From an uncultured Bacilli bacterium (GTDB lineage Bacteria > Bacillota_I > Bacilli_A > RF39 > UBA660): a stretch of 41,222 bases of DNA. Below the pieces are notes generated by a model. The model saw only the letters and a list, made by a program, of their open reading frames with translations, had not been told where the DNA came from and made no database searches. The translations under genes and the position numbers were made by a program. This document shows, one piece after another, positions 1-41,222 of this stretch; the first letter of the stretch is position 1; every line of letters begins with the position of its first letter. The stretch covers positions 1-41,222 of the forward strand of contig CALVJB010000009.1 in assembly GCA_944332025.1 (NCBI GenBank), read 5' to 3'.

Positions 1-460
1 CTTCCTCCATATTTATTGATATGGTATCATCAGTACTATGAGTTCATCTGACTACCTATTTCTCTTCTAATATATCTCGTCTTTTTTAGGACTTGTATAT
101 ATCATACCTTTCGCTCTCTTGCTTTACCATAGACTCACTGCCATTTGGACTTAAAGGAAGAAATAGGTTCTCACTGGTCATCGTATAATCATTGTGTACC
201 ATGATTAGGTCTCAGACCCCGCAGAGTTTTAATACTACATCCCCATTATCATAATATTAAATGTTGCATTCTGTGTTTTTGACCGCATCTGCACTCTGAT
301 TTCGGATTATTTCGAGGCTCAATACTAACCCTGGCACCTAACTGTCTACGCTTAAACTAACTGTTACCAGTTTCGTTCCAAGACTCGTTACTAGTGGTGG
401 GGGTTCATCTTACTAGACAGGATTTCCACCTGTTAAATTATACGACCTACCCAGTCGCAC
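1..460 (-). mobile_element. group II intron, 5' part (domains I to start of IV)
   Basis: Read on the minus strand, the sequence from 460 leftward begins GTGCGACTGGGTAGGTCGTA, which fits the GUGYG 5' splice site and first stem of bacterial group II introns. It continues through purine-rich structured sequence and, near the left edge, reaches GAACTCATAGTACTGATGA and then GGAGG, which looks like the ribosome site of the intron-encoded reverse transcriptase starting just outside the window. The exon ends in TTTTTTG at 461 (IBS1). The intron has CAAAAA at 281-276, inside the GTCAAAAACAC context expected of EBS1, so the pairing is perfect over six bases. The intron is inserted in the same orientation as the gene it splits. 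Only the 5' part is visible, so activity cannot be judged. Confidence 0.85.
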
Positions 461-902
461 CAAAAAAATCTCCACCATCATCATCTAAAAATTGATAATT
501 AGTATAAATAATTAAATCTAATAACTCTTTAGCATACTTATATTCTTTATGATTGACTAAATTAACTGCATAATATGTCGCTTCTTTTATTAAATCTCCT
601 ACTTTGTCATCATCACTATATTCCCAAATCCAGTCTCCCCAGTAATAATTATCATAATCCTCATAACCTGTCGCATGAAAATAAAGATCTAAATCATCAA
701 TCATTTTAAACTTGATTTTATATTCTTCTATTTTAGATTCTATATTTTCCAACTTCTTATCATTACCAAGCATACAAATAACTTCATCATATTTACTTTT
801 TGGTATCTTTCTAATTAAATTATTAACAATGTCTAATATTTCTTGTTTTTCTCTATTTTTAAGTTCATCATTTACTTTTTTTAAAAATTCACTACTATTC
901 AT
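461..902 (-). pseudogene. hypothetical acidic protein, 5' exon split by group II intron
   Basis: This is the first 147 codons of a gene whose coding sequence runs into the group II intron at 460. The start at 902 is preferred because GAGGTG lies 4 bases upstream; ATGs at 917 and 914 lie inside the upstream gene with no ribosome site. The start overlaps the stop of the helicase fragment by 8 bases, so the two were probably one operon. The protein is rich in D, Y and K, with a helical N-terminal half (residues 1-55) and a Tyr/Trp-rich segment near YYWGDWIWEY. I do not recognise the family. If the intron splices, the gene may still give a full product; the 3' exon is outside the window. Confidence 0.6.
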
Positions 903-1352
903 AACACACCTCATCAACTATTTCATACCCTAGTTTTTCATAAGTATTTTTTCTTTTTAAAAACATATTTCTTGTCTTAGCAAAGTTATCATCAACATAA
1001 TCATATATTAATATCTCTTTTTTATTTTCATTTTTCCTATGAAGTCTTCCAGCATATTGTATAACTCTAGTCTTACCTGATATTGGCATAGTAAGAAATA
1101 AAACGTCTAATTTATCATCATCAAATCCTTCTCCTATATATGAACCTGTAGAAATTATAATTTTATTACTATTATTTAAAGTTATTACATCATTTAATTC
1201 TTTATACTTTTTAAGAACTTTCTTACCTATACCTCCATAATATTTAAAAATATTATTAGTATACTTACTTAATTTATCATAAATATAATCTAAATGCTCT
1301 AATCTTTCCGTTAATACTAAAATATTCTTACCATTATCATACTCTTTTTTAA
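895..1352 (-). pseudogene. DEAD/DEAH-type helicase, C-terminal domain only
   Basis: The remaining coding sequence is the second RecA-like domain of a superfamily 2 helicase. A strand reading NILVLTERLEHLDYIYDKL is followed by motif V (STGSYIGEGFDDDKLD) and motif VI (QYAGRLHR, with the arginine finger). The N-terminal domain with Walker A and DEAD box is missing. The reading frame runs into the terminal repeat of the IS at 1355, which supplies an accidental TTG start. Sequence on the far side of the IS does not restore the frame: with the TA duplication removed, a TAA falls in frame 2 codons upstream. The rest of the gene is therefore gone rather than merely displaced. Related helicases occur in restriction-like and TOTE conflict systems; that link is only a family resemblance. 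Confidence 0.75.
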
Positions 1353-1436
1353 TAGACCTGTTCGGCAAGGTTATTGAACAAAACAGTTAAAATATGATAT
1401 CATTGATTCAAGAATATAAAAGTGGTGATGATAATG

Positions 1437-1619
1437 ATGTATATATTAATAGCACTTATAGGCATAATAGTAGGCATGCTTATAATTATAGTTTTTAATG
1501 CAATTAATGAAAATGTTAAAGAAAAACAATATTTAAAGGAATATAAGGAAATTATTGAGGAATGCTTAAAGGATAATTCACCCAAAGATAAACACGCTAA
1601 AAAAAAGGAACCCAAATAA
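1437..1619 (+). CDS. small single-pass membrane ORF inside the IS
   Basis: This ORF encodes about 60 residues. Residues 1-20 form one strongly hydrophobic helix (MYILIALIGIIVGMLIIIVF), followed by a charged helical tail and a Lys-rich end (KDKHAKKKEPK). It starts right after the left end of the IS and runs into the transposase coding region. GTG at 1422 and ATGs at 1428 and 1434 are alternative starts; 1437 has the weak site GGTGAT about 8 bases upstream. The stop at 1617-1619 follows an A-rich slippery run (1599-1606), so the ORF could also be the N-terminal part of a frameshift fusion with the transposase. I do not recognise the sequence; it may be a passenger or translational leader. Confidence 0.45.
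   Translation: MYILIALIGIIVGMLIIIVFNAINENVKEKQYLKEYKEIIEECLKDNSPKDKHAKKKEPK
1599..1607 (+). promoter_or_regulatory. candidate -1 ribosomal frameshift site
   Basis: Eight A then G read GCT AAA AAA AAG in the frame of the small membrane ORF and contain the classical heptamer A AAA AAG (1601-1607). A -1 slip enters the transposase frame exactly where its conserved N-terminal segment (KLEKWLQIEDDKTF) begins, a region with no ATG of its own until 1700. IS families commonly use such sites, but no stimulatory structure was identified, so function is inferred. Confidence 0.45.
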
Positions 1620-2445
1620 AATTAGAAAAATGGTTACAAATTGAGGATGATAAAACTTTTAAACTACATACTGGTGTAAAAAGAGAAGTATTTTTTAAAA
1701 TGTTAGAAATACTAAAAGAAAAGTACAATCAAATACATGAAAAAGGTAGTTTTAAAGGAATTGGTCCAGGATGTAAACTAGTACTTGCTTTAACCTATTG
1801 GAGAGAATACAGGGCAATGAGACAAATGGGATTAGATTATGATCTTTCTCCATCAACAGTTTGCGATAGTATTAAATGGGTAGAAAATACATTATCAGAA
1901 CATCCATTATTTTGTTTAGAAGATATAAAAAGTGAAATAGCCAAATTAGAACAAGAAGGATATGAAGTTAAATATATTATAGGTGATGTTGAAGAACAAG
2001 GTATTGAAAGACCTCAGATTAACCAAGAAGAAAACTATTCTGGGAAGAAAAAAAGACATACAACTAAAAATCAAATTATAATAGACGAAAATACAACAAG
2101 GATTATTAATGTACATAATGAAAGAGGAAAAGTTCATGATTATCAAATGCTTAAAGATAGTGATATTATAGATGATTTAAATGAACTAGGTATTGGTGGT
2201 AAATTTGATAGTGGTTATCAAGGCGTTCAAAAAGAACTTGATAATGCAATAATTCCATATAAAAAGAGTAAGTATCATGAACTTACTGAAGAAGAAAAAG
2301 AACATAACAAAGTATTATCATCAGAACGTATTAAAATAGAACTATTAAAATTTTTCGTATTATGAAAGAAACTTATAGAAATCATATGAATAGATATGAA
2401 AAAAGATTAAGAATAATTTGTTGTTTATATAATCAAAATTTATAA
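1601..2445 (+). pseudogene. IS5-family DDE transposase with C-terminal frameshift
   Basis: The open frame from 1601 gives an N-terminal helical region (LEKWLQIEDDKTF), a helix-turn-helix (DYDLSPSTVCDSIKWVE), and the catalytic core with first Asp in IIGDVEEQ, second Asp in KFDSGYQG and the Glu in SSERIKIE. Immediately after that Glu the frame is lost: the open frame ends KFFVL with a stop at 2363-2365. The true C-terminus (KIFRIMKETYRNH through CCLYNQNL) sits in the -1 frame and stops at 2443-2445. Intact relatives have a few more residues after the Glu, so a small deletion of about 13 bases is the likely cause. The first ATG, at 1700, lies inside the conserved region; translation may need the slippery site at 1599. 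This copy is probably inactive. Confidence 0.8.
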
Positions 2446-2525
2446 TTGAGCTTGCCGAACAGGTCTAATTTACAAACACGTTCTCTAACCTTTTCTATCA
2501 TCTTAACACCTCTAACAAAACTATA

Positions 2526-3047
2526 TCAATCGGATGGATAATAAATTTCGATTTCCCTATCCTCTGGATTCCCACTATCTGATTCAACTAAATCCACATC
2601 TTGAATTCGCATATAATATACACCTAGATTATCTGGATTTTTTTTATTAATAAAAATTGCATTATGAGTAATTCGATAATTTTTACCAGTATCAGTTTGA
2701 ATGTTACTAATAGAACCATACAATTCCTGATAGACCGTCTCTCCATAACGATACTCTCCTCCGCCTCTTTCTCCAAATGGTTGTGAATACGATACAATCT
2801 CTCCATCAATAAAATTCAAAAACGAATGAATCTGTTCATCTAGTTCCGGCTTTTTCTGAATATCAGGAGTAAACAAACTTTTCAATGTGTCCGCGTCATT
2901 CTCCTGAATACACTTCAAAATAGTATTTACCTGTTTCCTAGCAACAGCCGCAGGAGAATGGTTATTGGTAACACTACATCCTGTTAGACAAACAAAAATC
3001 AACACAATTAAAAAAACACTAAAAATCAAACGATATCTTTTTACCAT
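2526..3047 (-). CDS. DUF5104-like lipoprotein
   Basis: A 173-residue secreted lipoprotein. Residues 1-24 form a type II signal peptide (KRYRLIF, hydrophobic core, lipobox LTGC), so the mature protein is anchored by Cys 24 on the outer face of the membrane. The rest begins with helices (ARKQVNTILKCIQENDADTLKSLF) like NTF2-type folds and continues with beta strands; the pattern resembles DUF5104 lipoproteins of Lachnospiraceae. Function is unknown. Its codon use is visibly richer in G and C than its neighbours and it lies between two mobile-element remnants, so recent transfer is likely. No partner gene survives on either side. Confidence 0.65.
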   Translation of the reverse strand: MVKRYRLIFSVFLIVLIFVCLTGCSVTNNHSPAAVARKQVNTILKCIQENDADTLKSLFTPDIQKKPELDEQIHSFLNFIDGEIVSYSQPFGERGGGEYRYGETVYQELYGSISNIQTDTGKNYRITHNAIFINKKNPDNLGVYYMRIQDVDLVESDSGNPEDREIEIYYPSD

Positions 3048-3540
3048 TTATAGCACCACTCCCATAACGACGAATGCTAATATGAAAACAACAAAGATTC
3101 AATATTCAAATCAAACAAATCATTATCTACAACTACTTTAATAATCTTCTATAACAATACACCAATAGCAAGACAAACCAATGCTTATATCAACACCACA
3201 ACCTGGTAAAACATACAGTGCTCAATACTCCCAAAGATAATAGTTTTTTTCATATTAGTTAATCTATATTTATCCATATAGCCTACCTTCTAACCAAATC
3301 TACATCTATTATACCAAACTATTATCTAATAAATCAATAAAATTAGAAATAACACATGCCAATACATCAAAATCATAAGCCTTTTCAATAGTAGGAACAT
3401 GGATAAATATTATTTTGGTAGATAATTGATTTTGAGCTTAATCACTCATAATATATACGATTGCATAAATACGAATCTGCATCATGAGGAATATAAAACT
3501 CTATTAGTACTTTTTTAAAAATTTCTAACACAGAACAAAA
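3048..3540 (-). other. gene-free stretch with decayed coding remnants
   Basis: No intact gene is seen. On the minus strand, 3442-3537 is open and ends EFYIPHDADSYLCNRIYYE before a TGA, which reads like the C-terminus of a lost protein. At 3309-3413 the minus strand reads IEKAYDFDVLACVISNF then LLDNSLV and a stop, faintly like the N-box of a GHKL sensor-kinase ATPase domain that lost its end. At 3276-3187 a short start with AGAAGG upstream gives MDKYRLTNMKKTIIFG and then breaks. These look like decayed fragments left by serial insertions; the family guesses are weak. Confidence 0.3.
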
Positions 3541-3690
3541 GAATTAAGTAAACTTAATTCGCCTTGGTCGTCACCTTCCAAGTTTCCTGCTTCATAGACT
3601 AGGTATCCCTACTTCTCCACAGGCTTAACATCCGATAGTCGCTACCGTAGTTTTCTTTTGTTTCTTTCTTTTCCTACTTTAACTCCATCA
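3541..3690 (-). ncRNA. putative omega-RNA and right end of IS200/IS605-type element
   Basis: Directly downstream of, and overlapping, the tnpB stop is a conserved-looking structured stretch on the minus strand containing GCGACTATCGGATGTTAAGC, GTGGAGAAGTAGGGATACC and GAAGCAGGAAACTTGG. It ends in a perfect 8-bp hairpin (GAATTAAG, loop TAAA, CTTAATTC) at 3541-3560. This position and layout match the omega-RNA (reRNA) that TnpB uses as a guide, which overlaps the 3' end of tnpB and ends at the element's right end. The guide segment would be the flank just beyond, starting TTTTGTTCTGTGTTAGAA on the minus strand. Exact ends are inferred. Confidence 0.65.
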
Positions 3691-4125
3691 TATACTTCTT
3701 TAATCCTTCAAACATAATATTATAACTGGCATTATAATCTCTATCATGATAACTTCCACATTTTGGACATATCCAACTTCTAACACTTAAGTCTTTTACT
3801 TTCTCATTCTTATATCCACACCTGCTACACTCCTGACTACTTGGATAATAACTATCTATTTTGATATATTTCTTTCCATATATCTTAGCTTTATATTCTA
3901 AAACTCTACAAAGATCTCCTAGACTTACATTTGTTAGTTGTTTAGATAATCTTTTTTCTTCTATCATGTCCTTTAATTTTAGACTTTCTGTTACTATGAT
4001 ATCATTTTCTATTACCAGTTTTTTAGTTATTTGATGGATGAAATGTCTTCTTGCATTCTTTAGTTTTTGATGTAGTACTGCTAGTTTCTTTTTGGTTTTA
4101 TTATAATTATTTATACATGTATAAA
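3674..4125 (-). pseudogene. tnpB: TnpB RNA-guided nuclease, C-terminal fragment
   Basis: About 150 codons of the TnpB C-terminal half remain in one open frame, extending upstream of the first ATG (3967) to near 4125, where similarity stops. Visible parts are the RuvC-II region (ENDIIVTESLKLKDM, with the catalytic Glu), the four-cysteine zinc finger (CSRCGYKN and CPKCG) and RuvC-III (HDRDYNAS, with the catalytic Asp). The N-terminal recognition lobe and RuvC-I with its Asp are missing, so the protein cannot cut DNA. No tnpA lies nearby. The adjacent omega-RNA and right-end hairpin look intact, so the loss came from the left end. Confidence 0.85.
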
Positions 4126-4296
4126 ATCCCGAAATTATTTTATATATAGTTCAATTACTATTTTTCCCTAAAAAACTTATACCTTTCATAATAACTATAT
4201 CACTTGAATTGGTAATCTAAAGATTTCTATCTATAAATATTAAAATCTTTTTAAGGTTAAAATAATTATCATTTTTTATTATAAATAATAATGTGC

Positions 4297-4785
4297 TTAA
4301 TCTAACTCATTAAAAATCAGATGATTAAATTCAAGATTTTCACTTTCTAAGATTTGTTTAAGAAAACTAGGTCTAATATCATAATTATTTACTTCTTTTA
4401 AATCTATCCACTTGAAATCTAATTTTATTTTACGGCCTTTATCATTTTCAGTAATAGTAAAGTTATTTGTATCTATATTTTCAATAGGACTCATTAAATA
4501 ATAGAAAGATATTTCATGCATTTTTTTTGAATATTTATTTATAAAGTAATTTTCTACTACACCTAAATATTTACTAATATTAAACTTTTTACCTACTTCT
4601 TCTGACAATTCACGTTTAACTGCAACCTCTGTTGTTTCACCTAGTTCTACATAACCTCCAGGTAAACACAAAAAACCACTATCATCCAAATCAACTAATA
4701 AAAGCTTATTATTTTTTATAATTAACCCTGAAACTCTAAACTTAAAATTATAATTATCTGTTTTAATTTTTATACTTTCTCGCAT
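4297..4785 (-). CDS. NUDIX hydrolase
   Basis: A 162-residue cytoplasmic NUDIX-fold hydrolase. The NUDIX box is at about residues 43-65 and reads GYVELGETTEVAVKRELSEE followed by VGK, with the Gly, Glu, Arg-Glu and Glu-Glu positions needed for metal binding; only the last, usually hydrophobic, position is Lys. The N-terminal strands (FKFRVSGLIIKNNKLLLVDL) and LPGGYVELG are typical of nucleotide or sugar-nucleotide NUDIX proteins, and the substrate cannot be told. It stands alone between the tnpB remnant and the mobilizable element, with TATCTT rather than a strong site before the start. Confidence 0.85.
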   Translation of the reverse strand: MRESIKIKTDNYNFKFRVSGLIIKNNKLLLVDLDDSGFLCLPGGYVELGETTEVAVKRELSEEVGKKFNISKYLGVVENYFINKYSKKMHEISFYYLMSPIENIDTNNFTITENDKGRKIKLDFKWIDLKEVNNYDIRPSFLKQILESENLEFNHLIFNELD

Positions 4786-5075
4786 ATAAACACCTATCTT
4801 TCTAAAAAGTTATTAAATATATTATCATTTGTATTTTTAATCTCAAGTACTTAATTTATTATTAACATAAATTAGTTCAATCTTACATATATTTACAACT
4901 ATATCATCTTGATTAAATTAATTATAAACAAAAAGCGACGGACATAAGTCCGTCTTCAGGGGGCGAAGTTGTTTAGTCACTTTTTATTTTACAACTTCAT
5001 TTTTTCCTTATTTTTTAACTTTTTTTGTTTATTTTATACCAACATAAATTAAATAATTTTAAAAGTTTTCTAACT
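4786..5075. other. left flank of the mobilizable element, no gene
   Basis: No coding region is seen. On the minus strand the stretch holds an AT-rich promoter-like segment (GGTATAAAAT near 5040), AAGGAAAAAATGAAGTTGTAA (a three-codon ORF that is probably chance), an inverted repeat GAAGTTGT/ACAACTTC, and the terminator at 4924-4963. It lies between the NUDIX gene and attL. Confidence 0.5.
4924..4963 (-). terminator. intrinsic terminator preceded by CCCCCTGAAG box
   Basis: On the minus strand GACGGAC, loop TTAT, GTCCGTC is followed by GCTTTTTGTTTAT, a good rho-independent terminator. The ten bases before the stem are CCCCCTGAAG, the same as just before the terminator at 14704-14734. The stem is at 4937-4954. 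Confidence 0.75.
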
Positions 5076-5102
5076 TTTTAGCACCTAAATAGCACCTAAA
5101 AT
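5076..5102 (+). repeat. attL direct repeat
   Basis: This 27-bp sequence consists of TTT, then TAGCACCTAAA twice in tandem, then AT. It is identical to 14652-14678. The tandem 11-mer inside the core could serve as paired arm or core binding sites for the integrase. Confidence 0.85.
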
Positions 5103-5129
5103 CTATTAGATAAATTATAGTTTTACAAA

Positions 5130-6461
5130 CTAACTTTTTTCACTATATGATACATCTAAATTCTCATCAACAATAATATTAAATTGCTTATTTATTTTTT
5201 CTGTTTCTCCAAATTCATTAGTTAATTCAAAAACTACACTCATTATTGTAGAACCACTTTTTTTAGGTATTATATTAATTTCATAATTTAAAATTTTATC
5301 ATTATTAGTTTTATCAACTAAAACTAGTTCAGCTATATCTGAATCAACATTAAATGGAACATAATAACTTCCATTACTATTATTTTCTATTTCAATATTA
5401 AAGTAAGTATATTTATGTTCTATTTTATACTTGATGTTGTAATAATTCAAACCATATAAAAGCCTATTAATATCATAATTATATTTTGAGTAATCTAAAA
5501 ATTCTTCTACAGAAAACTTATCTTTATCATTGACTATTACATAAAAATCATCATTATTATAGCATTCAAAATAATATTTATATATTTTATCTTCGTAAAA
5601 TAAATTATTATTACTACATTCATTATTGTATTCAAAAGTAACATTTGGATTATTTATATTATTATAGTTTTCTATATTTTTATTATATAAAGCATTTCTA
5701 TAAACTAATATAAAGGCAACTATAATTAAAATAATTACAATAGATAAAATTATTTTAAAATATGACTTCCTACTAATTTTGTTACTTTCTAATAAAAATA
5801 TATTTCTTATTAGATTATTAATAGAATTAATTTTAAATATCATATAGGCAAAAACAGCACCTACAGCATTCAAAATAATGTCATCTATATCACAACTTCC
5901 TGTCAAAGTTAAAAATTGGACTATCTCTATACAAAATACTATAATAACAACAGTTAATAAAAAGTTTTTTAATTTTCTTGTCTTTTTAAACAATAATGGT
6001 AAAAATATAGCCATTGGCATTAATGCTATTAAATTACCCAATAAATTAACCATTATAGTTTTAGTATCATATAAACTATTGAATTTGCTAATATAATCAA
6101 TAATTGTATGAAATGGAATAATATTAAATGAATTGCTAATATATTTATTAAAAAGTTCATTAGACCAATCTACAATAGAGAAACTTCTTCCAAACATTGG
6201 ATCAAATAGTGTAAGTGTAAGTAATAAGATTATATACAAGATAAAATAAATCCATAAGTTAATTTTCATAGGTTTATTATTATTCAAATATTTTGAAAGG
6301 AAAAAACCTCCAAAATATAAGAACAAACAACTACTACATAATAAAATTAATCTTGATATTTCAGCAAGTTGGATTGTAAAAGTCATAATCGAATAAAATG
6401 ATAATATTAAAATAGCTATAACATACATTACTACACTTAAAACTATATATATTTTTTTCAT
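5130..6461 (-). CDS. VanZ-like membrane protein with extracellular C-terminal domain
   Basis: A 443-residue protein. Residues 1-220 hold about six membrane helices with the VanZ signature NLLGNLIALMPMAIFLPLL, then EIVQFLTLTGSCDIDDI and ILNAVGAVFAYMIF. A further membrane helix (ILSIVIILIIVAFILVY, about 236-252) leads to a roughly 190-residue Asn- and Tyr-rich domain that is probably outside the cell and beta-rich. VanZ proteins are linked to teicoplanin and lipoglycopeptide resistance and to membrane processes, but the mechanism is unclear and most homologues are not resistance genes. It is the last gene of the cargo set, just inside attL and downstream of two lipoproteins on the same strand, suggesting one envelope-related unit. 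Confidence 0.8.
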   Translation of the reverse strand: MKKIYIVLSVVMYVIAILILSFYSIMTFTIQLAEISRLILLCSSCLFLYFGGFFLSKYLNNNKPMKINLWIYFILYIILLLTLTLFDPMFGRSFSIVDWSNELFNKYISNSFNIIPFHTIIDYISKFNSLYDTKTIMVNLLGNLIALMPMAIFLPLLFKKTRKLKNFLLTVVIIVFCIEIVQFLTLTGSCDIDDIILNAVGAVFAYMIFKINSINNLIRNIFLLESNKISRKSYFKIILSIVIILIIVAFILVYRNALYNKNIENYNNINNPNVTFEYNNECSNNNLFYEDKIYKYYFECYNNDDFYVIVNDKDKFSVEEFLDYSKYNYDINRLLYGLNYYNIKYKIEHKYTYFNIEIENNSNGSYYVPFNVDSDIAELVLVDKTNNDKILNYEINIIPKKSGSTIMSVVFELTNEFGETEKINKQFNIIVDENLDVSYSEKS

Positions 6462-6499
6462 TATTTACTTACTCCTTTTTATAAAATGGTATTTACAAA

Positions 6500-6871
6500 T
6501 TAATACTTTATGTATTTAAAAGCATAAGTTGATTTTTCATTGCAATTAATTTCTTCATCGCTTGATAGTTCACATATTCCAACTAATAAATCATTATTAT
6601 CTTTAAAAGTAATTTTTTTATTATTATCTATAGTATAAGTTCCTTTTTTTGTTTGGTTATTTTCTAAAGTTAATGTATAATTGCCATTACCATCACATTC
6701 TAATATGTAATCTTCCTTACCACCTAATTCATCGCCATCTTCATTAACTTGATATATATTTTGATTTTCAGTTGTTGCTATCCATTTACCATTTAATGAG
6801 TCACTAGTACCACATCCTGTTATACCAATTAATAAACTTACACCTAACAAACATAAAAATATTTTTTTCAT
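6500..6871 (-). CDS. small lipocalin-like lipoprotein
   Basis: A 123-residue lipoprotein. The start at 6871 is chosen because AGGAGG is 7 bases upstream; the ATG at 6877 sits against that site. The signal peptide ends in lipobox ITGC. The mature part reads NGKWIATTENQN, then NYTLTLENNQTKKGTYTI and KITFKDNN, the strand-turn pattern of lipocalin-like or DUF5640-type beta barrels. Ligand and function are unknown. It lies 22 bases downstream of the larger lipoprotein gene and 38 bases upstream of the VanZ-like gene on the same strand, so the three are probably co-transcribed. Confidence 0.7.
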   Translation of the reverse strand: MKKIFLCLLGVSLLIGITGCGTSDSLNGKWIATTENQNIYQVNEDGDELGGKEDYILECDGNGNYTLTLENNQTKKGTYTIDNNKKITFKDNNDLLVGICELSSDEEINCNEKSTYAFKYIKY

Positions 6872-6893
6872 ATTCATTCCTCCTAATTTATAA

Positions 6894-7628
6894 TTATTGT
6901 TTGACCATTGGCTCTTGTATTTGTTCTAAACCTGTTTTAGTCGTTTCTTTAACACCTACAATAGTTGAATTTTTAAAAATATCTTCTATTTCATCTTTTA
7001 CATTAGTCACATCTTCATTAATCATAAACTCAAATTCATAAGTTTTATTTTTTTCTAATGTTATATCCCATAAGTTATTTATGATAACTGTTTTTGTTTC
7101 TCCTTGGAATTCATTTAGTTCTACCTTAAAAGAATTTCCATAAGAAACTCGATTTCCATCTTCATCATATTGTTGTTCAGTATATTTTGATATATCTTTT
7201 ACTGTATAAGTTCTTATAAAAGTATAATTGTTATCCTTACAAAAGTTTTGTTTAAACTTCATATTATCGTTTCCAATATAAATATCTTTATTGCCATCTA
7301 ATGTATTACATTTGATTAAAGTTATATCTCCCTTATAAATTTGAGTACCACCATCCTTTAAAGTATCTTCTAGTTTTAACGTGTCTATTATTTCATTTAT
7401 AGCATTGCTATTATCTTCAATATAACTTTTTAATTCAGCTTTTCTATCTTTCATTTCAATAGTTATATTTTCAATGCAATAAGTATAAATGTTTCTACCA
7501 TCTTTTGATAAAAGCAATTTAGGTTTATTACATTCATCTTGATTTTCATATTCAATATTAAAATTATTTTTTGAACTACAACCTGTTACTATAGCTATTA
7601 TTAAAAGTCCAACTATTACCCTTTTCAT
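6894..7628 (-). CDS. lipoprotein of unknown function
   Basis: A 244-residue lipoprotein with a short signal peptide (KRVIVGLLIIAI) and lipobox VTGC. The mature domain has paired cysteines (DECNKPK, YTYCIEN, LIKCNTL, NFCKDNN) that could form disulfides outside the cell, a central helix (NAINEIIDTLKLEDTL) and a beta-rich C-terminal half. I recognise no family. GGAGGGTAATA precedes the start. It is the first gene of the cargo set with the small lipoprotein and the VanZ-like protein. Confidence 0.6.
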   Translation of the reverse strand: MKRVIVGLLIIAIVTGCSSKNNFNIEYENQDECNKPKLLLSKDGRNIYTYCIENITIEMKDRKAELKSYIEDNSNAINEIIDTLKLEDTLKDGGTQIYKGDITLIKCNTLDGNKDIYIGNDNMKFKQNFCKDNNYTFIRTYTVKDISKYTEQQYDEDGNRVSYGNSFKVELNEFQGETKTVIINNLWDITLEKNKTYEFEFMINEDVTNVKDEIEDIFKNSTIVGVKETTKTGLEQIQEPMVKQ

Positions 7629-7683
7629 TATTACCCTCCGATATTACAAATTAATTATTATTTAGATAATTATATCATTAAAT

Positions 7684-7715
7684 CCAAAATAAAAATAGTA
7701 GATTACAAACCTACT
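7684..7715 (-). terminator. terminator after the XRE gene
   Basis: The minus strand reads AGTAG, loop GTTTGTAAT, CTACT, then ATTTTTATTTTG. A short stem with a T tail, 20 bases after the stop of the gene at 7738, separates it from the lipoprotein genes. Confidence 0.5.
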
Positions 7716-7737
7716 ACTTACTTTTTAGTATAGTAAT

Positions 7738-7968
7738 TTATTTATCTGTTCTTACTGACCTTTTATAAGGCTTTTTTTCATCAGTAAGTCCAGTTAAATA
7801 ATCAATGCTAGTATTAAAATATTTTGCTAACTTAATTAAAGAGTCAACTGGTATATTTAGATCTCCTGTTTCATATCTTGAATAAGTTGTTTGCGAACAA
7901 TTCAATATTTTAGCAATTTCATTTTGACTTAAATCTTTATCTTCTCTTAAGTTTCTAATTCTTTCCAT
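7738..7968 (-). CDS. XRE-family repressor A
   Basis: A 76-residue Cro/CI-type DNA-binding protein that is nearly all helix-turn-helix: MERIRNLREDKDLSQNEIAK, ILNCSQTTYSRYETGDLNIP, then SLIKLAKYFNTSIDYLTGLT. The start at 7968 matches the paralogue next door (MERLRDLREDKDL); 7980 is an in-frame alternative. The recognition helix CSQTTYSRYE is the same as in the neighbour, so both should bind the same operator. A perfect 25-bp palindrome sits between the two genes (8024-8048). It probably controls the divergent AbrB operon of the mobile element, and its own transcription. Confidence 0.85.
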   Translation of the reverse strand: MERIRNLREDKDLSQNEIAKILNCSQTTYSRYETGDLNIPVDSLIKLAKYFNTSIDYLTGLTDEKKPYKRSVRTDK

Positions 7969-8023
7969 ATTAACATCCACTTTCTCTAAAGTAATTTTAG
8001 ATTAAGCGAGTTATATAAGTTAA

Positions 8024-8048
8024 AATCTATGCGATATTCGCATAGATT
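8024..8048. promoter_or_regulatory. 25-bp palindromic operator
   Basis: AATCTATGCGA, centre TAT, then the exact complement TCGCATAGATT. The core TATGCGA/TCGCATA recurs at 8277-8293 and 8299-8321. It lies just upstream of repressor A. Confidence 0.75.
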
Positions 8049-8050
8049 AA

Positions 8051-8251
8051 TCAATTCTTTTTATTAGTTATTCCTACAATATAATCAATACTAACTTTAT
8101 AAAACTTTGCTAACTTTTTTAATATATCTATAGGTACATTTAAGTCGCCAGTTTCGTATCTTGAGTATGTAGTTTGAGAACAACCTAACATATCAGCTAT
8201 TTCTTGTTGTGTTAAATCTTTATCTTCTCTCAAATCTCTTAATCGCTCCAT
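8051..8251 (-). CDS. XRE-family repressor B
   Basis: A 66-residue paralogue of the next gene downstream: MERLRDLREDKDLTQQEIAD, MLGCSQTTYSRYETGDLNVP, then a helix ending DYIVGITNKKN. The start at 8251 has GGTGG 5 bases upstream; 8269 is an in-frame alternative with no site. The recognition helix is identical to repressor A. Two operator copies lie in its divergent promoter region with the AbrB-type gene (8277-8321), one overlapping the plus-strand promoter, which is a typical repressor switch on mobile elements. Confidence 0.85.
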   Translation of the reverse strand: MERLRDLREDKDLTQQEIADMLGCSQTTYSRYETGDLNVPIDILKKLAKFYKVSIDYIVGITNKKN

Positions 8252-8276
8252 ATCTACCACCAAGAACATTTTATAT

Positions 8277-8322
8277 TATGCGTTTGTCGCATATTGACTT
8301 TTATGCAATATTCGCATAAAAT
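8277..8322 (+). promoter_or_regulatory. divergent promoter with two XRE operators
   Basis: A plus-strand promoter is TTGACT (8294-8299), a 17-base spacer and TAAAAT (8317-8322). Operator copies are TATGCG-N5-CGCATA (8277-8293) and TTTTATGC-N7-GCATAAAA (8299-8321). The second spans the spacer and -10, so a bound XRE dimer would block RNA polymerase. Confidence 0.75.
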
Positions 8323-8345
8323 TAATAACGTAGAGGGTGTAGAAA

Positions 8346-8636
8346 ATGGAAAATGTTGGATTTACTAGAAAAATTGATAATTTAGGAAGAATTGTTATTC
8401 CTAGAGAGTATAGAAAAATATTAAATATAAAAGATTATGATTTAATTAATATTACCTTAAATAACAATAAGTTAGTTTTAAAAAAGCAAAATAACATTAT
8501 AGACTATGAAGAAATACTCTATAATGTATTAAAATCAAAAAAAGATTACAATTATCTAGTAACAAAAGAAGATGTGCGAAAGTTAGAATTATTATTTGAT
8601 GATTTTATACAAGATATGAAAAATAAATCTAATTAA
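8346..8636 (+). CDS. AbrB/SpoVT-type DNA-binding protein
   Basis: A 96-residue protein whose N-terminal half is a swapped-hairpin AbrB domain: GFTRKIDNLGRIVIPREYRK, then LNIKDYDLINITLNNNKLVLKK. Such proteins are transition-state regulators or antitoxin-like repressors that bind DNA as dimers. Residues 55-96 are helical and could mediate oligomerization. The ribosome site is GAGGGTG. The gene is the first of a two-gene operon driven by the XRE-controlled promoter. No toxin-like partner is recognisable next to it. Confidence 0.85.
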   Translation: MENVGFTRKIDNLGRIVIPREYRKILNIKDYDLINITLNNNKLVLKKQNNIIDYEEILYNVLKSKKDYNYLVTKEDVRKLELLFDDFIQDMKNKSN

Positions 8637-8656
8637 TTTTTTAGGAGGAACAACAA

Positions 8657-8971
8657 ATGATAAGAGATGATATAAGCCAAGTAACTAACGAAGAATTTGA
8701 TAAATTAGTTGAAACCTTTGATAATGCTTTTACTAAACACTTTAAAGATAATAATATTTTAGAAGAATATGTTAGTTATTATATTGCAGAAAGAATAAAA
8801 CACAATTTCCTTTTTAGAGAGCAAATGGATGATATTGTTTTCTCTGCTTTAAATGATTTATCACAATTTTATGTAGCCGACTGTGATTACGATAAAATAA
8901 AGCAATTATTAGAAACTAAATATAAACTAAAAATAACAAATGAAAACCCTCTTGAAATAATTTCAATATAA
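8657..8971 (+). CDS. hypothetical protein, second gene of the AbrB operon
   Basis: A 104-residue acidic, mostly helical protein with no recognised domain; it has no signal peptide or membrane helix. It follows the AbrB-type gene by 20 bases with a clean AGGAGG site and ends at a terminator (8972-9007), so the two form one operon. Its place suggests an accessory function of the mobile element. Confidence 0.6.
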   Translation: MIRDDISQVTNEEFDKLVETFDNAFTKHFKDNNILEEYVSYYIAERIKHNFLFREQMDDIVFSALNDLSQFYVADCDYDKIKQLLETKYKLKITNENPLEIISI

Positions 8972-9007
8972 AAACACCACAAGTTCATAGCTTATGGTGT
9001 TTATTTT
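8972..9007 (+). terminator. intrinsic terminator of AbrB operon
   Basis: AAACACCA, a 15-base loop region and TGGTGTTT, followed by ATTTTTAA, just after the stop at 8971. Confidence 0.75.
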
Positions 9008-9054
9008 TAATATTACAAATGACACTATGACAGCACATTTTGGGAGGGTATCTC

Positions 9055-9528
9055 CTATTTTTTTCTGTCACTCCTGTCATTTTTACCTATATTATTTTTC
9101 TTCACTAATTTTATTGTTTCTTTATATGCCTTTTCTACTACTGTAAATAATATAACTTCTACAAAAACTGTAATAGCATAAGAAATACCAATTAGATAAA
9201 AGTTATTTCTAATATCACTAGATGTATTATATGCAAACATAATTCCCAAGTAAAATAACATATAAATAATAATTAAAGTTACTGATACATTATCTAAATC
9301 ACTAAATATCTGTTTTGATTTTTTTATATCTGCATTTATACCACCCTTTGTCCAAGTAGCAAAGAAATAAGTAATTCCTAACATATTAATTGTTAATGCA
9401 AACCAAAATAGACCTATCATTGTGTTCTGTGTTTTTCCAGTTGCTACAAAACTACCTATGACTGATATTAATAATAAAATATTACCTATAATTTGAACGA
9501 CATTAAAGTATTTAATCTTTTCTTTCAT
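9055..9528 (-). CDS. four-helix membrane protein of the mobile element
   Basis: A 157-residue membrane protein. The start at 9528 is chosen for GGAGAGG 7 bases upstream; an upstream extension to 9579 overlaps the preceding gene and lacks a site. Four hydrophobic helices are visible (VVQIIGNILLLISVIGSFVA, GLFWFALTINMLGITYFFA, VSVTLIIIYMLFYLGIMFAY, FYLIGISYAITVFVEVILF), with a charged C-terminus. Its start overlaps the XRE gene's end by 17 bases, so it is translated with that regulator. Function is unknown; a superinfection or envelope role would be a guess. Confidence 0.6.
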   Translation of the reverse strand: MKEKIKYFNVVQIIGNILLLISVIGSFVATGKTQNTMIGLFWFALTINMLGITYFFATWTKGGINADIKKSKQIFSDLDNVSVTLIIIYMLFYLGIMFAYNTSSDIRNNFYLIGISYAITVFVEVILFTVVEKAYKETIKLVKKNNIGKNDRSDRKK

Positions 9529-10015
9529 TATCGATCCTCTCCTTTGTTTTTGCACTATGTAATAATTTAACAATTTCATTAGCTGAATTAATTTGATATT
9601 CAGTATCTTCTATTGTTTGTTGTATCATTTCTTTTTCTTCATCCATCAAAGTATTATCTTCTAATCTGCTTTTTAAAGACTTTACTAAAGCTTCCCAGTT
9701 TTCAATACTACCTAATGTATTAACTAATGCTTCTTCTAATTCTTCTCCTTTTAAGTTAGAATAATATTTTTTTAAAAATGGATTTAAAGGACTAACTTGA
9801 AAACCAAGTCCTGCTGCATACATTAAATCATTATAATTAATTCCTATATATTTACTGATTTTTCTTAAAGTTTTAGGGTTAGGAATTTCTCTTTCTCCAG
9901 ACTCAATTCTAGCAAGTTCTGTATCACTAATATTAGCCATCCTTGATAGTTCTCTTTTAGACAAACCTTTTTCTTCTCTCGCTCTTGCTATCATTTGCCC
10001 TACTGTTTCCTGCAT
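9512..10015 (-). CDS. XRE-family regulator C with C-terminal helical domain
   Basis: A 167-residue protein. Residues 1-70 are a helix-turn-helix (QMIARAREEKGLSKRELSRM, ANISDTELARIESGEREIPN) and residues 75-165 a mostly helical domain. The start at 10015 has AAAGGAG 7 bases upstream; the longer frame to 10099 has no site and covers the operator region. It is transcribed divergently from the DUF3173-ATPase-relaxase-integrase genes, and three CAACTT-type palindromes lie between them, so it is probably the repressor of element excision and mobilization. Confidence 0.85.
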   Translation of the reverse strand: MQETVGQMIARAREEKGLSKRELSRMANISDTELARIESGEREIPNPKTLRKISKYIGINYNDLMYAAGLGFQVSPLNPFLKKYYSNLKGEELEEALVNTLGSIENWEALVKSLKSRLEDNTLMDEEKEMIQQTIEDTEYQINSANEIVKLLHSAKTKERIDNERKD

Positions 10016-10095
10016 AGTAAAACTCCTTTCTTGTGTATAAATATAACATATTTTAATCATTATTTCAACCTTTTTGTTTAAAAACAGATTATTTT

Positions 10096-10181
10096 GCAAC
10101 TTTTAGGTTGACAATAATATATTTATAGTGTATATTCAACTTATAAGTTGCATTTTAAAACATTTTACAACTTATTAATTG
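10096..10181 (+). promoter_or_regulatory. promoter with three palindromic operators
   Basis: The promoter is TTGACA (10108-10113), a 17-base spacer and TATATT (10131-10136). Palindromes with half-site CAACTT lie at 10097-10110 (CAACTTTTAGGTTG, overlapping -35), 10137-10150 (CAACTTATAAGTTG, perfect, just after -10) and 10168-10181 (CAACTTATTAATTG). Regulator C is the obvious candidate to bind here. Confidence 0.75.
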
Positions 10182-10383
10182 CTCTTTGACAATTACATAG
10201 AGTTGGAAATCGCCGATATGCCGACTCGTTAAATAAGTACAAGGCTTAACCCTATTGGTACGGGAGTTGTGGATAATCTAAAATCCTCCTTAGATATATG
10301 GCTAATAACTATATATACATCCTAAAAGGGAGTTGTTGGTAACACTAAAACCATCACTATAAAACAGAAAGAGAGGCGAATTA
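10182..10383 (+). other. long leader of the replication/mobilization operon
   Basis: No gene. It contains a hairpin (GAGTTGG...CCGACTC near 10201-10228) and two direct repeats beginning GGGAGTTGT (10263 and 10329), each followed by a GATAA/GGTAA segment and CTAAAA. These could be binding sites for the ATPase or DUF3173 protein, or part of a replication origin. GAGAGGCGAATTA precedes the ATG at 10384. Confidence 0.4.
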
Positions 10384-10623
10384 ATGACTGCAAAAGAAAC
10401 ATTAACTTTAATATCAAAACAATGGTGTGATTTAGAAGATTTACGAAAACTTACAGGACTAGGTAAAAATAATGCTATTAAATTAAAAAAAGAGATTAAA
10501 ACCTTACTAGAAGATAAAGGTTATCAATTACCTAGTAAACTACTTCCAATGAACGAAGTTGTAAGTTATTTAAAAATCAATATTGCATATCTTCAAAAAA
10601 TGGCTAAAGAGGTTGTTAACTGA
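10384..10623 (+). CDS. DUF3173-type small DNA-binding protein
   Basis: A 79-residue helical protein with LEDLRKLTGLGKNNAIKLKK, a winged or helix-hairpin-helix-like segment, and LLPMNEVVSYLKINIAYLQK. This pattern is that of DUF3173 proteins found upstream of integrase or replication genes on integrative elements, where they probably bind DNA as accessory or excision factors. It is the first gene of the plus-strand operon and is followed after 15 bases by the ATPase gene. It stops with TGA, confirming that TGA is a stop in this genome. Confidence 0.7.
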   Translation: MTAKETLTLISKQWCDLEDLRKLTGLGKNNAIKLKKEIKTLLEDKGYQLPSKLLPMNEVVSYLKINIAYLQKMAKEVVN

Positions 10624-10638
10624 TGAGAGGTGTAAGAA

Positions 10639-11592
10639 ATGAAAACTATAAGTGAGATGAGAAAAAGTTTCACAAAAAAAGACTTCATCGTTGATAACTT
10701 AATAAAGTCCAAAGGGTTATATTGTCTTGTTGCAAGACCTAAAGTTGGTAAGTCACTATTAGCACTACAACTTGCCAACTCTATTGCAACAGGACAACCA
10801 TTTCTAGGATTTAGAACTACTCCATCTCCTGTCTTATATATTAGCACAGAAATGGATTACACGCAAATTATGAGTCGAATTGATAAAATGCAACTACAAT
10901 TTGATGATAGTAATTTTGCTTTAATAGAACAAAGTCCTAACGAAAGAAAACTAAACCTTATGGACTTACAATTAGATTTTCAAACTTTTGCTACTGACTA
11001 CAATGGTAGATTTGTAATCATTGATATGTTTAGTGGTATTGATATGAATAATGGCTATGACTTAAATAATTATCAAGATATGGGACAATATGTAATTCCA
11101 AAGTTTAGAGAGATTTGTAAAAAATATAATTTTACTATCTTGCTTATTCATCACTTAAATAAAAACAATACTTCTCTTGGTAGTACTGCTATTGATGGCT
11201 CTGTTGATGGTAAGATAACCTTAAAGCAAGATATTAATATTAAAAATAAAATTATATTCACTTATGAAAGTAGAGATTATGAGGGATTAGATCTAGTTCT
11301 AAAAAGAAATGATAATCTAATATTTAAGTTATCAGAAGTTGAAAGTGAGGACTTAAATTACAATATATTAACCTTTCTAAATTATGCAATAAAACAAAAA
11401 GAATTTACCTTTACTGCTTCGGACATAACAAGTAAGTTGAACTTACCTATTACTCCATCTGTATTTGGTAAATTATTAAATAATAATATTGATAATTTAG
11501 AAAAAGAAGGACTTTATATAGAGCAAAAAAGAACTTCTAATGAAAGAACATATACTGCAATATATAAAGAACCTACTTATGAAAACGAATAG
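10639..11592 (+). CDS. RepA-like RecA-fold ATPase
   Basis: A 317-residue AAA/RecA-type ATPase of the RepA (RSF1010-like) and phage helicase-loader group. Walker A is VARPKVGKSLLALQLA at about residues 32-47, with Ala in place of the first Gly. Walker B is RFVIIDMFSGIDM around 130-142. Sensor-like LLIHHLNKNNT and GSTAIDGSVDGKITL follow. Residues 245-317 look like a winged-helix domain (FTASDITSKLNLPITPSVFG). Such proteins drive plasmid-like replication of mobile elements as a hexameric helicase. The gene lies between DUF3173 and the oriT region and is preceded by GAGAGGTG. Confidence 0.8.
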   Translation: MKTISEMRKSFTKKDFIVDNLIKSKGLYCLVARPKVGKSLLALQLANSIATGQPFLGFRTTPSPVLYISTEMDYTQIMSRIDKMQLQFDDSNFALIEQSPNERKLNLMDLQLDFQTFATDYNGRFVIIDMFSGIDMNNGYDLNNYQDMGQYVIPKFREICKKYNFTILLIHHLNKNNTSLGSTAIDGSVDGKITLKQDINIKNKIIFTYESRDYEGLDLVLKRNDNLIFKLSEVESEDLNYNILTFLNYAIKQKEFTFTASDITSKLNLPITPSVFGKLLNNNIDNLEKEGLYIEQKRTSNERTYTAIYKEPTYENE

Positions 11593-11918
11593 TTTTCATA
11601 AAGTTTTTGTAACTTTTTTCTAAAAAGTTAGTAAAAAATGAACGAGGTACGTTTTGTTGAAACGTGAGTTTCAATGAAAGTAGCGATAGTGAATATTTTT
11701 ACATTTTTTAAAGTTACTTTAAAAAATTATTTAAAGAATAAGTATCTTGTAGATAGTTATTCTTTAATCTTGTTTGTAGCGAATACCTTTACATAAGTTT
11801 AGGTATTCTGCGAAGAACAAGACATGGGGTTTTTAGGGAACTCCCTAAACTCACGAGTGGGCTATGCCCTAGTGAGATAGGTCATAAATGACCTTTTAAG
11901 AGAAAGGAGGAACATTTA
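11593..11918 (+). other. candidate oriT region, rich in inverted repeats
   Basis: This gene-free stretch precedes the relaxase gene, as MobV oriT regions usually do. Hairpins include TTGAAAC-GTGA-GTTTCAA (about 11657), AAAGAATAA/TTATTCTTT (11734-11765), GAATACCT/AGGTATTC (11781-11808), TTTAGGGA/TCCCTAAA, a nested CTCAC...GTGAG, and AGGTCA-TAAA-TGACCT. Two related blocks read TAGCGATAGTGAATA then TTTTTACAT (11681-11704) and TAGCGAATACCTTTACAT (11777-11794). The first resembles the pMV158 nick region (TAGTGTG, TTATACTTTACAT). The nick position itself is not proved. Confidence 0.6.
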
Positions 11919-13358
11919 TTGTATGATGGAAAACAAGTAGTACGAGTAGAAACAAAGTTCAAACAAAAAGATTTATATAACATTGGTATTGAAATGAAAG
12001 ATAGAAAAGGTACAGGTAATTATGATATTGAAAGGCGTGAGTTCAATGTAGAATATATATCTATGAGCGAAAGAAACCTGTATCAAGAAGTAAAACAAAC
12101 CTTAAAGAAAAGAAATATAGAATATCTAAATAAAGCTTCCACTAACCTATTAAATGGAATTACCTTTACAAGTGGAACAGAGTTTTTTGAAGCTCTAGGT
12201 ATGAAGTTTATAGATAGTGGTAGAACTTATAAAACAGGAAATAAAAAAGGACAAAGTGTAAAAGTTCCTTATATAAAATCTAAAGAAGATATACCACAAA
12301 CTGTTAGTTATTTCTTTGACTCTTGTATGGAGTTTCTTAAAGATTATGTTGGAGAAGAAAATATTATATTAGCTCAAATACATTATGATGAAGATACTCC
12401 TCACCTACAAGCATATTTTCTACCAATTGTAAACGAAGTAAAAAGAAAATGTTACGTCAAAGATAAAAATGGAAACGTCATTAAAGAAGAAGTTAAAAAT
12501 AAAAATGGTAATACTACACTAGTTCCTAAAATATTAAGAGATGAAAAAGGTAAAATCGTTTATGAGAAAGTTAAAGGTAACTTTTTAAATAACGACCAGT
12601 TTTGGAAACAACGAGGAGCTCAAAACTCTTATGCTAAATTACAAAACTCTTTTCATAAGTTTATTACAGAACGAGGTTTTAATTTAGATAGAGGTAATAT
12701 TGGAGCTAATGTAGAACACAAGACTAAATTAGAGTTCCAAATAGAGGAAAATAAGGCTGAATTAGAGCTTTTAAATCAAGAAAAGGAAAATACCTTAAAA
12801 GTGATAGAAAACTCTAAAAATGCCCTTATAGAGTCCAATAAAGCCATTAATAAAGATATATTAAATCCTAAAAAAACTATTGTTGGTTATAACTCTAATG
12901 ACGTTCAAAAAATCGTAGAATATTCTAAAGGTTTAGAGCAAGTTAATATCTTTCAGCAAAGTGAAATTAAGAATAAAGATTTAACTATAATGAAATTATC
13001 TAAAGAAAATACCAGTTTTAAAAACAATGAAGAAATTATTAAGCGAGATAAAATTATTACCGAGCAAAAGGCTACTATTAAAGAACAAAGTAAAGAGATT
13101 AATAAATTAAAAGGTATTGTTAATATTTTAAATAATAGTATTGATAATCTAAAAGAAAAACTTGAAGTTGAAGTTAATAAATGGAAAAAACTATTTAAAA
13201 AAATGTGTAAAGCTATTGATAAGCTACTAGATAGAGAGCCTAAAGATTATGTTGAAGATTATGAAAATCTAGCTGATGCTATTAATTATGATTACTATGA
13301 TTATGACAATAGAAAAGAGAAAGACAAAGACAAAGATGATTATGAAATTGGTTTATAG
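11919..13358 (+). CDS. MobV-family relaxase (Pre/Mob)
   Basis: A 479-residue relaxase. Translation starts at TTG (11919), 8 bases after AAAGGAGG; no better start exists. Residues 1-270 are the Mob_Pre domain with KDRKGTGNYDIERREFN near the N-terminus, a FTSGTEFFEAL segment and the metal/catalytic motif HYDEDTPHLQA at about 150-160. The family motif ends in a third His, which is Gln here, a variant that leaves two of three His ligands. Residues 270-430 are long coiled coils (ELELLNQEKENTLKVIENS and later repeats) and the end is acidic and Tyr-rich. The enzyme nicks oriT to start transfer; the candidate oriT lies directly upstream. Confidence 0.9.
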   Translation: MYDGKQVVRVETKFKQKDLYNIGIEMKDRKGTGNYDIERREFNVEYISMSERNLYQEVKQTLKKRNIEYLNKASTNLLNGITFTSGTEFFEALGMKFIDSGRTYKTGNKKGQSVKVPYIKSKEDIPQTVSYFFDSCMEFLKDYVGEENIILAQIHYDEDTPHLQAYFLPIVNEVKRKCYVKDKNGNVIKEEVKNKNGNTTLVPKILRDEKGKIVYEKVKGNFLNNDQFWKQRGAQNSYAKLQNSFHKFITERGFNLDRGNIGANVEHKTKLEFQIEENKAELELLNQEKENTLKVIENSKNALIESNKAINKDILNPKKTIVGYNSNDVQKIVEYSKGLEQVNIFQQSEIKNKDLTIMKLSKENTSFKNNEEIIKRDKIITEQKATIKEQSKEINKLKGIVNILNNSIDNLKEKLEVEVNKWKKLFKKMCKAIDKLLDREPKDYVEDYENLADAINYDYYDYDNRKEKDKDKDDYEIGL

Positions 13359-13391
13359 AAATATTAAAATAAAAAGATTTTAAGAAAGGAC

Positions 13392-14603
13392 GTGATTATT
13401 ATAGCTGTATTACAAGTAAAGCCTAAAGAACAAACTAAAGATGGTAGAAAATGGATTTTTCAAGTTTATTATAAAGGATTAGATGGACTAAATAAAAAGT
13501 ATCGTTCAAGAAAATATATGACGAAGAAAGAAGCACAAGAAGCTGAAAGGCAGTTCCTTTTATCGCTCGATCAGAATATAAATCATAAAGATATGACTTT
13601 TAAAGATTTATATTTATCTTTTTATGATTATCAAAGTGATAAAGTTAGAGAAAGTACAATAAAAACTTATAGAGATAGAGTTAAGTATTTACAGTATTTC
13701 GATAATATAAAATTAAAGGATTTTAATATTAATCATTTTGAATTATGGAAGAAAGAAATTAATAAATTACCTCTAGCTACTTCTTATAAAAATGATTTAT
13801 TTAAGTTTATAAAAGCAATATTAAATTATGGTAGCAAATGGTATGATTTTAATTTTACTCCAATATATAATAAAATGACTAACTTTACTAATCCTAATGA
13901 ATTGAAAAAAGAAATGCTATTTTTTACTATTGATGAGTTTAATCAATTTATATCAGTTGAAGATGATATAATGTTTAAGCCCCTATTTGAAACTCTTTAT
14001 TATATGGGACTTCGTAAAGGAGAATTAAGAGGCTTACAATGGAAAGATATAGATTTTAAAAATAAGATAATGAGAATATATAAACAAATACCATCAATTT
14101 ATAGTATGGATAACTACAAATTAAGTCCATTAAAAACACAAAATAGTAATCGTGACTTACCTATCAATGATTTACTACTAGCTGATTTAAAAAGGTTATA
14201 CGATTATAAAAAAGAGTTTAAAAACTTTTCTCAAGAGTGGTTTGTTTTTGGTAATGATTTACCTCTTACAAAAGACTCTATTAGAAGTAGAAAAAATAGA
14301 AATTGTAAATTAGCACAGGTAAAGCAAATAAGAATACACGACTTTAGACACTCCTGTGCTTCTTTCTTAATAAATTATGGTGCTAGTATTACTCTAGTAG
14401 CCAAGTATTTAGGTCATACTAAAATTGATGAAACACTAAATACCTACTCTCACATGTATCAAAATAAACTTGAAGATATAGTTAAGCTCATAAATAAAAA
14501 CAATAGTATTTTACTAGCTGAAAGAGAAAGAGAAAAAGAAAAAAATACTATTGATAATAATAATATAACTAATGAAAAAAATGATATAGAAATATGTCTA
14601 TAA
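13392..14603 (+). CDS. int: tyrosine recombinase (integrase)
   Basis: A phage-type integrase of about 400 residues. It has an N-terminal AP2-like arm-binding region (WIFQVYYKGLDGLNKKYRSR), a SAM-like core-binding domain (about 60-165) and the catalytic domain with Arg in GLRKGELRGLQW, HDFRHSCASF, LGHTKIDETL and the Tyr nucleophile in NTYSHMY. The start is unclear: GTG at 13392 is almost on top of AAAGGA, while relatives start at the AVLQV segment, here preceded by ATA (13401). It lies beside attR and should carry out integration and excision at the 27-bp repeats. It is co-oriented with the relaxase, 33 bases downstream, and followed by a terminator. Confidence 0.9.
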   Translation: MIIIAVLQVKPKEQTKDGRKWIFQVYYKGLDGLNKKYRSRKYMTKKEAQEAERQFLLSLDQNINHKDMTFKDLYLSFYDYQSDKVRESTIKTYRDRVKYLQYFDNIKLKDFNINHFELWKKEINKLPLATSYKNDLFKFIKAILNYGSKWYDFNFTPIYNKMTNFTNPNELKKEMLFFTIDEFNQFISVEDDIMFKPLFETLYYMGLRKGELRGLQWKDIDFKNKIMRIYKQIPSIYSMDNYKLSPLKTQNSNRDLPINDLLLADLKRLYDYKKEFKNFSQEWFVFGNDLPLTKDSIRSRKNRNCKLAQVKQIRIHDFRHSCASFLINYGASITLVAKYLGHTKIDETLNTYSHMYQNKLEDIVKLINKNNSILLAEREREKEKNTIDNNNITNEKNDIEICL

Positions 14604-14610
14604 ACGTAAA

Positions 14611-14647
14611 ATAATGGTAAGTTTAATCGCTTACCATTATTTTTTTA
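14611..14647 (+). terminator. intrinsic terminator after integrase
   Basis: AATGGTAAG, a 7-base loop, CTTACCATT, then ATTTTTTTAT. It ends the element's plus-strand operon. Confidence 0.85.
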
Positions 14648-14651
14648 TGTA

Positions 14652-14678
14652 TTTTAGCACCTAAATAGCACCTAAAAT
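14652..14678 (+). repeat. attR direct repeat
   Basis: This is identical to attL over 27 bp, with the tandem TAGCACCTAAA. It lies 48 bases after the integrase stop and just beyond the terminator of the minus-strand RNA candidate at 14705-14814. Confidence 0.85.
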
Positions 14679-14704
14679 ATTTTTAAAGGCTTAAAATCCT
14701 TATA

Positions 14705-14814
14705 AAATAAACAAAAGCGGAGCCTTTCGGCTCCTTCAGGGGGTTCGGTTGAATATAAATCCACACTTAGATCGTGGACTATATCACCATGATAAGCAAA
14801 TAAACTTATCATGT
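14705..14814 (-). ncRNA. candidate small RNA downstream of recG
   Basis: A promoter on the minus strand (TTGACA at 14849-14844, 17-base spacer, TATGAT at 14826-14821) precedes about 110 bases with no ORF. In order the transcript has a perfect hairpin CATGATAAG/CTTATCATG, a second hairpin TCCAC/GTGGA, the box CCCCCTGAAG and the terminator GGAGCC-GAAA-GGCTCC with GCTTTTGTTTATTTT. This is a complete transcription unit. I recognise no RNA family; it could be a trans-acting RNA. The next gene downstream is the element's integrase on the opposite strand, so a riboswitch role is unlikely. Confidence 0.6.
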
Positions 14815-14820
14815 ACATTA

Positions 14821-14849
14821 ATCATATCTAAAAATTTCCAACTTGTCAA
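14821..14849 (-). promoter_or_regulatory. promoter of the RNA downstream of recG
   Basis: TTGACA, 17 bases, TATGAT on the minus strand, close to consensus. It sits within 62 bases of the recG stop, so it acts independently of recG. Confidence 0.75.
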
Positions 14850-14882
14850 TTTGATTTTGAAAATTTTAGAAAAATTTTACAA

Positions 14883-16868
14883 CTAGCTATGTATAATGGT
14901 ATTAATTAATCTAAGTTTATTAGCATCATTCTCTTTATCTAGTAAGTATTCTAGGGAATCTTCTCTAGCTTGTAACAATATTTTGTAATCTGCTTTTAAA
15001 TCTGCTATCTTGAAAGTCATATCACCACTTTGTTTAGTTCCAAACAAATCTCCGTGACCTCTTAGTTTAAAATCCTCTTCACTAATTTCAAAACCATCAT
15101 TAGTACTTTCCATTATCTCAAGTCTTTTCGTATCATTATCACTAATTAAAATACAACTAGACTGTAATTCACTTCTTCCTACTCTTCCTCTTAACTGATG
15201 AAGTGTAGATAAACCAAATCTTTCAGCATTAAATATTACCATCATTGTAGCATTAGGAACATCTACTCCTACTTCGATAACGGTTGTACTAATTAGAATC
15301 TGTACTTTATTTTGTAAAAATTCATTCATAATTAACTCTTTTGCAGCACTAGCCATTTTACCATGAACTAAATCTATTTTATATTTACTACCAAAAGCAA
15401 GAGTCATCTTTTCTTTTAAGTCATTTACATTAGTTAAATCACTATTTTCACTTTCTTCAATAAGTGGTGCGATAACATATATCTGATGACCTTGTTTTAA
15501 TTCTTCATACATCATTTCTAAGACATCTTTAATTTCTTTATTAGTCTTAACAACAGTTTTAATTTTCTTTCTACCCTTAGGTCTTGTCTTAATAGTAGAT
15601 ACATCCATATCTCCATAAATAGTTAAAGCATAAGTTCTAGGAATAGGTGTTGCACTCATATATAAAGTATCAGGTTTTTGTCCTTTATTCTGTAGATTAG
15701 CTCTTTGGTTAACTCCAAATCTATGTTGTTCATCTGTAATAACTAATCCAAGGTTATGATAAGTAACATCTTCTTGAATTAAAGCGTGAGTTCCAACAAT
15801 TATATCAATATCACCATTTTTTAACTCTTCATAAATTAAATCTTTTTCCTTCTTAGGAGTTGAACCTGTAAGTAAAGCCATATTTAAGTTATAGTTAGCG
15901 AAGATATCTTTTAAATTACTAAAATGTTGTGTTGCAAGTATTTCAGTAGGTGCCATTAAAGCACTCTGATATCCACTTAAATAATTTGCATACATTGCTA
16001 TAAAAGAAACAATAGTCTTTCCACTACCAACATCACCTTGTAATAATCTATTCATTCTACTCTTACTCTTTAAATCTTTAATAATTGTATTAACAGCAGT
16101 TACTTGATCTTTAGTAAGTTCATAAGGAAGCTTAGAAATAAATTCATTTACTTTAGATTCATCTATATCCCTTTCAATTCCACTATTTACTTTCTTATTC
16201 TCTTCTTTTAAATAGTTAATCTTAAACATAAACTCAAATAATTCTTCATATTTAAGTCTTATCATCGCTTCTTTTAACTTTTCCTTACTAGGAGGATTAT
16301 GTACTATATTTAAAGCCATTCTCTTATTAGAAAAGTTATACTTTTCTTGATATTTTAAAGGTATACTATCATGTATTTCTTTACTTTGACTAAGTAGTGC
16401 CATATTAATATATAAAGCCATATTTTTATTAGTCAAACCACTAGTTAAATGATAAACAGGCTCTATCTTTACTTTATTAGATAAAGACTCCATCTTTATT
16501 TCTGATGCTGTTATTACATTTTTAGGCTTATCAAATTTACCTATAACAGTAACAGTAGTACCAACAGTAAGTTGACTTTTTAAAAACGCTCTATTAAATA
16601 TTGATACTCCTACAACTCCACTAGCTGTTACAAGACGAAAATTCATCTTATTAAGTCCTGCCTTAAATCTAACTAATATAGGACTACTTTCTATCTTACC
16701 ATCTATAATTATATGATCTCCATCATTTGTCTCTTCTAAATTGCCTCTAACTAAAAATTCATATCTAAAAGGATAATGTGTAACTAAATCATCTACAGTA
16801 TTTATCCCTATCTTAGAAAGAAGTGTTAAAGCTCTAGGTCCTACACCTTTTATATCTTTTAATGCCAC
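14883..16868 (-). CDS. recG: ATP-dependent DNA helicase RecG
   Basis: A 661-residue RecG, close to the usual 670-690. The start is the GTG at 16868 (VALKDIKGVGP) with GAGG 9 bases upstream, rather than the GTG at 16895. The N-terminal wedge domain binds branched DNA (GVGPRALTLLSKIGI, OB-fold around 50-150). The helicase core has Walker A QGDVGSGKT, DEQHRFG box, SATPIPRT, and the C-terminal motifs TTVIEVGVD and QLRGRVGRS. It reverses stalled forks and processes recombination intermediates. It stands alone, followed by the small RNA unit. Confidence 0.97.
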   Translation of the reverse strand: MALKDIKGVGPRALTLLSKIGINTVDDLVTHYPFRYEFLVRGNLEETNDGDHIIIDGKIESSPILVRFKAGLNKMNFRLVTASGVVGVSIFNRAFLKSQLTVGTTVTVIGKFDKPKNVITASEIKMESLSNKVKIEPVYHLTSGLTNKNMALYINMALLSQSKEIHDSIPLKYQEKYNFSNKRMALNIVHNPPSKEKLKEAMIRLKYEELFEFMFKINYLKEENKKVNSGIERDIDESKVNEFISKLPYELTKDQVTAVNTIIKDLKSKSRMNRLLQGDVGSGKTIVSFIAMYANYLSGYQSALMAPTEILATQHFSNLKDIFANYNLNMALLTGSTPKKEKDLIYEELKNGDIDIIVGTHALIQEDVTYHNLGLVITDEQHRFGVNQRANLQNKGQKPDTLYMSATPIPRTYALTIYGDMDVSTIKTRPKGRKKIKTVVKTNKEIKDVLEMMYEELKQGHQIYVIAPLIEESENSDLTNVNDLKEKMTLAFGSKYKIDLVHGKMASAAKELIMNEFLQNKVQILISTTVIEVGVDVPNATMMVIFNAERFGLSTLHQLRGRVGRSELQSSCILISDNDTKRLEIMESTNDGFEISEEDFKLRGHGDLFGTKQSGDMTFKIADLKADYKILLQAREDSLEYLLDKENDANKLRLINTIIHS

Positions 16869-16962
16869 AACACACCACCTCTTTTTCTGTCTCACATTAT
16901 AGCATAATTTTTAGAATTTTAAAAGAAAATAAATCATAAAATTTTAATAAAGGGAGGAATTT

Positions 16963-17691
16963 ATGAAAGTAATTGCAAATGGTGGTGCTTCTACTAAAAA
17001 CGTTGCTAATAATACATTAGATGCTATTTATTTAGGACTTAATGCTCCATATATTGATGGTTTTAAATTTAAGCTTTATTTAACCAAAGATAAAGAAATT
17101 ATTACTCTAAGTGATGATATAGTAGAACTTTATACTAAAGGTCTTAATGAAATAGATGATTATACTCTAAAAGACTTTTTACTTTTTAATGTAGGTAGTA
17201 AAGTTCAAAAACAACAAATAGTTACATTGAGACAAATTCTTTATATATTCCAAAATACTAATAAATATTTAATTTTAGAACTTGCCAATCAAAAAGAAAA
17301 TAATGCACTATTTACTGATTTAGTTTTAAATATGGTAAGAAGTTATTCTAATAGTATTAATATTTATTTAGAAAGTGAAAATGTAGAAATAGTAGAATAT
17401 TTAAAATCTACTGATAATTCTTATCCTATAGGTATTAGAGTAACTGAAGAAAGTACAGATAACTGGTATATAGATGTTGATTTTTATGATATTAATACTA
17501 CGCTTTTAGATGATTTTAATATAAGAGATAAGGTTAAAGAAAATAAACTTATTATGATAGATGAGGTTAATAGGATGGAAGTATTTGATTTAATCTATGC
17601 TGAATATCAAGATATATTTAACTTTATTTATATTATAACAAATCAAATTGCTAATATTAATAGTAATGAACAAATACAAAATAGAAGATAA
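16963..17691 (+). CDS. degenerate glycerophosphodiester phosphodiesterase-like protein
   Basis: A 242-residue protein whose first 55 residues follow the GDPD barrel pattern: IANGGASTKNVANNTLDAIY, then IDGFKFKLYLTKDKEIITLS and DD. Enzymes of this family have HRG, PENT, ExD and HD at these places. Here they read NGG, ANNT, KFK and SD, so both catalytic His and the metal-binding acidic pair are lost. The remaining barrel strands can be followed (YLILELANQ, INIYLES, PIGIRVTE, WYIDVDFYDI, NKLIMIDEVN). It is probably a non-enzymatic relative that binds rather than cuts. GGGAGG precedes the start. It is convergent with the next gene, whose stop is 3 bases away. Confidence 0.65.
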   Translation: MKVIANGGASTKNVANNTLDAIYLGLNAPYIDGFKFKLYLTKDKEIITLSDDIVELYTKGLNEIDDYTLKDFLLFNVGSKVQKQQIVTLRQILYIFQNTNKYLILELANQKENNALFTDLVLNMVRSYSNSINIYLESENVEIVEYLKSTDNSYPIGIRVTEESTDNWYIDVDFYDINTTLLDDFNIRDKVKENKLIMIDEVNRMEVFDLIYAEYQDIFNFIYIITNQIANINSNEQIQNRR

Positions 17692-17694
17692 CTA

Positions 17695-18048
17695 CTACCT
17701 TCTATTTTTATTAGCAATCTTTCTAATTTTTATCTTAGCTCGTGTTTCAATTAAATTTTCTTTAACACTATTTGGTTTTTCTTCTATTTTCTCTATGATT
17801 TTTAAATATCTAGAAGCTTTATCATAAAAGCCTTTCTCTGTTAAATAAACAGAAATATACAACATTATATTAGCTCTATCTTCATCATTTAAGTTAAGAT
17901 CTAAAATATATTTATCAAGCTCACTTAATCTAGTTGGAGATGATGATGAAATTATATCTTTAACACCCATCAACTTTTCTTCGTAAAATTCAATTTTCTC
18001 ATTATTTAATTTATTTTTAACACTATTTCTTTTCTTAAAATTCTTCAT
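17695..18048 (-). CDS. hypothetical small basic protein
   Basis: A 117-residue soluble protein, basic at both ends (KNFKKRNSVKNKLN and KIRKIANKNRR) with a helical TPR-like middle (YILDLNLNDEDRANIMLYIS, YLTEKGFYDKASRYLKIIEK). I recognise no family. The helix pairs suggest one TPR unit and thus protein binding. It is monocistronic and divergent from the RNA unit at 18116-18256. Confidence 0.5.
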   Translation of the reverse strand: MKNFKKRNSVKNKLNNEKIEFYEEKLMGVKDIISSSSPTRLSELDKYILDLNLNDEDRANIMLYISVYLTEKGFYDKASRYLKIIEKIEEKPNSVKENLIETRAKIKIRKIANKNRR

Positions 18049-18115
18049 ATTCTTTCTCCTCTAATTTAAGTATAAACTTCTTTAAAAAATTAGTAAACTT
18101 TTTTCAAAAAAAGTG

Positions 18116-18144
18116 TTGACAAAATGACTTCAAATGATTATTAT
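18116..18144 (+). promoter_or_regulatory. promoter of the 18151 RNA
   Basis: TTGACA (18116-18121), 17-base spacer, TATTAT (18139-18144). Confidence 0.8.
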
Positions 18145-18150
18145 AAAAAG

Positions 18151-18256
18151 CACCAATTCGGAATTAGGCGAATTGGTCGCTAGTATCACACTAGCCAACC
18201 CCTTTTTATTCTTTTTTAAGAGACTGCCCTTCAGGGGGTGCAGTCTCTATTTTTAT
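18151..18256 (+). ncRNA. candidate structured small RNA upstream of the collagen-like gene
   Basis: After a strong promoter, about 105 bases hold three hairpins: ACCAATTCG/CGAATTGGT (9 bp), GCTAGT/ACTAGC, and the terminator AGAGACTGC/GCAGTCTCT followed by ATTTTTATTTTT. The terminator loop contains CCTTCAGGGGG, and its G run can pair with AACCCC between the second and third hairpins, giving a possible pseudoknot. The unit ends 70 bases before the collagen-like gene, so it is either a stand-alone RNA or a leader whose terminator decides read-through. I recognise no riboswitch or small-RNA family. Confidence 0.6.
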
Positions 18257-18325
18257 TTTTAAGCATGACAATAGTCAATACAAAATTTTAACTCCTTCAT
18301 ATTTTAATAATGAAAGGAGAAAAAT

Positions 18326-19075
18326 ATGAATAGAGAAGATTTTAATGATAAATGTAAAGATTGCAATGATTGTTGTTTATGTGAGGTTGTTAGATGTCTA
18401 GTTAATGACTGCACTGGTCCTACTGGTCCATGTGGTTGTACAGGACCTACTGGTCCAAAGGGTGCTACAGGTCCAACAGGTGCTACCGGAATGCAAGGCC
18501 CTATAGGTCCAACAGGTGCTACCGGAATGCAAGGCCCTATAGGTCCAACTGGGGCAACCGGTGCTACAGGAGCTACTGGTATGCAAGGTCCAACTGGTCC
18601 TACTGGGGCAACCGGTGCTACAGGTCCCGCAGGTGGATCATTTAATGCTGCCGCTATGATTCATGATGAAACTAATGCTGTAGTACCAATTAATGAAGCA
18701 ATTAAACCTAGTATAACCAATCTTTCTAATGGTATTACTTATGATCCTACAACTGGTGAATTCATGGTGCCACAAACTGGACAATATTTAATCAATTGGT
18801 GGTTCAATGTTAGAAGTAAAAATCAAAACGAAGAATGTAATCCAATCGCTCTAGGTATTGAATTACATCAAACTACACCAGGATTTAACCTTATCGCTCA
18901 CTCTTCCACACATAATCGCCTTAGTGGTTGTGATACTGGAACAATTAGTGGTAATGCCCTATTCGCTGCTAATGCTAATGATAAATTTAGATTTGTTAAT
19001 ACTTCTAACACAGACTTCCAATTAGTACCAAACGATCGTTATTCTGCCTCATTCTCGGTTACACAAATCAACTAA
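18326..19075 (+). CDS. collagen-like protein with C1q/TNF-type C-terminal domain (BclA-like)
   Basis: A 249-residue protein. Residues 1-30 are Cys-rich ([15 protein letters not shown]) without a signal peptide. Residues 30-105 are Gly-X-Y triplets with many Pro-Thr ([19 protein letters not shown] repeated), including near-identical 36-base DNA repeats. Residues 106-249 form a beta-rich C1q/TNF-like trimer domain ([51 protein letters not shown]). This plan matches BclA-type exosporium filaments, which lack a classic signal peptide and are loaded onto spores from the mother cell. With SspI in this window it supports sporulation; a phage or surface fibre is the alternative. GAAAGGAG precedes the start. 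Confidence 0.85.
18450..18630 (+). repeat. collagen-coding tandem repeats
   Basis: Repeats of 9 bases (Gly-X-Y codons) and a longer unit of about 36 bases containing GGTGCTACCGGAATGCAAGG occur at least twice in identical form. They can expand or contract by slippage. The open frames on both strands here are by-products of the repeat. Confidence 0.8.
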
Positions 19076-19076
19076 C

Positions 19077-19107
19077 AAAAAAGTTCACAGAACCTTGTGA
19101 ACTTTTT
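19077..19107. terminator. bidirectional terminator between collagen-like gene and uppS
   Basis: AAAAAGTTCACA, loop GAACC, TTGTGAACTTTTT. The T run on each strand serves the two convergent genes. Confidence 0.85.
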
Positions 19108-19816
19108 ATTTGGCATTACCAAATCTTCTATCACGTTTTCGATAATTATCTAAAGATTCTTCTAAACACCTACTATTAAAATCAGGAAAATAAGTATCTG
19201 AAAAATCATATTCAGCATAACTTGACTGATAAATCATAAAATTACTTATTCTTTTCTCTCCACTAGTTCTAATAACAAAATCAAGTGGTGGTAAATCTTG
19301 ATATAAATTTTTACTTACAACTTCTTTAGTAATATCTTCTATACTTAAAGAACCATCTAATACTTGTCTAACAATTTTCTTAGTCATATCAACTATCTCA
19401 TAGTCACCACCATAGTTAAGACAAATATTTAAAATGCCCTTAATATTATTTTTAGTATCATCTGTTGTCTTATCCATTGCCTCAAGTACACTCTTAGGAA
19501 GATTATCTCTTCTTCCAGAAAATACTACTTTAACATTATTTTTCTTAATAGATTCTAATTTAGTATTAAATAATGTTACAAATAATTTCATTAAGTAATC
19601 TACTTCACACTTTTCTCTTTTAAAATTCTCAGTAGAAAAGGCATATAAAGAAACTACTTTAATAGAAGTATTATTGTAAATATAATCAAGTAACTTAATA
19701 AGATTATCAGCACCAGCTTTATGTCCTAAGCTTCTATTAAGTCCTCTTTCTTTTGCCCATCTACCATTACCATCCATAATGATTCCTAAATGATTAGGAT
19801 ATACTACATCACTCAT
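19106..19816 (-). CDS. uppS: undecaprenyl diphosphate synthase
   Basis: A 236-residue cis-prenyltransferase of normal length. HLGIIMDGNGRWA at the N-terminus carries the catalytic Asp that binds the pyrophosphate. LYAFSTENFKR, ICLNYGGDYEI and FVIRTSGEKRISNFMIYQSS, then YAEYDFSD, are the conserved regions for isopentenyl diphosphate. It makes the C55 lipid carrier for peptidoglycan and other envelope polymers in the cytoplasm at the membrane. It starts 2 bases after the PFOR stop, so the two form an operon although they are metabolically unrelated; GGAGTAG precedes the start. A DedA-type carrier flippase lies at 31738. Confidence 0.95.
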   Translation of the reverse strand: MSDVVYPNHLGIIMDGNGRWAKERGLNRSLGHKAGADNLIKLLDYIYNNTSIKVVSLYAFSTENFKREKCEVDYLMKLFVTLFNTKLESIKKNNVKVVFSGRRDNLPKSVLEAMDKTTDDTKNNIKGILNICLNYGGDYEIVDMTKKIVRQVLDGSLSIEDITKEVVSKNLYQDLPPLDFVIRTSGEKRISNFMIYQSSYAEYDFSDTYFPDFNSRCLEESLDNYRKRDRRFGNAK

Positions 19817-19818
19817 AA

Positions 19819-22800
19819 CTACTCCTTATTTTTATTAGTTAAACTTTCATAATAATTATTTCTTTCTTTAGCATTATCTTCATTTTCTTTAAGTAAAGTA
19901 TCCGCTTCATCACTGTTTATAATTTTTAATGATTTATATCTATCCTCTCCTGTTAAGTACTCTTGATATTTATTAAAGTCACTCTTTCCATCCATCTTAA
20001 ACTCTTTAGTATCTGGATTATAATGGAATATTGGGAAATATCCACTACTTGTAGCTTTCTTCTCTTCATCAATAGAGTTACTCATTCCTTTTAAAATACC
20101 CCAAGCGATACAAGGAGAATAGGCAACTATTATACTTGGTCCATTATATTTTTCAGCTTCTAGCATTACTTTAACTGTAGCAGCAGGGTTAGCACCAAGT
20201 GATATTGCTCCTACATAAACATTAGGATTAGTTAGAGCAATCTTTAAAAGGTCTTTCTTAGCAGTCTTTTTACCTGATGAAGCAAATTTTGCAACTGCTC
20301 CCATTCTACTAGATTTACTTGCCTGTCCTCCAGTATTAGAATAAACTTCTGTATCAAGAACTAAGATATTAACATTTTCTCCACTGTTTAGAACATGATC
20401 TATTCCGTTATAGCCGATATCATAAGCCCATCCATCTCCTCCTACAGCCCATAAAGAAATAGGCATAATATATTTCTTTAGAGATTTTAAAGGCTTAATC
20501 TTAGTATGAGGAATAACAGAAAGTAATGCTTTAGCAGTATCTACATTAATATCATTAACATAGTCTAAATAGATATCTTTTTCTTCTTCATCAACTTTAG
20601 AAATATTTTCATTTATTATATTTTTTAATTGATTTTTCTTTACTTCATCAGCTATTTTCATACCAAAACCAAACTCAGCATTATCTTCAAATAAAGAGTT
20701 AGCCCATGGAACACTATATGGAGTAGATGGACTAGATGCACCATATATTGATGAACAGCCTGTAGCATTAGCAATTACAAGTCTATCTCCAAATAATTGC
20801 GTTAATAACTTCAAGTATGGCGTCTCCCCACATCCAGCACATGCTCCACTAAACTCAAATCTAGGCTTCTTAAACTGACTACCTTTAACCGTACTAACGC
20901 TCATAACATCTTTCTCAGTTACTTCATTAAATAAGTATTCTGTCTCTTTTAAAGTAATATCATTAACAATACTCTCTTTGCTTACCATCTCAAGTGCTTT
21001 AGCACCCTTCTTACCAGGACAAATATTAGCACATAAACCACAACCAGTACAATCTTTATAACTAACAGCAATTGTATATTTTAAATTATCACCTAAATGA
21101 CTATCTAAAAGTTTATCATTTAAACTAGTAGGAGCTTTCTCTACTTCTTCTTTATCTAGCAAGAATGGTCTTATAACAGCATGAGGACAAACTAGGGAAC
21201 ACAAGTTACAACTAATACAGTTTTCACTGATTATTTTAGGAACAACTTCACTTATATCACGCTTTTCAAGACGAGATAAACCTCCATCAACAGTACCATC
21301 AGGTCTATCTAAGAAAGCACTAACAGGAAGGCTATCTCCTTCTCTTTTATCGATTATATCAAACAAGCTAGAACTAACTTCACTCACCTTTACATAATCA
21401 TCAGTATTCTCATCTATCTTAAGTAAATGAGTTGTATTAATAGCATTATCAACTGCTTTTTTATTTTTCTCTGCAATATTATTTCCTTTAAGTTTAAATC
21501 TACTATCAAGATTATCTTTCATTTTATTAATAGCATAATCACTATCAATAATATGACCAAACTTAAAGATTAAAGCTTCCATAATAGCACTTATCTTATT
21601 ACCAAGTCCTTCTTTCTTAGCCACTTTATAAGCATTAACTACATAGACTTTAATATTATTATCAAGGATATATTTCTTATCTTCACTACTTATCATAGAA
21701 ATAATCTCATCATCAGTCTTACTACTATTAAGAAGGAATACTCCATTCTTTTTAATTTTATTAATAAATCTAAACTTAGTAAGATAAGCATCTTGTGTAC
21801 AAACTAACAACTTAGCTTTTCCTACATAATAAGTAGATCTAATAGGAGTTTTTGAAAATCTTAAATGACTTAATGTAACTCCACCTGACTTTTTAGAATC
21901 ATATTGGAAATACCCTTGAACATAAGCATCAGTAGCATCTCCTGTTATTTTCATTAAATCTTTACAAGCTGAAACCATTCCATCACTACCATAACCATAA
22001 ACAAGAAATGATGTTTGTCCTCTATGAGGTAGATTAAAGTCTTTATCATAAGGAATACTTAAATTAGTAACATCATCATCAATTCCTATAGTAAAGTTAT
22101 GATTAATAGTCTCTAAATTATCATATATAGCTTTTATCATAGATGGAGTTGTATCTTTACTAGATAATCCATATCTACCACCTACTACTTTAATATCACT
22201 ACCTAATGATTTAATAATATTATCTACATCAAGAAATAGTGGCTCACCTGTACTTCCCGCTTCTTTAGTTCTATCTAGTACTGCAATCATTTTAACTGTT
22301 TTAGGAATACTCTTTAAGAAATATTCTCTTGAGAAAGGTCTATATAAATGTACTTCTACTACTCCAACTTTTTCGCTCGTTTCATTTAAGTAATCTACTA
22401 CTTCTTTAATAGTCTCACAAACACTACCCATTGCAACTATTACTTTAGTAGCATCTCTTTTTCCATAATAGTTAAATGGTGCATAGTTTCTTCCTGTTAT
22501 TTTATTAACCTCCTGCATATATTCGTTAACAATATCAGGTAGTTCTAAATAGTATTTATTTCTAACTTCTGTCGCTTGAAAATAAATATCATCATTTTCA
22601 CTAGTACCTCTAGTTACAGGATTATCTGGATGAAGACTTCTCTTACGAAAAGCATCAAGAGCTTTCTTATCAACTAGTTTTTTCAACTTATTAGTATCAA
22701 TTACATCTATTTTTTGTAGTTCATGACTTGTTCTAAAACCATCAAAGAAGTTCATAAAAGGAACTCTACCTTTAATAGCAGATAAGTGTGCTACTCCAGT

Positions 22801-23247
22801 TAAATCCATTACTTCTTGAACTGATGATGATGCAAGTATTGCAAAACCTGTACTTCTAGCAGCATAAACATCTTGATGATCACCAAAGATTGATAAGGCG
22901 TGAGTTGCAAGACTTCTTGCAGCGACATTAATAACACAAGGAAGTAATTCCCCTGCTATTTTATACATATTAGGTATCATTAATAAAAGCCCTTGGCTAG
23001 CAGTATAAGTAGTAGTTAAACATCCTGCTTGAAGTGAACCATGAACCATACCAGCAGCCCCTGCTTCACTTTCCATTTCTACTACTTTAACAGGTTGATT
23101 AAAGTAATTAAGCTTCCCCTCACTTGCCCATTTATCAGTAAGTTCCGCCATAGGAGAAGCAGGAGTTATTGGATAAATACCTGCTACTTCTGTAAAATTA
23201 TATGAAACATAACTACAAGCTTCATTTCCATCCATTATTTTTTTCAT
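19819..23247 (-). CDS. nifJ: pyruvate:ferredoxin (flavodoxin) oxidoreductase
   Basis: A 1142-residue single-chain PFOR of the usual length. The N-terminal domain has YPITPASPMAELTDKW. The two-cluster ferredoxin domain carries CISCNLCSLVCPH and CTGCGLCANICPG at about 685-755. The C-terminal TPP domain has ACAGCGETPYLKLL, ATGCSSIYGASSP and GDGWAYDIGY...EVYSNTGGQASKSS. The enzyme converts pyruvate and CoA to acetyl-CoA and CO2, passing electrons to ferredoxin or flavodoxin; it is oxygen sensitive and shows an anaerobic fermentative metabolism. It is first in the operon with uppS, and its promoter region is shared with the divergent gene at 23396. Confidence 0.97.
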   Translation of the reverse strand: MKKIMDGNEACSYVSYNFTEVAGIYPITPASPMAELTDKWASEGKLNYFNQPVKVVEMESEAGAAGMVHGSLQAGCLTTTYTASQGLLLMIPNMYKIAGELLPCVINVAARSLATHALSIFGDHQDVYAARSTGFAILASSSVQEVMDLTGVAHLSAIKGRVPFMNFFDGFRTSHELQKIDVIDTNKLKKLVDKKALDAFRKRSLHPDNPVTRGTSENDDIYFQATEVRNKYYLELPDIVNEYMQEVNKITGRNYAPFNYYGKRDATKVIVAMGSVCETIKEVVDYLNETSEKVGVVEVHLYRPFSREYFLKSIPKTVKMIAVLDRTKEAGSTGEPLFLDVDNIIKSLGSDIKVVGGRYGLSSKDTTPSMIKAIYDNLETINHNFTIGIDDDVTNLSIPYDKDFNLPHRGQTSFLVYGYGSDGMVSACKDLMKITGDATDAYVQGYFQYDSKKSGGVTLSHLRFSKTPIRSTYYVGKAKLLVCTQDAYLTKFRFINKIKKNGVFLLNSSKTDDEIISMISSEDKKYILDNNIKVYVVNAYKVAKKEGLGNKISAIMEALIFKFGHIIDSDYAINKMKDNLDSRFKLKGNNIAEKNKKAVDNAINTTHLLKIDENTDDYVKVSEVSSSLFDIIDKREGDSLPVSAFLDRPDGTVDGGLSRLEKRDISEVVPKIISENCISCNLCSLVCPHAVIRPFLLDKEEVEKAPTSLNDKLLDSHLGDNLKYTIAVSYKDCTGCGLCANICPGKKGAKALEMVSKESIVNDITLKETEYLFNEVTEKDVMSVSTVKGSQFKKPRFEFSGACAGCGETPYLKLLTQLFGDRLVIANATGCSSIYGASSPSTPYSVPWANSLFEDNAEFGFGMKIADEVKKNQLKNIINENISKVDEEEKDIYLDYVNDINVDTAKALLSVIPHTKIKPLKSLKKYIMPISLWAVGGDGWAYDIGYNGIDHVLNSGENVNILVLDTEVYSNTGGQASKSSRMGAVAKFASSGKKTAKKDLLKIALTNPNVYVGAISLGANPAATVKVMLEAEKYNGPSIIVAYSPCIAWGILKGMSNSIDEEKKATSSGYFPIFHYNPDTKEFKMDGKSDFNKYQEYLTGEDRYKSLKIINSDEADTLLKENEDNAKERNNYYESLTNKNKE

Positions 23248-23277
23248 ATATTATCATCACTCTTTTCTATAGTTCTA

Positions 23278-23340
23278 ATTCAATTATATAATAAAATTAT
23301 GTTTTTATCTATCTATTTAGAAAAAAATGTGTTATAGTAT
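23278..23340. promoter_or_regulatory. divergent promoter block, copy 1
   Basis: The stretch AATTATATAATAAAATTAT, then TTTTATCTATCTATTTAGAA, recurs almost unchanged at 29973-30035. Here it separates PFOR (minus) from the gene at 23396 (plus), with TATAGT at 23333-23338 as likely plus-strand -10. Confidence 0.5.
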
Positions 23341-23395
23341 GAGTGAGAAGCGATATAATTAAAAAACATTACAATATATAGATAGGAGTAAAAAC

Positions 23396-23836
23396 ATGAA
23401 TAAAATTGAATGTTCAAAACCAGATATTTCTGAATATGGATTTATAAGGCTTTACAGTGCTACTGTAATCTTGCAAGGTAAAAATCCTATATTTGAAAAT
23501 CATGAATTAGAAAAAGATTTATTTAAGTATTATGATAAAGAAGAATTCAATTTCTTTTTTGAAGATATTGTAAAAAGAGAAGATAAAATATTTAAAGATA
23601 GTAGTTATTTAGATTTAAATGCTGGTTTAGGGCAAGGATATGCTTTAGGATTATTATTACCACTACAAGGATCTAAAAATTTAAAATCTATTATTAATCT
23701 CTCTAGAGAAAATGCTAGTGAAATACTTTCATCATTTAATGAGAAACAGATAGTAGCAATGGGAAATCTATGTAATGAAATGGATGAAGAAAAGAACAAA
23801 AGGAATAATAGTACATTTACTAAAAAATTAAGTTAA
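23396..23836 (+). CDS. hypothetical protein
   Basis: A 146-residue soluble protein with no recognised domain. It has an acidic, aromatic middle (FNFFFEDIVKREDKIFK), a glycine-rich loop (LNAGLGQGYALGLLLPLQG) that resembles no nucleotide-binding motif I can name, and a helical C-terminus. ATAGGAG lies 8 bases before the start. The first toxin-antitoxin module starts 6 bases after its stop, and nothing links the two functionally. Confidence 0.55.
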   Translation: MNKIECSKPDISEYGFIRLYSATVILQGKNPIFENHELEKDLFKYYDKEEFNFFFEDIVKREDKIFKDSSYLDLNAGLGQGYALGLLLPLQGSKNLKSIINLSRENASEILSSFNEKQIVAMGNLCNEMDEEKNKRNNSTFTKKLS

Positions 23837-23841
23837 AATTT

Positions 23842-23870
23842 TTGACAAAAATTAATATTTATGATACTAT
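23842..23870 (+). promoter_or_regulatory. promoter of antitoxin RNA 1
   Basis: TTGACA, 17 bases, TACTAT. The same promoter, with one or two changes, stands before copies 2 and 3. Confidence 0.85.
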
Positions 23871-23876
23871 GAATAT

Positions 23877-23986
23877 GTAAAAGAAATTTACATAAAATTA
23901 AAAATGAGGAACATTTAGGTTGCAAGTGAATGTCACCTCATATATTCTATGTGTGGCACTCTAATGCAGAGTGTCTATTTTATTTT
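23877..23986 (+). ncRNA. candidate type I antitoxin RNA 1
   Basis: This RNA of about 110 bases starts with a hairpin (ATGTAAA-AGAAA-TTTACAT), then a second stem (GAGG-AACATT / AATGT-CACCTC) and ends in the terminator GGCACTC-TAATGCA-GAGTGTC-TATTTTATTTT. It faces the toxin gene tail to tail and is fully complementary to the toxin mRNA 3' region, if that transcript runs to the minus-strand terminator formed by the GAGG/CCTC stem with ATTTTTAATTTT. Overlap would be about 90 bases, as in ratA/txpA. Confidence 0.7.
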
Positions 23987-24070
23987 GAAGGTTAGAACTA
24001 AGAAAGAAAGACTCAATAAAATTAAAGGAATAAGCTTTAGTACTTTTATAATAAAAGTCTTTGTCTTCAT
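23975..24070 (-). CDS. small hydrophobic peptide, candidate type I toxin 1
   Basis: This 31-codon gene encodes a peptide starting MKTKTFIIKVLK, with a leucine/isoleucine-rich single membrane span in the middle and ending LVLTFKIK. Charge is positive at both ends. The ribosome site AAGGAGG is perfect at 7 bases, but CCTCCTATCC just upstream can pair with GGAAAGGAGG (10 bp, one mismatch, loop TATA) and hide it. Its own promoter is at 24130-24158. Size, composition, sequestered site and facing antisense RNA match Bacillus-type type I toxins (TxpA, BsrG), which depolarize or perturb the membrane. The coding sequence is identical base for base to copy 2. Confidence 0.75.
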   Translation of the reverse strand: MKTKTFIIKVLKLIPLILLSLSFLVLTFKIK

Positions 24071-24129
24071 ACCTTTTCCTCCTTTCCTATAGGATAGGAG
24101 GCGACACCCACATAAATATTCCTACATAT

Positions 24130-24158
24130 AGAGTACCACATTAATTTCTGTATAACAA
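24130..24158 (-). promoter_or_regulatory. promoter of toxin 1
   Basis: TTGTTA (24158-24153), 17 bases, TACTCT (24135-24130) on the minus strand. The -10 is the weakest of the four copies. Confidence 0.7.
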
Positions 24159-24226
24159 GAAAAATATGTAATAAATTAGTTACGAGTTTTCGTAACATTA
24201 TAGCTTTAATAGGTTAATATAAAATT

Positions 24227-24255
24227 TTGACAAAAGTTAATATTTATGATACTAT
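24227..24255 (+). promoter_or_regulatory. promoter of antitoxin RNA 2
   Basis: TTGACA, 17 bases, TACTAT on the plus strand. Confidence 0.85.
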
Positions 24256-24261
24256 GAATAT

Positions 24262-24382
24262 GTCAAAGAAATTTGCATAAAATAAAAAATGAGGAACATT
24301 TATTTTTGCACGTGAATGTCTCTCCAATGTTTTAATTGGTTAAAGCACTCTCAATGCTATTGATGAGTGTCTATTTTATTTT
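24262..24382 (+). ncRNA. candidate type I antitoxin RNA 2
   Basis: It has the same layout as copy 1. The sequence differs from copy 1 in the loop region after GAGGAACATTTA (TTTTTGCACGTGAATGTC) and in the terminator, which is longer here (GCACTC-TCAAT ... ATTG-ATGAGTGTC). The differences from RNA 1 lie where pairing with the cognate mRNA would start, which could make the two pairs specific even though the toxins are identical. Confidence 0.7.
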
Positions 24383-24466
24383 GAAGGTTAGAACTAAGAA
24401 AGAAAGACTCAATAAAATTAAAGGAATAAGCTTTAGTACTTTTATAATAAAAGTCTTTGTCTTCAT
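24371..24466 (-). CDS. small hydrophobic peptide, candidate type I toxin 2
   Basis: The 96-base coding sequence is identical to copy 1, so the same 31-residue peptide (MKTKTFIIKVLK start, LTFKIK end) is made. The AAGGAGG ribosome site and the pairing segment CCTCCTATCC are also conserved. The promoter at 24526-24554 is better than that of copy 1. A recent tandem duplication explains the identity. Confidence 0.75.
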   Translation of the reverse strand: MKTKTFIIKVLKLIPLILLSLSFLVLTFKIK

Positions 24467-24525
24467 ACCTTTTCCTCCTTTCCTATAGGATAGGAGGCGA
24501 CACCCACATAAATGTTCCTATAAAT

Positions 24526-24554
24526 ATAGTATCATACTAATTTCTTTATATCAA
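24526..24554 (-). promoter_or_regulatory. promoter of toxin 2
   Basis: TTGATA, 17 bases, TACTAT on the minus strand. Confidence 0.8.
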
Positions 24555-24593
24555 GACAAAATGTAATAAATTAGTTACGAGTTTTCGTAAATA

Positions 24594-25730
24594 TTATATG
24601 CTAATAGATTTTATACCTTTCATCTCTATTATTTTTTTATTTACCTTTTGATTAGCAGTTATACAATCATAAAAAATTGCATCGTTTTCATTTTCAAAAT
24701 AATCTCTACTTTCTCTTATATCATCTCTAGACATATTATAAACTGCTTTAGATAGAGCTATTAGTGCTTGTTCAGTATTAGCATTCTCTACTAAATTAGG
24801 TATTCTTTCTCCAGATAAAATTAAAATTTCATAATTAGCAGTCAAAATCTCTTCCATTAATAACTCTTTAAATCTTGTATCACTAGATTCAAATTGTTTA
24901 TAATCTTCAAATAATTTAGATAATAATTTATCACGTTTTTCTTTATTTAAATATTTAGGATTAGAAACTCTAGTATTTCCTTCTTCTAAAACACCTTTAT
25001 CTAACATATGAGCTCTTTTAACTTGTAAATTAATAATAAATAATTCTTGTTCATCATCTAAATATAATTCTTCTGCATAATCACTTTTATTCATCTCCCA
25101 ATTCTCTTCAAAATCTTCAATAGATATTCTTTGTTTTTTATATTTTTCCCTTTCATTCTTTAAAATTGTTAAAAGTGGTAAATCATCTTTAGTTACATCA
25201 TTAAAAATTATTCCTCGTCTTTTTGCAGATTCTACTAATAATTCCAAATCTTGTTCTGTTAAATTATAATATTTAGTAGAAAATCCACAACATACACATT
25301 TTAAATTATTATCTACTAATACAAGTTGATGTTCACAAAACCTTTTATATCCACTATCGTCTCTTATATCAAAAGTTATTTTTTCAAATAGTATATCACG
25401 TATTCTTCTTTCCTTCTCATCTATTAAATCATTTATATCGACATATTCTTTTAAGTCAGAAAAGGCATTATAAAGTTTATATATTATGTTTTGAATTTCA
25501 TAAAGATTTTTTCCTTTGCTATTTTTATCTAACTCTAATAATTCAACTAGATAAAGTTTATCACGTAAACTTAGTTCATAACCACGAACTTCTTTATCTA
25601 ATAATTCTACTTTTTCTTTCTTCAATCTTTCTACATCATTTTTTAATTCAAAATATTCTTTCCTTAATTCTTCAAATGTATCTTTGTAATAATCAGACTC
25701 ATTGATTACAAAATCGTCTAAAGTTTTCAT
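24594..25730 (-). CDS. hypothetical coiled-coil protein with possible zinc site
   Basis: A protein of 378 residues. The start at 25730 is chosen for GGGAGG 10 bases upstream; the ATG at 25748 precedes that site. Residues 10-45 are a charged coiled coil (ELRKEYFELKNDVERLKKEK). Around 125-150, FCEHQLVL and KCVCCGFST give Cys, His and three more Cys that could bind one zinc. The rest is helical and acidic. I recognise no family. Similar charged, helical style is seen in the split 850-codon gene nearby, and these may be lineage-specific proteins. Its stop lies inside the palindrome that ends toxin module 2. Confidence 0.6.
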   Translation of the reverse strand: MKTLDDFVINESDYYKDTFEELRKEYFELKNDVERLKKEKVELLDKEVRGYELSLRDKLYLVELLELDKNSKGKNLYEIQNIIYKLYNAFSDLKEYVDINDLIDEKERRIRDILFEKITFDIRDDSGYKRFCEHQLVLVDNNLKCVCCGFSTKYYNLTEQDLELLVESAKRRGIIFNDVTKDDLPLLTILKNEREKYKKQRISIEDFEENWEMNKSDYAEELYLDDEQELFIINLQVKRAHMLDKGVLEEGNTRVSNPKYLNKEKRDKLLSKLFEDYKQFESSDTRFKELLMEEILTANYEILILSGERIPNLVENANTEQALIALSKAVYNMSRDDIRESRDYFENENDAIFYDCITANQKVNKKIIEMKGIKSISI

Positions 25731-25819
25731 ATCTAATAAACCTCCCATGCCCTTATTATATAATAATTATTAATCTAATACTAGAAAAAATAATAAAGTA
25801 ATAAAGTTAAGTTAAAATT

Positions 25820-25848
25820 TTGACAAAAGTTAATATTTATGATACTAT
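25820..25848 (+). promoter_or_regulatory. promoter of antitoxin RNA 3
   Basis: TTGACA, 17 bases, TACTAT; nearly the same sequence as copies 1 and 2. Confidence 0.85.
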
Positions 25849-25854
25849 GTATAT

Positions 25855-25975
25855 GTAAAAGAAATTTACATATACTAAAAAAAGAGAACATTTAACGTCG
25901 CATGTGTTAAGTGCTTCTCCTGTAATGGTTTCGCACCTAATTAAACTGCTGTTTAGTTAAGTGCTTTCTTTTTGT
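25855..25975 (+). ncRNA. candidate type I antitoxin RNA 3
   Basis: It begins with a perfect 11-bp hairpin (GTATATGTAAA-AGAAA-TTTACATATAC, starting just after the -10) and ends with the terminator GCAC-CTAATTAAAC-TGCT-GTTTAGTTAAGTGC-TTTCTTTTTG. It shares GAGAACATTTA with the other copies but the middle differs. It is convergent with toxin 3, whose own terminator (GAGAA...TTCTC-TTTTTTT on the minus strand) lies inside this RNA, so the two transcripts overlap by about 95 bases. Confidence 0.7.
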
Positions 25976-25982
25976 TTTGTTT

Positions 25983-26075
25983 TTATATTAATATAATAAT
26001 AACTACAAAAAGTAATACAATAAGTAAAATTATTATAAAAAGTAGTGTTGAAACTAAAAAGTCTTTTTTACTCAT
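25983..26075 (-). CDS. small hydrophobic peptide, candidate type I toxin 3 (divergent)
   Basis: This 30-codon gene encodes MSKKDFLVSTLLF followed by an almost pure I/L/V stretch to the C-terminus, a single membrane helix with a positive N-terminal end. It shares no clear residue identity with toxins 1, 2 and 4, yet it sits in the same kind of module with the same promoters on both strands. GGAGGTGAT is 3-7 bases before the start and partly complementary to TTATCTCC upstream. It appears to be a swapped toxin gene in a conserved regulatory frame. Confidence 0.7.
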   Translation of the reverse strand: MSKKDFLVSTLLFIIILLIVLLFVVIIILI

Positions 26076-26138
26076 AGTATCACCTCCAAATATAAATACT
26101 CGGAGATAACACCCAACCATTAAATGTCCTCTATATAA

Positions 26139-26167
26139 ATAGTATCATATTAATTTCTCTATAGCAA
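26139..26167 (-). promoter_or_regulatory. promoter of toxin 3
   Basis: TTGCTA, 17 bases, TACTAT on the minus strand. Confidence 0.8.
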
Positions 26168-26183
26168 GATAAAATGTAATAAA

Positions 26184-26414
26184 TTAGCTACAATTTTCGT
26201 AAACATTAACTAAATCATCACCATAATATTTAGAAATATAAGTTGCTCTTAATATCTTAGAGTCTACTGGTTTAAACAAAACTACTTCTCCTATTTTATC
26301 ATCAAAATCTTCTAAAAAATCATAACTAAAATATAAATATAACTTATCATCACTTCCTAAAATATAGCCACTACTACTATTTATTTTTTGATAGATCTTC
26401 CCTACTAATTCCAT
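26184..26414 (-). CDS. hypothetical small beta-rich protein
   Basis: A 76-residue protein (LVGKIYQKINSSSGYILGSD then YLYFSYDFLEDFDDK, EVVLFKPVDSKILRATYIS) with the strand pattern of a small barrel, perhaps OB- or cold-shock-like, without recognisable nucleic-acid motifs. It starts inside the end of the upstream long gene, overlapping by 38 bases, so they are translationally linked. Its last codons (ENCS, stop) lie within the palindrome that borders toxin module 3, suggesting the original 3' end was replaced when the module arrived. Confidence 0.5.
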   Translation of the reverse strand: MELVGKIYQKINSSSGYILGSDDKLYLYFSYDFLEDFDDKIGEVVLFKPVDSKILRATYISKYYGDDLVNVYENCS

Positions 26415-28189
26415 ATTCTTCTTCCTCCTCTTTTTCCATGTTTTCTATTAATAAAGGAGCTTGTGATAAATGTTTAATATAGTCTTTTTTAGCTCTTTCA
26501 TCAAATGGTAATAAATTTGCTAATATATTATATTGATCGTCTATTGCCACATACCAATCTTTATTTCCTACTATATATTTAAAGGTATTAACATCAATAA
26601 GTTTAAAATTTCTTTTTTCTTTATTTTTTCTACTAGTAGGAATATTTTTATAATCAATAGCAGAATAAGCGATAGAATTAACTATTAATGATAATCTTTC
26701 TTTATCATATTCTTTATCAATATTAAATTCATAATCTTCTTTTCTTGCCTGATAAAACCTATCTTTGGCTACATAATATTTATTTTCCCTATAATCATCA
26801 CTTCTAGAAATAATATAGTTTTCTTTATCTTTCTTATTATAATCAGTATAACAAGGATAATCTATTGGTATATATGTTTCAAGTTGATATTTTGAATAAT
26901 CTTTTTCTAAAAAATAATCTTCTAAATGTAAATTAGTAATTGTTGCAACTTCTATTTTCTCATCATCAATACTTTCTTTAGAACTTACCCTAATAATTTC
27001 ATCCATTGCCTTAGTAAAAGCTCTAAAAAAATCATCTTTTTCATCCTCTTCTAATTTAGGATCTACTCCATTACAATGAATACCATTACCACTACGAATT
27101 ATTGGGCATATATAAGTATGGTTAGTCAACTTATTAGTAAAATACATAATAACCGCTTGATTACTTGTAAGACAATATCGGAAAAAATCTTCTCCTTTTC
27201 CAGAAATACGGAAACAGTTTTTCGCATCAACTCCTGCTGCTAATAAATATTCTGCATCAAAAGGAGCGACTCTATAAGAAAAACTATCACTTTCTCCTTC
27301 TATAGTAGGTATTGAAGAATAAACTTTTCTTTTTCTTTCAACATGCAACTTACATATTTCTTTTAAAATTTCTTCTTCACTCTTACCGGTACAATACTCT
27401 TTCGAAGAAATTATATTAGCAATTGTTGATAAAAATATATCTTGAAGATTAGGTTTAAGCGAAAAAAAGCTTGTCTTAACAATATCAATAACATCAAGTA
27501 ATGAATTTAATGATAGTTTATTTTTCTTAGCAATAGATTCTATCACATCATATTGATTTATTAACTTACCTAGTAAATTATTTAGTCCTAACGCTTCCTT
27601 ATTTATAATTAAGCGAAGAAGACAATCATTATTATCTTTAAGGTTACCTAATAAGAACTCTCTTAATCTTACAAGTATATCTTGATCATAATTATTTAAT
27701 AAATTAACAAGAGAAACATCTTTGAATAGTTCTTTTAAATCTTTTACTGATAACTTTCTATCAGTCTTAAAAGATAAACGATTTCTTATATCTTTAGTAT
27801 AATCTTCTTTCGCTTTATTCTCTCTTTCATTAATTAATTCTAATAGTTTTCCTTTTAAAGCATCATGTAAATCTTTATTGTCTTTATATATAGATACTAT
27901 CTTTAAAAACTCATCTCTTAAACATAAAATTTTCTCTTCATCTACGTCATATAAAAGCTTAGAGAAAAAGTCATAATTATTATTATTTAAGGCATCTATC
28001 ACTTCATTTTCCATTCCATAATGATAAAAACGTTCTTGATGTTTAGTACGATATTCTCTTCTATGATCTTTAAAATTAAAATCTATAATTCTATTAACAG
28101 CACTAGGAGTAATATTAGTAAATTTATCAAGAATAATACTCCTAGCATTATCATAACCAAAAATATAATAGAGTTGTTCGGAAATTAAA

Positions 28190-29026
28190 TTAAGCAATAT
28201 AAAAGTTATACAATGCACAAATCAAAACAGCAAATGGTGCAAAAAAATTTAAATTATTTCTAAATTTAGTACTAAGTATCTTAAACCTTTTAATCCAACC
28301 ATTAGTATGTTCAATAAATATTCTAGTCGAGCCAATATCCTTATTATAGTTTATATCATCTTCAGTAAGAGGATGATTTTTACTTTTCTTTTTAGGAATT
28401 TTACTATTATTGTGAATCTTATTTATTCCAACATATCCTAAATCTGCTGTGTAAGTAACATTTTCGGGAGTTCCTTCAAATGTCCTCTTAAAAAGGTGAA
28501 AATCATGCTCTGCACCTAATCCAATCTGTATTTCATAAATAAAGCCTGTATCTGTTCCTTTAATAATTTGAATTTTCATTGTATGATATTTCTTTTTACC
28601 AGAATATTTACTTTTTTGATTGTATTTTGGTCTTTGAATTCTGATTTCTGTAACATCTAGTAATCTGTTTTCAGAATTTTCATTTTTTGTGCATTTAGAA
28701 CCCATAAGAGTAAAATTTCTATCTTTTAAAAGTGTATTTAATACAAAATGTATGTATTCACATATAACGCTTTTAGATACGTCCCATTCAAAAGCATAAT
28801 CTTCCATTGCATTATATTGTTTTATGTATAAAAGAAATATTATAACCATTTCTCTAGCACCATATTTAGGTGTTCTTCCTCTTTTATTTTTATGCTTTTT
28901 ATTTAATTCTTTTTGAATTGTTCTTATCATTGCATAAAATATTACTCTTCCAACTCCTAATAATCGCACAAACTTTGTATAATTTAACTTCTTTAATCTT
29001 TCTTCTGAATACTGTTCTTTTCCCAT
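28190..29026 (-). CDS. IS5-family DDE transposase
   Basis: A 278-residue transposase with an N-terminal helix-turn-helix region (YAFEWDVSKSVICEYIHFVL) and an RNase H-like catalytic core. The first Asp is in LLDVTEIRIQRP, the second in YTADLGYVGINKIH and the Glu in RIFIEHTNGWIKRFK, with SGKKKYHTMKIQ between, as in DDE_Tnp_4 proteins. All three acidic residues are present and the frame is whole, so it should be active. The start has GGAATAAAAATG spacing with a weak ribosome site, and the leader holds interleaved inverted repeats (29043-29141). Confidence 0.93.
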   Translation of the reverse strand: MGKEQYSEERLKKLNYTKFVRLLGVGRVIFYAMIRTIQKELNKKHKNKRGRTPKYGAREMVIIFLLYIKQYNAMEDYAFEWDVSKSVICEYIHFVLNTLLKDRNFTLMGSKCTKNENSENRLLDVTEIRIQRPKYNQKSKYSGKKKYHTMKIQIIKGTDTGFIYEIQIGLGAEHDFHLFKRTFEGTPENVTYTADLGYVGINKIHNNSKIPKKKSKNHPLTEDDINYNKDIGSTRIFIEHTNGWIKRFKILSTKFRNNLNFFAPFAVLICALYNFYIA

Positions 29027-29042
29027 TTTTATTCCACTAAAA

Positions 29043-29141
29043 TAGCCTTTATGGAATAACTTAGGAAATTCAAATTGCTAGATATGAATTAAAGTTACTC
29101 CATAAAGGCTACTTTCTAATTTCCTTCTTTCATATCTAGCA
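29043..29141 (-). repeat. three interleaved inverted repeats in the IS leader
   Basis: TAGCCTTTATGGA (29043-29055) pairs with 29099-29111, AGGAAATT (29063-29070) with 29118-29125, and TGCTAGATATGAA (29076-29088) with 29129-29141. The order is A C B A' C' B', so the stems cannot all form as nested hairpins; they allow alternative folds or a pseudoknot in the transposase mRNA leader. Confidence 0.75.
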
Positions 29142-29972
29142 CTTAAATTATACCACATTTTTAATTTCCGAACAACTCTAATAAAGTTTTAGACTTACTT
29201 CTAATAAATCTTCTTCACTTGCATCCCCTTTTTCTTTTAATAAAGCTATTAACTTATTAACTTTTCCTTCTTTTACATCTAATATTTCTTGATATGGCAA
29301 AACAACTCCATCTTTCAAAGTAATTTCAGGAAAGTCTTCTAAAACATTTATTAATAAGCCAAATTTAGTATAAAGTATTAATTCTTTTTCATTATCTATT
29401 TTTAAAACACCTAAGGGATTTAATATATTCATTTTTACTTTTTGAAAAAAGGATGATGAAATATCTTTATTAATAGAAGAAACACCAATTATATTTTCTA
29501 ACTCTTCAGGTATATTCTCTTTGAAAAAAAGATGATATAGCTTTGTTAAATTGATATTTTCTAACATTTTTTTAAACTGTTCATAATCAATAGAATTAAT
29601 ATAATCAATGAATTGTTCTTTATAATCTAAAATATAATCACTTTCAAAAATATATTTTAATAATAGAAAATTTTCTTCACCTATAATATTAAGAATATTT
29701 CTTTTTTTCCTATTTTTAGGAGAAGTTAATACTTTATAAAATATTTTTTTATTATTAAGTAATTCCCTAACTTCTTCCATATTTTGAACTTGTAAGAATA
29801 AAGAAGAAAATATAACTTCATTTAATTCATCTAAATATGGATTTTTAAGTAATTTAGTTTTTTCATCTAAAGTCATTGAATTAAACTTTCTTATAAAAGT
29901 TGGTAATGTCATATTAGATAACTCTGTAATTATAGTTCTATCATCCATTAATATCTCACCTCATAACTTTTA

Positions 29973-30035
29973 ATTAAATTATATAATAAAATTATTTTTT
30001 TATCTATCTATTTAGAAAAAATTATGTTACAATGT
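29973..30035. promoter_or_regulatory. divergent promoter block, copy 2, before antitoxin RNA 4
   Basis: A near copy of 23278-23340 (AATTATATAATAAAATTAT, then TTTTATCTATCTATTTAGAA). The likely plus-strand -10 is TACAAT (30028-30033) with no TTGACA-like -35, unlike the other three antitoxin promoters. On the minus strand it would drive the split 850-codon gene. Confidence 0.5.
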
Positions 30036-30039
30036 ATAT

Positions 30040-30150
30040 ATGAAGAAATTCTTCATAAAATAAAAAAATGAGGAACATTTATTTTGACACTCGAATGTCA
30101 CCTCATAAATAATATGATTGACACTCTTATGCAGAGTGTCTTATTTTATA
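30040..30150 (+). ncRNA. candidate type I antitoxin RNA 4
   Basis: It starts with hairpin TGAAG-AAATT-CTTCA, then the GAGGAACATT/AATGTCACCTC stem with CGAATGTC, and ends in GACACTC-TTATGCA-GAGTGTC-TTATTTTATA (terminator). It is the same layout as copy 1 but has a different promoter type. It is convergent with toxin 4, overlapping its mRNA 3' region. Confidence 0.65.
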
Positions 30151-30238
30151 TCTTAATAGCCACTATCAATAAGGTAAGACTTATAATAACCAAAGCGATA
30201 GACTTTAAAAGCTTTAATATAAAAGTTTTCATCTTCAC
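30146..30238 (-). CDS. small hydrophobic peptide, candidate type I toxin 4
   Basis: This 30-codon gene encodes MKMKTFILKLLKS followed by a hydrophobic span and the end IVAIKI. It matches toxins 1 and 2 at 16 of 30 positions without gaps (M-K-x-K-T-F-I, K-x-L-K, S-L, K-I), mostly with conservative changes elsewhere, as expected of a selected membrane peptide. The start is GTG at 30238, 8 bases after AGGAGG; ATG at 30232 is an alternative. CCTCT upstream can pair with AGAGG of the ribosome site. Confidence 0.72.
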   Translation of the reverse strand: MKMKTFILKLLKSIALVIISLTLLIVAIKI

Positions 30239-30297
30239 TTTTAAGTCCTCCTCTCATTAAGAATAGAGGCGACACCCACATAAATGTTCCTACAAAT

Positions 30298-30326
30298 ATA
30301 GTATCACATTAATTTCTACATAACAA
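30298..30326 (-). promoter_or_regulatory. promoter of toxin 4
   Basis: TTGTTA, 17 bases, TACTAT on the minus strand. Confidence 0.8.
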
Positions 30327-30366
30327 GAAAAATATGTAATAAATTAGTTACGAATTTTCGTAAATA

Positions 30367-31641
30367 TTAACCTAATACCAAATTACTTATATAATCTACA
30401 CCAAAGCTATTTAAAATAGGGTATCTTGGTATTTTATAAGGGTCTATACCCTTTTTTATTTTAGTAGAACCTCCAATAAAAGCCATTTCAAACCCTGCTT
30501 CTTTTACTAAATTAATAGAATAATCACTGTACTCATAAAAAGGAAAACAAAAGGCTTTTGTATTATTTAAAGTTTCTCTACTAAGTTTTAAATCGTTTAA
30601 GATCTCACTTTCTGGTAAACAATTAATCCCACCGCCCTGACCAGTAGGACAAACACCAGTCGTATGCATATTATGAGTATGACTTGCTATCTCCAAGTAA
30701 GGTGATGAAAATTTACTAACAGGATACCAGGAACTAACTAAAAATAAAGTTGCATTTAAACCATACTTTTCTAAGAAAGGTATAAAGTTCTCTGCCCTTG
30801 CTCCATCATCTATTGTAATTAAAATAGACTTCTTAGGAAGATTAATCTCCCCCTTTATAAAGCTTAATACTTCACTAGTATTTAAGGTAAATACATCATT
30901 ATCAGATAAAAACTTGAAGTGAGAATCTATCTGCTCTTCACTATGACATATAATATCTCCACAACTATTATCACCATCTAAATAGATAAAATGATAAAGT
31001 ATTGCAGGAATACTCTCTGCCATATCTTCACTACTATCTACTTCTACTGTATTACTAACATCTTCCTTTTTGACATAGACTAATCTTGATAATAAAGATA
31101 TACCATAATAATCATCTAAATTAACAATAACTTTAGAAGTTATAGGAATATCTAAAGAAAACAATTCATTAAAACTATCATCATAATAAACAACACTTTC
31201 TTTAGTAGTAACTTCTATAGGAAACTCTATATAATTAAGATATCTTTTACTAATAGATTCATCAGTAGGTTCTACATCTTTATAAGACACATAATAATCA
31301 TTATCTAATAATTTAAAATATTTATTATTTAAATTAATGTTATCAATAGATTCAAGTTCTAATATATTATCTTTATTTATACTACCAACATCTTTATATT
31401 TACCATTATCATTTATATAAATTTTAGTATCTTTAATAGTCTTAACAGCACTTCCATAATTAGATTTTATTTTAATTAAAACATTTTCATCTTTTATTAA
31501 AGAGTTTCTAGTTTTAGAAACATTTAAAGATTCTTCTTCTCTTTCTTTCATATCATTATAAATAAAGACACCACAACCTATAGATATTACACTAATAAAT
31601 ATCGTTACTATAATTAAGACTCTTAATGGTTTAATTTTCAC
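30367..31641 (-). CDS. membrane-anchored polysaccharide deacetylase
   Basis: A protein of 424 residues. The start GTG at 31641 lies 8 bases after GAGG; the GTG at 31650 overlaps that site. An N-terminal membrane anchor (VLIIVTIFISVISIGCGVFI) is followed by an extracellular region of about 180 residues with SH3-like strands and then the NodB-homology domain: motif 1 ITIDDG, motif 2 IASHTHNMH (both metal His), motif 3 FCFPFYEYSDYS, and IPRYPIL. The Asp and two His ligands are present, so it is likely active on peptidoglycan or a related cell-wall sugar. Its stop is 5 bases from the palindrome bordering toxin module 4. Confidence 0.9.
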   Translation of the reverse strand: MKIKPLRVLIIVTIFISVISIGCGVFIYNDMKEREEESLNVSKTRNSLIKDENVLIKIKSNYGSAVKTIKDTKIYINDNGKYKDVGSINKDNILELESIDNINLNNKYFKLLDNDYYVSYKDVEPTDESISKRYLNYIEFPIEVTTKESVVYYDDSFNELFSLDIPITSKVIVNLDDYYGISLLSRLVYVKKEDVSNTVEVDSSEDMAESIPAILYHFIYLDGDNSCGDIICHSEEQIDSHFKFLSDNDVFTLNTSEVLSFIKGEINLPKKSILITIDDGARAENFIPFLEKYGLNATLFLVSSWYPVSKFSSPYLEIASHTHNMHTTGVCPTGQGGGINCLPESEILNDLKLSRETLNNTKAFCFPFYEYSDYSINLVKEAGFEMAFIGGSTKIKKGIDPYKIPRYPILNSFGVDYISNLVLG

Positions 31642-31737
31642 TTTTAACACCTCAGTATTATTATTTACTAAAATTATACTTAATATTTAAGAGATAAACA
31701 ATTATTTTTTTACATATATTTAATTAAAGGTGATACT

Positions 31738-32337
31738 ATGGACTCATACATTACTTCTTTAATGACTAATCTAGGTTATTTAGGTATGTTTATTGGAATG
31801 GTACTGGAAGCAGTTATAATTATTATTCCAAGCGAACTTATACTTGCAACTGCAGGTATCCTTGCAGGTAGAGGCTTCTTTTCTTTTTCTATGGCATTAC
31901 TAATAGGAGTTTTAGGTAGTGTATTTTGTGCCATTATTATTTATGCTTTTGGATATTTTGGAGGAAGACCTTTTATAAAGACTTATGGCAAGTTTTTCTT
32001 TATGAAAGAAGAAGACATCGATAAATGCGATAAATGGTTTAATAAATATGGACCATGGGCTGCTTTTATAGGAAGAAACTTTCCTATTATTAGAACACTT
32101 ATCTCCTTACCTATGGGAGTTAGTAAAGTACCTTTTCTTAAATTTGTCATATATACAACATTAGGTAGCATTCCCTGGACCTTTGCCTTTGTATATGTTG
32201 GTTATGCTTTAGGTAATAATTGGATTATCTTAGATAATTTTGTTAAAAAGTTAAAAGTACCTATCTATATATTATTAGGTGCATTATTAATTACATATAT
32301 TTATAAAAAAGTAAAAGAAAAGAGGATTTCTAAATAA
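31738..32337 (+). CDS. DedA-family membrane transporter
   Basis: A 199-residue protein with about five membrane segments and the VTT/DedA core: VLEAVIIIIPSELILATAGI (re-entrant loop with Glu and Pro), FGYFGGRPFIKTYGKFFFM, and FIGRNFPIIRTLISLPMGVS with the conserved arginines. Several members recycle undecaprenyl phosphate across the membrane (UptA type) or phosphatidylethanolamine (PetA type); the substrate here is not determined. AAAGGTGAT precedes the start. The gene is divergent from the deacetylase and stops 10 bases before the convergent BspA-like gene ends. It fits with uppS in this window. Confidence 0.9.
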   Translation: MDSYITSLMTNLGYLGMFIGMVLEAVIIIIPSELILATAGILAGRGFFSFSMALLIGVLGSVFCAIIIYAFGYFGGRPFIKTYGKFFFMKEEDIDKCDKWFNKYGPWAAFIGRNFPIIRTLISLPMGVSKVPFLKFVIYTTLGSIPWTFAFVYVGYALGNNWIILDNFVKKLKVPIYILLGALLITYIYKKVKEKRISK

Positions 32338-32347
32338 TAGAAATTCC

Positions 32348-33805
32348 CTATACATAGGTAAAATCTGTTACTCCACTATTTGAAATAGCAGAGCTAGGTA
32401 TAGTCCACTTATCTCTTGTAACTTTTATTTCTGTTATACTATTCAAGTCATCAAACATTTTTATATAGTCTATTACTTTTGATGTATCAAAACTTGTTAA
32501 ATCTAGACTAGTTAAACTATGACATCCATCAAACATTTGACTCATAGCACTCACTTTTGATGTGTTAAAATTTTTTAAATTTAAATTAACTAAGCTGTAA
32601 CAAGCACCAAACATATATTTCATATTAGTTACATTTGATGTATCAAAATTACTCAAATCTAATTCTAATAAACTTTCACATCCCATAAACATTTGAAACA
32701 TCGTTTCAACTTTTGATGTTCTAAATATATGTAAATCCAAATTAGTTAGTGATGAACATCCTAAAAATACACTACTCATATTAGTAACACTAGAAGTATT
32801 AAAATGATTGCCAAAAATTACATTTTTCAAAGACATTTCTTCTCCAAGTAAATAAGTTGAAGCAAACATATAAGCTATATCGGTAGTTAAACTAGTATCT
32901 AAGTAACTTAAGTCTATGGAAGTACAGTTTATAAAACCGTAAAAATACCTCCTCATACTATAGTTAGCAATTATACTACCTTCTCCTCCTATTGTTACTT
33001 TATATGTACCTGATCCACTACCATCATCTTCTATATATGCTATGACACTACCATTTTGTTTTTCTGATATATCCCAACTTTCTATTACTCCTTCTGGAAT
33101 TACTGTATCTCCTTTAGTTACTATGTTTGTTACTTTACTTTTATATTCTGATGAATGAAAATCTGCACTTCCTGCTGTTCTCATCATTCTATCTTCCATA
33201 GATAGTCCATCTAATCCATAGACATTTATTTGAACACTGAACTCTAAGTTTCCTCCATCTCCTTGTGGATTATAATCTTCATCAACCCACATTCTAAGTC
33301 TATATCTATTACTTTCACTAGCATTCATACTACTTGTATATAAACTCATCTCTCCTGATGGTCTTCCTGTGTAAGAGTTAGAACTTGCCTCTTCATTATA
33401 TGTCTCTGGTGTCATTAACTCTTCTTCACCATCATCTGTTAATCTAGTTAAATATAACTTTATATTAGAACCATCTATCTTCCTATCACTACTAGTTACA
33501 TCTTTAGCAGATATCTCATAGTTAATATTAATATCTCCACTAATTTGACTACTTACTGTAAAATCAAAATACTCTCCTTGATTTAATCTAGTCTTACCTG
33601 TCGCGTCACGAGTTGGTAACGCTCCATTTAAACTAATAGTATTACTGCTCTCTTCATAAGTCATAGTAATAGAACCTGTTGTAATAGTATTTACTCTTTG
33701 ACCTTCTCCTGTAAATCTAAAAGCCGCATAACTTACTCCTATTAATGCTAATATCATTAACAGTATTAATCCTATTATTACTATTTCTTTTCTTGTTTTA
33801 ATCAT
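32348..33805 (-). CDS. BspA-like repeat surface protein (DUF285)
   Basis: A 485-residue surface protein. Residues 1-28 form a signal or membrane segment (KEIVIIGLILLMILALIGVS, then YAAF) of the TasA/SipW-like kind. Residues 35-210 are a beta-rich domain. Residues 290-460 carry BspA/DUF285 repeats of about 25 residues: MFMGCESLLELDLSNFDTSN, then VTNMKYMFGACYSLVNLNLK and NFNTSKVSAMSQMF. Such proteins mediate adhesion or exopolysaccharide contact in gut and oral bacteria. There is no LPXTG anchor, so attachment may be through the N-terminal segment. AAGGAGTG precedes the start. Confidence 0.9.
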   Translation of the reverse strand: MIKTRKEIVIIGLILLMILALIGVSYAAFRFTGEGQRVNTITTGSITMTYEESSNTISLNGALPTRDATGKTRLNQGEYFDFTVSSQISGDININYEISAKDVTSSDRKIDGSNIKLYLTRLTDDGEEELMTPETYNEEASSNSYTGRPSGEMSLYTSSMNASESNRYRLRMWVDEDYNPQGDGGNLEFSVQINVYGLDGLSMEDRMMRTAGSADFHSSEYKSKVTNIVTKGDTVIPEGVIESWDISEKQNGSVIAYIEDDGSGSGTYKVTIGGEGSIIANYSMRRYFYGFINCTSIDLSYLDTSLTTDIAYMFASTYLLGEEMSLKNVIFGNHFNTSSVTNMSSVFLGCSSLTNLDLHIFRTSKVETMFQMFMGCESLLELDLSNFDTSNVTNMKYMFGACYSLVNLNLKNFNTSKVSAMSQMFDGCHSLTSLDLTSFDTSKVIDYIKMFDDLNSITEIKVTRDKWTIPSSAISNSGVTDFTYV

Positions 33806-34138
33806 TTCTTATTCACTCCTTCTTTATTTTTCTACACATCAAAAAGAACAGAATATCTCTATCCTGCTCTTATCCAATAATAAAAGAAAGTAATATTATT
33901 TACTCTATGGGCGTAAAATAAGTGCCCCCCCCCAGGTAACATATTGTAAATCCGGAGTTTTTAAAGATTGACGAATTAATTTACCCCAGAATTGACGAAT
34001 TATTTTACCCTGATAAATTAAATTAGTCATATCTATTACCTTCTTTCTTATCTTTGTTAATTTAATATTATCATAGCATTTAACAAATTTCAATAAACAA
34101 ATTGTTTTAATTTACATATCTTATAATAGGTGTTGAAT
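33806..34138. other. intergenic region with IS21-like end remnant
   Basis: This region of more than 300 bases has no convincing gene. It contains the promoter area of the BspA-like gene, a small hairpin (AAGAGCAGGATAGAGATATT area with the reverse CTGTTCTT, about 33845), and the mobile-element remnant at 33905-34015. Upstream of 34139 it carries AT-rich promoter sequence (TTATAAT at 34121) for the hydrolase gene. Confidence 0.5.
33905..34015 (-). mobile_element. IS21-family terminal remnant (probable)
   Basis: The sequence ATTGACGAATTAATTTACCC (33967-33986) is repeated with one change at 33991-34010 (24-base period). With a nine-C run (33925-33933) and GGGCGTAAAATAAGTGCCC (33909-33927), it looks like the multiple end-binding repeats of IS21-type elements. 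No istA or istB coding sequence is present; the 62-codon frame here is a by-product. The family call rests on pattern only. Confidence 0.4.
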
Positions 34139-34900
34139 ATGACTATTGACTATAAAGATATAAAGTTATCTTATCAAAAATATGGGGACTCTAAAGAAGT
34201 AATTGTAATATTACCTGGGTGGGGAGAAACTAGAAATACATTTTTAGAAATGATTAATATCTTAATGATAGATTATACTGTTTATATAATAGATTATCCA
34301 GGTTTTGGAGAAACTAAATTTCCTAATTATAATCTTACTATGGATGATTATACAGAAATGATTATAAAGTTCTTTAATGATTTAAAGATATCTAATCCTA
34401 ATATAATTGCCCATTCATTTGGAGGTAGAATTGCCATACTCCTATCTTCTAAATATAATGTCTCTATTAATAACTTAATATTAATAGATAGTGCAGGAAT
34501 TAAACCTAAAATGACTTTAAAGAAAAAGTTTAGACTTAAATTATATAAAACTCTACAGTCTTTAGCAGATTATCTTCCTAAAAAGTTTAAACATAAATTT
34601 AAGACATATTTATTCAATAAATTTTCAAGTAGTGATTATCAATCTTTAGATGAAAATATGCGAGAGACTTTTAAAAATATTGTTAATTTAGATTTAACTA
34701 ATTACTTATCTTCTATTAATACCAATACCCTAATACTATGGGGAGAAAAAGATACTGACACCCCTCTAAAAGATGGTAAATTAATGCATAAAAAAATAAC
34801 AAATAGTGAGCTTATTATCTTTCCTAATTGTACTCACTATTGTTATTTAGAAAATACTTATGTAATTATTAAAATTATATTATGTTTTCTTGAGGATTAG
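34139..34900 (+). CDS. alpha/beta hydrolase
   Basis: A 253-residue hydrolase. The start ATG at 34139 has AGGTG 6 bases upstream; the GTG at 34130 lies within that site. Oxyanion strand VIVILPGWGETRNTF and the DYPGFGETKFP turn are followed by the nucleophile elbow IAHSFGGRIA (Ser), LWGEKDTDTP (Asp) and NCTHYCYLE (His), a complete triad. It is in the size range of esterases and MenH-like enzymes; the substrate is unknown. It has no signal peptide and is convergent with the DUF2207 gene, overlapping its stop by 4 bases. Confidence 0.9.
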   Translation: MTIDYKDIKLSYQKYGDSKEVIVILPGWGETRNTFLEMINILMIDYTVYIIDYPGFGETKFPNYNLTMDDYTEMIIKFFNDLKISNPNIIAHSFGGRIAILLSSKYNVSINNLILIDSAGIKPKMTLKKKFRLKLYKTLQSLADYLPKKFKHKFKTYLFNKFSSSDYQSLDENMRETFKNIVNLDLTNYLSSINTNTLILWGEKDTDTPLKDGKLMHKKITNSELIIFPNCTHYCYLENTYVIIKIILCFLED

Positions 34901-36813
34901 AAACGACCTCCGCCGCCTCCACCTCCGAAGGAGCCTCCTCCACCAATAGAGCCACCACCAAAGCCACCTCCACTTGATGACTGACTAGCAGCGATTGATG
35001 AGCGTGATGATGCTACGGCAGTATGAATTCCACTATTTATACTAGAATAAATATTAGTAGTTATAATATAATGAGTCATATAAGGATTATAACCAACATA
35101 AGTAGTAGCACTTGTATCCATATTAGGCATCTTAAGTTCCATTTCTTTAGAAAGTTTATCTGCACAGTCTAAAACAACTGCATATACTAAATACTTATCC
35201 CATAAAGTTACTTCAGGTAACTCTTTTTCATTAAATCTACTAAAGTCTTCTAAGAATTTCTTATGAGCCATCCATTTAGCATAATGTTCTGCACCCTTTT
35301 TAGTATAGAACTTTCTAGTTATAACAAAGATAATTAATGCTATCATAAGAATAATAATTATTATTCCAAGCCAAGATAAATCTAAAGCAAAACTAATAAA
35401 TGTTAAGACAAGTCCTAATAAACTAAAGATAACTGAGAAAGCTACTAAACCTGGAGTTGTAGCAAAGAATTTCTCACTTTTACCTAAAGATTTACTTTTC
35501 CTTATAAAATCATTATATAAATCCATTACATTATTAGCATTACTTAAAGTAGAACAATGTTTCCTTATAGTAGAAAGAACTACTTCTTTACTATTACCTA
35601 TCTCATTAATAATAAGGTTTAAAGCTATCTTCTCTGTTTCAGTTAAACTAGCTTCATCATAGTCTTGTAATACTAGTTTATAATCATCTTTTAATTTTCT
35701 ATCAATAACTTCTACTTTTAAGACTTTCTTATATATTAAGTTTAATATAGTAGCAGATAAACTCTTCTCAGTTACGTTCTTATCAAGTAAATACTCTAAT
35801 ACTTCAGGACCATAACTAGCAGGAAAATCCCTAAAATATTCCATATTAAAGGCAGTCTTTTTCATCTTTTTCTCTCTTAAGTAAACACCAACTGCAAGAC
35901 TAATTGCAATTAAAGCCCAAACACTACTTGATATTAATAATATCATATTTTGTCTTTGAATTCGCTCTCTTTCCTTATTCGCTTCATCACTTAACTCTGT
36001 TTGATAATCTATAATTGCATCTTTGGCAATTAAACCACTAACTTTAGTAGCATTAGGAACTAAAGACTTATCAAATATTAATCTAACACTAACAGGATTA
36101 TATGCTCCTAAAAAGTTAAATGCACCTACCGCTTCCTTATTATTAGTTCTTTCTATTTCTCCATTCAAAGGTCCATGTAACCATACTCTATAATCGCTAT
36201 CACTATTAGGAAGTACTACTTTAACTTCATAATCTCCTATATTTTCTCTATAACCATCACCTAATGTATTCCAGGCAAGTTCTGCTATATCTTCATGAAC
36301 AACTACAGCATCAGTAACAGTATATTCTATATAAAAGATTTCATCTAAATCACTAGGATTAAAAAGTTTTAAATTAACTTCATTCATAAAAGTACCATAG
36401 GTATACTTAGAAGATTCACCATTACTTGCATAACTAACTTCATCAAAATAATTAACATCTCTATTAAAGTCAGCAAATGTAAGTTCTCCATCATCACTAA
36501 TAGAACCTACTCTAACATCTGTAATACTACTACCATCATATAAATCACTATTACCTTCTATAGCACTAATCTCTCCATTATATGGTTTATTCTTATAACT
36601 AGCATAACTAACATCACGTTCCATACCATTATACTCACCATTCATCTTAATAAGTTCTCTCACCTTAATAGAACCATTATCAAGTATTTCTATCTCACTT
36701 AAAAACTTATCAGTAGGCTCTCCTCCTAAAAAAGAAAATCCTACTGGTAAAAACATAATAACAAGTATTGCTATAAATATTATAATTGAGATTTTATTTT
36801 TACTCATGCCCAC
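34897..36813 (-). CDS. DUF2207 membrane protein
   Basis: A 638-residue membrane protein of the DUF2207 family. It has a signal or anchor at residues 5-25, an extracellular beta-rich region (about 30-270) containing ELAWNTLGDGYRENIGDYEV, a membrane helix (MILLISSSVWALIAISLAVG), a cytoplasmic part (FPASYGPEVLEYLLDKNVTE) and two more helices around 455-500. The C-terminus is Gly-rich (GGGSIGGGGSFGGGGGGG, then RF), typical of the family. It probably works with LemA, with which it is encoded. The role is unclear; links to cell-envelope stress have been reported for relatives. A terminator-like hairpin separates the two genes. Confidence 0.9.
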   Translation of the reverse strand: MGMSKNKISIIIFIAILVIMFLPVGFSFLGGEPTDKFLSEIEILDNGSIKVRELIKMNGEYNGMERDVSYASYKNKPYNGEISAIEGNSDLYDGSSITDVRVGSISDDGELTFADFNRDVNYFDEVSYASNGESSKYTYGTFMNEVNLKLFNPSDLDEIFYIEYTVTDAVVVHEDIAELAWNTLGDGYRENIGDYEVKVVLPNSDSDYRVWLHGPLNGEIERTNNKEAVGAFNFLGAYNPVSVRLIFDKSLVPNATKVSGLIAKDAIIDYQTELSDEANKERERIQRQNMILLISSSVWALIAISLAVGVYLREKKMKKTAFNMEYFRDFPASYGPEVLEYLLDKNVTEKSLSATILNLIYKKVLKVEVIDRKLKDDYKLVLQDYDEASLTETEKIALNLIINEIGNSKEVVLSTIRKHCSTLSNANNVMDLYNDFIRKSKSLGKSEKFFATTPGLVAFSVIFSLLGLVLTFISFALDLSWLGIIIIILMIALIIFVITRKFYTKKGAEHYAKWMAHKKFLEDFSRFNEKELPEVTLWDKYLVYAVVLDCADKLSKEMELKMPNMDTSATTYVGYNPYMTHYIITTNIYSSINSGIHTAVASSRSSIAASQSSSGGGFGGGSIGGGGSFGGGGGGGRF

Positions 36814-36819
36814 TCACTC

Positions 36820-36846
36820 CTTAGAAAAAAAGCTTGCATAAAGCAA
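36820..36846 (-). terminator. intercistronic terminator between lemA and DUF2207
   Basis: On the minus strand CTTGC, loop TTTAT, GCAAG and CTTTTTTT lie 3 bases after the lemA stop. This would lower DUF2207 expression relative to LemA. Confidence 0.6.
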
Positions 36847-36849
36847 GTC

Positions 36850-37413
36850 TTAAAATGATACTTTAGGTGTCTCTTTATCTTTCTCATCTATTTCAAAGAA
36901 AGATTCTTCTTTAAAATGAGAAATACTAGCAACTATATTACTTGGAATAGTTTGTACTTTATTATTATAAGTAAGTACTGTATCATTATAAAATTGTCTC
37001 ATGGTACTAATCTTATCTTCAGTATCTCTTAAATCATTTTGAAGTGAAACAAAGTTCTGATTAGCTTTAAGGTCTGGATATGCTTCTGCTAAAGCGAATA
37101 GTCTATTTAACATACCAGTTAACTCTCCACTAGCTTTTATCTCTTCTTCTTTAGTTCCCGCAGTATTAAAACTATTTCTTGCATTAATAACTGCATCTAA
37201 AGTAGAACTTTCATGTTTAGCATAACCTTTAACAGTTTCTACTAAATTAGGAATTAAATCTGCTCTTCTTTTTAATTGAACATCAATTTGACTCCATTGA
37301 TCTTTAACTCTGTTTCTAAGTTGTACTAAAGAATTATATGTTGCTATATACCAAATAACTAATATTACAATAATTGCAACTATTACAATACCTATAATCA
37401 TTCCTGTTGACAT
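36850..37413 (-). CDS. lemA: LemA family protein
   Basis: A 187-residue protein with an N-terminal membrane helix ([20 protein letters not shown]) and the LemA four-helix domain outside or inside the membrane: [60 protein letters not shown], and [14 protein letters not shown]. LemA proteins often lie beside DUF2207, TPM or M48 genes and act at the membrane. It is the first gene of the operon and well expressed by its GGTGATA site; the DUF2207 gene follows after 36 bases. Confidence 0.93.
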
Positions 37414-37507
37414 ATTATCACCTCTGTTTTAATTATATACTAAAGAATATAAAAATTATAGTATAAATTTAAAAATATTGGTAAAGATATGTCTAGGAGA
37501 TGATTTT

Positions 37508-37717
37508 ATGAGTATAAAAGACTATATATTAAATAATTTTAAGAGTGATAACAAGGAAGCGATTAAAGGAGCGATTGTTGAATCAATTAATTCTAAAGAT
37601 GAAGTAACTCTTCCTGGTATGGGAGTATTTATGGAAATAATTTGGAATAATGCAACAGAAGAGATGAAAAATGAAATGTTAACAATACTTGAGAATAATT
37701 TAAAAAAAGAAGCTTAA
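37508..37717 (+). CDS. sspI: small acid-soluble spore protein, SspI type
   Basis: A 69-residue protein with SspI features: DNKEAIKGAIVESINSKDEV, TLPGMGVFMEIIWNNATEEM, then KNEMLTILENNLK. The LPG(L/M)GV(L/F)FE(V/I)IW and KNEML segments match the Bacillus SspI family closely in position and length (71 residues in B. subtilis). The start at 37508 is chosen because AGGAGA is 7 bases upstream; a longer frame to 37478 has no site. Such proteins are made in the forespore under sigma G and stay in the dormant spore. It points to a spore-forming organism. No sigma G promoter could be assigned with confidence. Confidence 0.85.
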   Translation: MSIKDYILNNFKSDNKEAIKGAIVESINSKDEVTLPGMGVFMEIIWNNATEEMKNEMLTILENNLKKEA

Positions 37718-37722
37718 ATCAT

Positions 37723-37751
37723 TTGACAAATTGATTTGCACAGTATATAAT
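37723..37751 (+). promoter_or_regulatory. consensus promoter of the 37758 RNA
   Basis: Perfect TTGACA (37723-37728), 17-base spacer, perfect TATAAT (37746-37751). The strongest promoter in the window drives no ORF. Confidence 0.9.
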
Positions 37752-37757
37752 GATATA

Positions 37758-37905
37758 CATAAATATTAATTGGGAGGTAGTAGCCCCAGCCTAGCTTCGG
37801 CGTTCATAACTTCTGTTATGTTCACAGAATTGAAGGTTATTGCCTAATTCTATATTAGGCTACTACTAAAAAGACTGTAATGAAATTTTAATCATTGCAG
37901 TCTTT
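37758..37905 (+). ncRNA. highly promoted structured RNA of unknown family
   Basis: Just after a perfect promoter, about 148 bases hold a long-range stem (GGTAGTAGCC with GGCTACTACT, enclosing about 75 bases), an internal hairpin ATAAC-TTCT-GTTAT or the alternative TTCTGT-TATGTTC-ACAGAA, and a 3' hairpin CCTAAT-TCTAT-ATTAGG that competes with the long stem. It ends with terminator AAGACTGTAATGA/TCATTGCAGTCTTTT. It has no start codon with a ribosome site. The closed, single long stem with a bulged centre is 6S-like in outline, but no sequence match can be claimed. It does not show the GGAAGGAAGCAGC motif of SRP RNA. Confidence 0.65.
37868..37905. terminator. bidirectional terminator between the RNA and the SDR gene
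   Basis: AAAAGACTGTAATGA, loop AATTTTAA, TCATTGCAGTCTTTT. It serves the plus-strand RNA and the minus-strand SDR operon. Confidence 0.85.
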
Positions 37906-37909
37906 TATC

Positions 37910-38698
37910 TTAAACTCCCATTGTAACAGTCTCAGGTAAAGTTGAACCACCATCTATTACAATACTTGTTCCTGTTATATAACTAGATGAATCACTAGCA
38001 AGAAAACATGCAAGTTCTCCTAACTCACTAGGATCTCCTAATCTTTTCATAGGAATACTCTTAGCAATACCATTAATTACACTTTCAGGGTCATTAAGAT
38101 TAGTCTCTTTTGCCATACCATCAACCATTGGTGTTCTAATATATCCTGGTAAAATAGCATTAACTCTAATACCATGCTCTACTTCTTCACGAGCTAAGGC
38201 TTTAGTAAAGCCAATAAGCGCAGCCTTTGTAGTTGCATAAGCTACTTCTCCAGAATCTGCAACCATAGGACCAGTAACACTAGATAGATTAATAATACTT
38301 GCCTTTTCACTTGCTCTTAGCATAGGAAGTAATACCTTAGTAACATTCCAAGTTCCTTTAATATTAATATCAAAATGTAAGTCACGTAATTCATCAGTCA
38401 TATTCTCAAATGTCTCTAACTTACAAATACCTGCATTATTTACTAAGATATCAATATGGTCATAGTATTTTTTAATAATATCAACAACTTGTACTAATAA
38501 GTTCTTATTACTTATATCAACATTAATACCTAAGACTTTATATCCTTTAGAACCTAATTCATTAACAGTATTAGTTAACTCACTAGATTTATCTAAAATA
38601 ACAACAGATGCTCCATATTTAAGTAATGACTCTACAATACCTTTACCATTACCCATCGCACCACCAGTTACTACTGCAATTTTTCCTTGTAAATTCAT
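37910..38698 (-). CDS. SDR-family oxidoreductase (UcpA-like)
   Basis: A 262-residue classical short-chain dehydrogenase. The Rossmann motif is VTGGAMGNGKGI (TGxxxGxG) near residue 10, followed by NNAG, the catalytic Ser in INLSSVTGP and YATTK with catalytic Tyr and Lys, then NAILPGYIRTPM. The C-terminal VIDGGSTLPETVTMGV matches the E. coli UcpA ending in style, so it is UcpA-like; the substrate is unknown. An Asp (VVILDKSSE) after the second strand favours NAD over NADP. It is the third gene of an operon with the FAD oxidoreductase and a small membrane protein (1-base gap). Confidence 0.88.
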   Translation of the reverse strand: MNLQGKIAVVTGGAMGNGKGIVESLLKYGASVVILDKSSELTNTVNELGSKGYKVLGINVDISNKNLLVQVVDIIKKYYDHIDILVNNAGICKLETFENMTDELRDLHFDINIKGTWNVTKVLLPMLRASEKASIINLSSVTGPMVADSGEVAYATTKAALIGFTKALAREEVEHGIRVNAILPGYIRTPMVDGMAKETNLNDPESVINGIAKSIPMKRLGDPSELGELACFLASDSSSYITGTSIVIDGGSTLPETVTMGV

Positions 38699-38699
38699 A

Positions 38700-39050
38700 T
38701 TATCCCTCTTTCCTATTCTTCTTAATTATACTACTTTTTTTCATTTTATCATATTGTTTATACATATATTGGACACTATTTTCTAAAAAGAAATAGTGAT
38801 ATACATAAAATCCATCAAATATAAGTAAAATAAAGAATATTATAAACATCATAAAGATATATTTAGTTAAGAATAAAAATAGTATTGTAAAGAAAACATA
38901 AGATAATGTTATTACTAAATGGATTACTCTTTCTTTTTGAAATAACTTCATCTTAAATAGAAAATCATCTATTTCTTCCTCACTAAATTTATGATTAGAT
39001 TTAATTTTATTATCAATATCTCCAATATATTCCCTCATATACTCTTTCAT
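38700..39050 (-). CDS. small membrane protein
   Basis: A 116-residue protein with a charged N-terminal 40 residues (KIKSNHKFSEEEIDDFLFKM), two hydrophobic helices (VIHLVITLSYVFFTILFLFL and YIFMMFIIFFILLIFDGFYV) and a basic C-terminus. It has no recognised domain. It overlaps the upstream oxidoreductase stop by 4 bases (ATGA), so it is translated with it, and the SDR gene follows after one base. It could anchor or support one of the two enzymes; this is inference only. Confidence 0.65.
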   Translation of the reverse strand: MKEYMREYIGDIDNKIKSNHKFSEEEIDDFLFKMKLFQKERVIHLVITLSYVFFTILFLFLTKYIFMMFIIFFILLIFDGFYVYHYFFLENSVQYMYKQYDKMKKSSIIKKNRKEG

Positions 39051-40426
39051 TTTTCCATCCTTTCAATTATATCTTTAGAAGCGATTAAACCAGTCGCTGC
39101 CGCTGCAACGATATTTCCTGCTTTACCTGCTCCATCACCTATAAAGTAAATGTTCTCACTTTCTATTTTCATATTATTATCAGTAGTAATCTCATTACTA
39201 AAGAACTTTATCTCAGGTCCATATAGAAGTGTCTCTCCATTATTAACACCAGGTATTATTTTATCCAAAACTTCAAGTCCTTCTAAAATATTAGTAATAA
39301 TTCTATGAGGTAGTGCTAAAGCTAAATCTCCTGCTGTATAGTCTTTTAAAGTTGGTTCAACATAGTTTTTCTTTATTCTATCTTTAGTAGAACGTCTACC
39401 TCTTCTTAAATCTTTAAGAGTCTGTAAAATAGGCTTACCTCCTCCAAGAGTATTAGCAAGTTTAGCAATAGACTCACCATATTCTCTAGTATTAGTAACA
39501 GGCTCTGTTAAATTAATTTTAGAGATAAAAGCAAAATTAGAATTAGATGACTTAATATCTTTTAGAGCATGTCCATTTACACAGATATAACCATAATAAT
39601 TCTCTTTCGCTACAAAACCTCCTGGATTAGTACAAAAGGTTCTAATCTCATCATCATAAGTCTTTGTCTTAATAAAGATCGTTGGATCATAAATAATATC
39701 TGTAATTTCTTTTAGTATCTCTTTTCTAACTTCTACTCTAACACCAATCTCTATACTTTGAGATGTATAAGGAATATTATATTTATCTGCTAACTCCTGT
39801 ACCCACTTAGCACCTGTTCTACCAGGAGCGACTATAACATTTCTAGCCTTATATTCTCCATTCTTAGATGAAACAACATAATAATCTTCTTCTTTTCTTA
39901 TATCGCTACATTTAAAATTATCAAGCAAAGTAACACCTAATTTTCTTAAAGCATTTTCCATATCTTCAATATATTTAGGTAAATAATCACTTCCTAAATG
40001 TTTTTGTTTAATAATCAAAAGATTAGCGCCTGCTTTAGCAATTTTCTCATCTAGTTTTAAAGCTTCATCCATATTACTAGGATAAATCTTACTATCCATA
40101 TGAAACTCATTAAAGATAGACTCTACTTCATCAATTAGTTTATAGGCATCACTCTTCTCCATATACTTAAATAAATCTGTTTTACCAAGTTTAGGAATAA
40201 AATTAAGTTTACCATCAGAAAAAGTACCCGCTCCACCATATCCTGATAAAATATTACAAGGATTACAATTAACACATGCTGTTCCTTTAGCATTCATCGG
40301 ACAAACTCTTTTTTCGCTAAACTTTCCCTCATCTACAAGTAATACCTTTAATTTACTATTACGACCAAGGTTTAAAGAAGCGAAAAGTCCTGCAGGCCCT
40401 GCTCCTACTACTATTACATCATACAT
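39047..40426 (-). CDS. FAD-dependent oxidoreductase
   Basis: A 459-residue flavoprotein. The FAD-binding Rossmann motif VIVVGAGPAGLFASLNLGRN is at the N-terminus and the second FAD contact near the C-terminus (NIYFIGDGAGKAGNIVAAAA). A Cys-rich segment (CPMNAKGTACVNCNPCNILS, about residues 42-61) is typical of the large FAD-dependent dehydrogenases often called YhiN- or NAD(P)/FAD-type and could bind an iron-sulfur cluster or serve redox. The middle has GGFVAKENYYGYICVNGHAL. The substrate is unknown. It is the first gene of a three-gene operon, with GGTAGTGATA upstream of the start. Confidence 0.88.
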   Translation of the reverse strand: MYDVIVVGAGPAGLFASLNLGRNSKLKVLLVDEGKFSEKRVCPMNAKGTACVNCNPCNILSGYGGAGTFSDGKLNFIPKLGKTDLFKYMEKSDAYKLIDEVESIFNEFHMDSKIYPSNMDEALKLDEKIAKAGANLLIIKQKHLGSDYLPKYIEDMENALRKLGVTLLDNFKCSDIRKEEDYYVVSSKNGEYKARNVIVAPGRTGAKWVQELADKYNIPYTSQSIEIGVRVEVRKEILKEITDIIYDPTIFIKTKTYDDEIRTFCTNPGGFVAKENYYGYICVNGHALKDIKSSNSNFAFISKINLTEPVTNTREYGESIAKLANTLGGGKPILQTLKDLRRGRRSTKDRIKKNYVEPTLKDYTAGDLALALPHRIITNILEGLEVLDKIIPGVNNGETLLYGPEIKFFSNEITTDNNMKIESENIYFIGDGAGKAGNIVAAAATGLIASKDIIERMEK

Positions 40427-40515
40427 ATTATCACTACCTTACACATTTATTTTACACTAATTTCTCAAAAAAAGAAATATATGATAAAATAATAAACAAT
40501 TAAGAAGGGATAATT

Positions 40516-41196
40516 ATGTATAATATTAAGAAAAATATAGATAGATTAAAAAGAGGAGAACCTACTTTCTTTTTAGAACCTAATGAAGTTAAAGAAGTAA
40601 AAAGATACTTTAAAAAATATGAGTTTAATATTTTTAAACCTTTTGAAGAAGCTGAAAAGATAATACTTTATAAAGAAAAACTACCTAAAGTAGTATTATT
40701 TAAAATAATAACTAAAGATTCTCTTAGACATCAAGATATTTTAGGTAGTATCTTCTCTTTAAATATAGACAAGGAAGTATTTGGAGATATCATAATAGAT
40801 AATAATAACTATTATTTTTATTTACTAGAGTCTATGAAAGATTATTTTTTAACTAACTTTAATAAGATAAAAAACAATTACATTGAACTAGAAAAAATAG
40901 ATATTAATAGTTTAAAAGATTATAAAAGAAAGTTTAAAGAACTAGAGTTAATCATAAAAAGTGAAAGAATTGACACTATAGTATCTAATATTACTAACAC
41001 ATCTAGAAGTAAAGTAAAAGATAAATTTAAGAACAAAGAAGTTATTTTAAATTATGAAATATTATCTAATCCTTCATATCTCTTAAAAGAGGAAGATATC
41101 TTTAGTATTAGAAAATATGGTAAGTTTAAGTATATTGGTAAAGTTAAACAAACTAAAAAAAATAATTATATTGTTAAGATACATAAATATCTCTAA
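40516..41196 (+). CDS. YlmH-type S4-domain RNA-binding protein
   Basis: A 226-residue protein. The segment DSLRHQDILGSIFSLNIDKE, then VFGDIIIDNNNYYFYLLESM, matches the central domain of YlmH (RqcP2-type) proteins. The C-terminal S4 domain is about residues 158-226 (SRSKVKDKFKNKEVILNYEI, then IFSIRKYGKFKYIGKVKQTK). In Bacillus, S4 proteins of this group act at the ribosome, in ribosome-associated quality control or near cell-division genes. The usual sepF/divIVA neighbours are not seen. GAAGGGATAA precedes the start, and the gene ends 26 bases before the window edge. Confidence 0.8.
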   Translation: MYNIKKNIDRLKRGEPTFFLEPNEVKEVKRYFKKYEFNIFKPFEEAEKIILYKEKLPKVVLFKIITKDSLRHQDILGSIFSLNIDKEVFGDIIIDNNNYYFYLLESMKDYFLTNFNKIKNNYIELEKIDINSLKDYKRKFKELELIIKSERIDTIVSNITNTSRSKVKDKFKNKEVILNYEILSNPSYLLKEEDIFSIRKYGKFKYIGKVKQTKKNNYIVKIHKYL

Positions 41197-41222
41197 TATA
41201 ATTATTTTAAAAACTTCTCATT

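Follow-up and report, generated by a model that had tools for sequence, protein, structure and literature searches.

We find that, in a lineage of IS5-family insertion sequences (IS) from uncultured Bacilli, the transposase frame is preceded by a small ORF for a predicted single-span membrane peptide, and that the two frames abut at a run of adenines that every copy has kept while the phase between the frames has drifted. We propose that slippage on this run fuses the small membrane peptide to the transposase, a route that would limit expression of the enzyme and perhaps tether it. We put the chance that this reading is right at slightly below even.

Anatomy and distribution of the element

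The copy that we analyzed lies in a 41,222-nt stretch of DNA from an uncultured Bacilli bacterium (the whole of this stretch is called the window below), and its features are collected in Table 1. Its transposase scored 55.5 bits against DDE_Tnp_4 (cut-off, 24.8) and 32.6 bits against HTH_Tnp_4 (cut-off, 27), and the transposase of an intact copy scored 133.3 bits against NCBIfam NF033581 (transpos_IS5_4), just below the cut-off of 140. Residues D129, D203, and E247, which we take to be the catalytic residues, were invariant in our transposase comparison. Inverted repeats at the ends and a duplicated target, both short as is typical of the IS5 family, are also present. These profile matches, together with the 15-bp ends and the TA flanks, bear out the preliminary description, which had called the element IS5-type, and on sequence grounds we class its transposase as an IS5-type DDE enzyme; a TA target would presumably point to the IS427 subgroup. 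A Foldseek search with the transposase model (mean pLDDT, 68, of which we relied only on the well-scored N-terminal helices) returned nothing at an E value of 1e-3 or better, the best match being Mos1 at 1.6e-3 with low TM-scores, and a sequence search of the PDB gave two weak matches only (E value, 0.076).

Table 1. Features of the IS5-family element, in window coordinates
Feature	Position	Strand	Remarks
IS5-family element	1355..2465	+	1111 bp in the window, flanked by TA on each side
Left terminal inverted repeat, GACCTGTTCGGCAAG	1355..1369	+	15 bp; also at contig ends of G416 (another genus)
Promoter-like site, TTGAAC-18-TATCAT	1374..1403	+	upstream of the small ORF; consensus match only
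Small ORF	1434..1619	+	61 aa; one transmembrane helix and a charged helical tail, from ORF reading, hydropathy, conservation, and model
Predicted transmembrane segment	1440..1496	+	residues 3-21 of the small ORF; hydropathy, helix in model
TAA in the transposase frame	1598..1600	+	abuts the heptamer; frame open only from the A run onward
Candidate slippage run, A8G	1599..1607	+	heptamer A_AAA_AAG in phase at 1601-1607
Transposase frame	1601..2365	+	first ATG/GTG/TTG at 1700; 3' end frameshifted in window copy
ATA at the small-ORF stop	1616..1618	+	candidate non-AUG start, near the ATG position of related IS5 transposases
First in-frame ATG of the transposase	1700..1702	+	a start here would leave out two predicted helices and part of a further one
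13-nt deletion site in the window copy	2333..2343	+	flanked by copies of a 9-nt direct repeat
Right terminal inverted repeat	2451..2465	-	15 bp, perfect match with the left end

The same element is present in six other genomes, at L005 (=L021), L006 (=L023), L007 (=L024), L022 (=L107), L025, and L008 (=L027). We equated the paired loci because their contigs have the same length or, for L022 and L107, from contig number and coordinates. The window copy and those at L005, L006, L007, and L022 belong to one genus, and L008 belongs to another genus of the same family; the host of L025, where the element is cut by the contig end, is 'Candidatus Ventrenecus avicola'. The close copies are thus the five from a single genus (window included) plus L025, and L008, whose transposase is 62-65% identical to the others and whose small ORF is still recognizable, is the sole divergent lineage. 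The element measures 1123-1124 bp in L005, L006, L007, and L022 and 1103 bp in L008. Across genome searches whose sets overlap and whose limits differ, matches came from 9 of 288, 5 of 386, 1 of 395, and 1 of 11 genomes (with 5, 2, 1, and 1 clade members, respectively) and, further, from 0 of 7, 11 of 35, and 6 of 371 (with 5 clade members in each of the last two).

At L008, excising the IS along with one TA gives a 734-aa ORF across the flanks, which, given the TA flanks of the other copies, indicates that the element is mobile and targets TA; the sole copy without TA at its left flank is L006, whose end is altered. A third genus is represented by G416, which carries ten element ends (L092 to L103 without L093 and L095) in two left-end variants, all at contig edges and all preceded by TA, a pattern that suggests recent multiplication of the element in that genome. 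No transposase match was found in the G416 assembly, nor was a body found for one of the two left-end variants. A third leader variant of G416, sought in 107 genomes, was recovered from G416 itself and elsewhere gave only short AT-rich matches (41 genomes). Recent mobility is likewise suggested by copies that are nearly identical across five genomes of a single genus and L025, taken with the ten ends in G416.

A second copy of the element was not found in the window's own genome, which does carry a 50-bp solo left end that includes the promoter-like part (L095, C26:3809-3858) and a 71% stretch within another IS; a pattern search for a second element end on C26 beside L095 found none. Searching plasmid DNA with the element gave no match, and transposase relatives in phages (3 records) and plasmids (229 records) were all below 60% identity. 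Neither the L008 transposase nor the conserved 34-nt leader had a match in viral contigs. The terminal-repeat pattern hit at least 120 stretches of viral contigs, the 80 listed having one match each, and we read these as chance.

The window copy itself is probably inactive because it lacks, near 2333-2343, 13 nt that are present in L005, L006, L007, L008, and L022 (L025 stops upstream of this point and is uninformative), so that its transposase goes out of frame just past the presumed catalytic Glu. It also looks like a mosaic of two lineages: relative to L005, its left part (1355-1620) is strongly diverged and the remainder (1621-2465) is nearly identical, with a synonymous divergence of 0.34 in the small-ORF part and 0.018 in the transposase part. 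The small ORF has remained intact through this apparent recombination.

Elsewhere in the window, a second IS5-type element (28190-29026; 36% identity; ends, GAGTTGTTCGGAAATTAAA) has a normal ATG start and sits between 26377-28218 and 29178-29948; in G076 (L013), what is apparently the same host gene is broken by a different IS5 element. Judged from translations, ATPase-like, relaxase-like, and tyrosine-integrase-like ORFs stand in a row at 10639-14603, perhaps as an integrated mobilizable element, and a fragment at 3674-3967 resembles the terminal zinc ribbon of TnpB-type proteins. A protein with GPTGPTGAT collagen-like repeats is encoded at 18326-19075.

The small membrane ORF

The small ORF, whose stop is the TAA at 1617-1619, could start at GTG 1422 or ATG 1434, of which the latter is the more likely from conservation. 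The promoter-like site ends 30 nt upstream of ATG 1434, which is weak evidence of promoter use since five such sites occur in the region where 3.0 are expected. The best 19-residue Kyte-Doolittle mean is 3.17, and a peptide model based on four sequences consists of a single long helix whose first 20 residues are well scored. The tail holds 11 K+R and 9 D+E in both lineages and is neutral beside the helix, where its first 15 residues contain 3 K+R and 3 D+E (4 of each in L008). Charge therefore does not fix the orientation in the membrane, a point that counts against the fusion reading.

Its substitutions mark the small ORF as a genuine gene under purifying selection. Over the 55 codons upstream of the run in the window copy, L005, L006, and L007, dN/dS ranged from 0.11 to 0.23 in five of six pairs; the sixth pair, which has three differences, gave 0.47. 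These values are comparable to those of the transposase (0.16-0.32). The other two frames of the same DNA, compared in four pairs each, gave dN/dS above 1 in six of eight cases, 0.49 in one, and an undefined value in one that lacked synonymous changes. Consistent with this, differences at codon positions 1, 2, and 3 numbered 3, 3, and 12 between the window copy and L005; 3, 2, and 11 between the window copy and L006; and 2, 1, and 5 between L005 and L006.

Conservation extends to the divergent lineage. The L008 peptide shares 36% identity with that of the window and 28% with that of L021, and its alignment beat all 5000 block-preserving shuffles both against the window and against L005; the tail alone is weaker, with 65 and 98 of 5000 shuffles, respectively, reaching its score. 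No Pfam or NCBIfam family scored above its cut-off with the small ORF, the best PHROG match had an E value of 0.023, and the plasmids and phages searched held no match. In its own genome, the small ORF had, apart from itself, four weak matches; the strongest (E value, 1.7e-4) falls in a 172-aa ORF that has several hydrophobic stretches, and we read it as a chance hydrophobic match. The upstream ORF of two-ORF IS generally provides DNA binding. This one has no recognizable DNA-binding domain of the classical OrfA kind and provides a single predicted membrane helix in its place.

The adenine run and the route to the transposase

The preliminary description rightly held that the transposase N terminus has no start codon in its frame and that a small membrane ORF upstream ends at an A_AAA_AAG heptamer, which lies in phase (Table 1). 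In five of the seven copies, no in-frame ATG, GTG, or TTG precedes the conserved domain. The junction run is present in all seven, as A8 in five, A7 in L007, and A9 in L008, and the small ORF is present in all six copies outside the window, in shortened form in L025; the arrangement that would have spoken against a joint unit, a normal ATG without an upstream ORF, was thus found in none of them.

The phased heptamer is more than a chance feature. Of the 32 window ORFs that reach 120 aa, 30 were scanned; A_AAA_AAR stands in phase at 8 of their 10,196 codons and A_AAA_AAG at one, so that the chance of an in-phase A_AAA_AAR within the 19-nt overlap is about 0.4%. Runs of A8 or longer do occur in other contexts, three times in the 30,768 nt of these ORFs. 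In a wider, uncurated sample of 94 mechanically called ORFs with the same minimum of 120 aa, drawn from the window and from 27 loci and including some from other genera, KKK was encoded with a run of A8 or longer in 1 of 31 cases, whereas codon use (79% AAA) predicts 63%. Sampled host ORFs thus largely avoid the run that the element keeps.

The phase is less constant than the run. Relative to the small ORF, the transposase lies at -1, the shift proposed in the preliminary description, in the window copy, L005, L006, and L022, and at +1 in L007 (from A7) and L008 (+1/-2, from A9); in L025, a 1-nt insertion terminates the small ORF upstream of the run. The single direction shared by IS that use -1 ribosomal frameshifting is therefore absent (-1 in four copies, +1 in two, broken in one), and -1 shifting by the ribosome cannot work for L007 or L008 since both need +1. 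A run of A7-A9 at an ORF junction with variable direction is the trait of transcriptional slippage, and the available text of one report gives a non-conserved slip direction as a sign of transcriptional realignment (PMC3711429). A run that is kept while its phase drifts thus points to transcriptional slippage or translational coupling rather than strict -1 shifting, and as a way to the fusion, the sequence pattern favors slippage by RNA polymerase over ribosomal -1 shifting.

Under the fusion reading, transcription would start from a promoter close to the left end, the single-span membrane peptide would be encoded first, and most ribosomes would make that peptide only. Slippage on A7-A9, most likely by RNA polymerase gaining or losing one A, would yield a minority of fusion chains, with -1 ribosomal shifting a possible contributor at the A8 copies, and its rarity would hold transposase levels low, as other two-ORF IS do. 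With the transposase part on the cytoplasmic side, the anchor would hold the nascent enzyme close to the membrane and to the gene that encodes it and so favor action in cis. The further proposition, that the active transposase is anchored in the membrane by a signal-anchor helix and that its insertion during translation keeps enzyme, mRNA, and donor DNA together there, enforcing action in cis and limiting copy number, we regard as doubtful but conceivable. In literature searched by phrase, title, and abstract start, mostly outside subscription journals, we found no precedent for a membrane helix as the upstream part of a transposase.

Several observations count against the fusion. The NF033581 match begins only at transposase residue 19, so the segment adjoining the run is possibly dispensable, and L008 is the sole divergent lineage beside the close copies. 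The small ORF of L025 stops upstream of the run, and L007 has no more than A7 from which to reach +1 and carries its own upstream in-frame ATG; L007 and L025 may be damaged copies or assembly errors. L008 has no need of a fusion, as an in-frame ATG stands at the start of its domain, about 20 nt past the small-ORF stop.

These ATGs bear on the chief alternative, in which the small ORF is a coupled leader, its helix being a separate protein or a brake, and ribosomes re-initiate at ATA 1616 (ATT in L008) or at the L008 ATG without any fusion. In both lineages, the small-ORF stop falls within a few nucleotides of the usual transposase start, and a Geminocystis relative begins M-KLERIKKL where the window reads I-KLEKWLQI. 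L008 not only has a usable ATG, but its -1 frame past the A9 run ends in TAATG, overlapping that in-frame transposase ATG (L008:1490-1530). AUA and AUU start codons are rare, which weighs against this reading; there is, however, a report of non-AUG initiation in IS911, which Polard is said to have found in 1991 to initiate at AUU. By eye, we saw no ribosome-binding site. Moreover, coupling leaves unexplained why all copies keep a run that sampled host ORFs avoid, and in the transposase model, the residues straight after the run form a well-scored helix (block pLDDT, 90). On balance, we find coupling rather unlikely but a serious rival. The preliminary description had left the choice between a fusion and a translational regulator, and the ATGs of L007 and L008 weigh in here; each option receives partial support, and both still stand.

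A fusion made instead by a programmed -1 ribosomal frameshift at A_AAA_AAG, with the A7 and A9 copies dead or using another way, we consider improbable. Frameshifting by -1 is known from IS1, IS3, and some IS5 elements, and the heptamer is perfect and in phase in four copies, but the most divergent copy, L008, needs +1/-2. No stimulatory RNA structure stood out on either side of the run (downstream z-scores, 0.29 in the window and -0.68 in L008), although such a structure is not obligatory for programmed -1 frameshifting. The host carries tRNA-Lys with both TTT and CTT anticodons (30 of 32 tRNA places retrieved), and the part of the literature available to us ties the high shiftiness of A_AAA_AAG to bacteria with a single tRNA-Lys (PMC3196728), so the heptamer would be less shifty here. 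The same source, in its available part, predicts -1 frameshifts in the IS5-family elements ISCaa3 and ISCaa9.

It is very improbable that the true product is a truncated transposase from ATG 1700, with the upstream part of the frame untranslated: the HTH_Tnp_4 and DDE_Tnp_4 matches do fall within that ORF, but a start there takes away helices 3-13 and 17-24 of the model as well as part of 28-46, and the lost segment is conserved with L008 and in distant relatives. We give equally little credence to the small ORF being a passenger gene unrelated to translation of a silent or nearly silent transposase, since the abutment at the run is conserved and the near-identical copies and G416 ends suggest recent mobility, even though a membrane passenger gene would look alike and the window copy is damaged.

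Should the fusion prove real, it would be a new way of keeping a transposase scarce and local and would offer a direct handle on how transposases reach cis preference. A junction with a kept run and a drifting phase also makes a clean test of transcriptional versus ribosomal recoding in AT-rich uncultured Bacilli.

Comparison with known systems

To place the small ORF among IS5 elements, we compared the regions upstream of the transposase at 21 loci other than the window, namely, seven clade entries (L022/L107 counted twice) and 14 distant loci at 30-39% identity. The distant relatives differ from the window element in both respects: an in-frame ATG precedes the domain in 12 of 14 (the exceptions being L113, with TTG only, and L114, with none), and a comparable upstream membrane ORF occurs in 0 of the 13 that have enough upstream sequence. 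L104, with only 134 nt upstream, says nothing on this point, and the 13 represent fewer independent cases because some are near copies (L013/L109; L018/L110/L111/L112; L014/L113/L115). The nearest candidate is a 33-codon ORF starting with TTG in L109 (hydropathy, 1.67), which was not reported in its near copy L013. Eight N-terminal pieces from Psychrobacter relatives (L026, L068, L071-L075, and L077), of which L026 and L071 entered the 21-locus comparison, begin at a normal ATG. From these upstream regions, the membrane small ORF looks specific to this IS lineage. In other respects, the element resembles its IS5 relatives on plasmids, ISMae4 (38.1% identity to a copy) and IS702 (34.8%), sharing a DDE_Tnp_4/HTH_Tnp_4 transposase, 15-bp ends, and a length of about 1.1 kb.

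Changes of frame within transposase genes are known in the IS1, IS3, IS5, and IS630 families, according to the available portion of one account (PMC5009743). Among IS5-type elements, ISCaa3 and ISCaa9 are alike in having a transposase spread over several ORFs with a predicted -1 frameshift, at AAAAAAG in ISCaa9 and without a predicted stem-loop in ISCaa3; unlike the window element, their joined ORFs give a transposase of ordinary length (275 and 253 aa), and the accessible part of the report mentions no membrane ORF (PMC3196728). The IS1447 subgroup of IS3 is alike in comprising two-ORF IS of Firmicutes with an A7-A9 run and two-way transcriptional slippage. IS1447 itself slips both ways by one A on A9, with A7 sufficient, and one direction gives the full transposase; it differs in belonging to another transposase family, and a membrane OrfA is not mentioned in the text available (PMC6211511). 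IS911, of the IS3 family, shares frameshift expression and a reported non-AUG (AUU) start, and in the available part of the account that covers it, its cis preference is tied to frameshift pausing (PMC5009743).
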